The position numbers were made by a program, and so were the translations under genes. From Thermoanaerobaculum sp. (lineage in GTDB: Bacteria; Acidobacteriota; Thermoanaerobaculia; Multivoradales; UBA5704), in the NCBI GenBank assembly GCA_021154885.1, contig JAJKHS010000032.1, positions 1 to 46,832 of the forward strand: 46,832 nt of DNA. The letters run 5' to 3'. The notes under the pieces were generated by a model. That model was not told the DNA's origin, did not search any database, and saw only the letters and a program-made list of their open reading frames with translations. The first letter of the stretch is position 1, and each line of letters starts with the position of its first letter. Positions 1-46,832 of the stretch are shown in pieces.

Positions 1-165
1 CTCCCGCCCCCTCGCCACCCCCCTCCCCGGGAGAAGAGGGAGAAAAGCAAGAAAGGACTACAAGGACAGCAAGGACAAAAAGGACGAGGGAGACCAGCAA
101 GACCGCTCCAACCGGGTTCCCCTCTCCCGGGGAGGGGGGTGGCGTGGGGGCGGGAGAGGGGACAG
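1..165. repeat. Palindromic GC-rich repeat, family P copy 1 (window edge)
   Basis: Two inverted arms rich in CTCCCGCCCCCTC and its complement flank a central stretch. The right part, from about 103 to 160, carries the block ACCGCTCCAACCGGGTTCCC that recurs in reverse orientation at about 7905-7935. The left arm runs off the window edge. Unlike copy 2, the centre of this copy holds a run of AGGAC-type short repeats (49-91), so two repeat families are nested here. It lies just upstream of uvrB. Confidence 0.7.
49..91. repeat. Degenerate AGGAC short-period repeat nested in the palindrome
   Basis: Four AAGGAC motifs at 9-nt spacing resemble the left arm of the hairpin family seen at 2251, 5379, 11235 and 28990. 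The complementary right arm is missing in this copy. Confidence 0.5.
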
Positions 166-233
166 AGGTGAGGGCCCGGGCGGGGAAAGGCGGCTCAAAG
201 GAGACCGGCGCCGGGCGCGTATACAATCCCCCC

Positions 234-2225
234 ATGTCCGCTTTCGAAATCGTTTCGCGCTTCACGCCCCAGGGCGACCAGCCCGAGGCCATCCGCCAGC
301 TCACCGAGGGGCTGGAGCGGGGGGACAAGGAGCAGGTGCTGCTGGGGGTGACCGGGTCGGGCAAGACGTTCACCATCGCCAAGGTCATCGAGGCGGTGAA
401 CCGGCCCACCCTGATCCTCTCCCACAACAAGACCCTCGCCGCGCAGCTCTTCCAGGAGTTCCGCAGCTTCTTCCCCCACAACGCCGTCGAGTATTTCGTC
501 TCCTACTACGACTACTACCAGCCCGAGGCCTACGTCCCGGCCACCGACACCTACATCGAGAAAGAGACCAGCATCAACGAGGAGATCGACCGCCTGCGCC
601 TGCGGGCCACCAAGGTCCTGTTCGAGCGCCGGGACGTGATCATCGTCGCCTCCGTCTCCTGCATCTACGGCCTTGGCGCACCCGAGGCATTCTTCGGCAT
701 GCTCCAATTCTTCAGCCGCGGTGATGCCGAGGGCATGGAGCCGGCCCTCCAGCGGCTGGTCAACATGCAGTACCAGCGCACCCAGCTCGACCTCTTCCAC
801 GGCAGCTTCCGGGTGCGCGGCGACGTGCTGGAGATCGTCCCCGCCTACGAGGACGTGGGGCTGCGGGTCGAATACTTCGGCGACGAGATCGAGCGCATCA
901 CCCGCTTCGACGTGCTGCGCGGCAACGTCCTTCAGGAGGTGGACCGCATCGCGGTCTACCCCAAGACGCACTACGTCACCCCCAAGGACCGGCTGGAGTC
1001 GGCCGTCGAAGGGATCAAGGCCGAGCTCGCCGTGCGCCTCGCCGAGCTGGAGGCCGAGGGCAAGCTGCTGGAGCGCCAGCGCCTGGAGCAGCGCACCCGC
1101 TTCGACCTGGAGATGCTGAAAGAGATCGGCTACTGCCACGGCATCGAGAACTACTCGCGCCACCTCTCCGGCCGCGCTCCGGGCCAGCCGCCGCCCACCC
1201 TCTTCGACTACCTCCCCGACGACTTCCTGCTGGTGTGCGACGAGAGCCACCAGACGATCCCCCAGGTGCGGGGCATGTACCACGGCGACCGCTCCCGCAA
1301 GCAGACGCTGGTGGACTTCGGCTTCCGCCTCCCCTCGGCGCTCGACAACCGCCCCCTGACCTGGGACGAGTTCGACGCCCGCATGGGGCAGCGCATCTAC
1401 GTCTCGGCCACGCCGGCCCCCTGGGAGCTGGAGCGCACGGGGGGCGTCATCGTCGAGCAGCTCATCCGTCCCACCGGCCTGCTCGATCCGGTGATCGAGA
1501 TCCGCCCCGCCCAGGGACAGGTGGATGACCTCATGGCCGAGGTGCGCAAGATCGTGGCGAACAAGGAGCGGGTGCTGGTGACCACCCTCACCAAGCGCAT
1601 GGCCGAGGAGCTGACGCAATACCTGGCCGAGCTGGGGATGAAAGTGCGCTACATGCACAGCGACATCGAGACCCTGGAGCGGGTGGAGATCATCACCGGC
1701 CTGCGCCGCGGCGAGTTCGACGTGCTGGTGGGGATCAACCTGTTGCGCGAGGGTCTGGACCTCCCCGAGGTCTCGCTGGTGGCCATCCTGGACGCCGACA
1801 AGGAGGGCTTCCTGCGCAGCGAGACCTCGCTCATCCAGACCTCCGGCCGCGCCGCCCGCAACGTCCACGGCCGGGTGATCTTCTACGCCGACCGCCTCAC
1901 CGACTCGATGAAGAGGGCGCTCGACGAGACCGAGCGCCGGCGCGTCCGCCAGGACCTCTACAACCAGGAGCACGGCATCGAGCCCGCGACCATCCTGAAG
2001 GACATCCACAACCCGCTGGTGGCGATGAGCAACCTCGACCTCTACTCCGCCGGCCCCACCCGCCTCTCCGAGCTGGCCGGCGACGTCGACCTCCCCCTCG
2101 CCGAGCGCATCAGCCACCTGGAAAAAGAGATGCGAGCCGCCGCCAAGCGCCTGGAGTTCGAGGAAGCGGCCACCCTGCGGGACCAGATCCGCGAGCTGCG
2201 GGAGCTGCAGATCTATGCGGGGTGA
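234..2225 (+). CDS. uvrB: UvrABC system protein B (excinuclease helicase subunit)
   Basis: UvrB loads onto DNA damage delivered by UvrA and recruits UvrC for nucleotide excision repair in the cytoplasm. The protein has 663 residues, the usual family length. Visible motifs are the Walker A sequence [10 protein letters not shown], the beta-hairpin signature [12 protein letters not shown], the DEAD-box-like DESH, the helicase motif QTSGRAARN and a C-terminal UVR domain ([19 protein letters not shown]). I chose the ATG at 234 because [17 protein letters not shown] is the normal UvrB N-terminus; a longer frame opens at 144 but its extra residues fall in repeat DNA. No other uvr gene is in the window. 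A hairpin repeat follows the stop codon. Confidence 0.97.
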
Positions 2226-2250
2226 GCTGGGAGCGCCTGCGCGGCAGAAG

Positions 2251-2358
2251 CCGAAGCAGGGACTTCAGGGACAGCAGGGACTGGACACGGGAGATCCAAT
2301 CTCAGAGGATCTCTTCGTCCCTGAAGTCCCTGAAGTCCCTGAAGTCCCTGTCTTCAGG
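2251..2358. repeat. Hairpin repeat, family H (9-nt period AGGGACnnn)
   Basis: The left arm contains three AGGGAC motifs at 9-nt spacing and the right arm four GTCCCTGAA-type units. They can pair as a long stem around a loop of about 35 nt. It begins 25 bp after the uvrB stop, so it could act as a terminator or mRNA-end structure, although there is no classic U-tract. A short open frame on the minus strand here only translates the repeat and is not a gene. Confidence 0.75.
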
Positions 2359-2551
2359 TTTCTGACACTTAAGCCATGCTGAAACAAAAGAGGTCATACT
2401 TCTCGCAGGAAGATATTCTGCATCTCGTGATTTCCGCTGACGAAGAAGCAAGCAGCATCGAGCTGAGCCCCAACATCTAGGCAGCAGGCCGGTTGGAATT
2501 GCCGGGATCGGCACGTCTATCGTCGCCTCCCCAGGCAACACGCAAACGCAG

Positions 2552-2869
2552 ATGGTCCCTTTCTCCCAGAGGCGATTCGAGACTCAGGTGCTCTTCTGGC
2601 GGAAGATGAAGCCTGGTCCGCTGGGACTCTTCCTGGACCTAATTCCATCTGAGCTTCGGGCTCGTCTGTCTCGAAACACCGGCGCCTACGTATTGGCTGT
2701 AGAAGACGAGACTCCGGCGTTTTTTGCCAATATAGTTTCGGGTGACATTATCATCGCGGTCAATGGTACGGAGGTAAGAACGCCAGCCGAGCTTACCGCC
2801 CTCGTAGAGCACCGGGGCCCTGCGCCTCTCAAGCTGCGAGTCTTGCGGAACCAAACCACTCTGAAGTAG
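2552..2869 (+). pseudogene. PDZ-domain protein, 5'-decayed remnant
   Basis: The last 65 or so residues form a convincing PDZ domain (GAYVLAVEDETPAFFANI, then SGDIIIAVNGTEV), a fold that binds C-terminal peptides or gates proteases. The same frame stays open upstream of this ATG, and residues such as GIAGIGTSIVASPGNTQTQ resemble the linker that precedes PDZ in longer secreted proteins of this type. Further up, at about 2438, a stop codon interrupts it. A separate 34-codon frame (2376-2480) precedes it in another phase. I infer that the 5' half of a larger gene was lost or frameshifted. A functional 105-residue stand-alone PDZ protein is the alternative. Confidence 0.5.
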
Positions 2870-3009
2870 AAATCAAGGATTAGAAGGAGGATCTAGAACT
2901 CGACTTGTGGTCAAAGGCGGACGAGCCGATACTCCCCACGGTCGATGCGTTAGATCTCGGAGGAAGTCCCGGTCGCGGTTGGCGAGCACCCCCTTGCGTA
3001 AACCTCCAG

Positions 3010-3022
3010 TGCATGCTATGCA
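3010..3022. promoter_or_regulatory. Inverted repeat TGCAT-GCT-ATGCA, possible BrnA operator
   Basis: A perfect 5-bp inverted repeat with a 3-nt spacer lies 6 bp before the start codon of the brnT remnant. BrnA antitoxins are known to autorepress their operon by binding inverted repeats near the promoter, so this is a reasonable but unproven operator. Confidence 0.3.
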
Positions 3023-3028
3023 TACTCG

Positions 3029-3112
3029 ATGTGGTTCGAATGGGACGAGGGCAAGGCTGCCGAGAACGAGACGACGCGTAAGGAGACTCGGGATTATGCG
3101 AAAGGAATATGA
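3029..3112 (+). pseudogene. brnT: BrnT-type toxin, internally deleted remnant
   Basis: This 27-codon frame begins MWFEWDEGKAAENE, the characteristic first strand of BrnT RNase toxins, and goes directly to TTRKETRDYAKGI. That segment resembles the extreme C-terminus of BrnT, where an ISxRxATxxExxxYE-like segment is usual. Full-length BrnT is about 90 residues, so around 60 residues carrying the RNase core appear to be missing from the middle. The stop codon overlaps the start of brnA by 17 bp, as in intact brnTA operons, so the 3' junction is preserved. The product cannot be an active toxin. Confidence 0.6.
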
Positions 3113-3404
3113 GCTCGGCAAACTGAAGTCCAAGCGGCGGGGACCTCTGCCGGCCTTTCGCGATGACGCGGGGCGGCCGATGAAGGTCCGCATCACCATC
3201 ACTCTCGACCAAGACCTTGTGGAGCACTTCAAGGCAGAGGCTGCGAAGCCCGGTGCTCTGCCTTATCAGACCCAGATCAACCAGACCCTGCGCAAAGCGT
3301 TGACTGGCGAGGAATTGCGGTCGGAGCAGACGGCGGCCATCAAGGCGGCGCTGCTCAAAGATCCGGACTTCTTGCGAGAGATGGCTCATCGGCTCGCGAA
3401 ATGA
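3096..3404 (+). CDS. brnA: BrnA-family antitoxin (orphan)
   Basis: The 102-residue protein has the BrnA layout: an N-terminal KLKSKRRGPL segment, a ribbon-helix-helix strand (MKVRITITLDQDLVEHFKAEA), then PGALPYQTQINQTLRKAL, the helix used for dimerisation and DNA binding. BrnA neutralises the BrnT ribonuclease and represses the operon. I chose the ATG at 3096 because it gives the normal family start; the frame is open upstream to 2907, but those residues overlap the toxin frame and have no family character. Its toxin is reduced to a stump just upstream, so BrnA is probably a solitary antitoxin or regulator. Confidence 0.75.
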   Translation: MRKEYELGKLKSKRRGPLPAFRDDAGRPMKVRITITLDQDLVEHFKAEAAKPGALPYQTQINQTLRKALTGEELRSEQTAAIKAALLKDPDFLREMAHRLAK

Positions 3405-3438
3405 AGCCAGGTCCCAGACCGCGGAGGACCGAGGCGCC

Positions 3439-4896
3439 ATGGACGAGAGGACGGGAGAGATCGGAAAGGCAGGCGAGGAGCCGCTGCGGCAGGCCCTGCG
3501 GCGTGTGTCGCTGCTGGCGGACTTGGCGGAGGCGGAGATCGACTGGCTCGCCGAGCATGCGGAAGAGATCCATCTCGCCGATGGCGAGGTGACCACTCGG
3601 GAAGGCGAGCCCGCGGATCGCATGTCCATCGTCCTTGCGGGCGAGCTGATGGGGCGGCGCGAAAGGGGCGCTGAGGCCGCACGCATTTTCATCGCCCGGG
3701 CCGGGGAGATCACGGGTATCCTGCCGTTCTCGCGCATGCGTGTTTGGCCCAGTACCGTCCGCGCCGTCGGCCCCACCCGCCTCGCGGCGATCCCGGCGGC
3801 TCGCTTCGCAGAGATGCTGGCGGCCATCCCCGTGCTGGAGCCGCGGCTGATCGGCGTGATGACCGATCGGGCGCGCGAGACAACCCGCATCGAGCAGCAG
3901 AACGAGAAGCTGCTCGCCCTCGGCAAGCTGTCGGCGGGGCTGGCTCACGAGCTCAACAATCCCGCCTCGGCACTGGGGCGCGCGGTCGCCGAGCTGCGAG
4001 ATCGCATCGCCGCTTTGCCCTCGCTGACCTCGGCGTTGATCCGCCAGGGGGTTGAGCCGGCCCAGATGGAAACCCTTTGCCGGCTGCACTCGACCTCCGA
4101 GGAGGGCGCGGGCACTGCCGGCATGGCGCTCGACCCGCTGGCTCAGGCCGATCGTGAAAGTGCGGTGAGCGACTGGCTGGAAGACCGGCAGGTGAAAGAA
4201 GCCTGGCGGCTCGCGCCAACCTTCGTGGCCTCGGGGATGACCGCCGGCGACCTCGAAAGTTTCGCGGCGGGGATTTCCGCGGCGGTTCTGCCGGCGACCC
4301 TCGCCTGGGTGGAATCGGGTATCGCTCTCCATCTCGTGCTGGGCGAAATGGAGAATGCGACGCGCCGGATCTCCGGCCTGGTCGGCGCGGTCAAGGAGTA
4401 CTCCCACATGGACCGCGAGCTGACGGAAAAAACGGCGACGGACCTCCATCGCTCTCTCGACAGCACCCTCACCATGTTCAGCCACAAGGCGAAGGTCAAA
4501 CAGGTGAAGGTGAGGCGCGACTACGATCCGCAGCTCCCCGCCGTTCACGCCTTCGCCGGCGAGCTCAATCAGGTTTGGACCAACCTGCTCGACAATGCTT
4601 TCGATGCCGTCGCAATCGGCGGTAGCGTGAGCGTTTGCACCCGGCTCGTCGACGGCCAGGCCGAGGTCGTCATCGCCGACGACGGGCCCGGAATCCCCGC
4701 CGAGCTGCTGACCAGGATCTGGGAACCTTTCTTCACCACCAAACCGTTGGGGGAGGGCTCGGGCCTGGGTCTGGACATCGCTCGCCGCATCGTAGTGGGC
4801 CGGCACGGCGGCGAAATGCGACTGGAATCGCGCCCCGGCGACACCCGCTTCCTCGTCACCCTGCCGATCGGAGCCCACCCGCCGGTGCGGTCGTGA
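3439..4896 (+). CDS. Sensor histidine kinase with N-terminal cyclic-nucleotide-binding-type domain
   Basis: The 485-residue protein is soluble, with no membrane segment. Residues of about 20-130 resemble a CNB/CRP-type sensor fold (LADGEVTTREGEPADRMSIVLAGEL). A dimerisation helix follows with the phosphoacceptor histidine near residue 170 in LSAGLAHELNNPASAL. The ATPase domain has the N box NQVWTNLLDNAFDAV, G1 IADDGPGIP and G2 GEGSGLGLDIARRIV. The H-box is of the NtrB/ATP-binding HAxxNN type. A GGAGG lies about 12 bp before the ATG. No receiver gene is adjacent, so the partner is unknown. The CNB ligand (cyclic nucleotide or other) cannot be told from the sequence. Confidence 0.88.
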   Translation: MDERTGEIGKAGEEPLRQALRRVSLLADLAEAEIDWLAEHAEEIHLADGEVTTREGEPADRMSIVLAGELMGRRERGAEAARIFIARAGEITGILPFSRMRVWPSTVRAVGPTRLAAIPAARFAEMLAAIPVLEPRLIGVMTDRARETTRIEQQNEKLLALGKLSAGLAHELNNPASALGRAVAELRDRIAALPSLTSALIRQGVEPAQMETLCRLHSTSEEGAGTAGMALDPLAQADRESAVSDWLEDRQVKEAWRLAPTFVASGMTAGDLESFAAGISAAVLPATLAWVESGIALHLVLGEMENATRRISGLVGAVKEYSHMDRELTEKTATDLHRSLDSTLTMFSHKAKVKQVKVRRDYDPQLPAVHAFAGELNQVWTNLLDNAFDAVAIGGSVSVCTRLVDGQAEVVIADDGPGIPAELLTRIWEPFFTTKPLGEGSGLGLDIARRIVVGRHGGEMRLESRPGDTRFLVTLPIGAHPPVRS

Positions 4897-4910
4897 CGGT
4901 GGCGAGGACG

Positions 4911-5186
4911 CTACGGCGAGCAGGCGCCGCCGCCGCAATCCCAACTGACGATCGAGTAGTAGGAGGTCCGGGTACCCGTGCAACTAGGCCAGCCGTAACA
5001 GGGGCGATAGCACTCGCCCACTACAGTGACCTGCTCGGGCTCGGCGTAGAAGGTTTGGTACCACTCGGACTCGAAGTCGCAGGCCGATACGCCGGCGGGC
5101 ACGATCGACGAAGCCGCCAGGGCCAGCAGCAAGACGGCCAGAACGACGGTGGGCCGGGTGAGGCCGTTTGAACGAAGAGTCTTCAT
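4911..5186 (-). CDS. Small secreted Cys-rich protein, possible lipoprotein
   Basis: A 91-residue protein with a classic signal peptide (VVLAVLLLALAASSIVPAG) followed by VSAC, which fits a lenient lipobox, so it could be a lipoprotein or be cut by signal peptidase I. The mature part is only about 55 residues, aromatic and Cys-rich (ECYRPCYGWPSC, then WDCGGGAC), resembling the small YYS/VGEC-type secreted proteins (DUF6289-like) common in Acidobacteriota. I took the ATG at 5186 because AGGAGG lies just upstream; a start 33 bp earlier is possible. It is convergent with the kinase gene, with 14 bp between the stops. Function unknown. Confidence 0.7.
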   Translation of the reverse strand: MKTLRSNGLTRPTVVLAVLLLALAASSIVPAGVSACDFESEWYQTFYAEPEQVTVVGECYRPCYGWPSCTGTRTSYYSIVSWDCGGGACSP

Positions 5187-5378
5187 CAGGATTCCTCCTT
5201 TCATGGAAAGCGCCTTCACTTAGTTGGTGCCGCGAGCACGGGGAAACGCGCCTCGCGCCTTTCGCAATGGTCGGCTGCTTCTGGGTGGCGTACCAGATGA
5301 TCGGAAAGGTCTGATTCCGGCAGATGCGGCCAACGAGCGCTTGCAGCGGACTCGGTGCCTCTCGCTGTCTTGAAACCG

Positions 5379-5500
5379 GGAAAGCAGGGACACCAGGGAT
5401 GTCAGGGACATCAAGGACGAGAAAGCCCCAGCTCCGAAGGTGTTCTTCGTGTCCTTGCTGTCCCTGGTGTCTTTGAAGTCCTTGCTTCGGCTTTCTGCCG
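5379..5500. repeat. Hairpin repeat, family H
   Basis: The left arm (GCAGGGACACCAGGGATGTC and on) and right arm (GTCCTTGCTGTCCCTGGTG and on) are inverted relative to each other and end in the shared outer CGGCTTTCTGCC block. The stretch 5187-5570 holds this element and otherwise shows no gene; the element is about 60 bp before the S9 peptidase ribosome-binding site. Confidence 0.75.
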
Positions 5501-5570
5501 AGCCGGCTGCAACCTCCCGCCTGCGGTCTCGTAGTTGTAAAGTTGTGCCCTACTCTGGAGGAACCCGTTG

Positions 5571-7787
5571 ATGCCTTCGATTCTCAATCCTCGCCGCGCT
5601 GCGGCAGTCCTGCTCACTCTCCTCGCCCTCGTGGCCCCGCACGTCCTGGCGGCCGCGGACAAGCGCCCCATCGCCGAGACAGACCTGTTCAAGTTCGTCT
5701 GGACCGCCGATCCACGGATCTCGCCCGACGGCAAACAGGTCGTCTACGTCCGCGTCACCGTCAGCGAGAAGAAGGACGGCTACGACACGGCCCTCTGGAT
5801 CGTCCCCGCGGACGGCAGCGAGCCGCCGCGGCCGTTCACCAGCGGTCCGCACGACTCGTCGCCCCGCTGGTCTCCCGATGGCTCGCGAGTCGCCTTCGTG
5901 CGCTCCGCGGAGAAGGACGGCTCACAGATCCAGCTCATCTCCACGCGGGGTGGGGAGGCGGTGGCGCTGACCAGCCTGCCGAAGGGGGCCGGCAATCCCG
6001 TCTGGTCGCCCGATGGCAAGACGATCGCCTTCGCCAGCTCCGCCAACGAGCAGGACCTCAAGAAGTGGCGGACCAGGAAGGAGAAGGAGGCGAAGGACAA
6101 GGCCCAGAACGTGCGGGAAACCGGGCAGGACAAGGCGAAGAGCGCCAAAGACGAGAAGGGTGAGGACGAGCGGGAGAGCGACGTCCGCGTCATCACCCGG
6201 GCGGTCTACCGCTTCAACAGCGGTGGCTACGGCGACACCACCCGCCCCGGCCACCTGTGGACCGTGGCCGTGTCCGCCGACGGCGCCGCGGCGCCGGAGC
6301 CGAAGCAACTCACCTCGGGCGAGTTCGCCGAAGAGGGTCAGGAGTGGTCGCCGGACGGCTCCACGCTCTATTTCGGCTCGGACCGCGTCAAGGAGCCGTA
6401 CTACAACGATGCCGAGAGCATCCTCTACGCCGTTCCGGCCGGTGGCGGCGAGTCGCGGCAGGTCTTCAGCTTCCACGGCGACCTCAACGACTTCACCGTC
6501 TCGCCCGACGGCCGCTGGATCGCTTTCAGCGGTTTCGCCAATCCCGACAAGCCGCGCTCGCACAACGAGACGGACCTGTTCGTGATCGGCACCACGCCGG
6601 GAGCCGAGGCGCGCAGTCTGACCACGAGCTACGACGGCGAGATCGGCGAGGGGATCGGGTCCGATCAGCATTCGCCGCGAGGCGGCAGCCCGAAACCCAT
6701 CGTCTGGAGCCGGGACGGCCGCTCGCTCTACGTCACCACGGCCGAGCAGGGCCGGGCCAACCTGGCGCGCATCGACGTGGCCACCGGCGCCCTCCAGCCC
6801 GTCACCCGCGGCGATCAGGAGGTCGTCTCCTACTCGGCGACGCCGGACGGCTCGCGGCTGGCCCTGGTCCTTTCCACCCCGACGGTGCTCGGCGACCTCT
6901 ACTCGCTCGACACCGCCTCAGGCCGCCTGACGCCCCTCGCGCGGCCGAACCAGGAGCTCTTCTCCCAGCTCAACCTGACGCCGCCGGAGGAGATCGTCTA
7001 TAAGAGCTTCGACGGCAAGGAGGTCCACGCCTTCGTCCAGAAGCCGGCGGACTTCGATCCGGCGAAGAAGTACCCGCTGATCCTCGACATCCATGGCGGC
7101 CCCCACTCGGCCTATGGCTACACCTTCTTCCACGAGATGCAGTGGATGGCGGCCAAGGGGTACGTCGTGCTCTATCCCAATCCCCGCGGCAGCTCCACCT
7201 ATGGCCAGGAGTTCGGCAACGTCATCCAGTACGAGTTCCCGGGCGACGACGCCAAGGACCTCCTGGCCGGCGTGGACGAGATGGTGAAGCGGGGAGTCGC
7301 CGATCCCAAGCGGTTGGGGGTGACGGGCGGCAGCGGCGGCGGCATCCTCACCAACTGGATCGTGACGCAGACGGACCGCTTCGCCGCGGCCGCGGCCCAG
7401 CGCTCGATCGCGAGTTGGGCCGACTTCTGGTACACGGCGGACTTCACCCTCTTCCGCCCCACCTGGTTCCACGGCGCGCCCTGGGAGGACCCCCAGGACT
7501 TCGCCCGCCGCTCGCCGATCACCTACGCGGCGAAGATCACGACACCCCTGATGCTCATCGAGGGCGAGGCGGACTACCGCACGCCGCCCGGCGCCGGCGG
7601 CGAGCAGATGTTCCGTGCCTTGAAGTACATGAAGAAGCCGGTCGTGATGGTGCGTTTCCCCGACGAGAGCCACGAGCTGTCGCGCTCGGGCAAGCCCTGG
7701 CACCGCATCGAGCGCCTGCGGCACATCATGGCCTGGATGGACAAGTACCTCCAGGGGAAGAAGACCGAAGCCTACGACGTGCCGTGA
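5571..7787 (+). CDS. Secreted S9-family prolyl oligopeptidase / acylaminoacyl-peptidase-like
   Basis: The 738-residue protein carries a signal peptide ([19 protein letters not shown]). A beta-propeller follows, built from WD40-like/PD40 blades (repeated SPDGxxIAF motifs), and then a C-terminal alpha/beta-hydrolase. The catalytic serine is near residue 587 in TGGSGGG, the aspartate near 667 in EGEADYRTP and the histidine near 700 in DESHEL. Family members cleave short peptides in the periplasm or outside the cell. A charged Lys/Glu-rich insert of about 60 residues (from about 160) interrupts the propeller. The ATG at 5571 follows TGGAGG; a TTG one codon earlier is also open. Confidence 0.93.
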
Positions 7788-7846
7788 GGGGCGGGTCTCG
7801 GGGAGGGGCCACGGCGGCATAGGCGCTAACCTAGAGCGCCCCCACC

Positions 7847-8001
7847 CGAAGGCCCTCACCCCTGTCCCCTCTCCCGCCCCCTCCCAACCCCCCTCACCGG
7901 GAGAGGGGAACCCGGTTGGAGCGGTCTTGCCTTTCTCCCTCTTCTCCCGGTGAGGGGGGTTGGGAGGGGGCGGGAGAAGAGGGCCGGGGTGATGAGGGTC
8001 T
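7847..8001. repeat. Palindromic GC-rich repeat, family P copy 2 (complete)
   Basis: Two arms of about 55-60 bp, near-perfect inverted complements (CTCCCGCCCCCTCCCAACCC against GGGTTGGGAGGGGGCGGGAG), flank a centre of about 30 bp containing AACCCGGTTGGAGCGGTCTT, which is shared with copy 1. It separates the S9 peptidase from the next kinase gene. A transcript across it would form a very stable hairpin. It carries no open frame of its own that looks like a protein. Confidence 0.8.
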
Positions 8002-8109
8002 TGGGAGGGGGCGATCTTTTTTTCGCAGTCGCGTCGCCCCTGCAAAGCTCTCACAGCCCTCTGCTATAGTGGAGCCAAAGGGAACTCCTGAGTCTCGAGG
8101 CTGACGCCG

Positions 8110-10170
8110 TTGTTGCGATTTCTCCGACGCTGGCTCCGCCGCAACGGCGGCTCTGCTCACCGGCTCGACACCGAGCTGCCGCTCCTCCATTCGGTGCTCC
8201 GGCATCTGCCGGCCGGTATTCTCTACGCCGACCGCGACGCGCGGGTCACCGATGCCAACGACGCCTTCCTCGCCATGCTCGGCCGCAACCGCGAGGAGCT
8301 GAAGGGGGGCGCGCTCAACTGGGTGGAGATGACGCCCTCCGGCTGGGAGGAGGCCGACCAGCGGGCGATCGTCGAGCTGATGGCCAACGGCGCCTGCACC
8401 CCCTACGAGAAGGAGCTGCGGCGGGCCGACGGCAGCCGCCTGTCCGTCCTCTTCGGCGCCGCGCTTCTGCCGCGCACCGAGGAGATGGTCGGCTTCGTGC
8501 TCGACCTGACGAAGCGCAAACGGGCGGAGGGCCAGGTGGCGCTGCTGGCCGAGGCCGGCCGGGTGTTCTCGGAGTCCCTCGACTACCAGGAAACCCTGCG
8601 CAGCCTGGTGGAGCTGGCGGTGCCGCGGCTCGTGGACTACGCGCTGGTCTTCGAGCTCCAGGAGGGAGGGGGCTTGCGCGAGGTCGCCTGCCGGCACGCC
8701 GATCCCGCCAAGGAGGCCCTCGTGCGGACCCTGGGAGAGATCTTCCAGGCCTCGCCGGAGAACCCCGACAGCTATCTCTGGCGCTCGGTGCGCAGCGGCC
8801 GCAGCGAGCTGGTGACCGAGGTCGCCCCGAGCCTCGCCGAGACCGTCACCCGCGACCCGGCGCTGCTCGAGGTCTATCGCCGGCTGGCGGCCCGCTCGTT
8901 CGTGACGGTTCCCCTGGCCGCCCGGGGCGAGACTCTGGGGGCGATGCTGCTCGCCACGTCCGACTCCCGGCGCCAACTGTGGCCGCCGGACCTCGAGCTC
9001 GCCGAGGAGCTGGCGGCCCGCGCCGCCCTCGCCATCGACAATGCCCGCCTCTACGGCCGGGCCGAGGCCGCGAGCCGGGCCAAGGACCGCTTCCTCGCCG
9101 CACTGAGCCATGAGCTGCGCACGCCGCTGACCCCTGTCCTGCTGCGCGTCGCCGCCCTCGCCGGCACGCCGGAGCTGCCCCAGAAGCTGCGGGACGATCT
9201 GCGGATGATCCAGCGCAACGTCGAGCTGGAGGCCAAGCTGATCGACGACCTGCTGGATCTCACCCGCATCACCCGCGGCAAGCTGGCCCTCCACTTCGAG
9301 GTGGTCGGCGTCCACGAGGTGCTGGAGCACGTCGTGGAGATCTGCCGCGAGGAGGCGGAGAGCAAGCGCATCGCGCTCGATATCCACGCCGCCTCGGCCG
9401 AGCAGCACGTCTGGGCCGATCCCGGCCGGTTGCGGCAGGTGTTCTGGAACCTGGTGAAGAACGCCGTCAAGTTCACGCCGGCCGGCGGTCGTATCGAGGT
9501 GCGCACGAGCGCCCCTGAGCCGGGGAAGATCCAGGTCCACGTGATCGATCACGGCATCGGCATCGAGCCCGAGATCCTGCCGCGCCTGTTCAACGCCTTC
9601 GAGCAGGGGGACCCCACGGTGACGCGGAGCTTCGGCGGCTTAGGCCTCGGCCTTGCCATCTCGAAGGCCCTGGTCGACCAGCACCATGGGATGCTCACCG
9701 GCGTCAGCGCCGGACGGGGTCAGGGCGCCACCTTCACCGTCACCCTGGCAACCGTGGCGCCGCCCCGTCCGGAGGAGGTCGCCGTTGCCGGAGCCGGAGC
9801 GTCGCGGGGCCTGCGCCTCCTCCTGGTGGAGGACCACGAGCCCACGCTCCAGGTGATGGCCGCGCTGCTCGAGATCGCGGGCCACGACGTGGGCACCGCG
9901 CAGGACCTGCGCTCCGCCCGGGCGCTGGCGGCGAGCCGCGAGTTCGACCTGGTGGTGAGCGACCTCGGCCTGCCGGACGGCACCGGCTTCGACCTCATGC
10001 GCGAGCTGCGCGACCTTTACGGCCTCAAGGGGATCGCCGTCAGCGGCTACGGCATGGAGGAGGACCTGCGCCGCAGCCGCGAGGCTGGCTTCCTGGAGCA
10101 CCTGGTCAAGCCGGTGGATGTCGAGAAGCTCAAGGCGGCCCTGGCGCGGGCGTCCGTGCCGCAGGCGTAA
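8110..10170 (+). CDS. PAS-GAF hybrid sensor histidine kinase with C-terminal receiver
   Basis: A soluble 686-residue kinase. A PAS domain covers about 25-140 (ILYADRDARVTDANDAFLAMLG) and a GAF domain about 150-310. The phosphoacceptor histidine is near 332 in LAALSHELRTPLTP, followed by HATPase boxes (FWNLVKNAVKFTPAGG, DHGIGIEP, GGLGLGLAISKAL). A receiver domain lies from about 565, with its phosphorylated aspartate near 617 in VVSDLGLPDG and the conserved KP in LVKPVD. The start is a TTG at 8110 by frame; no ATG or strong ribosome site decides it, so the N-terminus is uncertain by a few residues. No output partner is adjacent. A TATAGT hexamer at 8065 may be a -10 box. Confidence 0.9.
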   Translation: MLRFLRRWLRRNGGSAHRLDTELPLLHSVLRHLPAGILYADRDARVTDANDAFLAMLGRNREELKGGALNWVEMTPSGWEEADQRAIVELMANGACTPYEKELRRADGSRLSVLFGAALLPRTEEMVGFVLDLTKRKRAEGQVALLAEAGRVFSESLDYQETLRSLVELAVPRLVDYALVFELQEGGGLREVACRHADPAKEALVRTLGEIFQASPENPDSYLWRSVRSGRSELVTEVAPSLAETVTRDPALLEVYRRLAARSFVTVPLAARGETLGAMLLATSDSRRQLWPPDLELAEELAARAALAIDNARLYGRAEAASRAKDRFLAALSHELRTPLTPVLLRVAALAGTPELPQKLRDDLRMIQRNVELEAKLIDDLLDLTRITRGKLALHFEVVGVHEVLEHVVEICREEAESKRIALDIHAASAEQHVWADPGRLRQVFWNLVKNAVKFTPAGGRIEVRTSAPEPGKIQVHVIDHGIGIEPEILPRLFNAFEQGDPTVTRSFGGLGLGLAISKALVDQHHGMLTGVSAGRGQGATFTVTLATVAPPRPEEVAVAGAGASRGLRLLLVEDHEPTLQVMAALLEIAGHDVGTAQDLRSARALAASREFDLVVSDLGLPDGTGFDLMRELRDLYGLKGIAVSGYGMEEDLRRSREAGFLEHLVKPVDVEKLKAALARASVPQA

Positions 10171-10209
10171 GATCCCGCAGGAACACCTGGATCGGAGGGT
10201 TCAACGATC

Positions 10210-11211
10210 ATGACGAAGCGACACCTCGCCCCTCTCTGTCTCGCCGCCGTCCTCGCCGTTCCCCTTTTCGCCCAGCCGGCGAAGGCGCCCACCCCCGCCG
10301 AGTCCTATGAGCGGGGCCCGGGTTCCTACGCCGTCGCCACGGTCTCTTACGACTGGACGGACTCCGCCCGCAACCGGAAGGTGCCGGTGAAGATCTACTA
10401 TCCGGAGAAAGGCCAGGGGCCATTTCCGGTGATCGTCTTCTCCCACGGCCTCGGCGGCTCGCGGGAGGGGTACGAGTATCTCGGCCGCCGCTGGGCGAGC
10501 CACGGCTACGTCTCGGTCCACGTCCAGCACCTGGGGAGCGACGACGCGCTCTGGCGCGGGAGCCAGCAGCCGAAGCAGGACCTGACGCGGGCTGCCGCGG
10601 ACGTTCGCAACGCGCTGAACCGGCCGCGCGACGTGAGCTTCGCGCTCGACCGGCTGGAGGCCTTGAATCGCGATCCGTCGCCGCTGCGGGGCCGGCTCGA
10701 CCTGCGCGCCATCGGCATGGCGGGCCACTCCTTCGGCGCCTGGACGACGCTCGCCGTGGCCGGCCAGGGGTTGGGGCCGCGACAGGAGACGTCCCTCGCT
10801 GATCCTCGCGTCAAGGCCGCCGTGGAGATGAGCGCGCCCGTCCCCCGGAACGCCGACCTCGACCGGGCTTACGCGAAGGTCACGATCCCCGTCCTCCACA
10901 TGACGGGCACCCTGGACGACAGCCCCATCGGCGACATCAAGGCCGCGGAGCGCCGCGTCCCCTTCGATCGCATCCACGCCCCCGATCAATACCTCGTCAC
11001 CTTCCAGGGCGGCGACCACATGACCTTCGCCGTCCAGCGGCGGCGCCCCGGAGTGGGAGAGAAGGACGCGCGCTTCCAGGATCTGATCCTCCAGGGCACC
11101 ACCGCTTTCTGGGACGCCTACCTCAAGGGCGACGCCGAGGCGAAGTCCTGGCTCGCCCGGGGCGGCTACGCGGGGGCGCTGGGTGGGGATGGGAAGTTGG
11201 AGGTGAAGTAG
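10210..11211 (+). CDS. Secreted alpha/beta hydrolase, dienelactone-hydrolase / PAF-acetylhydrolase-like
   Basis: The 333-residue protein begins with a signal peptide (LAPLCLAAVLAVPLFAQ). The hydrolase fold shows the oxyanion strand VIVFSHGLGGSREGYEYLG, the nucleophile elbow GHSFGA (serine near 174), an aspartate in TGTLDDS (near 236) and a histidine in GGDHMTF (near 269). Such proteins hydrolyse esters or lipid-like substrates in the periplasm; the substrate is not predictable. GGAGGG precedes the ATG at a good distance. It is followed by a family H hairpin and the convergent sigma-54 regulator. Confidence 0.85.
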   Translation: MTKRHLAPLCLAAVLAVPLFAQPAKAPTPAESYERGPGSYAVATVSYDWTDSARNRKVPVKIYYPEKGQGPFPVIVFSHGLGGSREGYEYLGRRWASHGYVSVHVQHLGSDDALWRGSQQPKQDLTRAAADVRNALNRPRDVSFALDRLEALNRDPSPLRGRLDLRAIGMAGHSFGAWTTLAVAGQGLGPRQETSLADPRVKAAVEMSAPVPRNADLDRAYAKVTIPVLHMTGTLDDSPIGDIKAAERRVPFDRIHAPDQYLVTFQGGDHMTFAVQRRRPGVGEKDARFQDLILQGTTAFWDAYLKGDAEAKSWLARGGYAGALGGDGKLEVK

Positions 11212-11234
11212 GGGCGGGGGGTGTTTCCGTTTTC

Positions 11235-11331
11235 GAAAGCAGGGACATCAGGGACTCCAGGCATGCCATCGAAAAAGGCCTTCTTCGTCCCTGATGTCCC
11301 TGGTGTCCCTGATGTCCCTGTTCGGCTTTCT
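11235..11331. repeat. Hairpin repeat, family H, between convergent genes
   Basis: The left arm has GCAGGGACATCAGGGACTCC and the right arm four GTCCCTG units at 9-nt spacing, ending CGGCTTTCTGG. It sits between two convergent genes, which fits a bidirectional terminator role. Confidence 0.8.
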
Positions 11332-11348
11332 GGCGCACAGGCCGTGGC

Positions 11349-12751
<1,403 letters not shown>

Positions 12752-12755
<4 letters not shown>

Positions 12756-13987
12756 GCCGCCTCCTCCTTTCCTGGCCGCGATGGCCGCGGGACGGAGAGC
12801 CGGAAGGTGGTGCCCGCCCCGGAGCTGGCGAGCACCTCCAGGTCGCCGCCGTGATCGAGCAGGATCTTTTTCGAGATGGCGAGCCCCAGGCCCATGCCCT
12901 CGCCCACCCGGCGGGTGGTGACGTAGGGCTCAAAGACCCGCGGGCGGATCTCCGGCGGGATGCCCGGACCGTTGTCGGACACGTCGAGGACGACGCCGGT
13001 CGCCGTCTCGCCCGGCCGCAAGGTCACCACGCCCCGCTCCTCGCCGGTGGCGCGGATGGCGAGCGCGCTGTTGTCGCAGAGGTTCACCAGCACCTGGCGG
13101 AGCATGTCGCGGTCGAGCGCCGCGGGCAAGGGCCTCCCCGGCGGCTCGTAGCACAGCGTCAGGTTCGGCCAGGCGGCGGCGAAGGTGGCCACGAACTCCT
13201 CGACCACGGGCCCCAGGTCGTGCACCGCCGGCCGCGGCTGGGGGAGGCGGGCGAAGGAGGTGAACTGCTGGGTGAACTTCCCCAGCCGCTCCAGCTCCTC
13301 GCCGACGCTCGCCGCGGCCTGCCGCGCCTCCTCCTGGACTTCTGCCGGCTCGGCCGGCAGGAGCTGCTGGAGACGGGCGAGCTCCAGTCGGGCGGCGGTC
13401 AACGGCGTGCGCATCTCATGGGCGTGGCGGCGGGCCGTCTCCTGCCAGACGGAGAGGTTCTTCAGATAGGCCAGCCGCTTGCGGTCGCGGGCCATGGCGC
13501 GGGAGGTCTCCTCGATCATGCCGGCGATCCGCCCCAGGGTGTCGCGGCCACGGTCCTCGATCTGGAGGTCCTCCTCGCCGGCCGAGAGGGCCACCAGGGC
13601 CAGCCGCAGCCGCTCCAGGCGGACGTCCAGCCGGCCCTGGCGCAGCAGGTGCGCACCGCCCGCCACAGCCAGCACGCCGCCCACCGCCGCGAGCACGATC
13701 AGCTCCCAGCGGCGGGTGATCCGTTGCCGGTTGTGCTCCAGGATGCGCAGGTGATTGAGCAGCGTCTGGGTGGCCTCGAAGCGGGCCCGGTACTCGTCCC
13801 GGCGCTGTGGATCGAGGCGGGCCAGTCTTTTCTGATCGTCCATGGATCGCTCCAGAGCCGTGGTGATCTCCGGCTGCAGTCCCAGCCGGAACCAGGGGCC
13901 CGAGATCTCCCGTTCGAAGAGCCAGAGCACCGCGGCCGCGGCGAGGAGCATGCCGCAGACGGTGACGGCGGCGGAGCGCAGGTTCAT
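12752..13987 (-). CDS. NtrY-like membrane sensor histidine kinase
   Basis: The 411-residue protein has two membrane segments (about 6-24 and 95-115) enclosing a periplasmic loop of about 70 residues, then a HAMP-like linker. The phosphoacceptor histidine is H190 in ARRHAHEMRTPLTAAR, and the ATPase domain shows LVNLCDNSALAI, VSDNGPGIPPE and GEGMGLGLAISKKI. It presumably phosphorylates the overlapping NtrC-type regulator. I chose the ATG at 13987 because it overlaps the stop of the preceding gene (ATGA) and starts at the first membrane helix; the frame continues open far upstream only as antisense-like sequence. Confidence 0.9.
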
Positions 13988-14652
13988 CGTTTCCTCCCCG
14001 CTTCTCCCTTGGCGCCAGCGATGGCGAGGTTCCACTGCATCTCCAGGAGCGGCGCCCGGCCGATGGAGGTCGCCATCAGCAGGTTCAGCACCTGGCTGAA
14101 CGATTCGGGCTGGTCCTGGACGGCGTCGGAGACGGCTCCGGCGCTGCCCGATTTCTCCGCCGAGAGGGCCTGGGAGAACCAGCGTTGGGCGTCGAGCTGC
14201 TCGGCTTGAGAGAAGGGGATCACGGACAGGCGCACCTCGACGCTGCGCACCGTGGCCGCCGCTGGCGGGCGCAGGGCCACCAGGCGCGCGTCCCGCCACC
14301 ACTCGGCCAGCTTCTCGAACGACGGCAGGTTCGTCCGTACCACCCGGCCGGTGGCGTCGATCCGCGTCACGATGTAGATCTCGTCCCACAGCTCGTAGCG
14401 CACGTCGACGCGGGCGCCGCCCTTGGCCCGGCCGGCGTCGCCCTGTGTCTTGACCGCGAACAGGAAGCTGGTGGTGAGGCCCGTGCCGAGCTGTTTCTTG
14501 ACCTCCTCCTCCGCCAGGATAGGAGACAGCCGGCTGAGCACCAGCCCCTCTCGCGCCACCTCGACGGCCGGCGGCGGGGGCTGGAGGGCGGCCCCGAGCC
14601 GCGCCACCAGAGCAGACAGCAGCAGCGCCCACAGCAGGGGGCGTGGCCTCAC
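13984..14652 (-). CDS. Exported DUF4390-like protein
   Basis: A 222-residue protein with an N-terminal signal sequence (LLWALLLSALVARLGAA) and a body of predicted beta strands (DVRYELWDEIYIVTRIDATG) that resembles DUF4390. Proteins of that family are typically encoded directly before an NtrY-like kinase and an NtrX/NtrC-like regulator, exactly as here, which suggests a periplasmic accessory or signal-presenting role. The GTG start at 14652 overlaps the stop of the barrel gene by 4 bp, and its own stop overlaps the kinase start by 4 bp. The function of the family is not established. Confidence 0.7.
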   Translation of the reverse strand: MRPRPLLWALLLSALVARLGAALQPPPPAVEVAREGLVLSRLSPILAEEEVKKQLGTGLTTSFLFAVKTQGDAGRAKGGARVDVRYELWDEIYIVTRIDATGRVVRTNLPSFEKLAEWWRDARLVALRPPAAATVRSVEVRLSVIPFSQAEQLDAQRWFSQALSAEKSGSAGAVSDAVQDQPESFSQVLNLLMATSIGRAPLLEMQWNLAIAGAKGEAGRKR

Positions 14653-16019
14653 GGCACGACCTTCCCAAAATTCAGATAGGTGAGGGTCGCCCGCACCCGG
14701 CCCCACGGGTTGCGGAAGACGAGACCAGTATGGGCCGAGAAGCGCTTGAGGGGGCTGGGACCGAAGTCGGGCGCGGTCTTCTCGAAACCGATCTCGGCAC
14801 CGGTCTCCAGGCGCAGGTCGGCGAAGTTGTGCGCGGTCCGCGTGCGCCGCAGGGTCGCGGAGTGCTGGACCCCCACCGAGCCACCATAGGAGCTCACGCT
14901 CGTCTGGCCCACGGTCCGGTTCCGCAGGCTCAGGTTCTCCAGCCGGGACGGCCCGCCGAAGACCCTGCTCATCAAGGAGACTGTCTGGCGGGGCGAGATC
15001 GAGAGGTGCCAGATCCCCGAGAGAGCGGCCATCACCTGTTCCGAGTGGAAGGGGGGGATCCGCTGGAACTCGAAGGGGGGAGTGGACGCGAGCTCGCGCA
15101 GGCCGCTGCTGGAGAAGCGGGCGGCCTCGACGCCGGCCGAGACGCTGACGCCGCGCGTGGGCAGCAGCGGATCGTCGCTGGTGTCGAACACCCACTTCGC
15201 CTCCGCCCGCTGATACGCCAGCTCTCCCGAGGGGGCGAAGAGCTGGCGCACCCTGTCCGGCGTATCTTCGAGCACGCCGCGATGGCTGCCGGGCTGGCCG
15301 CGGCGGTCGCTCAGCGAGATCTGGATGGATTGGCGGCCGCCCAGGGGGACGGATGTCCCGATCGACAGCTTGCGCGACGAGTCGAAAGACCAGGACGAGA
15401 ACGTCGGGTCGAGGGCAAGGGGCAGCACCTCGGTGACGCAGCAGAGCTCCCGCGAGACTCCGGCGCTCGCCAGGACACCGCGGTGGAAGAGGTCGTACTG
15501 CGTGAAGCCCAACTGCAGGCCGTCGCGGGAGTCGAAGGCGCCGAACAGCTCGCCCGAGCGCCCCACGAACAGCCGCGCCCCTGCCACGCCGCCGATCCAT
15601 ACGCTCGACCGGTGGCCGCGGAAGGTCTCGTCCTGCAAGTCCATGGGGTGCTCGAAGGCGAAGGCGCGGATCCAATGGTCGAAGAAGAACCAGCGGGCGG
15701 GCTGGACCGTGATCACCAGTTCGTACGCACCGCGCCGGCTCCCCTTGCGCAACGCGAAGCTGGCGTCGAGCACGAACGGCAGGCGGTGCACCCGGTAGAC
15801 GGCCTGCCGGAGTTCCTCCTCGGTGTACGACTCCCCCCGCCGCAGCAGCGTCTCCGCGCGGACGATGTTGGCCACCGCCTCCTTCGGCCCTTCAACGGTG
15901 ACGGTCTCGATCAGGAAACGGGCCGGCTCCGACGGTGCCTCTTCCTGGGCCGTCTGGGCGGTGGCCGGGAGCGTGGCCAGAAGGAACAGGGCGAGGCCCC
16001 AGACGATGCGTGTCCTCAC
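14649..16019 (-). CDS. Outer-membrane beta-barrel protein with POTRA-like N-terminal domain
   Basis: The 456-residue protein starts with a signal peptide (IVWGLALFLLATLPATAQ). Residues of about 30-95 look like one POTRA-type beta-alpha-alpha-beta module (IETVTVEGPKEAVANIVRAE, then GESYTEEELRQAVYRVHRLPFV). The rest is alternating beta strands, with a surface-antigen-like stretch (VFDTSDDPLLPTRGVSVSAG) typical of BamA/TamA/Omp85 barrels, and a strand-like C-terminus (GRVRATLTYLNFG). I chose the GTG at 16019 because GGAGG lies about 8 bp upstream. It heads a four-gene operon ending in a kinase and sigma-54 activator, so the two-component pair may monitor this envelope protein. Confidence 0.75.
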   Translation of the reverse strand: MRTRIVWGLALFLLATLPATAQTAQEEAPSEPARFLIETVTVEGPKEAVANIVRAETLLRRGESYTEEELRQAVYRVHRLPFVLDASFALRKGSRRGAYELVITVQPARWFFFDHWIRAFAFEHPMDLQDETFRGHRSSVWIGGVAGARLFVGRSGELFGAFDSRDGLQLGFTQYDLFHRGVLASAGVSRELCCVTEVLPLALDPTFSSWSFDSSRKLSIGTSVPLGGRQSIQISLSDRRGQPGSHRGVLEDTPDRVRQLFAPSGELAYQRAEAKWVFDTSDDPLLPTRGVSVSAGVEAARFSSSGLRELASTPPFEFQRIPPFHSEQVMAALSGIWHLSISPRQTVSLMSRVFGGPSRLENLSLRNRTVGQTSVSSYGGSVGVQHSATLRRTRTAHNFADLRLETGAEIGFEKTAPDFGPSPLKRFSAHTGLVFRNPWGRVRATLTYLNFGKVVP

Positions 16020-16590
16020 GTGCGAATCCTCCAACGACCGGTACGAGCCGTCATGGCGCGTGGCTTCGCCGATGGTTCCAGGGCAAACGCGATGCCCGGT
16101 GGAGCCGGGACGCCGGAGGCGCGAGGGGATCTCTCGGAAAACACGGCTCTGCGCAGGGTTTCCAGGGTGGGGCTGGGGTGCATCGAAGAGCGTCGGGGCC
16201 TCTGGCAGCGTATGAGAGAGCATACACCTGTCGGTAGGAACGGTGGCGGTGCTGGAAGGTTTCAGCGGACGGAACGGCGAGCCCCCTGCTCCCCGCCGGC
16301 CGGATTCTCCTCTCGGTCCTCCATGCCCGCCGCGGAGACACCGCTCCGATTCCACACCGACCCTGGGCGTCACCACCTCACCGTTCAGAAGGCTCGAGGC
16401 TGGAAAGACGGCCGGGCCTCCAAGCCGTCGGATCGGGTCTCTGGACGCCCAGAACCTCTGCTTGAGACACTACGGAAGGCCGTAGAGATATCGGCAGGTT
16501 GGCGATCTTGTCCGGTGGCTTCTCATCGTCTATAGTTGCCTAAGTCCCGGGGTTTCGAAGCAAATCACTGAGCGGAAATGGAGAAACAGT
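16020..16590. other. Intergenic region between divergent barrel operon and RiPP precursor
   Basis: This 571-bp stretch should carry the promoters of the leftward operon and the rightward small peptide gene. Frames here have unbiased, arginine/proline-rich translations and no ribosome site. Apart from the promoter-like pair at 16508-16536 I see no gene or repeat. Confidence 0.5.
16508..16536 (+). promoter_or_regulatory. Candidate sigma-70 promoter for the small precursor peptide
   Basis: TTGTCC and TATAGT are separated by 17 bp, about 55 bp before the ATG of the lanthipeptide-like gene. The match to the TTGACA/TATAAT consensus is good for this GC-rich genome, but it is a visual match only. 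Confidence 0.4.
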
Positions 16591-16761
16591 ATGAAAAAGC
16601 AGATCAAGAAGGTGCAGAGACTCTCGCTGAGCCGTGAAACCCTGAGGCAGCTCGACCTCGGGAAGGACGGCCAGATGAATCATGTGGTGGGGGGAACCGG
16701 TAGCCTGTGTGAGGATACCTGCATTACGTCGCGCCGGCCTTATTGCCCCACGGTGCCGTGA
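16591..16761 (+). CDS. Class I lanthipeptide-like RiPP precursor (orphan)
   Basis: A 56-residue peptide. The leader is Lys/Arg-rich and holds LSLSRETLRQL (11-21), the 'L-x-L-S/K-x-ETLR-x-L' signature of class I lanthipeptide precursors in Acidobacteriota and Bacteroidota. A GG pair at 34-35 in HVVGGTG is a plausible leader boundary. The C-terminal core SLCEDTCITSRRPYCPTVP has three cysteines (40, 44, 52) and five Ser/Thr, suiting thioether rings. AATGGAGA provides a ribosome site about 8 bp before the ATG. No LanB, LanC, protease or exporter gene is visible in this window; fragments of unrelated genes follow directly. It may be processed in trans or be a relic of a lost cluster. Confidence 0.7.
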   Translation: MKKQIKKVQRLSLSRETLRQLDLGKDGQMNHVVGGTGSLCEDTCITSRRPYCPTVP

Positions 16762-16783
16762 GGGTGGCGCGGGCGGGCTGGGA

Positions 16784-16922
16784 GAAGACCTCGCCGATCC
16801 TTTTGAGCGTGGTCCTACCGTTGGCCTCTGGCCAGTTCTCTTTCGGGGTGGGATTGAGCCAGACGGAGTGGCGGAAGCGGTCGCGGAGGCGCTCGAGCCA
16901 GCGCAGGCTGGGCTCGGCGTCG
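16784..16922 (-). pseudogene. Duplicated fragment of the vWA-protein gene
   Basis: These 139 bp align without gaps to 19949-20087, near the 3' end of the vWA gene 3 kb away, with about 10 mismatches by eye (about 93% identity). It contains the segment corresponding to the SLRWLERLRDRFRHSVWLNP region. Both ends stop abruptly, so it is a broken copy rather than a gene. It begins 22 bp after the stop of the precursor peptide, on the opposite strand. Confidence 0.8.
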
Positions 16923-17018
16923 GGCCGTGCCCTGGCCTCCTAGAGAGCTCGCCCCTCTCTGCGTTTACCGTGGCTGGTAGATCGGGATGAGACCGAGCTT
17001 GGCCATGCCCGCGCCGGG

Positions 17019-17201
17019 TCTGCCGAGATCGTCGACGCCACTCCCTACGCCGTGGGCAGCATCCGCGCCACCTACGAGAAGTACCCCAACGCCCGCAAGA
17101 TCCTCCCCGACATGGGGTATGGCGAGCACCAGATCCGCGAGCTGGAAGCGACCATCAACGCCACTCCGGCCGACGTGGTGAAGGCCGTGGTGGGAGCGTG
17201 A
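17019..17201 (+). pseudogene. C-terminal fragment of a cyclic 2,3-diphosphoglycerate synthetase-type GTPase
   Basis: The frame reads SAEIVDATPYAVGSIRATYEK to LPDMGYGEHQIRELEATINA then TPADVV. This matches a conserved internal block of cyclic 2,3-diphosphoglycerate synthetase-like P-loop proteins, where it is normally followed by further residues (TPIDL-like). Here it ends after a few residues (KAVVGA) at a TGA. There is no start codon and no nucleotide-binding N-terminus. I read it as a gene fragment. Confidence 0.6.
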
Positions 17202-17208
17202 TCGGAGA

Positions 17209-17595
17209 ATGATTGGAGAAACCTGGGGCGTCGAGCCCGCCGAGACGGCGATCGCCTTCCCCTGCGATCAAGTCCCCGGCGACTTCGACGCCGACTACCA
17301 TCGGGGCGTGACCGTCCACACCCCGTCCGCCGTCGTCTTCCGCTGGCTCTGCCAGCTCCGTGCCGCGCCGTACAGCTACGACTGGATCGACAACCGCGGC
17401 CAGCAGAGCCCGCGGCAGCTCATACCGGGGCTGGAGAACCTGAAGATCGGCCAGACGGTGATGACCATTTTCGACCTGATCGGCTATCCCCGAGGATTCA
17501 AGGGATGGCTGATGCGCTCTGTGCTGCAGCCGGGAGATCTCGTGATGATGCGGCGGCAGTTGCTGAATCTGAAACAAAGCGCAGAAAGCACATAG
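17209..17595 (+). pseudogene. SRPBCC/START-like protein with an apparent internal deletion
   Basis: The 128-residue frame begins with a well-conserved N-terminus (VFRWLCQLRAAPYSYDWIDN, then LENLKIGQTVMTIFDL) of a roughly 190-residue SRPBCC/polyketide-cyclase-like family. It then jumps directly to what looks like the family's C-terminal helix (GFKGWLMRSVLQPGDLVMMR, then QLLNLK). The central beta strands that form the ligand cavity seem to be missing, while the frame is kept. The ATG is 8 bp after the preceding fragment's stop. A short stable variant cannot be excluded, but the length deficit argues for decay. Confidence 0.5.
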
Positions 17596-17812
17596 TGCCT
17601 ATGTCACTATAGAATCCACGAAGCGTCAATTTAGAGACGCCGGCGGGGGATTCTTGTAGCGGAAATCGGCCGGATTTGCAATCGATCCGCCAAACGGCAC
17701 GAGGCAGGACCGAGAGACCGGTCAAATCTGGAATCTGATATTGAACGTCTGTTCGCCACGGGATGATCGAGGCGGGGCTCGGCGCCCAGAAAAGCCCGAT
17801 ACTCACTATGTC
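17596..17812. other. Intergenic, between convergent genes
   Basis: No gene is seen. A small inverted repeat (ATAGTG, 7-nt loop, CACTAT) at 17592-17610 overlaps the upstream stop codon. Base composition becomes AT-richer from here to about 19400. Confidence 0.4.
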
Positions 17813-19252
17813 TCATCTCCAGAATTGCCACCAAAAACGTCGCCTCGTTACAGCAGGAGTCTTTCTCTTGGGCATAGCATTGAGTTCTTTCCACCTTTCG
17901 TAAACGGCATCCTCCGTATGATCCTCCTCTGCAGAGAGTGTCGTTGCGACGTGGGCGCGAATCCACAATTCAAAAGAATCTGCTACTTTATGATAAACAA
18001 GAGAGCCTTGGGTCCATGAATAGATCGGGGGTTCTTCTTTTACCTCGGGTGCCTTGGCTTTGAACCCAATATCGTTGTGGGCGCTTTTAGCTAGGCAGAC
18101 GAAGCCAGCCAGCTCTCCGCGAGTATCATCGAGAGCCGTCAGCTTGGAAGGATGAAGAATTCTCGTATCCTCACACCAATCCCCCGGACCGAGTGTGCGC
18201 AGAAAGATCTTATAACTTTCCGGCAACCTCGTTCCTAGCTCCAATTCCGCGTCTTCAATTTCAGGATCGGCAATCGGCTTCCCATTAGACCTAAAAATTA
18301 TACCTCGACTACCGTGCTCTCTGGGGTTAAGGTTAGAAGCCGCCCTCAGATATTGCCCAAAATCACCAACTATAGATATTACTCGCGAGCGCTCAAGGCC
18401 TTCAATTTTTTCTATTTCTTTCGAATCACGGCTTCTCAAAAGCAAGCTTCTCTCCCCTTCGTATTGCATAGCCAAGCGTTCTATGTCCATCAGGTGTACC
18501 AGCGCGTTCCTCTTCTTGCGTCGTTGGATAGTCGCCCATGTTAGCAGCAGTTCATAATCTTGATCATCCACAGCATGATGCTTGCCAAGACGTTCCGTCA
18601 CGATCTTACGGGGTATCTTGTACATCTCAAAGGTGCGCCAATTCGCCTCAGGCTTTTTTTCGAAAAATTCACCACTTCCGCGAATAAAATGTCGTCCGTT
18701 GTCGGTGAAGAAATTTATCCTCCCATAGCCCTCAGCAGTCTCGGAACCAATTTCTCTTTTTTCTCCAGACCACTCGTGGACGACTCCCGCAAAATGAAAA
18801 GTCATGCCGGAGCCAACCTTGCTGACGGATGCACCAAAACTACTGAAGTAGGCATTCCGGGTGAGATCTGGTTTAAAATTTATACCATGATATCGATAAG
18901 AATTGTCATTCGTAACATACTCGATACATACTATGCTGTATGGTTCTTCGGAATGCACTCCCTGAAACCAGTATCCTTCGATGCTCGCAGTGCGTGACAC
19001 TAGCCTGCGAAGCGGTCCGAAGCGAAGAGGGGCTTTTAGTAGTAAGAAATCAGTAAGTCTGTGCACGGCCACTGCCAAGGGCAAGACGATAACCCATATC
19101 GCAATGGTGCGATAACTTTCATCTGAACTACCTGAGCTAGCTGGGCTATGTTTCAGGGTGGCATTTAGATATTCAAAAGCCTTGATAGAAAAACTAACTG
19201 CTGCCAATGCGGCAGCCGTTTGCCCTACAGGCTCAAATTCAAGATGCTCCAT
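17813..19252 (-). CDS. Two-TM, beta-rich protein with C-terminal SMI1/KNR4 (SUKH)-like domain
   Basis: A 479-residue protein I do not recognise as a named family. Two membrane helices lie at about 8-28 and 49-72. Residues of about 90-215 are beta-rich (IEGYWFQGVHSEEPYSIVC, then GYGRINFFTDNGRHFIRGSG), an arrangement resembling the 2TM/beta-barrel effector domain of CBASS Cap15-like proteins. After a helical linker, about 330-440 resembles a SUKH domain (EDAELELGTRLPESYKIFLR followed by TLGPGDW), a fold common in immunity proteins against polymorphic toxins. The C-terminus is basic and Trp-rich. GC content is clearly lower than in flanking genes, suggesting transfer. It stands alone, without a cyclase or toxin nearby. 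Domain assignments are by eye. Confidence 0.6.
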   Translation of the reverse strand: MEHLEFEPVGQTAAALAAVSFSIKAFEYLNATLKHSPASSGSSDESYRTIAIWVIVLPLAVAVHRLTDFLLLKAPLRFGPLRRLVSRTASIEGYWFQGVHSEEPYSIVCIEYVTNDNSYRYHGINFKPDLTRNAYFSSFGASVSKVGSGMTFHFAGVVHEWSGEKREIGSETAEGYGRINFFTDNGRHFIRGSGEFFEKKPEANWRTFEMYKIPRKIVTERLGKHHAVDDQDYELLLTWATIQRRKKRNALVHLMDIERLAMQYEGERSLLLRSRDSKEIEKIEGLERSRVISIVGDFGQYLRAASNLNPREHGSRGIIFRSNGKPIADPEIEDAELELGTRLPESYKIFLRTLGPGDWCEDTRILHPSKLTALDDTRGELAGFVCLAKSAHNDIGFKAKAPEVKEEPPIYSWTQGSLVYHKVADSFELWIRAHVATTLSAEEDHTEDAVYERWKELNAMPKRKTPAVTRRRFWWQFWR

Positions 19253-19294
19253 GAAAATTCTCCTTCACTATTGATTGGCCACAGGATTCTATCC

Positions 19295-19311
19295 TGGCGA
19301 ATGATTCGCCA
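19295..19311. promoter_or_regulatory. Perfect 8-bp palindrome upstream of the two-TM/SUKH gene
   Basis: TGGCGAAT-G-ATTCGCCA is a perfect inverted repeat with a 1-nt centre, 43 bp before the start codon of the leftward gene, where an operator would lie. No second copy was noticed in the window. Confidence 0.35.
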
Positions 19312-19338
19312 CTCAGAGATATCGGCTCAGTCTATTAT

Positions 19339-19392
19339 CTATCTCAGTGGGGGCTTCGCCAGCGCCTCACAGACAGATGTATCGAGAAGACA
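19339..19392 (-). pseudogene. vapC: VapC toxin stump (PIN-domain N-terminus only)
   Basis: In the frame next to the 3' end of vapB the sequence reads CLLDTSVCEALAKPPLR and then a stop. The first seven residues match the first strand of PIN-domain toxins (LLDTSV, with the first metal-binding Asp). Nothing of the remaining 110 or so residues is present before the palindrome and the next gene. I infer a deletion that removed the toxin. Confidence 0.45.
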
Positions 19393-19601
19393 CTTCTCCC
19401 GGACCGGTGCGGCCGCCGCCGAGACGCTGGGATGTCGATTTCAAGCTTGACCTTGCCCAGCATGGATTTGAGCTCCTCGATCCGCCTTCGGCGGATCAGC
19501 TCCCGGAGCGAGAGAACGACAGTGTCAGTCTTCGACTTGAATCCCAGAAGGTTCCTCGCCTCGTCCATCAGATCCTCGGGGATGTCCAGGGTCGTACGCA
19601 T
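19344..19601 (-). CDS. vapB: VapB-type antitoxin (orphan)
   Basis: The 85-residue protein starts MRTTLDIPEDLMDEARNLLG, a ribbon-helix-helix DNA-binding antitoxin start. FKSKTDTVVLSLRELIRRR and LGKVKLEIDIPASRRRP follow, the usual body of this VapB family, which normally ends near SRRRP. The last 20 residues (HRSGRSVFSIHLSVRRWRSP) run into what would be the vapC start in another phase, so the C-terminus is probably altered by a frameshift. VapB binds and inhibits the VapC RNase and represses the operon. No full VapC follows. Confidence 0.75.
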   Translation of the reverse strand: MRTTLDIPEDLMDEARNLLGFKSKTDTVVLSLRELIRRRRIEELKSMLGKVKLEIDIPASRRRPHRSGRSVFSIHLSVRRWRSPH

Positions 19602-19662
19602 GAGAAAAGTCTATTTCGTATGCTTCTGCTCGTCAAGCAGGCAGACGTGGAGATGAGCCTCA

Positions 19663-19886
19663 GAGGGTGTCTGGAAAGTATTCAGGCCTGAAGGGCCGTC
19701 CTCCCTCAGCCTGGGGCGCAGCCGAAGATCCCTCAATCCAAGAAGCCCTGACGGGGCGAAATAAAGGCCGGATCACGCCCCTTCGGGGCTGCCGGGGTAT
19801 TTGGATTCCGTGTTCCTGGGGCTGCGCCCCAGGCTGAGGGAGGACGGCCCTTCGGGCCTGAACCACCAGCTTTTCAGACACCCTCC
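19663..19886. mobile_element. MITE-like element with long inverted repeats
   Basis: About 224 bp bounded by inverted ends GAGGGTGTCTGGAAA / GAGGGTGTCTGAAAA. The arms of about 60 bp share an almost identical block (GGGCCGTCCTCCCTCAGCCT). The centre holds a smaller hairpin around GGGGCGAAATAAAGG. It encodes no protein. Its right end stops at the TAG of the vWA gene (19886-19888), so it abuts or supplies that gene's last bases. A REP-type palindrome mobilised in trans is the alternative. Confidence 0.65.
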
Positions 19887-21076
19887 TACTTCCGGTTCAA
19901 CCACTCCACCGCCCGCTTGATCCCGCCCAGGGTGAGGTCCTCCATGCGGAAGACCTCGCCGATCCGTTTCAGAGTGGTCCGTCCGTAGGCCTCGGGCCAG
20001 TTCTCCTTCGGGATGGGATTGAGCCAGACGGAGTGGCGGAAGCGGTCGCGGAGCCGCTCGAGCCAGCGCAGGCTGGGCTCGGCGTCGTTCGTGCCCCAGG
20101 TGATGGCGCCGCCGGGGTAGAGCAACTCCTCGGGGGCCATGGAGGCGTCGCCCAGGATCAACAGCCGCGTCTCCGGCGAGCGCTGGAGGAGCTTCTCGAC
20201 CGGTAGCGGGATGCGTCGCTGCGCGTCCTTGTAGACCGTGCCGTAGATCGTGTTGTGGAAGAAGTAGGTGTCGCGGCGCTTGAAACGGTCCCGCACCTTG
20301 GCGAAGAGGAGCCGGGTCAGGGCCACGTGAGGGAGCATCGAGGTGCCGCCGTTGTCGATCAGCAGCACCACTTCGATTCGGTCCATGAGGTCGCGGCGGA
20401 AGACGAGGTCGATCTCGCCGCCGTTGCGCGCGCTTTCGTAGATGGTGGCGTCGAGGTCGAGCTGGTCGCGCGGCCCCGCCGGCTTCAGACTCTTCAGGGA
20501 GGCCAGGGCCTGGGAGAGGTTGGCGTGGCTTAAGGCTTGGTCGTCCGAGTAGTCGATGTAGCGCCGCTCGCCGATCACTTTCAACGCCGACCGCTTGCCG
20601 CCTTCGCCCATCACCCTCACGCCGCCGCTCGCGTTCCCCGAGTGGCCGAACGGCGAGTTGCCGCCCGTGCCGATCCAGCGGCTGCCGCCGTGGTGGGCCT
20701 CGGTCTGCTGGCGCATCGTCTCCCAGAAGCGCTTCATCAGCTCGTCCGGCGGGAAGGTCCACAGCGCGTGCGGCGGCAGCTCGCCCTTGCGGATGGCCTC
20801 CCTGAGCCAGTCCCGGAACTGCGGCGTGTTGAACAGCTCCGGGTCCCCTTGCGCCACCCGCGGCAGGTCGAGCCCGTAGAAGTGGAAGGCGAAGGCCCGC
20901 TCGTAGGCGTCCACGTGCTCCACCCGGCGGACGAAGGCGAGGCGGGCGAAGAGGAAGAGGGAGTCGAGGTCGGGCGCGAGGCCCCGCTCCAGCCCTTGGT
21001 AGAAGTCGATGGTGTCGGTCAGCGAGACCGGGACGCCGTAATCACGCAGCCTCAGGATGAAGTCATCGAGGAACAC
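19886..21076 (-). CDS. vWA-domain protein (CoxE-like), MoxR partner
   Basis: A 396-residue protein encoded 20 bp after a MoxR ATPase, the usual MoxR/vWA pairing used in metal-cofactor insertion or protein remodelling. The N-terminal part is helical (FLDDFILRLRDYGVPVSLTD). The vWA Rossmann-like domain begins near VEVVLLIDNGGTSMLPHVAL, where the metal site reads DNGGTS rather than classic DxSxS. I chose the GTG at 21076 since no ATG is in frame and GGAG lies upstream; the frame continues upstream only as antisense of the ATPase gene. A 139-bp broken copy of its 3' part is at 16784-16922. The stop codon abuts the MITE-like element. Confidence 0.8.
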   Translation of the reverse strand: MFLDDFILRLRDYGVPVSLTDTIDFYQGLERGLAPDLDSLFLFARLAFVRRVEHVDAYERAFAFHFYGLDLPRVAQGDPELFNTPQFRDWLREAIRKGELPPHALWTFPPDELMKRFWETMRQQTEAHHGGSRWIGTGGNSPFGHSGNASGGVRVMGEGGKRSALKVIGERRYIDYSDDQALSHANLSQALASLKSLKPAGPRDQLDLDATIYESARNGGEIDLVFRRDLMDRIEVVLLIDNGGTSMLPHVALTRLLFAKVRDRFKRRDTYFFHNTIYGTVYKDAQRRIPLPVEKLLQRSPETRLLILGDASMAPEELLYPGGAITWGTNDAEPSLRWLERLRDRFRHSVWLNPIPKENWPEAYGRTTLKRIGEVFRMEDLTLGGIKRAVEWLNRK

Positions 21077-21096
21077 GGCCCGCTCCGATTTTCCGG

Positions 21097-21921
21097 TCAG
21101 TTCACCCGCGTCCGCTTGCCGCCGCTGCGGTAGGAGAGGATGTCCTCCGTCCGCTTGAGGAGGGTGCCGACGAAGGGGACGTTGAGCCGGTCCGGTGTGA
21201 CCCGGGCGTGCTTCAGGGCGCCGAGCCAGTTGAGCAGCTCCGAGGTCGCGGGCGGCTTCTCGTAGCCCCTTCCCCGCAGCTCGTAGAAGATGCCCAGCGC
21301 CGCATCCAGCAGGCCGCGGTCGAGATCCGGGAAGTGGAGGTTGACGATCTCCCGCATCTGCTCCGGACTGGGGAAGGCGATGTGGTGGCAGTAGCAGCGC
21401 CGCAGGAAGGGGTCCGAGAGCTCGCGCTTGGCATTCGACGTGATGACGATCACCGGCCGCTTCTTCGCCCCGATGACCCGGTTGACTTCGCGGATGGTGA
21501 ACTCGCAGTCCTCCAGCACGTCGAGGAGGTTGTCCTGGACGTCCGACTCGGTCTTGTCGATCTCGTCGAACAGCAGCACCACCCGCTTGTCGCTGCGGAA
21601 GGCGCGGCCAATGGGACCCCAGATCACGTAGTCGAAGAAGTTGTTGACGTCGCGGCCCGTGCCCGAGGTGCCGAAGCGGGCGTCGTTCAGGCGCAGCACC
21701 GTGTCCTGGACGTAGCAGGCCTCCTCGCCCTTGATGGTGGACTTGCAGCGCAGCGCCTCGAGGTCCATGCCGAGCGAGCGGCTGATCTCGAAGGCGAGCT
21801 GCGTTTTGCCCGTGCCGGCCTCGCCGGTCAGCAGCAGGGGCTTCTCCATGGCGATGGCCATGTTGACGATGGCCCCCAGCTCGGGGTCGAGGTAGTAGCG
21901 TTCGGTGCTCTGGAATTCCAT
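21097..21921 (-). CDS. MoxR-family AAA+ ATPase
   Basis: The 274-residue protein shows Walker A GEAGTGKT (33-40), Walker B VVLLFDEID, sensor VIVITSNAKRELSDPFLRRC and the C-terminal lid. MoxR ATPases act as chaperones that, with a vWA protein, assemble or activate a target complex; the vWA gene follows immediately. I preferred the ATG at 21921 (MEFQSTERYYLDPE), the usual start; an extra 26 codons upstream show no conservation pattern. The target complex is not encoded in this window. Confidence 0.9.
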   Translation of the reverse strand: MEFQSTERYYLDPELGAIVNMAIAMEKPLLLTGEAGTGKTQLAFEISRSLGMDLEALRCKSTIKGEEACYVQDTVLRLNDARFGTSGTGRDVNNFFDYVIWGPIGRAFRSDKRVVLLFDEIDKTESDVQDNLLDVLEDCEFTIREVNRVIGAKKRPVIVITSNAKRELSDPFLRRCYCHHIAFPSPEQMREIVNLHFPDLDRGLLDAALGIFYELRGRGYEKPPATSELLNWLGALKHARVTPDRLNVPFVGTLLKRTEDILSYRSGGKRTRVN

Positions 21922-22098
21922 GGCGGGGGAGTCTACCAAAGCCCTCGCGCCGCCGATTCGACCCTCCCGGCAAGGCTCGCGATTTAGCATTGGCAGCACC
22001 CTAGAAATAAAGGGCGGTCAATGGCCGCGTACTGGATCGCGGCCCGCCCCCCGAAATCTGTCCTGGCCTCCGGGCCAGGGACTCTAGGAGGAAATCGC

Positions 22099-22794
22099 AT
22101 GAGGAAGACGCAGAGGATCTTGACCGGTGTGGCGTTGGTGGCCGTCGGCCTGGCGCTCGCCACCGGAGCGGTCTATGCCCAGCCGCCTTGCAACGTGCCG
22201 AACAATGGCATGGGCACGGTGACTCTCCCCCCCGCGGGCTGCCAGTATCTCAGCCCCAGTCAGGTCCACATGATCATCAACGGCCTGCCGCCGGGCACGA
22301 CCATCATCCTGGCGCCGATCCACAGAGACTTCATCTGCCGCCAGTCGACGAGCACCGGTCCCTGCATCGTGCCCGGCGGCCCGCTGGGCGGCGAGGTGGA
22401 AAACTTCACCTCGACGGCGGTGTTCCAGCTAAGCGGCACCGGCGTGCTGAGCGGCTGGAACCGCACGGTGACAGTTCCCCTGAACGTCCAGGTGGCCACC
22501 GCGCCGCGCAAGGCCGGCGCTGCGGTGCAGACTTTCAACACCGACATGCGGCTCATCCAGGGCGCGATCACCGGCGATCCCGACTTCGACTCCTTCCAGG
22601 TCGTGGGCGGCACGGCCAACGGCTTCTCGAGCCCCGGTTCGACGACGCTGACCCGCCAGTCCAACGGCACCTTCAACGTCGACAGCTCTTTCAACGTCGG
22701 CTACGTCATCAAGTTCGTCGGCGCTTCGGGAGGCAAGCTCGCTGGCCGCAGCGGTGCCACCCAAGGCACCGTGGTGATGAAGGCCCAGCAGTAG
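22099..22794 (+). CDS. Secreted protein of unknown function
   Basis: A 231-residue protein with a clear signal peptide (ILTGVALVAVGLALATGAVYA) and an ideal AGGAGG ribosome site 8 bp before the ATG. The mature part is beta-rich with few charges and two cysteine pairs (PPCNV and AGCQY; FICRQ and GPCIV). It contains GGEVENFTSTAVFQLSGTG and VTVPLNVQVATAP, suggesting an immunoglobulin-like or jelly-roll fold. I recognise no family. It is probably monocistronic; a strong hairpin follows the stop. Confidence 0.75.
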   Translation: MRKTQRILTGVALVAVGLALATGAVYAQPPCNVPNNGMGTVTLPPAGCQYLSPSQVHMIINGLPPGTTIILAPIHRDFICRQSTSTGPCIVPGGPLGGEVENFTSTAVFQLSGTGVLSGWNRTVTVPLNVQVATAPRKAGAAVQTFNTDMRLIQGAITGDPDFDSFQVVGGTANGFSSPGSTTLTRQSNGTFNVDSSFNVGYVIKFVGASGGKLAGRSGATQGTVVMKAQQ

Positions 22795-22814
22795 GCATTC
22801 CTACCGGCAGGCTC

Positions 22815-22846
22815 GGCCGGGTGGCGATGGTGATTGCCGCCCGGCC
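22815..22846 (+). terminator. Stable hairpin after the secreted-protein gene
   Basis: GGCCGGGTGGC pairs with GCCGCCCGGCC (11 bp with one wobble, 10-nt loop), 20 bp after the stop and 22 bp before the next start. There is no T-run, so termination is only likely, not clear. Confidence 0.35.
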
Positions 22847-22868
22847 CTGATGTGAGAGATCCCCGCGC

Positions 22869-25571
22869 GTGAACTCCCTGTCCCGAGCCGCCCTGCGGCA
22901 TCCCGGCCGGACCCTGGCCGCCGTAGCCCTGCTCACGGCCGCGGCGGCGCCGGGCCTCGCCCGCCTGGAACTGCGCACGGACGGGGCTGCGCTCGTCCCG
23001 CCGCGGGCGGCGGCGGTGGTCTACGACCGCGAGGTGCGCCGGCGGTTCGACGTTCGCGATCCAATGGTGGTGGTGGTGCGTGCGGAGCGCCCGGGAGGGA
23101 TCTTCAATCCCGAGACCCTGCGCCGGGTGCGGGACCTGACGGCGGCGCTGGCGCGGCTCCCGGGGATCGGGCCGGCGGGCGTCACCAGCCTCGCCACCGA
23201 GCAGGGATTCCGCTTTCGAGCCGGGACACTCCAGCGGCGCACCTTCCTCGATCCCCTGCCCACGACGCCCGCGGCGCTGGCCGAGCTGCGCTCGGACCTG
23301 GCGCGGATCGGCGTCTACGACGGCGTCCTGGTGGGTACGGGAGGCCGGGCCGCCGCCGTAGTGATGGGCGTGCCACCGGGCGCGGACCGGCAGGCCCTCC
23401 ACGGCCAAGTGCGCGCCGCGGCGGCAGCCCACGCCGGGGACGGTGACCGCGTCGAGGTGCTGGGGGCGCCGGTGGCCGAGGCGCTGCTGGGGAGCCATAT
23501 CCTGGCCGACCTGGGCCTCCCGGCCTCCTGGCTGAGAGCGGAGGCGGAGGGCTCCGGCCGTCGGATCGGGCTGGTGCCGGCCTCGCTGGCGATGATGGGA
23601 CTGGTCTTCCTGATCGGCTTCCGGCGGCCTGCCGCGGCCGTGCTGCCGCTGGCGAAGGTCGGAATCTGCCTGGTCCTGGTGTTCGGCCTAATGGGCTGGC
23701 TCGGCGTGCCGGTCTACCTGACGACGGCCGTGCTCCCCATCCTTCTCCTCGCGGTGGGGACGGCGAGCGAGGTCCATCTCTTCCGCCGCTACGGCGCGCT
23801 CCACGTCGAGCGGCCGGGGGCGGCGAGCCGCGAGCTGGCCGCTGCGGCCGTGGACGAGATGGAGGCGCCCGTGCTGCAGGCGGCGGCCACCACGGCGGTG
23901 GGGTTCCTGTCGTTCTCCCTCTCGCCCATCGGCCCGGTGCGGGTGTTCGGCCTCGCGGCGGCGGCGGGCGTTCTCCTCTGTCTGCTGGGATCGCTCGCCG
24001 CCACGCCAGCCGTGCTGGCCCTGGTGCCGCCCAGGTGGATTTCTCGGAGTCAGGTGGTAGTAAAGCCCGTGACAGGCGGAATTTTCAGCCGGATCGCCCG
24101 CTTCGCCGTCCGCCATCGCCGGGCCGTGCTGGCCGTGGCCGGCGCCGTGGCGCTGCTGGCTCTCGACGGCGTGCGGCGGGTGGCCGTGCAGGACAGTTGG
24201 GTGGACGGCTTCGCGCCGGGGAGCGGCTTCGCCCGCGCCATGCGGCGGTTCGACCGCGACTTCGCCGGCGCCCACGTCCTCCAGGTGGTGGTGGAAACGG
24301 AGCCGCTGCGCCAGTCCGGCGAGGTGACGGGCGCCGCGGTGGGGGACCGGACCTTGGCGTTGCCGGCTTCCACCGGGATCCCTGTTCGCAAGTCTCCGGG
24401 GAGCTTCCTCGAGCTCGACGGACCTCGGGGGACAGGTCTCCCGTCCCGGCAATGGTCCTCCTGGGTGGAGACGGCCCGAACGGAGGGGGACCGGATCGTC
24501 CTGGGCTGGCCGCTCAGGGGGGGATCGCCCCGGTTCTGGCTGACGCCGCGTCCGGGGGACCGTGTCGGCTGGGCGCTGCGGCGCGAGCCTCTGGCAGTCC
24601 CGGCGGTGCTGGACCGGGTGCGGGACCTGGAGCATTTCCTGGCCGGGCGGCCCGGGGTGGGGGACGTGCTGGGGCCGGCGCGGTTCCTGGAGACGGCCGC
24701 CTTTCTGACGAGTCCGGACGACCCCGGTTCGCGGCGGCTGCCGGAGTCGCCTGAGGCGGCGAGCATCCTCTGGCACAACGCCGAGCTGGCGCTGGGCCCC
24801 GAGCGCCTGCGCAGGGCCGTGGACGCCGGCCACGCCCGCGGGCTGGTGACGGTCTTCCTGCGGGGCTCGAACTTCGCCGACACCGGCCGGCTGATGGCCG
24901 ACCTCCGGGCCTGGGAGCGGCGGCGTCTCGCACCGGCCGGCGTGCGCCTGGGATTCGCGGGCGACGTGGCCGTGAGCCAGTCCCTGATCGGCGCGGTGGT
25001 GGCCACGCAGGTGGAATCCCTGGCCCTGTCGCTCGTGGGGATCTTCGCCGTGACCGCGTGGCTCGCCCGCTCAGGCCGGCACGGCTGGCTGTGCGTCGTG
25101 CCGGCGGCGTTCGCGGTGCTCCTCGACTTTGCCGCCATGGGCTGGCTGGGCATCCCCCTGGGAGTTGCCACCTCCATGTTCGCGGGCATGACGCTGGGAG
25201 TGGGCGTCGACTACGCCATTCACCTCCTGGCGTGTGCAGAGCGCCTGTGGCGGGACGGCCTGGGGGATGAGACAGCCCTGGCCAACGCCCTGGAGGCCAC
25301 GGGCCCCGCCATCCTCATCGACTCGGCGAGCAGCATCCTGGGCTTCGCCGTGCTCCTCCTCTCCCAGGTGCCGGCGAACCATCGCCTCGGCGGACTGCTG
25401 TCTTTGAGCCTCGGGGTGTGCGTGCTGGCGACGCTCTGGGTGGTGCCGGCGTTGGCGTTCACACCCGCGGCGTCGGCGGCTGGGTCGAGCTCGTATGGGT
25501 TACTGTCGGATCGCGCTTCAATTTCAGCTTCTTCTCCAGTTTCTCGCCGAGGACCAGGAGGCCGAGGGTGA
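22869..25571 (+). CDS. RND/MMPL-family transporter
   Basis: A 900-residue inner-membrane protein with the RND duplication. An N-terminal helix is followed by a periplasmic domain, six helices from about 235 (LAMMGLVFLIGF), a second periplasmic domain and a second helix set with the hallmark GMTLGVGVDYAIHLLA. It resembles MMPL/HpnN-type lipid or hopanoid exporters; the substrate is unknown. The GTG start has only a weak ribosome site. The last 38 codons overlap the convergent mgtC-type gene and have an unconserved Ser/Gly-rich composition, so the true C-terminus may be a run-on tail. Confidence 0.85.
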   Translation: MNSLSRAALRHPGRTLAAVALLTAAAAPGLARLELRTDGAALVPPRAAAVVYDREVRRRFDVRDPMVVVVRAERPGGIFNPETLRRVRDLTAALARLPGIGPAGVTSLATEQGFRFRAGTLQRRTFLDPLPTTPAALAELRSDLARIGVYDGVLVGTGGRAAAVVMGVPPGADRQALHGQVRAAAAAHAGDGDRVEVLGAPVAEALLGSHILADLGLPASWLRAEAEGSGRRIGLVPASLAMMGLVFLIGFRRPAAAVLPLAKVGICLVLVFGLMGWLGVPVYLTTAVLPILLLAVGTASEVHLFRRYGALHVERPGAASRELAAAAVDEMEAPVLQAAATTAVGFLSFSLSPIGPVRVFGLAAAAGVLLCLLGSLAATPAVLALVPPRWISRSQVVVKPVTGGIFSRIARFAVRHRRAVLAVAGAVALLALDGVRRVAVQDSWVDGFAPGSGFARAMRRFDRDFAGAHVLQVVVETEPLRQSGEVTGAAVGDRTLALPASTGIPVRKSPGSFLELDGPRGTGLPSRQWSSWVETARTEGDRIVLGWPLRGGSPRFWLTPRPGDRVGWALRREPLAVPAVLDRVRDLEHFLAGRPGVGDVLGPARFLETAAFLTSPDDPGSRRLPESPEAASILWHNAELALGPERLRRAVDAGHARGLVTVFLRGSNFADTGRLMADLRAWERRRLAPAGVRLGFAGDVAVSQSLIGAVVATQVESLALSLVGIFAVTAWLARSGRHGWLCVVPAAFAVLLDFAAMGWLGIPLGVATSMFAGMTLGVGVDYAIHLLACAERLWRDGLGDETALANALEATGPAILIDSASSILGFAVLLLSQVPANHRLGGLLSLSLGVCVLATLWVVPALAFTPAASAAGSSSYGLLSDRASISASSPVSRRGPGGRG

Positions 25572-25956
25572 TGGCGACGGCGATCATGGAGGTCGCCCAT
25601 TGGCCGGCGCCGCAGGCGATCCCCAGGGCGGCCACCACCCAGATAGAGGCGGCAGTGGTGAGGCCGTGGACGCTCTGGTGGGACTCGTCGCGTATGATCA
25701 CGCCGCCGCCCAGGAAGCCGATGCCCGCCATGATGCCCTGCACGGTGCGGAGCACGGCCGCGGATTCTGCGCCGGCGAGGTCGAGGCTTGCCACGGTGAT
25801 GAGGGAGGCGCCCAGGGCGACGAGACCGTGGGTGCGCATGCCTGCGGGCTTGCCGCACAGCTCCCGGTCGAGGCCGATGAGGCAGCCGACGAACGTGGCC
25901 ACCGAGAGGCGGACGAGGGTCACCCAGAAGGGGAGCGTGATGATGGGGCCGTTCAC
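25459..25956 (-). CDS. MgtC/SapB-family membrane protein
   Basis: A 165-residue protein with four to five membrane helices and the MgtC signature GCLIGLDRELCGKPAGMRTH, then GIGFLGGGVIIRD. Family members are linked to growth under low magnesium and to modulation of membrane ATPases; many act in general envelope stress. The short hydrophilic tail (after LEKKLKLKRD) lacks the larger ACT-like domain of Salmonella MgtC. The start is a GTG without a clear ribosome site. Its 3' end overlaps the transporter gene by 113 bp, tail to tail. Confidence 0.88.
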   Translation of the reverse strand: MNGPIITLPFWVTLVRLSVATFVGCLIGLDRELCGKPAGMRTHGLVALGASLITVASLDLAGAESAAVLRTVQGIMAGIGFLGGGVIIRDESHQSVHGLTTAASIWVVAALGIACGAGQWATSMIAVAITLGLLVLGEKLEKKLKLKRDPTVTHTSSTQPPTPRV

Positions 25957-26038
25957 GACCAGCGCACCGTGATGGCGGCCAGGACGAGCGGTGCGTATTT
26001 TTTCATATCCTTGCTCGCCGCTATTTTACCACCTCGCC

Positions 26039-27280
26039 CTACGGGCAGGTCGCGAAGGCCTCAGTGTCCGTGAACGCCGGCGAGCGCCGGCCCAGGGGAT
26101 TCTCGTAGCGGGCCGTGCGGCCCGTGAGGGTGTCGGTCACCGTCAAGGTGTACTCCACGTCCGTGGTGCCGGCGGCGAAGACCCAGTAGCGGCCGTTCAG
26201 GGCGCAGCCGTCGATCACCTTGATCAGCAGCTCCCAGTTGTCCGGGCTGAAGAACCAGAAGAGGCCGGAGCCGTCCGCCGCCGGAGCCGCGGCCCGGCCC
26301 GCGCCAGTGTTGCCGGCGGGGTCGCGCCAGGTCACCTCGGCTTGGAAGCGGCCCTGGCGGAGGAGGATCTTCGTCGTGTCCGGAGCGTTGTGGCAGCCGC
26401 CGCTCCCCGCGTCTGAGAAGGTGCCTCCCGGCACGGGGAGGAACTGCCAGTCGTAGCCGTCGGTGCGCAGCCGCAGCTTCAGGATTCCCAGGTCCTGCGC
26501 GTTGCGCGCCTCGCTGTTGGCGCGCAGGGTGGCGAAGGGGCGCACCTCCCGGCCGCCGGTGCCCGCCACGATCTCGCGGATGCCATGCGCCGGATCGGGC
26601 CGGCCGTCGGGGTCCTGAGGCGCGAAGCGCTCGTAGTCATGGTCGTGCCCCACGAGGACGAGGTCGGCGCCGGCCGCGTAGAGCGTGCGCCAGAAGGCGT
26701 CGTAGGTGGCGTCGTCGCCGTGCTGGCCCGACGAGAAGCGGGGGTGATGCCAGTAGGCCAGCGTGCAGGCCCGGGGGTGAGCGGCGAGGTCCGCCGCCAG
26801 CCAGCGAAGCTGGGGCGATCCCGGGCCGCAGCCGCCGATATCCGTACAGTTGGAGTTGAGCACCACCACGTGCCAGGTCCCCAGGTCGTAGCTGTACCAC
26901 CCCTGGGAGCGATCACCGGCCGCCGCTCCGAAGTAGTCGAAGTAGCCGGCGGCGCCGGGCGTCTCGTATTCGTGGTTGCCGGGCGCCGGCCGCAGGAGGG
27001 GGCCGAGACGCCCCCAGGTGGGGCCGAAGATGGTGCGGTACTTGGCGAGCGAGCCGTCGAAATATTGATTGTCTCCCAGCAGCAGCACGGCGTCATAGCC
27101 GCCGGCCAGGGCGAGGTCGGACGTGGCCTCCATGCGGCACGCCGTGGCCGTGCCCCGGCCGCCGTTGAAGAATGCGTCCGCGGGGTCGCAGGAGATGTCC
27201 CCGGCCGCGGCGATGACGGGATCGGCAGCGTGCGCCGGCGGGACGAGGACCAGGAGCAGGAGGAGGCTGAGGAATTTCAC
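26039..27280 (-). CDS. Secreted metallophosphoesterase with C-terminal beta domain
   Basis: The 413-residue protein has a signal peptide (FLSLLLLLVLVPPAHAA). All the calcineurin-type motifs are present: GDISC, GDNQY, GNHEYE, YWHHP and GHDHDYER, so a dinuclear-metal phosphatase in the periplasm or outside the cell is likely. The last 115 or so residues form a separate beta domain (AEVTWRDPAGNTGAGRA, then GLFWFFSPDNWELLIKVIDG and FTDTEAFATCP), a module I recognise as recurring at the C-terminus of unrelated secreted proteins in Acidobacteriota-like genomes. The GTG start at 27280 directly precedes the signal peptide; the frame is open far upstream only by chance. Confidence 0.85.
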   Translation of the reverse strand: MKFLSLLLLLVLVPPAHAADPVIAAAGDISCDPADAFFNGGRGTATACRMEATSDLALAGGYDAVLLLGDNQYFDGSLAKYRTIFGPTWGRLGPLLRPAPGNHEYETPGAAGYFDYFGAAAGDRSQGWYSYDLGTWHVVVLNSNCTDIGGCGPGSPQLRWLAADLAAHPRACTLAYWHHPRFSSGQHGDDATYDAFWRTLYAAGADLVLVGHDHDYERFAPQDPDGRPDPAHGIREIVAGTGGREVRPFATLRANSEARNAQDLGILKLRLRTDGYDWQFLPVPGGTFSDAGSGGCHNAPDTTKILLRQGRFQAEVTWRDPAGNTGAGRAAAPAADGSGLFWFFSPDNWELLIKVIDGCALNGRYWVFAAGTTDVEYTLTVTDTLTGRTARYENPLGRRSPAFTDTEAFATCP

Positions 27281-27376
27281 TGGATGTCGATTGTAGACCC
27301 GTCGCCCGGGATTCCCGGCCGGTTTTGGCGGTGAGGGCTTCGGCGGCGTAGGAAGCCTGTTGTACGATCTCCAGAA

Positions 27377-28369
27377 ATGGCGTCCAAGACCGGGCTCAAC
27401 GCCGAGATCCGCGACCTCTACCGTCTCCCTCCCGAGGAGTTCACGGCGGTCCGCAACGCCCTCGCGTCGCGCTTGGGGAAGGACAAGCGGAAGGACGACG
27501 CGGCCGAGGTCAAGGCGCTCCCCAAGCCGACGCCGTCCGCCTGGGCGGTGAACGCGCTGTTCGAGCGTCAGGAGCAGAAGATGGACGCCCTGATCGCGGC
27601 CGGCAAGCGGGCGCGGGCCGCGCAGCGGGAAGCGGTCGCGGGCCGCGGGGCCGAGTCGCTGCGGGAGGCCATCCGGCTCGCCCGCGGCCTGGCGGACGAG
27701 CTGCGCTGGGACGCCGCCCAGATCCTCGCCGAGCGGGGGCGTCCGCCGAGCCGCGATCTGGTCGAGCGCATCGCGGCCAACCTCCAGGCCATCGCCTTCA
27801 GCCCCGCCGCCGCCGAGCAGGTCTCCCGCGGCTGGCTGGACCGCGACCTCGATCCGCCTGGGTTCGAGGTGCTGGCCGGGCTGCAGCTCGCCGGCTCGCC
27901 CGTCGTGGACCTGGCGAGCCGCCGCCCGCCGCCGGAGCCGCGGCGTGAAGAGAAAAAGGCGAAGGCGAAAGAGAAGGAGGAGGAGCGGGCGCCGGCTCCG
28001 CGCAAGAAGAAGGTGCTCCCCATGCCGCGGCCGCCCCGCCGCGACGAGGCCCGCGAGAAGGCGCGGGAGGCCGAGGAGGCGCGGCGCCGCGAGGCCGCCG
28101 AGCAGGCGCGCCGGGAGAAGGAGGCGGAGCTCCACCGGCGGCGGATCGCCGTGGCGGAGGAGAAGGTCGAGCACGCCCGCTCCGAGGCGGACCCGTTGCG
28201 CGAGGAGGCCGAGCGTCTGGAGTCGGAAGCGGCTGAGGCGCGCCGGACGGCCGAGCGCGCCGAGCAGGCCGCGGCCAAGGCGCGGGAGAAGGCGGACCGC
28301 GCCGCCGAGCGGCTGGCCCGGGCGGGAGAGGAGCTGCGGCAGGTTCGATCCGCAGAGCCGGTTTCGTGA
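27377..28369 (+). CDS. Coiled-coil protein of unknown function
   Basis: A 330-residue, highly charged protein. The N-terminal 170 residues form a helical domain (LNAEIRDLYRLPPEEFTAVR, later TPSAWAVNALFERQ) found in uncharacterised proteins of actinobacteria and acidobacteria. Residues of about 190-225 are a Lys/Pro linker, and about 230-325 a long coiled coil rich in Ala/Glu/Arg. No signal peptide or membrane helix. The next gene starts in a 4-bp GTGA overlap. Confidence 0.7.
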   Translation: MASKTGLNAEIRDLYRLPPEEFTAVRNALASRLGKDKRKDDAAEVKALPKPTPSAWAVNALFERQEQKMDALIAAGKRARAAQREAVAGRGAESLREAIRLARGLADELRWDAAQILAERGRPPSRDLVERIAANLQAIAFSPAAAEQVSRGWLDRDLDPPGFEVLAGLQLAGSPVVDLASRRPPPEPRREEKKAKAKEKEEERAPAPRKKKVLPMPRPPRRDEAREKAREAEEARRREAAEQARREKEAELHRRRIAVAEEKVEHARSEADPLREEAERLESEAAEARRTAERAEQAAAKAREKADRAAERLARAGEELRQVRSAEPVS

Positions 28370-28707
28370 CCGCCCCCACGCGCCAGGGCCCCCGCGTCCG
28401 GCTCGTCTTTCCGCAGGAGAGCGACGGCCCGGAGCTGATCGCGCTCAACCGTGCCAGCCGGGACTTCTACCGCGGCCTGACCTCTCCCCCGGTCACACCG
28501 GATGGGTTTGCCAGGTACCTGGAACGCTGCGGCAGTCTGGAGGCCAACATCCAGCCGGAGAACCGCCCTTCGCTGGCCCTGGTGGCGCGGCTCGGCTTCA
28601 CGCGAGAGGGCCTCTCCCGGCGCTACCTCAAGATCGGCGGTCGCTGGCGCGACCATGAGCGATGGGCCATCCTGGCGGAGGATTGGCGGGCTCGAGCGAG
28701 AGAGTGA
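28366..28707 (+). pseudogene. GNAT (RimJ/RimL-type) acetyltransferase with central deletion
   Basis: The 113-residue frame has the RimJ-type N-terminus (GPRVRLVFPQESDGPELIAL, then FARYLER) and C-terminus (LEANIQPENRPSLALVARLG, then YLKIGGRWRDHERWAILAED), but lacks about 65-70 residues between them. The missing part includes the acetyl-CoA pyrophosphate loop (R/Q-x-x-G-x-G/A) and the preceding strands. A normal member is near 180 residues. The frame is kept across the junction near residue 55 (ERCGSLEAN). The product could not bind acetyl-CoA normally. The GTG start overlaps the stop of the coiled-coil gene. Confidence 0.7.
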
Positions 28708-28760
28708 AGCTGCAACAAATCGCCTCCTGCTCCGTCTAAAAGGATGAAGGAGGTGGCTGG

Positions 28761-28991
28761 ATGGCGATCCACGATAGTCCCAATCAGAGCGCGATTCGCA
28801 TTCGCTGGACGCTGTTCGGCGCCGCAGGGCTGGCCTGCGGTCTGATCGCGGCGCTCGTCCTTGGCGCCCCGATTCAGACGATCGTGGGGCTGTTGCTGGT
28901 CACGCCGATCCTTACCGGCGTCGTGGGAGCCGTGTTGGAAGCCTTCCAGCCGGAAAACAAGTTTCGGCGGACCCCGCGGCAGAGAAGGTGA
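28761..28991 (+). CDS. Small two-TM membrane protein
   Basis: A 76-residue protein with two hydrophobic helices (about 17-35 and 40-62) and a basic tail (NKFRRTPRQRR). AAGGAGG lies 7 bp before the ATG, a strong argument that it is expressed. Family unknown. Confidence 0.6.
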   Translation: MAIHDSPNQSAIRIRWTLFGAAGLACGLIAALVLGAPIQTIVGLLLVTPILTGVVGAVLEAFQPENKFRRTPRQRR

Positions 28992-29055
28992 AGCAGGGAC
29001 AACAGGGACGGCAGGGACTCCAGGGACGAAAAACCTGAAGTCCCTGCTTCTTACG
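28990..29055. repeat. Hairpin repeat, family H, short copy
   Basis: The left arm has four AGGGAC units; the right arm is reduced to GAAGTCCCTGCTTC. It overlaps the stop of the small membrane gene and reaches the stop of the convergent permease gene. Confidence 0.7.
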
Positions 29056-31507
29056 TCTGCCGCAACGCCGCCAGCGGATCGAGCTGTGAGGCGCGCTGCG
29101 CCGGCAGGTAACAGGCGACGAGCGCGACGAAGGTGAGGATCGACGAGACGATCGCGAAGGTGAATGGATCGTTGGCTTCGACGCCCACGAGGAGGCCCTG
29201 GAGCAGGCGCGCCAGGCCCAGCGCGCCCAGCATCCCCAGCGCCACGCCGGCCGCCACCAGACCCAAACCCTGCCGCAGCACCAGCCGCAGAACGTCGTCC
29301 GGATGGGCGCCGATCGCCATGCGGATGCCGAACTCGCGCACCCGCAGGCTCACCGAGTAGCTGAGCAGGCCGAAGAGGCCGATCACCGCGACACCCAGGC
29401 CCAGCAGCCCGAGCAGGCCGGCGACCTCGGCGTACATCCGCTGCGGGGCGAGGCTGCGCAGCATCTGCTCGTCGGAGGTCGTCACGTCCACGAAGGCGAG
29501 GTCCGGGTGGGCCGAGCGGGCCGCCGCCCGCAGGGACGGCAGCAGCGTGGAGGGCGGCACGGCCGCCCTCACCACCAGCGTCATCCGCGAGTGCTTGTGC
29601 TGGTCGTAGGCGTAGTAGAGCGTGGGCTCCGGCGCGTCGACGGCCGACACCATGCGCGCATCCTTGACCACGCCCACCACCTGGAAGTCCGGCCCCAGCT
29701 CGCCGGTGCGCGGCGGCTCGCCGCTGATGACCCAGCGGCCGATCGGGTCGGCATCGCCCCACAGCGTTTTGGCCAGCGTCTGGTTGACGACCACGGCCGG
29801 GGAGGTGTCCTTGCGGTCCCGGGTGTCCAGCGCCCGGCCCTGGACGATGGGGGTTCCCAGCGACTCGAAGTAACCGGGAGCCACGATGTTGAAGGCGGCC
29901 TGCTGCCACTTGTCGGGATGCTCGTGGCTCGCGAACCGGCTGCCGCGGGACCAGCCGGCGAGAGGCGGCATCAGGACGAGGGTGGCGCCGCGCACTCCCG
30001 GCAGCCGCGACGCCAGCTCCTGGATGCGCGGGTAGACCGTGGCGCTCACACCGTCCGAGCCGGCGCTCCGGGGTACGTACATCGTGGCGTAGAGGAGCCC
30101 CTTGGGATCGAAGCCGGGGTCGGTGCGCTCGGCGTTGCGCAGGCTGCGGACGAGGAGGCTGCCGCCGAGGAGCAGCAGCGCCGAGAGCCCCACCTGGACG
30201 ACGACCAGCAGCCGGCGCAGGGTGAGCCCGCCGGCCTGGGACGCCGTGCCGCCGGAGTCGGCCTTCACCGGCCCCAGGAGGTCGCCGCGCAGGGCGTGCA
30301 GCATGGGCGCGAGGCCGCAGAGCAGGCCGCAGAGGCAGGCGACGAGCAGGGCGAAGCCGTAGGCCCGGGCGTCGAGCCGCAGCAGGGTGGTCCCTGACGA
30401 GAGATTGCCGAGCCCCCCGACGGCGGTCTGGAGATAGGTCTCGATGCGATGCGACAGTGCCACCGCGATCCCCAGTCCGGCGGTGCCGGCCGCCAGACAG
30501 AGGACGAGGCTCTCGGTGAAGGCCCCGGCGATCAGCCGCCGGCGGGAGGCGCCGAGCGCCGCCCGGATGCCCCACTCCCGCCGTCGCGCCGTGGACCGCG
30601 CCAGCAGGAGGTTGGCGACGTTGGCGCAGGCGAGGAGGAGGAACAGCACCGCCGCCGCCAGGAGAATGCGGGCGGCGGAGAGATAGCGGTCGGTCTGTGG
30701 ATTCGGATCGTAGCTGGTCATCGGCACGACCGAGAAGACGCGCTTGCCGTCTGGCAGGGGAGCGGTCTGGTCGAGGCCGTGGGCGGTGATCCCCAGCGTC
30801 GTGCGGGCCTGTCGCAGGTTGATGGCAGGGGCGAGACGCCCCACCAGGCTCAGCCAGCGGCTCTTCCGGCTTTCGAGCCGCGCCAGACCGGTCACCCAAT
30901 CGGACTGGACGGCCGGCACGAAGATGGAGGCGGAGATGCCGAAGCTCGGGAACCCGTCGGGCGCGACGCCGACCAGGAGGAGGGAACGGCCGTTGATCCG
31001 TAGCGGCCGGCCCACGACAGCAGGGTCTCCGCCCAGGGCCCCTTTCCAAAAGGGAAAGCTGACCACGGCCACGGGCTCGGCGCCCGCCCGGTCGTCGCCG
31101 GTCTGGAACAGGCGTCCCACGGCGGGCCGGGCGCCGAAGAGGGAGAAGTAGTTGCCGCTGACCAGTTGCCCCCAGGCGAAGAGCGTGGCGCCGCCATGGC
31201 CCACGGTGGTCCCCATGGCGGAGAAGGCCGCGAGGTCGGTGACGGCGCTCTGCTGGCGCTGAAGGTCGAGGTATTCCGGGTAGGAGGTCGGGGCCCTGAG
31301 CTCGTCAGCGCTGCCGGTGTAGAGCCAGACGATGCGCTCCGCCCCCGGGGCATCGATGGTGGGCCAGAGGATGAATGCGAGATAGGCGAAGAGGGCCGTG
31401 GCGGCGCCGATGCCCAGGGCCAGCGTCAGCACCACGACCAGGGGCAGCTCGGGCTGGCGGGCGAGCGACCGCACGATGGTCCGGAGATCCTTGGCGAAGT
31501 CGCGCAC
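29051..31507 (-). CDS. ADOP-type ABC transporter permease (MacB/FtsX fold, orphan)
   Basis: An 818-residue permease of the acidobacterial duplicated orphan permease type. The N-terminal signature RDFAKDLRTIVRSLARQPEL is followed by a first helix (LVVVLTLALGIGAATALFAY), a MacB-like periplasmic domain, a cluster of helices, a second periplasmic domain and a final FtsX block (VREFGIRMAIGAHPDDVLRL). No ATPase gene is adjacent, which is the rule for this family. GGAGG lies near the GTG at 31507. The transported substrate is unknown. Confidence 0.92.
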   Translation of the reverse strand: MRDFAKDLRTIVRSLARQPELPLVVVLTLALGIGAATALFAYLAFILWPTIDAPGAERIVWLYTGSADELRAPTSYPEYLDLQRQQSAVTDLAAFSAMGTTVGHGGATLFAWGQLVSGNYFSLFGARPAVGRLFQTGDDRAGAEPVAVVSFPFWKGALGGDPAVVGRPLRINGRSLLLVGVAPDGFPSFGISASIFVPAVQSDWVTGLARLESRKSRWLSLVGRLAPAINLRQARTTLGITAHGLDQTAPLPDGKRVFSVVPMTSYDPNPQTDRYLSAARILLAAAVLFLLLACANVANLLLARSTARRREWGIRAALGASRRRLIAGAFTESLVLCLAAGTAGLGIAVALSHRIETYLQTAVGGLGNLSSGTTLLRLDARAYGFALLVACLCGLLCGLAPMLHALRGDLLGPVKADSGGTASQAGGLTLRRLLVVVQVGLSALLLLGGSLLVRSLRNAERTDPGFDPKGLLYATMYVPRSAGSDGVSATVYPRIQELASRLPGVRGATLVLMPPLAGWSRGSRFASHEHPDKWQQAAFNIVAPGYFESLGTPIVQGRALDTRDRKDTSPAVVVNQTLAKTLWGDADPIGRWVISGEPPRTGELGPDFQVVGVVKDARMVSAVDAPEPTLYYAYDQHKHSRMTLVVRAAVPPSTLLPSLRAAARSAHPDLAFVDVTTSDEQMLRSLAPQRMYAEVAGLLGLLGLGVAVIGLFGLLSYSVSLRVREFGIRMAIGAHPDDVLRLVLRQGLGLVAAGVALGMLGALGLARLLQGLLVGVEANDPFTFAIVSSILTFVALVACYLPAQRASQLDPLAALRQT

Positions 31508-31563
31508 CGCTTGCCTCCTCGAATCCGTTCGAGATCTTCTTACGTTGGAGCGCGGGAGATAGT

Positions 31564-34368
31564 TTAAGGCCGAATGCCGGCGCGCCGCTCGAACCACTCC
31601 TGCGGGCGGATCAGCTTGAAGCTCCGTTTACCGTCGAGCAGCTCGACGCCGGCCGAAAGGAGGCCGTAACGGACGAGCAGGTCGCCCTGCTTGCGATCCT
31701 TGGAGAAGCTCATCCGGGAGCGGACCGTGAGGTTGCCGCCGGTCGCCTGGAAGGAGTCGATGGCTACCACGCCCCGGTCGATGCGCAGCACGCCCTGGGC
31801 GATGATGCCCTCGACGCTCAGCACGCGGTCGAACCACTTGACGACCCGGCTGCGCTGGGCGAACAGCGCGATCAGGGGCCCCGAGTCCCGCATCTCCACC
31901 TGGCCGGCGGCGCGCAGGGAGAGCGGCTGGCCCCAGACTACCGCGGCGTCGCCGAGCCGCGCCCGTGCCCACCAGCCTGGAGGCGCGCTCGGGGCGGCGT
32001 CGCCCGCCTGACGGTACGACACCCGGTCCAGCGTCAGACGGGCGCCGTCGAGGTCGAAGTGGCGGCCCTGGAGGTCCGGGCTGGAGAAGGGAGCCTGGAG
32101 GGCCACGCGCCCCTGGATGTCCAGGTCCTGGAAGCCGACTCGTGCCGTGTCGGAGGTCAGAGAGGCCGTGCCCCGGGTCCTGCCGGTGGCGGTGGAGAGC
32201 GCGAGCTGCAGCCCGACCCGTCCCGTCCCGGCGAGGATGTAGAAGCCGGCGCCTTCGGGCAGCAGAGCGTCGTACACCGTCAGGTCCGGCACCTCGGCGC
32301 CGGTCAGGGAGAGGGACGCGTCGAAGTCGGGAAGGGCACCCGCCAGATCGAGAGGTGTGGCGGTGGTGGCGGCCATCCGCAGATTGCGGCCCCGGATGTA
32401 GTCGGGCCGGCCGGGCTGCAACCGGTCGGTGAAGCCGAACCGGTCGAGGTCGACGCGCAGTGCCGTCCGGCCTCGAGGATCGACAGCCACCGTCACCATG
32501 CCCGCACCGGAGGCGAGGCTGTCCAGCAGCGTGGCCCCCACCCGGGCGCCGCGGATGGCGAGGCGGCTGCCGGGCACGAGCCGGCCGGCGGCGAGGCGGA
32601 CGGCCGCGTCGAGGTTCCCCTTGCCCTGGAGCCCGAGCCAGGGGACCTTGCGCAGGAAGGGATCGAGGAAGCCCAGGGAGGAGATCCGGGCGCGTACCTC
32701 CGCCGAGCCGGAGACCTGGCGCAGGAAGGCGAGGTCCGAGGAGCCGAGGACCAGGGGACTGACGCGGGCCTCGGCCTTCACGCTGAGGCCCTGCGCAACC
32801 GGCTGACCGGCGAGGAGGAGGACGCCGGCGGGCAGGGTCAACGCGGCCCGCTGGACGTCGAGGTTCCCGGCGGGGTCGTAGCTGAAGGTGGCTTCGAGCT
32901 GGGAAGTGCCGGTCAGACGGAACGGGTCGACGCCGATCTCCCGGATGCCGGCCAGCCGGGCGCCGGCGATGCGGACGCCCCAGGACGGAGCGGGTGACGT
33001 TGACGCGGCGGGCTTGGCCCCGGCGAGGTCGAGCCGGGCGGAGATCCCCTCCGCCTGCAGGCCCTCGATGTCGACCTCTTGGCGCACGAAGGCCGCGAGG
33101 TCGATGCGGCCGGCGGCGTGGTCGACCGCCAACCGCAGATTGGCGCGGGAGCCGGGGGCGTCGAGCCGCACCCCTTCGAGGCGCAGGTCACCCGCCAGGG
33201 GCGGCGAGGCGGAGAGATTGGAGGCGGTGCGCAGCTCTCGGGCGGTGACGAAGAGGCGGCGGAGCTGCACCACAGGGGTCTGGACGGTGCCGGCGATGGC
33301 GGCGCACTGGAAGACCGGCGGGCGGCCCGGAATCCGCCCGGCTCGAAGCCCCTGGGCCTCGAGGCCGAGACGGAGCCCGGCGGCGACGTCGGCGGTGAGC
33401 GCGAAGGCGGAGGGAGAGCCCGCGGCCCCCCCGGCGACGAGCTCGGCGCGGCTCCCCGGCACCAGGCGCCCGCGGTCCACCTGCAGGCCGGCCACGAGCC
33501 GGCCGGGTTTCCCGGCGCCTTGCAGTCCGGTCTCGGCGAGGAACAGCAGGCCCGGCACCCGCCCGTGGGCCTTGAGAGAACCGGAGAGGAAGTCCCACCC
33601 CCCCAGCCCTGGATGCTCGTGCGGCACGAAGGGGGAGAAGCTCACCGTCGCGTCGACGTCGAGATCCTGGGCGAGGGCCTCTTTGCCCATCCACAGCCGG
33701 CTGGCCGGCATGACCAGCCGGGAGCCGTCCATGCGGAACGCCTCCCCGAACACAAAGGAGAAACTCCCCGCAACCCGGCCCCGCCCGTCGCCGGTGAGAC
33801 GGAAGTCGTTGTAGCCCACCTCGCGGACTCCCGCCAGCTCGATGCCGTCGAGCCGGAGCCCCCACGGCGGCCGGGGTCTCTCGTTCGGCTTCTCCGGCTC
33901 CGGCGGGGCGCCCTTTCCCTCTCCGTGCGACACCGAGGAGCGCACACCTTCGCCGTGGAAACCGGAGACCACGAAGCGTCGCCCGAGGAGAGCCGGCACG
34001 TCGATCCAGCCGCGGCCCCGTTCCACCGTCACCGTCCAGGCCGCGTCGTTCCGGGTCCACCCGCGGAGCACGAGCCCCCGTACCCGCACGTCGCCCGGCC
34101 ACAGGCTCCAGGCCGAGGACCAGGAAGCCCGGAACCGCTCCGGCCGGCGGTTGACCACCCGGGGTCCAAGCGGCGTGTTCAGGAAGAGGTTGGCCGCCAG
34201 CAGGTACAGCGCGGCCAGGGCGACGAGGGCGACGAGGAGGCGCTTCAGCCAGGTCCAGGCTGGGGGCTTCGCGTCTTGTCTGTGCTCGGTCAGTTCTCCT
34301 CCTTCAGGCTGTGCCTTCTCTGTGACCCGCGACCTCTGCCGGCACCGGGTAAGCAGGAGCCTTGCCAA
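31564..34368 (-). CDS. Large AsmA/TamB-like envelope protein
   Basis: A 934-residue protein with one membrane helix (about 40-62, LLVALVALAALYLLAANLFL) followed by a very long periplasmic region of repeated beta strands. Two segments share a pattern (LRLDGIELAGVREVGYNDFR and VRIAGARLAGIREIGVDPFR), suggesting internal duplication. This resembles AsmA-like bridge proteins implicated in phospholipid transport between membranes. The start is uncertain: the frame opens at a TTG at 34368 and no ATG or GTG lies before the membrane helix. Confidence 0.65.
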   Translation of the reverse strand: MARLLLTRCRQRSRVTEKAQPEGGELTEHRQDAKPPAWTWLKRLLVALVALAALYLLAANLFLNTPLGPRVVNRRPERFRASWSSAWSLWPGDVRVRGLVLRGWTRNDAAWTVTVERGRGWIDVPALLGRRFVVSGFHGEGVRSSVSHGEGKGAPPEPEKPNERPRPPWGLRLDGIELAGVREVGYNDFRLTGDGRGRVAGSFSFVFGEAFRMDGSRLVMPASRLWMGKEALAQDLDVDATVSFSPFVPHEHPGLGGWDFLSGSLKAHGRVPGLLFLAETGLQGAGKPGRLVAGLQVDRGRLVPGSRAELVAGGAAGSPSAFALTADVAAGLRLGLEAQGLRAGRIPGRPPVFQCAAIAGTVQTPVVQLRRLFVTARELRTASNLSASPPLAGDLRLEGVRLDAPGSRANLRLAVDHAAGRIDLAAFVRQEVDIEGLQAEGISARLDLAGAKPAASTSPAPSWGVRIAGARLAGIREIGVDPFRLTGTSQLEATFSYDPAGNLDVQRAALTLPAGVLLLAGQPVAQGLSVKAEARVSPLVLGSSDLAFLRQVSGSAEVRARISSLGFLDPFLRKVPWLGLQGKGNLDAAVRLAAGRLVPGSRLAIRGARVGATLLDSLASGAGMVTVAVDPRGRTALRVDLDRFGFTDRLQPGRPDYIRGRNLRMAATTATPLDLAGALPDFDASLSLTGAEVPDLTVYDALLPEGAGFYILAGTGRVGLQLALSTATGRTRGTASLTSDTARVGFQDLDIQGRVALQAPFSSPDLQGRHFDLDGARLTLDRVSYRQAGDAAPSAPPGWWARARLGDAAVVWGQPLSLRAAGQVEMRDSGPLIALFAQRSRVVKWFDRVLSVEGIIAQGVLRIDRGVVAIDSFQATGGNLTVRSRMSFSKDRKQGDLLVRYGLLSAGVELLDGKRSFKLIRPQEWFERRAGIRP

Positions 34369-34526
34369 GGGGCCATTTGGCTTGAGCTCGCCCTGCCGTT
34401 GAACCTGGCAGGGCCCTGGAGGGACTAACCTCCAAGGTGGTTCAGGAGGACGGAACCAGCGTATGATGTATTTGCTTCAGGTCTTTTCAAACGGCTTTCA
34501 ACGGCAAACTACTCAGGAGGTGGGTA

Positions 34527-35075
34527 ATGCAGAAGGTGAAAGTTCCGATGCTCCTCGTCGTACTGTCGTCGCTGGCGCTCGCGGGGGCTCTCCAGGCCCA
34601 AGAGCTGCAAGGGGCGGCCTCCCCGAACGTACGGGGCACCGCGACCGCCCATCTGCGGTCGTATGAGGAGGTGCCGGCGCTGTCGACGCCGGGCAGCGGC
34701 GATTTCGTCGCCACGATCAACGCGGCGGGCACCGAGATCAACTACCAGCTTCGCTTCTCCAACCTGCAGGGGAAGGTCACCCAGTCGCACCTCCACTTCG
34801 GGCAGACCTCGGTCAACGGCGCCATCATGATCTTCCTCTGCTCGAACCTGGGCAACGGCCCCGCCGGCACCCAGGCCTGCCCCACGGGCGGCGGCACCAT
34901 CAGCGGCGTCATCCACGCCGCCGACGTCATTGGCAACACCCAGGGCATCGCCCCGGGCGAGCTGTTTGAGATCATCCAGGGCATCCGTGGCGACGTGGTG
35001 TACGCCAACGTCCACACAGACCTCTTCCCGGGTGGAGAGATCCGCGGCCAGGTGGACTTCACGCGCCACCATTAG
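34527..35075 (+). CDS. Secreted CHRD-domain protein
   Basis: A 182-residue protein with a signal peptide (PMLLVVLSSLALAGALQAQ) and a single CHRD domain. The hallmarks are EEVPALSTPGSGDF, SHLHFGQTSVNG and the terminal NVHTDLFPGGEIRGQV. CHRD domains occur in chordin and many bacterial exported proteins of unknown role. AGGAGG lies 9 bp before the ATG. The last 17 bp overlap the convergent thioesterase gene. Confidence 0.9.
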   Translation: MQKVKVPMLLVVLSSLALAGALQAQELQGAASPNVRGTATAHLRSYEEVPALSTPGSGDFVATINAAGTEINYQLRFSNLQGKVTQSHLHFGQTSVNGAIMIFLCSNLGNGPAGTQACPTGGGTISGVIHAADVIGNTQGIAPGELFEIIQGIRGDVVYANVHTDLFPGGEIRGQVDFTRHH

Positions 35076-35556
35076 CCGGGGGTTCCGGCGGTTCAGCGGC
35101 GGCACCGCTGGCGTCCGGCCGGTCGGCCAGGCGGATCACGGTCTGCTGCATCGTGGCGCAGAGGGTCTCGGCGCCCGCTGCCACCGCGAAGGCTTCGACC
35201 TGACAGACGGTGAGGGTGCGTCCGGGGCGGACGACCCACGCCCTCGCCACCACCTCCTCGCCCCGGCCCGGGGCGAGGAGGTTGATCTTGTACTCCACGG
35301 TGAGCACGGAGTCCCGCGCGCCCATCAGGGTATAGGCGGCGTAGCCGCCGGCGCTGTCCGCCACAGCGGCCATGGCCCCGGCGTGGAAGTACCCGTGCTG
35401 CTGCCCCAGGCCCTCGCGGAACGGGAGGTGGATCTCGCACCGTCCAGGCTCGACGACCGTGAGCTCGGCCCCCAAAGCGCTCATGAAGCCCTGGCGCGCG
35501 AAGCTGGCACGGACGCGGTCGGCGAAGCCGGGATCGGCGGGCTCGAAGTCGGGCAT
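35059..35556 (-). CDS. PaaI-type hotdog-fold thioesterase
   Basis: A 165-residue protein with the hotdog layout: strand CEIHLPFREGLGQQHGYFHA, then GAMAAVADSAGGYAAYTLMG and VEYKINLLAPG. The HG motif and following acidic residue are those of PaaI/YiiD-like acyl-CoA thioesterases. It probably hydrolyses aryl- or acyl-CoA in the cytoplasm. The C-terminal 20 residues are Pro/Ala-rich and overlap the CHRD gene. Confidence 0.85.
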   Translation of the reverse strand: MPDFEPADPGFADRVRASFARQGFMSALGAELTVVEPGRCEIHLPFREGLGQQHGYFHAGAMAAVADSAGGYAAYTLMGARDSVLTVEYKINLLAPGRGEEVVARAWVVRPGRTLTVCQVEAFAVAAGAETLCATMQQTVIRLADRPDASGAAAEPPEPPANGGA

Positions 35557-35690
35557 GGCGCAGGCGAGTCTATCCGGGTTTGACTCCTTCCCTTTCCCTC
35601 GAAGACAATAGAAGGGTAAGACTCAACAAGCCGGACTGGAACGCGGGTCAGGAGCCTGCGCGACAACATGCCCGTTTCTGGTGGAGAACG

Positions 35691-36575
35691 ATGATGCCGC
35701 CCGATTCGACCGCTGAAGAGTGTGAGCGCTGCCACAAGAAGGCCCTCTACGGCATCGAAGACCGGTGCCGGGCGTGCAATCATCCTCGCCCCCCGAACGT
35801 GCGGTTCGCCCGGGATTTCGTCCAGGCGGTCGAGGACCGGTTTCAGGAGGCATGCAAGAACCATGGGACCAGGCCAGGTCTCAAGGAATTTCAGAGATTT
35901 GCGCAAAAGACCAAAGCTGTGGTCAATGTGAAGGTCGAGTGGGCCTGCAGCTTCTTCAATGGCGCCAAAATCCTATACGCGCCCTACGGCAAACAGGTCG
36001 AAGGGGAGGTCCGTGCTCCCGCAGATCCGGATGAGGATCGGCAGCGTTTGGGCATTGAGGTCTTGATGTATGGAAGCTATAGCCACTACATCACTTACGC
36101 TGCTCTGAGCGGAGATGGACGAGGTCTCACCTCCTACGGCCCGGTGCACATGGAGCTCGATGAGGCTACGTTCGATTTTAGAGCCACAGTCCTTGAGGAG
36201 AACTCCTACAGCTTTGTGACGAGACACGGCCTGGGGCCGGGAACCCCAACCCCGTTCCCGCCCGGCCGCCTGGCCGTTTGGCGGGACAGGCACAAACTGG
36301 CGGTCGCGAAGCTGGCCAGCGACGTCCGAGAGAGAATGGCGGATTCGGACTGTTGCCAGCTCTTGCTGCGGAGCACGGATGACCGTAAGACGGATGACTT
36401 CTTGGAGGTCCACATTTATGGTACCTTCAACTTCCAGGCGGTGAAGCGGGTAAGGCTCAGCCAGCCAGAATCCGCTGGAGAGCTCACCGACTTGAAGAAA
36501 CTCATCTTGCCTTTGAGGTTCCGGGAGCTGCAGGAGACGCTTGAGGGTTGGGGGATAGAATGGAGCGAAGCGTAA
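35691..36575 (+). CDS. Zinc-ribbon protein of unknown family (module gene 1)
   Basis: A 294-residue protein. An N-terminal zinc ribbon has two CxxC pairs (CERC near residue 9 and CRAC near 23). A helical part follows, then an alpha/beta region (SYGPVHMELDEATFDFRATV and VEVHIYGTFN-like strands) I cannot assign. I chose the ATG pair at 35691 with GGAG upstream; the frame is open to 35580 but those residues look random. Its stop overlaps the next gene by 16 bp, so the two are translationally coupled. GC is lower than in neighbours. The setting, facing a kinase/receiver pair, suggests a regulated module, possibly of conflict type. Confidence 0.6.
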   Translation: MMPPDSTAEECERCHKKALYGIEDRCRACNHPRPPNVRFARDFVQAVEDRFQEACKNHGTRPGLKEFQRFAQKTKAVVNVKVEWACSFFNGAKILYAPYGKQVEGEVRAPADPDEDRQRLGIEVLMYGSYSHYITYAALSGDGRGLTSYGPVHMELDEATFDFRATVLEENSYSFVTRHGLGPGTPTPFPPGRLAVWRDRHKLAVAKLASDVRERMADSDCCQLLLRSTDDRKTDDFLEVHIYGTFNFQAVKRVRLSQPESAGELTDLKKLILPLRFRELQETLEGWGIEWSEA

Positions 36576-37507
36576 ATCAGGCTTGGGTCAGCGCCCACGC
36601 TGGCTGTGCGGTCGTTAAAACCGATTCCGGCTACTTCCTGCTGGAAGCAGGTCGAAAGGGTCTTCCCGTGGCCTGTTCGATAGGGCAATTCAACAACCTC
36701 AGGTCTTTGGCATCCGATGTAATTCAGATGGATGCGGGTGAGTTTCCCTTCCCTGAGATTCAGCAGATATTGGAGAAGGCGTGGCTGGAGCAGAGCGCCC
36801 TGGATCTTACGCTCATGACGCTCGACCGGGATCTCTCCTCTGGCCTCCGAGCAGACGCGGCCCGTGCGGCTTCTCAGTTTCTGGCAACCCAGGAGGTCCG
36901 AGAGGCAGTACGCCGCAGGCTCCTGGGCACTCCACTGCCCGAGGAAGCGGATCTTGAGGGGGCTCCGCGGGAAGGGGTTGTGGCGGATTTGGTCCGAGAG
37001 GCTGCGGAGAGCCGGGATTTGGTGGCTCTGGTCGACCAGGCATGGGACCAGGCCTTCTGGAAGCACCTTTCTTACAATGAGCGGCAGCACCTCAAGGCGA
37101 TCTGTATCGCCGAAGGGGGCTTCTCCACGCTTGTAGGTACTTTGCAAACAGGCGAAGCGGGCTGTTTCTTGCGCTGGTTGGGAAGGACGCAGGGTGCGCT
37201 GGCGGAGCCGGAGGTGAGGAATCGACTCCGTGAGTGGCAGGATGCGGCGTTCCGTTTATATATGAATGCGAGACTCCGCAACAATCCGGATCTAGGAGAC
37301 GAAGCTGAGGCTAAGGAGGTGATTCGGGATTCCTTGGAGGAGGTGGAGCTCGGAAATCTGGCACTGTTTTCGCTCAGTAAGAAGGCTGAGGCGGGGGTCG
37401 TCTCTCATGGACTGGTCAACCGTGAGGTGCGTGAACACAATCGAGGAGGATCGACCACGAGCTTCAGACGTCGTCTGCTGGCCCGCATTGGTGTGGGCAG
37501 GGTCTAG
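36560..37507 (+). CDS. Unknown mostly helical protein (module gene 2)
   Basis: A 315-residue protein I do not recognise. The first 60 residues look like short beta strands (GCAVVKTDSGYFLLEAGRKG), the rest is charged helices with no membrane segment or signal peptide (EKAWLEQSALDLTLMTLDRD). The ATG lies inside the end of the zinc-ribbon gene (16-bp overlap); a TTG four codons upstream is possible. Its last 4 bp overlap the end of the receiver gene on the other strand. Function unknown; a linked role with gene 1 is inferred from coupling. Confidence 0.6.
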   Translation: MERSVNQAWVSAHAGCAVVKTDSGYFLLEAGRKGLPVACSIGQFNNLRSLASDVIQMDAGEFPFPEIQQILEKAWLEQSALDLTLMTLDRDLSSGLRADAARAASQFLATQEVREAVRRRLLGTPLPEEADLEGAPREGVVADLVREAAESRDLVALVDQAWDQAFWKHLSYNERQHLKAICIAEGGFSTLVGTLQTGEAGCFLRWLGRTQGALAEPEVRNRLREWQDAAFRLYMNARLRNNPDLGDEAEAKEVIRDSLEEVELGNLALFSLSKKAEAGVVSHGLVNREVREHNRGGSTTSFRRRLLARIGVGRV

Positions 37508-37971
37508 GCACCGGCTGGCCGGGACGCCACCTTTTTGATGATATCCAGAAGCCTCGTAGGGTCAGAGTCCTTGCTGACATAGAGGGTATTGGGCGGAAGC
37601 TTCTGCAAGTCAATGCCAAAGTCATTCTTCACAAAATCCTCCTCCTCAAGCACTGTGTAGAGGATTACCGGAACATTCTCCGTCTCCGGGAACTGGCGCA
37701 GGAGCTTTTCGCAACGAAAGCCTGCCCTAAAGAAGCCGTTCACTCGCACGTCCTCTGGTGCTGGGACCATGTCCGGGACAGGATCGGTCCAACGCAGCAT
37801 GACGTCGAGCAGCACGAGATCGGGAGGTTCCTTGCGCAGCGTTTCGACCTCGTTGCGGAATTCAAGCTCTGTAGGAATCTGCTGCAGTCGGGAGTGTGGA
37901 AAGTGTTCCTTCAGGATGCCTTGCAACCACTCCGCCTGCAAGTAGTCGTCTTCGACGATCACGATTTTCAT
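37504..37971 (-). CDS. Single-domain response regulator (module gene 3)
   Basis: A 155-residue receiver without an output domain: acidic pocket IVEDDYLQAEWL, phospho-aspartate D56 in DLVLLDVMLRW, Thr/Lys region VILYTVLEE and YVSKDSD. It has an insert of about 25 residues after the aspartate (WTDPVPDMVPAPEDVRVNG), unusual for CheY-like proteins. The start overlaps the kinase stop in ATGA, so the kinase is the likely phosphodonor. With no DNA-binding domain, it probably acts by protein contact, perhaps with the convergently encoded proteins. Confidence 0.85.
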   Translation of the reverse strand: MKIVIVEDDYLQAEWLQGILKEHFPHSRLQQIPTELEFRNEVETLRKEPPDLVLLDVMLRWTDPVPDMVPAPEDVRVNGFFRAGFRCEKLLRQFPETENVPVILYTVLEEEDFVKNDFGIDLQKLPPNTLYVSKDSDPTRLLDIIKKVASRPAGA

Positions 37972-40427
37972 CGCCCGGGTTCCTGTTTTTTCGCTCTTCC
38001 GGTGGGAAAGAGCAGTTTGACCTCGGTGACGTTCTCTCGAGTGGTGGGGACCACCATGAGCTCGCCGCCATGGGCGTCCATGATGTGTTTGACGATCCAG
38101 AGGCCGATCCCGGAACCCTCGCCAGTCACGTCTTTGGCGGACTCGCTACGCCAAGCTCTCTCTGTACAGAGTCTTGCTTCCGCCGCTTTAATCGGCAGGC
38201 CGGTATTGGTTACGGAGATGTGGAAACGGCCGGTCCCCGTAATCCCTCCCTCGACGCGCACGGTCGTGCGTGGATAACTGTACTTCACGGCGTTGTCGAG
38301 CAAGTTGTTGACGGCCTGAAAAAGCAGGTCGGGGTCGGCTTCCACCGAATGCCTGCTTAAGGTGTCGAAGCTCTCCGTGGCGACGTGAAGCGAGAGCGCA
38401 CGGGAGGGTAGCAAGGTGCTGCGCTGATCGATCGTGCTCTCGATCAGCATCTTGACCAGAGAGCTTTCTTCGAGGGGCTTGAGCTGTGGCGTAAGCGCCT
38501 GCTCGCGAGCGAGGTCGGCGAAGAGTCTCAAGCTCTGGCTTACTCGTTTGGCCTTGGATGCGAGTCCGCGCAAGGCCAGCAAGTGGCTCTGCATTCCGGC
38601 GCCGATTGAGGCCGTTGCACCGAGTTGCAAACAGGTCCGCGCACGGGCATGGACCTGCAGGATCGGCGACTTGAGCTGATGGGTGAAGTCTTCGAAGGTT
38701 TGGGCTTGGACGCGGGGCAAGCGTTGGAGCTGACCGATGGTCTTCATCAGGTATTGATAGAGGCCGAGCTGTTGTCCGAGGAACTCGGCGAACGGCACGG
38801 CGTGGCGTGAGAATTCCCGGTCGCCGGTGCCGCGAATGTCAAGCACGCCAAAGATCTTGCCGGCGATTCCAATGGGGGCGATGATCATGCGGCGAGTGTC
38901 GGGGAAGGTCTCCAAATCCAGACATCCAGGGTTCGAAACGTCGGGAATGGCATAGACTTGCTCGGTTTGTACCACACGAGCGCCTCCCGAAGTTGGTGGC
39001 CTTTCGAGTATCGAGAACTTACGAGCCTGTCGAGCCCGAACCTCCTCGGCGGTTCCGGAATCCCAGGCAGCGCCCTGGGTCTCTTCGAAGTAGAGCTCGT
39101 GGCTCTCCTCGTTCAGCAGGCGGACGTCGGTGATCTCTGCGGTCTGGATGACGGCACTCGTGGCCTCAAGTGCGCGGCGAAAGATCCCTCTCTCGTCGGG
39201 TCTCTCCCTGGTGACCTGCTGTAGGACGAAGCGGTTGAGCTCGCCGATGCTGGTGACGAAGCGTTGAAGGGCACTGTTCTCCTCTTCAATCTCCCCCCGG
39301 CTCAGCCAATGGCTCCAGGCCTGGCCGACCTGGGCCGCGACTAGCCGAAGGAGCTTGACTTCCTGCTCGGCGAAATAGAAGGGGCCTTCCTTAATCGTGC
39401 AGCAGCGAATAACTCCAAGTAAATGATCGGAGAAGATGACGGGAACTGCGAGAAAGCTCAGAGGCTGGAGCTTCTGGTCCTGCTGGATATTGAGCTGGCG
39501 ACGCACGGCGAATGCAATCCCTAGGGAGTCCCTCCATTGCAGGCCTGGGTAAAGCCTCTGGATCTGATCCCGTTCAGCTTTGAAGTTCGCGAGATCGAAA
39601 ATCCTGACCACTTCGCGATGACTGAGTGTCCAGCCTGTCAGGCCTTCCTCTTCTAGGGCGCGGTAGCTTGTCTTGGGAAACTCTTCCTCCTTCGGCCAAG
39701 TAGTTGCCATGCAGTTGTACACACCTGGCTGCCCGAGCCGATCCTCAAGAAAGATGGAAACTTCCAGTGCTTGAAGAGAGCTCGCGATTTCCCAACAGAT
39801 CTTCGCCGTGATTCTTTCGAGTCGCCCAGGTGCTGACGCGGATTGCGGAATCTCTCCTTCCGCTTCTTGAAGGATCTTGTTGACGGTGAGGACCAACTGA
39901 TAGCTGACTTTATCGCTGATCGTCTGGTATAGGCTCGGCAGCAACTTGACGATCCCTTTCAGTGCCGCAATCTCTCGCGAAGCAAAGGGCCTTTTGACGA
40001 TCCTGTAGGCGTTAAGGGCCCCACGTTCGCCATTGAGGAAAGTGATGGGAACGGAGCAAAAGCAACGAACGCCAACGCGCTTGAGGAAGGGATCGCTATG
40101 ATCGACCCTCTGATCCCGCAAAGCATCCCCCACCTTGATTGGACGGCGTTTGAGGACTGCATCGCCGGTGGCGGATTCGAGCGGGAGGTCGTGGAGATTG
40201 CAGCGCTCGGTGCCCTCGAACCATTCGGCGAGGACGAAGAGCTGGCCGGTGGGGGGATCGTCGTCCAGCCGGGATAAGGGAGTCTCCTGCCACAGGATGC
40301 ACCCGTACGCGTCGACGGCGCGAGCGACGGAGCGGAGCATCTCCGACAGCCCGGAGCGGCGGTCCTGATTCAGGGTGGTGGAGACGAGATCGAGAATCTC
40401 CTGCCCCTTTTCCGATGGCTCAGGCAT
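37968..40427 (-). CDS. Multi-GAF soluble sensor histidine kinase (module gene 4)
   Basis: An 819-residue cytoplasmic kinase. Three GAF-like domains are suggested at about 25-170, 210-370 and 405-555 (for example SVPITFLNGERGALNAYRI, FLAVPVIFSDHLLGVIRC, MIIAPIGIAGKIFGVLDIRG). The phosphoacceptor histidine is near 582 in FEDFTHQLKSPILQVHA, and HATPase boxes are LFQAVNNLLDNAVKYS and GEGSGIGLWIVKHIMDAH. The QLKSP H-box is an uncommon variant of the HELRTP type. The ATG at 40427 follows a purine-rich stretch. It is translationally coupled to the single-domain receiver. Confidence 0.85.
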   Translation of the reverse strand: MPEPSEKGQEILDLVSTTLNQDRRSGLSEMLRSVARAVDAYGCILWQETPLSRLDDDPPTGQLFVLAEWFEGTERCNLHDLPLESATGDAVLKRRPIKVGDALRDQRVDHSDPFLKRVGVRCFCSVPITFLNGERGALNAYRIVKRPFASREIAALKGIVKLLPSLYQTISDKVSYQLVLTVNKILQEAEGEIPQSASAPGRLERITAKICWEIASSLQALEVSIFLEDRLGQPGVYNCMATTWPKEEEFPKTSYRALEEEGLTGWTLSHREVVRIFDLANFKAERDQIQRLYPGLQWRDSLGIAFAVRRQLNIQQDQKLQPLSFLAVPVIFSDHLLGVIRCCTIKEGPFYFAEQEVKLLRLVAAQVGQAWSHWLSRGEIEEENSALQRFVTSIGELNRFVLQQVTRERPDERGIFRRALEATSAVIQTAEITDVRLLNEESHELYFEETQGAAWDSGTAEEVRARQARKFSILERPPTSGGARVVQTEQVYAIPDVSNPGCLDLETFPDTRRMIIAPIGIAGKIFGVLDIRGTGDREFSRHAVPFAEFLGQQLGLYQYLMKTIGQLQRLPRVQAQTFEDFTHQLKSPILQVHARARTCLQLGATASIGAGMQSHLLALRGLASKAKRVSQSLRLFADLAREQALTPQLKPLEESSLVKMLIESTIDQRSTLLPSRALSLHVATESFDTLSRHSVEADPDLLFQAVNNLLDNAVKYSYPRTTVRVEGGITGTGRFHISVTNTGLPIKAAEARLCTERAWRSESAKDVTGEGSGIGLWIVKHIMDAHGGELMVVPTTRENVTEVKLLFPTGRAKKQEPGR

Positions 40428-40483
40428 GGAGAGGATTGTACGCCAGGTCCGCCGGGACGGAGACTCGTCGGGCGGGTGGCACC

Positions 40484-40885
40484 TCACCCCGGCAGCCGCC
40501 TCCAGCGGCGGACGCGGGCGATGCCGGGGGCGCGGAAGACCTCGGCTTCGACCGTTCGCGCGCGGCCGGCGTAGGTGGCCGTGGCCACCACGTCGAAGAG
40601 GCCGGGTCCGAGGGAGTTGACCTGCGTGGCGATCTTGCCGTGGCCGAAGTCGTGCGCCGGCGCGCCCGCGTAGCCGGGGTTCTGAGCGAGGTTGGCCACC
40701 GCCTCGGCCACGGCGGCGTCGGCCAGAGCGGTGAGGACGACGGTCTGGGCGTCCTCGCGCACCAGACGCATCCGGAGCTGGAGGGAGGCCGCGAGCAGGG
40801 CGAGGGCGATCGAGAGCAGGAGGACCACCATCAGCGCCATCAGCAGGCCGAAGCCGGCCTCGCCGCGGCGCGGGCGCTTCACCAC
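40484..40885 (-). CDS. PilX-like minor pilin / pilus assembly protein
   Basis: A 133-residue protein with a short basic head (GEAGFGLLMALMVVLLLSIA), the PilX-type N-terminal helix with a glycine before the hydrophobic stretch, then a small alpha/beta body. It probably belongs to a minor-pilin set that primes type IV pili or a type II-like pseudopilus. The start overlaps the stop of the PilW-like gene by 7 bp. Start choice between two adjacent GTG codons is open. Confidence 0.65.
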   Translation of the reverse strand: MVKRPRRGEAGFGLLMALMVVLLLSIALALLAASLQLRMRLVREDAQTVVLTALADAAVAEAVANLAQNPGYAGAPAHDFGHGKIATQVNSLGPGLFDVVATATYAGRARTVEAEVFRAPGIARVRRWRRLPG

Positions 40886-41445
40886 GTATCCCCCAGGCCG
40901 CCTCCCCGCGGGAGCAGGTACAGCCGCTGGGTCAGCTCCTCGGTGTGGGGGCCTCGGTAGGCCGGCATCACCGCCAGCGGCGTGTGGGGCACGGTGCGGC
41001 GGCGGTAGGTGACCTGCAAGTCCAGCAGCCCCGTGCCCGGCACGAGCTGACAGCTCCAGGCGGTCACGCCCCGCCAGAGGATCATCGGCGGCGAGGGCGG
41101 ATCGCCATTCGCCGGCACCACCGAACGAAAGAGGTCCGTGCCCTGCTTGACGTAGATCACCTGACCCTCGGGCCCCCCGACCATCGTCACCGCGGCGAGC
41201 GAGCCGTCCGGCTGAAAGACGGGGGAGGCGCCGGCCGCGCCCTGGACGTCGCCGCGGATGCGCGCGATCACCAGTGGCACCGGAGTGTCGATCGCCTCGC
41301 CGGAGGTCTCCGCGAAGAGCTGCGACGTCTCCATCAGGAGCTGCGCCGCGAGCAGCAGCCCCAGCATCAGCAGCAGGAGGGCGATCGAGAGCTCGACGAT
41401 CGTGAACCCGCGCTGCCCACCCTGATCCTCCAGCGGCTGGCGCAT
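40879..41445 (-). CDS. PilW-like prepilin
   Basis: A 188-residue protein with the class III prepilin cleavage motif RGFTIVELSIALLLLMLGLL (the cut after Gly and Glu at +5). The body is beta-rich as in PilW minor pilins. It lies in the order PilV-like, PilW-like, PilX-like, with 1 bp before and a 7-bp overlap after. No pilY1, pilE or peptidase gene is nearby. Confidence 0.85.
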   Translation of the reverse strand: MRQPLEDQGGQRGFTIVELSIALLLLMLGLLLAAQLLMETSQLFAETSGEAIDTPVPLVIARIRGDVQGAAGASPVFQPDGSLAAVTMVGGPEGQVIYVKQGTDLFRSVVPANGDPPSPPMILWRGVTAWSCQLVPGTGLLDLQVTYRRRTVPHTPLAVMPAYRGPHTEELTQRLYLLPRGGGLGDTW

Positions 41446-41446
41446 C

Positions 41447-41857
41447 TCAGCCCTTGGGCGGGCTCCAGACCATGGTCTGGAGCTCCTTCTGGACTTTCCG
41501 CGCGTCCGCCGTGTAGCGCGCCCGGAGCGTCACCTGGTAGAGGCCGGGAAGCTCGGTGGGATCGACCTGCATGGAGATCGCGAGGTCCTTGGGGGCGGGC
41601 GAGCCCACGGCGGTGGAGAAGCCGCCGAGGTCGGCAGTCTGGAGGGGGATCGCCCCGGCGCGCACCGCCTCCATCGTCGACTCCATGGCGCGGAACGCCT
41701 GCCGCTCGCCGTCCATCCGGCGCACCATGCGCGGGTTCTGGAGCACCAGCTCCATGCCCATCAGCAGCGCCACGCCCAGCAGGACGAGCGCGACGAGGGC
41801 CTCGAGAAGGGTGAACCCGCTCTGGCCGGGCTGGGATGGGCCGGAAGGAGTGGCCAT
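41447..41857 (-). CDS. PilV-like prepilin
   Basis: A 136-residue protein with the prepilin motif SGFTLLEALVALVLLGVALL. It is first in a three-gene minor-pilin operon. The cleavage glycine, Phe at +1 and Glu at +5 are all present, so processing by the prepilin peptidase is expected. Confidence 0.88.
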   Translation of the reverse strand: MATPSGPSQPGQSGFTLLEALVALVLLGVALLMGMELVLQNPRMVRRMDGERQAFRAMESTMEAVRAGAIPLQTADLGGFSTAVGSPAPKDLAISMQVDPTELPGLYQVTLRARYTADARKVQKELQTMVWSPPKG

Positions 41858-41929
41858 GGTGGTGAAGACCCGCGGGGAAGGATAGCACTTTGGCTTTAAG
41901 ATCGGCGGGAGCGCCCTGAAGCCCGGCCC

Positions 41930-42466
41930 TCACCGGACCGCCGGCTTCCGCTCGGCCACCAGCTTCTCGATCTTCTCCGTCAGCTCGGGGCTGCGCAGCC
42001 CCGCCGCTTTGGCCTGGGCCAGCGCCGCCGCCGGCGTCTTCCCCTTCTCCAGCACCAGCCAGGCGTACCACAGGGCACCTACCCGGCTGCTGGTGCTGCA
42101 ATGAATGAGCACCGGCTTCTTGGCCTTCTTCAAGCTGAACAGGAAACCGTCGATCGTCGACCGTTGCAGCGTGGCCGGATTGATCGGGTAGTTGACGTAG
42201 ACGAGGCCGTTCTGGCGGGCGGCCTCGACTTCGTCGAAGCCCCGCGGCTCGTCCGGCGTCCGCAGGTCGAAGATGGTCTTGTAGCCGTCCTCGGCCAGGA
42301 GCTGGATCTGCTCGCCCGTGGGCTGGCCGGCGAGCAGGAACCCGGGCTCGGGGAGCGTGGCATTGGCAATGCCGTAGGTCTCCGGACCTTTCGCTCCGGC
42401 CCCGGCGAGGATGCAGGCGGCCAGGACGGTGGCCGCAGTCAGGGTGTTTTTCCATCCGGATCGCAT
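41930..42466 (-). CDS. Secreted cysteine-based (DSP/tyrosine) phosphatase-like protein
   Basis: A 178-residue protein with a signal peptide (TLTAATVLAACILAGAGA). The P-loop IHCSTSSRVGALW has the catalytic Cys123 and Arg128 of cysteine phosphatases, with an aspartate in FDLRTPDEP as possible general acid. It resembles the DUF442/beta-lactamase hydrolase-like group. An exported phosphatase acting on phosphoproteins or small phosphates is likely; the substrate is unknown. Confidence 0.8.
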   Translation of the reverse strand: MRSGWKNTLTAATVLAACILAGAGAKGPETYGIANATLPEPGFLLAGQPTGEQIQLLAEDGYKTIFDLRTPDEPRGFDEVEAARQNGLVYVNYPINPATLQRSTIDGFLFSLKKAKKPVLIHCSTSSRVGALWYAWLVLEKGKTPAAALAQAKAAGLRSPELTEKIEKLVAERKPAVR

Positions 42467-42510
42467 GCGTCTACCTTACCCGAGCCCGGGGCCTCGGGAA
42501 AACCCTCCGC

Positions 42511-43057
42511 TCCGATGTCTGGAGACTCTGACCTGGAGTCTGTAGACATCGGCCTGCATCCACAGACATCAGTCTGGATCTGTAGACGCCGGACCGATGT
42601 CTGCAGACGCTGGCCTGGATCTGTGGACATCGGACCGATGTCTGGAGACTCTGGTCTGGAGTCTGTAGACATCGCCTTGGATCTACAGACATCAGTCTGG
42701 ATCTGTAGACGCCAGGCTGATGTCTGTAGACCTGGCCTGGATCTACAGACATCGCTCCGGATCTCTAGACGCTGGACCAATGTCTGTAGACATCGGCCTG
42801 GAGTCTGTGGACATCGGCCTGGATCCACAGACATCAGCCTGGATCTGTGGACATCGAAGCGATGTCTGGAGACTCCGGCCTGGATCTACAGACATCGCTC
42901 TGGATCTGTAGACACTGGACCAATGTCTGGAGACGCTGGCCTGGAGTCTGTAGACATCGGCGTGGATCTACAGACATCGGCCTGGATCTGTAGACACCGG
43001 CCTGATGTCTGTAGACGCTGGACCGATGTCTGGAGACAACGGCCTGGATCTACAGAC
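42511..43057. repeat. Minisatellite, about 27 units of 19-21 bp with A-B-C-D higher-order structure
   Basis: Splitting after each (A)GAC gives about 27 tandem units. The commonest 20-bp form is ATCGGCCTGGATCTGTAGAC. Four unit types recur in order: A (21 bp, with GATGTCTGGAGAC), B (21 bp, GGAGTCTGTAGAC), C (20 bp, GGATCTACAGAC) and D (20 bp, GGATCTGTAGAC). The full A-B-C-D block of about 82 bp is present four times, with shortened A-C-D blocks between. A-type units contain the reverse complement of the C/D junction (TCTACAGACATC), so many hairpins can form. There are no unique spacers. The stretch 42467-43258 holds this array and no convincing gene. Confidence 0.9.
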
Positions 43058-43258
43058 TGCTCAAGCCTACCAAAAGGCCCGCCGCACCGGTTGCGGAAGG
43101 AGGGCCATGGAGCTACCATCTCCTCCGGCTGAAGGGGCAGCCGCCAGTCCGCGGAAAGGGCCGAGCCCACCTCCCGGTGACATCGTTTCCGTGCGTCGTC
43201 ACCTTCTTTCTGCCGAGGATCAGCGGACGAATCGGCGATCTCGAAAGGAGGTGGCTCC

Positions 43259-44833
43259 ATGCCCCTGTCCCTGCCTTCCCGTCCGAACCTCGATCAGCTC
43301 CGTAAACAGGCCAAGGACCTTCTCGCCGCGTGGCGGTCTGGCGACGCCGAAGCGCTGTCGTGGCTGCGCGAGCACCATCCCGAGCACGCACAGGAGACCG
43401 TTCCCGCGCAGGATCTCCAACTCGCCGATGCGCAACTGGTCACGGCGCGACGCTACGGATTTGCGAGCTGGCCCAAGCTGAAGGAGGAGGTGGAGCTGGC
43501 GAGCCTGGCCTTCGCCGACCGGGTGAGGCACTTCGTGCGGGCGGCGACCGAGGAGTCGACCGGCCCGGTCGAAGGTCCATTCCTCCTCGCGAAGCGGATG
43601 CTGGCGCATGATCCGTCCCTGGCGCAGGCGGACATGTACACGGCCCTGGTGCTGGGCGATGTCGACGCGGTGCGCAGACAGGCCGAGCGCGATCCGGACT
43701 GGGTGCGGCGCAAGGGCGGGCCGCGGGAGAACCGCGAGCCGCTGCTCTACGTGACCTACTCGAAATTCCATCGCGAGAGCCCGCGGATCGCCGACGGGCT
43801 GCTGGCGACCGCCCGGCTGCTGCTCGACGCCGGCGCGGACCCGGACGCCTCGTTCGTCAACGAGCACTGGCAGAGCCCGCTGCGTTCCCTCGTCGGCGCC
43901 TGCGGAGTGGCCAACTTTCCGGCCATGGCCGAGCTGCTGCTCGACCGCGGCGCGACGATCGACGACAACGAGTCGCTCTACCACGCGACGGAGCATGCTG
44001 ACACCCGCTGCCTGGAGCTGCTGCTGGCGCGCGGCGCCAATCCGCAGCGTACCAACGCCCTCAACCACGCCTTCGACGTTCGGGGTCTGGAGCGCATCAA
44101 GCTGCTGCTCGATCACGGAGCGGATCCGAACGAGGTGCTGGGATGCAATGGCACGCCGCTCCATGTGGCGATCGAAAAGGGGCGGGAGCTCGCCGTGCTG
44201 GAGCTGCTGGTGGCGCACGGCGCGGACGTCCACGCCCGGCGCCGGGACGGGCGGTCACCGTATCAGGTGGCGATGCAGCACGGCCACCACGAGGCCTCGG
44301 CGTATCTCGCCGAGCTCGGTGCGGCCACGGAGGCGACGCCCTTCGAGCGCTTCGCCGATGCCTGCGGGCGGGGTGATTTCGAAGCGGCCCAGCGGGTGAT
44401 CGATGGGAATCCGCGGCTGCTCGAAAACCTTTTGGAAGAGGATCGCCGCGCCTTCGTACAGCTCGGCGCCCAGGGAAAGACGGCGACGATCGCGGCCATG
44501 ATCGATTGCGGCGTCCCGGTGAATGCGCGGGGGGCGCACGGACAGACGGCGCTGCACTGGGCCTCCTGGCACGGCTGGCGGGAGACGGCGGCGGCGCTGC
44601 TGTCGCGAGGTGCCGCGCTGGAGGCCGTGGAGAAAGAGTTCGGCGCCACGCCGCTCGGCTGGGCGGTGCATGGCTGTGACAACTATCCGAACCCGGAGGG
44701 GGATTATCCTGGCACTATCCGACTGCTGCTGGACGCGGGAGCGGACGTGTCCATGATCCAGGAATTGCCGGATACCGTCGCCGTCGCCGACCTGCTGCGC
44801 GCGGCCGGGGTGAAAGACCCGTCGGAGGATTGA
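43259..44833 (+). CDS. Ankyrin-repeat protein
   Basis: A 524-residue protein with no signal peptide or membrane helix. The first 75 residues form a short helical N-terminus (NLDQLRKQAKDLLAAWRSGD). The rest is a series of ankyrin repeats, recognisable from ARLLLDAGADPDASF, IKLLLDHGADPNEVLGCNGT, LELLVAHGADVHARRRDGRS, GAHGQTALHWASWHGWRETA and RLLLDAGADVSM. Such proteins act by binding partners. AAAGGAGGTGG precedes the ATG. The next gene begins 3 bp after the stop. Confidence 0.92.
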   Translation: MPLSLPSRPNLDQLRKQAKDLLAAWRSGDAEALSWLREHHPEHAQETVPAQDLQLADAQLVTARRYGFASWPKLKEEVELASLAFADRVRHFVRAATEESTGPVEGPFLLAKRMLAHDPSLAQADMYTALVLGDVDAVRRQAERDPDWVRRKGGPRENREPLLYVTYSKFHRESPRIADGLLATARLLLDAGADPDASFVNEHWQSPLRSLVGACGVANFPAMAELLLDRGATIDDNESLYHATEHADTRCLELLLARGANPQRTNALNHAFDVRGLERIKLLLDHGADPNEVLGCNGTPLHVAIEKGRELAVLELLVAHGADVHARRRDGRSPYQVAMQHGHHEASAYLAELGAATEATPFERFADACGRGDFEAAQRVIDGNPRLLENLLEEDRRAFVQLGAQGKTATIAAMIDCGVPVNARGAHGQTALHWASWHGWRETAAALLSRGAALEAVEKEFGATPLGWAVHGCDNYPNPEGDYPGTIRLLLDAGADVSMIQELPDTVAVADLLRAAGVKDPSED

Positions 44834-44836
44834 GAG

Positions 44837-45403
44837 ATGGCGGAACGCCAAGATCCTGATTTTTCACTCCCCGCCGGGCTGGACAGTCCGGCGGCCATCC
44901 AGGCTTTCCTCGACGAGATTCCCTACAGCGCGGACCCGTTCTACCGCTGCCCGGCGAGCGTGGTCCGCGATCGCAAGGCGCACTGCTTCGACGGCGCGGT
45001 CTTCGCGGCGGCGGCGTTGCGCCGGCTGGGATTTCCGCCCCTCATCGTGGACATGCTCCCCGAGCGCGACGACGATCACGTGCTGGCGATTTTCAAGATC
45101 GATGGTTCTTGGGGCGCCATCGCCAAGTCCAATTTCGTGGGCATACGTTTTCGCGAGGCGGTATACGCCAGCCTGCGCGAGCTGGTGATGTCCTACTTCG
45201 AATTCTTTTACAACGTGGCTCGCGAGAAGACACTGCGCGGCTACACGGTCCCCTTGAGCCTGAAACCTTTCGATCGCCAGCGCTGGACGACCCGCGACGA
45301 GACCATGGAAGCGATCGCCGCGCGCCTGGACGATCCGCAAGGTCGCCGTGGTGACGCAGCAGATGGTCGCGAGGCTCTCGCCGATGGATTCCCGCTCCTA
45401 TGA
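44837..45403 (+). pseudogene. Transglutaminase-like protein with C-terminal frameshift
   Basis: The 188-residue frame contains a papain/transglutaminase-like core: Cys50 in RKAHCFDGAVFAAAAL and His81 in RDDDHVLAIF. Up to about residue 168 (ETMEAIAARLDDP) it looks normal. Beyond that the translation becomes Gly/Arg/Ala-rich. The alternative phase from about 45340 reads VAVVTQQMVARLSPMDSRSY then EAGLLGVVAEGLYKP, which looks like the authentic C-terminus and runs to a stop at 45513-45515 inside repeat DNA. A one- or two-base frameshift near 45335-45345 is the simplest explanation. Coupled to the ankyrin gene. Confidence 0.65.
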
Positions 45404-45448
45404 GGCCGGGTTGCTGGGGGTAGTGGCCGAGGGGCTCTACAAACCGGG

Positions 45449-45512
45449 CCCTCATCACCCCGGCCCTCTTCTCCCAGCCTCCCCCCCGACTGCCGGGAGA
45501 AGAGGGAGTGGT
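45449..45512. repeat. Palindromic GC-rich repeat, family P copy 3 (truncated)
   Basis: Its first 27 bp (CCCTCATCACCCCGGCCCTC and on) match exactly the reverse complement of the right end of copy 2 at about 7975-8001. The central arms are largely missing, leaving CTCTTCTCCC against GGGAGAAGAG as a short hairpin. Confidence 0.65.
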
Positions 45513-45548
45513 TAGTCTGAAACAAGCAGAAGCAAGGCCCCTGGGACC

Positions 45549-45582
45549 GCCGGCGTCTCGCCGGCTACTTACTCCGTTTTTT
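45549..45582 (+). terminator. Hairpin plus T-run
   Basis: GCCGGCG-TCT-CGCCGGC is a perfect 7-bp stem with 3-nt loop at 45549-45565, followed 11 nt later by TTTTTT. The spacing is long for an intrinsic terminator, but it lies where the ankyrin/transglutaminase transcript should end and just past the convergent hicA. Confidence 0.35.
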
Positions 45583-45603
45583 CTTGAGGCCCTCTCTCGC
45601 GTT

Positions 45604-45795
45604 TCACTTTCCAATGGCCGGTAGGGAAAGGCCCTGACAGATTTTCCGCGCCAGAACGTCCGAGATCTCGGTGTGACGCGGAACGGCTTCAATCGTCCCT
45701 GTAGCTGGGTTGCTCCATAAGGAATGTGAGCTGCCCTCTCGTTTGAGGTGGCAGCCGTGCCGGCGAAGATGACGAAGCAAGTCGCCTCGTTTCAC
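45604..45795 (-). CDS. hicA: HicA-family mRNA interferase toxin
   Basis: A 63-residue protein with the double-stranded-RNA-binding-like HicA fold: MKRGDLLRHLRRHGCHLKRE followed by GSSHSLW with the catalytic His24. HicA cleaves mRNAs when not bound by HicB. It overlaps hicB by 4 bp, with the antitoxin gene first. All expected parts are present, in contrast to the two decayed toxins in this window. Confidence 0.85.
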   Translation of the reverse strand: MKRGDLLRHLRRHGCHLKREGSSHSLWSNPATGTIEAVPRHTEISDVLARKICQGLSLPAIGK

Positions 45796-46034
45796 CCAAC
45801 GACGACTTTCTCGCGTAGGGCGGTTCGCGGCAAGCCGCGGAGACCGTCTCGACGCCGGTCATCGAGGATCAATCCAATAGCTTCGGCCAGACTGCTGCGC
45901 GCCTCGTCTTTGGTCCGGCCCTGGCCGTTCGCTCCGGGGATCTCGGGGCAGTAGGCAATGTACCAATCACCGTCTCGCTCGATGACCGCCGTGAACTCGT
46001 TCCTCAACGGCGGCTGTGTTTCCTGGCGCTTCAT
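45792..46034 (-). CDS. hicB: HicB-family antitoxin
   Basis: An 80-residue protein with the HicB partial RNase H-like core: FTAVIERDGDWYIAYCPEIP, then GANGQGRTKDEARSSLAEAI. It neutralises HicA. The C-terminal part is short, without an obvious added DNA-binding domain, so autoregulation may need the complex. I chose the ATG at 46034 as the family-like start; the open frame continues upstream without conserved features. Confidence 0.85.
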   Translation of the reverse strand: MKRQETQPPLRNEFTAVIERDGDWYIAYCPEIPGANGQGRTKDEARSSLAEAIGLILDDRRRDGLRGLPRTALREKVVVG

Positions 46035-46161
46035 TTTAAGTACCTCATTCTTCAGGCTTTTGGAACCATACGTCGATTCCTGGTCCTCGTCAATCCCAAG
46101 AGAGGTTATACTACTTCGCGATTCGCCGGGGACTCCCCCCGGGAACCTACGGAGGACGCCC

Positions 46162-46832
46162 ATGATCAGGTCCGTTGCTTGTTGCGGCATCGTCGCAGGT
46201 CTCTTGTTCGCCTCATCGGGCGCCCCGCAGGGCGCTGCGCCGGCAAAGGTCGCTCCGGCTAAGCCCACGCCGGCGAAGTCCGGGTATCACGTCGCCAAGG
46301 AGATTCCGATTGGCGGGGAGGGGGGCTGGGACTACCTGACCGTGGACTCCGCGGCGCGGCGGCTCTACGTCTCGCATGCCACGAAGGTGGTGGTGGTCGA
46401 CGTCGACAGCGACAAGATCGTCGGCGAGATCGGGAACCTTTCGGGAGTGCACGGCATCGCCGTGGCTCCGGAGCTGGGCCGCGGCTTCATCAGCAACGGC
46501 CGCAGCTCGATGATCACGATCTTCGACCTCAAGACGCTGGCGACCTTAAGCGAGGTCAAGTCCTCGGGCGAGAACCCGGACGCCATCATGTACGACCCCT
46601 TCTCCTCCCAGGTCTTCGCGTTCAACGGCCGGTCCAAGAACGCCACGGTCCTCGACGCCAAGACCGGCAAGGTCGCGGGCACCATCGAGCTCGGGGGCAA
46701 GCCCGAGTTCGCCACCTCGGACCTCAAGGGGAACGTCTTCGTCAACATCGAGGACACCAGCGAGGTCGCGGAGCTTGGCGCCAAGGACCTGAAAGTGAAG
46801 GCGCGCTGGCCGCTCAAGCCGTGCGAGGAGCC
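46162..46832 (+). CDS. YncE-like secreted beta-propeller protein (partial, runs off the window)
   Basis: The first 223 codons of a gene that continues beyond the window. A signal peptide (SVACCGIVAGLLFASSGAP) is followed by an Ala/Pro/Lys linker and YVTN-type propeller blades (GWDYLTVDSAARRLYVSHAT, then VVVVDVDSDKIVGEI and NATVLDAKTGKVAGTIELGG). Such proteins are exported and bind ligands or act in the cell envelope; the function here is unknown. GGAGG lies 7 bp before the ATG. It is divergent from hicBA. Confidence 0.85.
   Translation, partial: MIRSVACCGIVAGLLFASSGAPQGAAPAKVAPAKPTPAKSGYHVAKEIPIGGEGGWDYLTVDSAARRLYVSHATKVVVVDVDSDKIVGEIGNLSGVHGIAVAPELGRGFISNGRSSMITIFDLKTLATLSEVKSSGENPDAIMYDPFSSQVFAFNGRSKNATVLDAKTGKVAGTIELGGKPEFATSDLKGNVFVNIEDTSEVAELGAKDLKVKARWPLKPCEE

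What the first reader, a model, noticed from the sequence alone, without database searches (positions are those of the whole stretch)
16591..16761. Orphan class I lanthipeptide-like precursor hidden in a gene graveyard
A 56-codon gene has the leader signature LSLSRETLRQL, a GG boundary and a Cys/Ser/Thr core (SLCEDTCITSRRPYCPTVP), with a promoter-like pair and ribosome site upstream. No modification enzyme lies in the window. It is too short for routine gene callers and could be a substrate processed in trans by a distant LanB/LanC.
Basis: partly seen in the sequence, partly recalled or inferred. Interest (0 to 1): 0.8.

Follow-up and report, generated by a model that had tools for sequence, protein, structure and literature searches.

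The report
Scattered lanthipeptide precursor, one of 54
This tiny gene looks like a real precursor of a ring-bridged (lanthipeptide) natural product, and it is one of about 54 such precursors scattered through the genome of an uncultured acidobacterium with only a few matching enzymes, so one enzyme pair probably serves many distant substrates.

Summary
ORF 16591-16761 (+, 56 aa) has an intact L1a class I lanthipeptide leader (LSLSRETLRQL...VVGG), a Cys/Ser/Thr core, a ribosome site and one promoter-like pair. A leave-one-out model of its paralogs gives 39.4 bits, E 2.8e-8 per million sequences. The genome holds 54 leader-homologous precursors at 45 places on 33 contigs; 1 of 54 lies within 5 kb of a LanB. 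The orthologs of the C75 LanB-LanC pair in two same-genus genomes have no precursor in the 8.5 and 11.3 kb seen, though those genomes carry at least 42 and 34 elsewhere. In seven other genomes of the class, 13 of 16 precursors sit within 3 kb of a LanB. Thirteen cross-genome pairs show purifying selection (omega 0.12-0.47). The window copy lies in about 3.7 kb absent from a sister species, among decayed gene pieces. Best reading: a class I counterpart of the prochlorosins, one LanB/LanC pair modifying dispersed substrates in trans. No chemistry is shown, and selection on this one copy could not be tested.

The parts
16591..16761 (+). Class I lanthipeptide precursor gene, 56 aa, stop included
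16591..16695 (+). Leader, M1-G35 (LSLSRETLRQL ... VVGG); boundary at GG is inferred
   Evidence: NF038153 positions 1-32 on residues 1-35; leader-only leave-one-out 39.4 bits
16696..16758 (+). Core, T36-P56: 3 Cys, 6 Ser/Thr (inferred extent)
   Evidence: sequence; family core composition
16580..16583 (+). GGAG, ribosome-site-like, 7 nt before the start
   Evidence: sequence
16508..16536 (+). Promoter-like pair TTGTCC-17-TATAGT
16236..19906 (.). Segment absent at the same place in sister genome G002 (limits approximate)
16784..16932 (.). Decayed duplicate of the end of the gene at 19773-20762 (second copy at 19949-20096)
   Evidence: 91% over 149 nt; 93% over 139 nt without gaps
17012..17179 (.). 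Gene fragment with an 81% match in G003:C108
14652..16019 (-). Left flanking gene; ortholog at the same place in G002 (61% identity); no Pfam family
19773..20762 (-). Right flanking gene (no Pfam family); its 3' end lies next to the left gene in G002

Best explanation
The ORF is a class I lanthipeptide precursor (LanA) of the L1a, double-glycine type. It belongs to a genome-wide set of about 54 precursors with one conserved leader and very different cores, at about 45 separate places. The shared leader would let the LanB dehydratase and LanC cyclase encoded on contig C75 bind each precursor in trans: LanB dehydrates Ser/Thr using glutamyl-tRNA, LanC closes thioether rings on Cys, and a protease then cuts near GG. 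Shown: the ORF, the family, the dispersal, complete LanB/LanC genes, purifying selection on members of the family, absence of this segment at the same place in a sister species. Inferred: that the C75 pair is the enzyme, that it acts in trans, where the leader is cut, and that this copy is expressed.
For: Leave-one-out score 39.4 bits. 54 precursors, 45 places, 33 contigs; 1 of 54 within 5 kb of a LanB. 49 of 49 aligned members have the LxLx[KRAE][ED][TS]L-type motif; cores 16.6% Cys and 24% Ser+Thr, leaders 0.1% Cys; mean pairwise identity 45% in leaders and 11% in cores outside Cys pairs. C75: LanC and a 1112-aa LanB with both domains. Its orthologs: the one full-size LanB found in G002 (75%), in G001 (73-77%, in two frames) and in G003 (64%). 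No precursor in the 8.5 kb (G001) and 11.3 kb (G002) held around that LanB-LanC pair, against at least 42 and 34 elsewhere. In seven genomes of the class outside this family 13 of 16 precursors lie within 3 kb of a LanB. Omega 0.12-0.47 in 13 pairs.
Against: No chemistry or expression data. The window copy alone scores just under the NF038153 cut-off and ranks 47th of 55 in the census; its leader carries extra residues against the family. No ortholog, so no omega for it. The genome has a second full LanB with its own LanC (C1, 31% identical to C75's) and a split LanB (C83) that could share the work. 5 of 49 members also match an rSAM-RiPP leader model at E <= 0.01. One member (C88) has no Cys in its core. 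No C39 peptidase lies on C75. G000-G002 are draft assemblies, and in G001 and G002 the contig ends beside the LanB.
Confidence: 0.77

Rival explanations
1. A relic: a family member inserted (or left) in a decaying segment, still open by chance and no longer used.
For: It sits among decayed pieces in a segment absent from a sister; its leader is among the more divergent (47th of 55); three Cys is near the family minimum.
Against: Frame, start, GGAG, promoter-like pair and the whole leader motif are intact; coding-like codon-position G+C; leader differences from 47 paralogs concentrate at third positions (0.38, 0.37, 0.62), though that is mostly family history.
Confidence: 0.2
2. Real precursor, but modified by another enzyme: the divergent C1 LanB/LanC, or a radical-SAM enzyme as for TIGR04149 peptides.
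For: C1 encodes a second full LanB and a LanC; TIGR04149 matches the window ORF weakly (14.1 bits against a cut-off of 25) and 5 of 49 members at E <= 0.01.
Against: The C75 LanB is the one conserved across the genus and in G003, and its relatives elsewhere sit beside the same leader type; the C1 LanB has no close counterpart among the compared LanBs. Radical-SAM genes were not searched for.
Confidence: 0.15
3. A chance ORF that merely resembles a leader.
For: Short, and under the curated NCBIfam cut-off by 0.9 bits.
Against: Leave-one-out E 2.8e-8 at Z = 1e6; next-best unrelated small ORF in the window 6.3 bits.
Confidence: 0.01

Closest known systems
Class I lanthipeptide precursors with LxLxKx5L leaders ending in GG (NCBIfam NF038153 lant_leader_L1a; described from Bacteroidetes clusters in PMC7268733)
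   Same: Leader motif, GG or GA boundary in most members, Cys/Ser/Thr core, related LanB enzymes.
   Different: Known ones were found next to LanC/LanB; the largest class I cluster named there has 10 distinct precursors (passages). Here 54 precursors are dispersed over 45 places.
Prochlorosins / synechococsins (ProcA/SyncA with ProcM/SyncM)
   Same: One enzyme for many scattered precursors with a conserved leader and varied cores; 29 and 79 precursors quoted (PMC10783134, passages).
   Different: Those are class II (LanM) with Nif11-type leaders in marine picocyanobacteria; here the leader and enzymes are class I (LanB + LanC) in Acidobacteriota.
tha and aci lanthipeptide clusters of coral Acidobacteriota (PMC13083261)
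   Same: tha comes from a UBA5704-family bacterium; lanthipeptide-type precursors (passages).
   Different: Class II and class III clusters with the precursor gene in the cluster of its synthetase.

Membership tests
Class I lanthipeptide precursor, L1a leader | LxLx(K/R)ETL-type leader homologous to NF038153 | tested here: met
   Profile matched over 1-32 of 32 positions, E 2.5e-4; leave-one-out family model 39.4 bits
Class I lanthipeptide precursor, L1a leader | NCBIfam's annotation cut-off (22 bits) | tested here: inconclusive
   Window ORF 21.1 bits, 0.9 under; in the genome search, 22 of 49 matches reach the cut-off. An annotation threshold, not a biological feature
Class I lanthipeptide precursor, L1a leader | Core with Cys and Ser/Thr able to form thioether rings | tested here: met
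   3 Cys, 6 Ser/Thr in 21 residues; family cores 16.6% Cys
Class I lanthipeptide precursor, L1a leader | LanB and LanC encoded in the genome | tested here: met
   Full LanB and LanC on C75; a second full LanB and LanC on C1
Class I lanthipeptide precursor, L1a leader | Precursor beside its LanB/LanC (usual, not required) | tested here: not met
   None in the window; nearest LanC domain on the contig 128 kb away
Class I lanthipeptide precursor, L1a leader | Dehydrated, thioether-bridged product | not testable with these tools
   Needs co-expression and mass spectrometry
Prochlorosins | Scattered precursors with a shared leader and varied cores | tested here: met
Prochlorosins | Class II LanM (ProcM-like) enzyme and Nif11-type leader | tested here: not met
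   Leader matches a class I family; the candidate enzymes are LanB and LanC
TIGR04149 rSAM-modified RiPP | Score over the curated cut-off (25 bits) | tested here: not met
   14.1 bits for the window ORF; 5 of 49 members match at E <= 0.01

The most novel reading that the evidence does not exclude
A genus of uncultured, UBA5704-related Acidobacteriota runs a class I version of the prochlorosin strategy: one conserved LanB-LanC pair, with no precursor seen beside it in two of three species, modifies dozens of precursors dispersed through the chromosome, and precursors are gained and lost species by species, the window copy being one of them. A Phycisphaerae genome with 22 dispersed precursor-like genes, the nearest about 40 kb from its LanB, would be a second case.
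Probability: 0.65. Interest if true: 0.75.

Novelty: new variant of a known kind. Interest (0 to 1): 0.62.

Why it matters
Cluster-based mining looks for precursors next to the enzymes, so nearly all of these would be missed. If the reading holds, one class I dehydratase-cyclase pair accepts dozens of natural substrates in one cell, which makes the rules of LanB/LanC promiscuity, and the reason a bacterium keeps such a library, directly testable with natural sequences.

Tried and rejected
Shared promoter: sigma-70-like pairs are not enriched upstream of the 54 precursors as a group (mean best score 7.31 against 7.20 in shuffles); the window's pair ties with three others for the best score. Shared mobile cassette: comparing the flanks of the 54 places all against all shows similarity mainly in the leaders, between tandem copies, or in short repeats; I saw no common cassette border. 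Synteny with fetched precursor regions: the window shares only scattered short or partial matches with them and none around the precursor; the matching place was found through the left flanking gene. G001 has no match to that gene and G003's copy lacks the right-hand neighbour in the stretch compared, so only G002 informs. A first LanB comparison took antisense ORFs for some genes; it was redone with the right strands. C39 peptidase as leader protease: three in the genome, none on C75, so the cutting enzyme stays open; an M4-peptidase gene lies near the C75 LanB, role unknown.

Limits of the counts: at most 42 candidates per genome were scored, so the counts are floors and weak members elsewhere could be missed. 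The 54 include C34 (no clear start found) and C36 (weakest, E 0.0029); one row at E 0.29 was dropped (C143:52713), as were two further class II-like leaders near a LanM that one search listed. Members were found by a model of leader and core start, so leader conservation is partly by selection of rows. The 13 pairs are reciprocal best matches (at least 60% identity, 80% coverage), not all checked for synteny; three share members with each other and two lie outside this family of genomes; leader and core were split at residue 30. 'Within 3 kb' was reckoned by me from the coordinates. G002 also has a LanB fragment at a contig end.

Full report
WHAT IS THERE. GGAG lies 7 nt before the start, and the only sigma-70-like pair found in 16200-17000 ends 54 nt upstream of the start codon (shuffles give 0.1). 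Codon-position G+C of 0.55/0.45/0.77 fits a coding frame. NCBIfam's class I lanthipeptide leader model NF038153 matches along its whole length, E 2.5e-4, 21.1 bits, a little under the cut-off of 22; TIGR04149 (rSAM RiPP) gets 14.1 bits against 25. Pfam gives only a chance-level match.

NOT CHANCE. Searches of the genome (G000, 8.2 Mb, 161 contigs; the window is the start of contig C32) with the peptide and with NF038153 gave 22 and 49 matches at E <= 10, 22 of the 49 marked over the cut-off. I fetched the regions, extracted small ORFs and built a family model in rounds; 50 ORFs scored 38 bits or more, the next 22.4 (start codons). A model of 48 members that leaves the window copy out scores it 39.4 bits, E 2.8e-8 for a million sequences; apart from a shorter start of the same ORF, the window's next-best small ORF has 6.3 bits.

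THE FAMILY. A census of the genome with the alignment of 49 (A1) gave 55 rows at E <= 1; I dropped one at E 0.29, leaving 54, of which 53 have E <= 2e-6. They lie at 45 places (merging those within 2 kb) on 33 contigs; 1 of 54 is within 5 kb of a LanB domain and 2 of 54 of a LanC domain; within 10 kb, 2 and 4 (contig breaks could hide some neighbours). All 49 aligned members carry the LxLx[KRAE][ED][TS]L-type motif; 43 of 49 have GG or GA near the boundary, 31 GG; leaders average 45% pairwise identity, cores 11% outside Cys pairs; cores are 16.6% Cys and 24% Ser+Thr. One member, on C88, has no Cys in its core. NF038153 matches 40 of 49 at E <= 0.01, TIGR04149 5, NF038158 3.

THE ENZYMES. Three genes have the Lant_dehydr_N domain. 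That on C75 is a full LanB, 1112 aa with both domains; a LanC and a precursor lie about 1 and 2 kb away, with chorismate synthase and an RNase II gene as neighbours. The LanC sequence has WCYG and ICHG; that these are zinc-ligand motifs is recalled, with C-gap-CH quoted in PMC10352776 (passages). The C1 LanB is a full LanB, 31% identical to the C75 one, with a LanC before it. C83 carries a split LanB: separate N- and C-domain genes. Of 16 LanC-domain matches, five of the ten examined are LanM; two others have kinase domains. The use of glutamyl-tRNA by class I dehydratases is from a search listing (PMC9993889).

RELATIVES. Of 148 genomes of the class, 11 hold a member at E <= 0.01: G000 and G001 42 each (the number scored), G002 34, G003 12, and seven others 16 together. 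In those seven, 13 of 16 lie within 3 kb of a LanB; the three of G024 are on other contigs than its LanB. The C75 LanB is the ortholog of the one full-size LanB found in G002 (75%), in G001 (73-77%, split over two frames) and in G003 (64%). The records of G001 and G002 with this LanB-LanC pair gave no precursor in 8.5 and 11.3 kb; on the LanB side the contig ends. In G003 one of 12 precursors lies about 1.1 kb from the LanB.

OUTSIDE THE CLASS. 109 places in named genomes encode relatives of the C75 LanB and 80 were kept, among them Myxococcota, Paenibacillus, Phycisphaerae, Actinomycetota and Bacteroidota; 42 of 80 loci hold at least one family precursor. Of 26 whole genomes I chose from them, 22 have a match at E <= 0.01; counts are 0 to 11 except G160, a Phycisphaerae genome, with 22. 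I fetched those 22 places: all 22 have open frames with the leader, and many cores are rich in Ala and Ser and poor in Cys. None was found in the 19 kb around its LanB; the nearest on that contig is about 40 kb off. Whether G160 has other LanBs was not searched.

SELECTION. Thirteen reciprocal best pairs between genomes give omega 0.12 to 0.47; pooled leader pS 0.34, pN 0.13; pooled core pS 0.41, pN 0.17. Cores of these pairs are thus constrained too. The window copy is in none of the pairs: its best cross-genome match in the census set is a G089 precursor at 46%. Against the leaders of 47 paralogs its differences are 0.38, 0.37 and 0.62 at codon positions 1 to 3, which is family history as much as its own.

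THE WINDOW LOCUS. The left flanking gene has a 61% ortholog in G002. There that gene and the window's right flanking gene are neighbours, and the leader model finds nothing between them. The window has about 3.7 kb more: the precursor, a decayed 149-bp copy (91%) of the right gene's end, a fragment also present in G003, a SUKH-domain gene, a VapB-like ORF and a palindromic repeat. G+C is 0.50 in 17600-19770 against 0.68-0.71 around. Gain here or loss in the sister is not settled by one sister. About six of the 45 precursor places of G000 look syntenic with precursor places among the regions fetched from G001-G003 (my reading, short contigs), so turnover seems high.

WHAT IT WORKS LIKE. The nearest analogue is the prochlorosin system, where one class II enzyme is credited with 29 (ProcM) or 79 (SyncM) precursors, which can be scattered over the genome (PMC10783134, passages). 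Here leader and enzymes are class I, of the LxLxKx5L-GG type described from Bacteroidetes clusters, where genes within seven of a LanC were searched and the largest class I cluster named has 10 distinct precursors (PMC7268733, passages). Papers on related acidobacteria note BGC-rich genomes (PMC9723581, one passage; the word lanthipeptide does not occur in its main text) and class II and III clusters (PMC13083261, passages). I found no report of dispersed class I precursors in listings of seven searches of the paper library; most subscription papers are not held, and few of the listed papers were opened.

VERDICT. Precursor identity is close to certain; processing in trans by the C75 pair is likely; function of this one copy is probable but untested.

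Noticed in passing
G160: L217 (LanB locus) and L288-L303: A Phycisphaerae genome has 22 leader-family precursor-like genes on nine contigs, the nearest about 40 kb from its LanB; many cores are Ala/Ser-rich and Cys-poor, so another chemistry is possible.
   Followed up: partly
window 19681-19862: Palindromic repeat (43-nt arms, 98% complementary) with similar copies elsewhere in the genome, such as on C13 and C118; a MITE-like element by appearance.
   Followed up: partly
L093:6539-10319 (G000 C83): Split LanB (separate C-domain and N-domain genes) after a short ORF with a Cys/Ser/Thr-rich end; the N-domain protein is 69-70% identical to one in G001. Possibly a separate RiPP cluster.
   Followed up: partly
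L048 (G000 C45:85486-86577 and upstream): A LanC-like domain in one protein with a HopA1-family domain, perhaps related to class V lanthipeptide enzymes (recalled).
   Followed up: no
L150:2961-6702 (G001): Three LanC-like genes in a row between two family precursors, with no LanB seen in the 7.3-kb contig.
   Followed up: no
window 17813-19252: SUKH/SMI1-KNR4-domain gene in a low-G+C part of the segment missing from the sister; may be an immunity-type gene.
   Followed up: no
window 16207-16234: Short stretch with GTATG and CATAC, conserved with the sister although its surroundings have diverged; perhaps a regulatory site.
   Followed up: no
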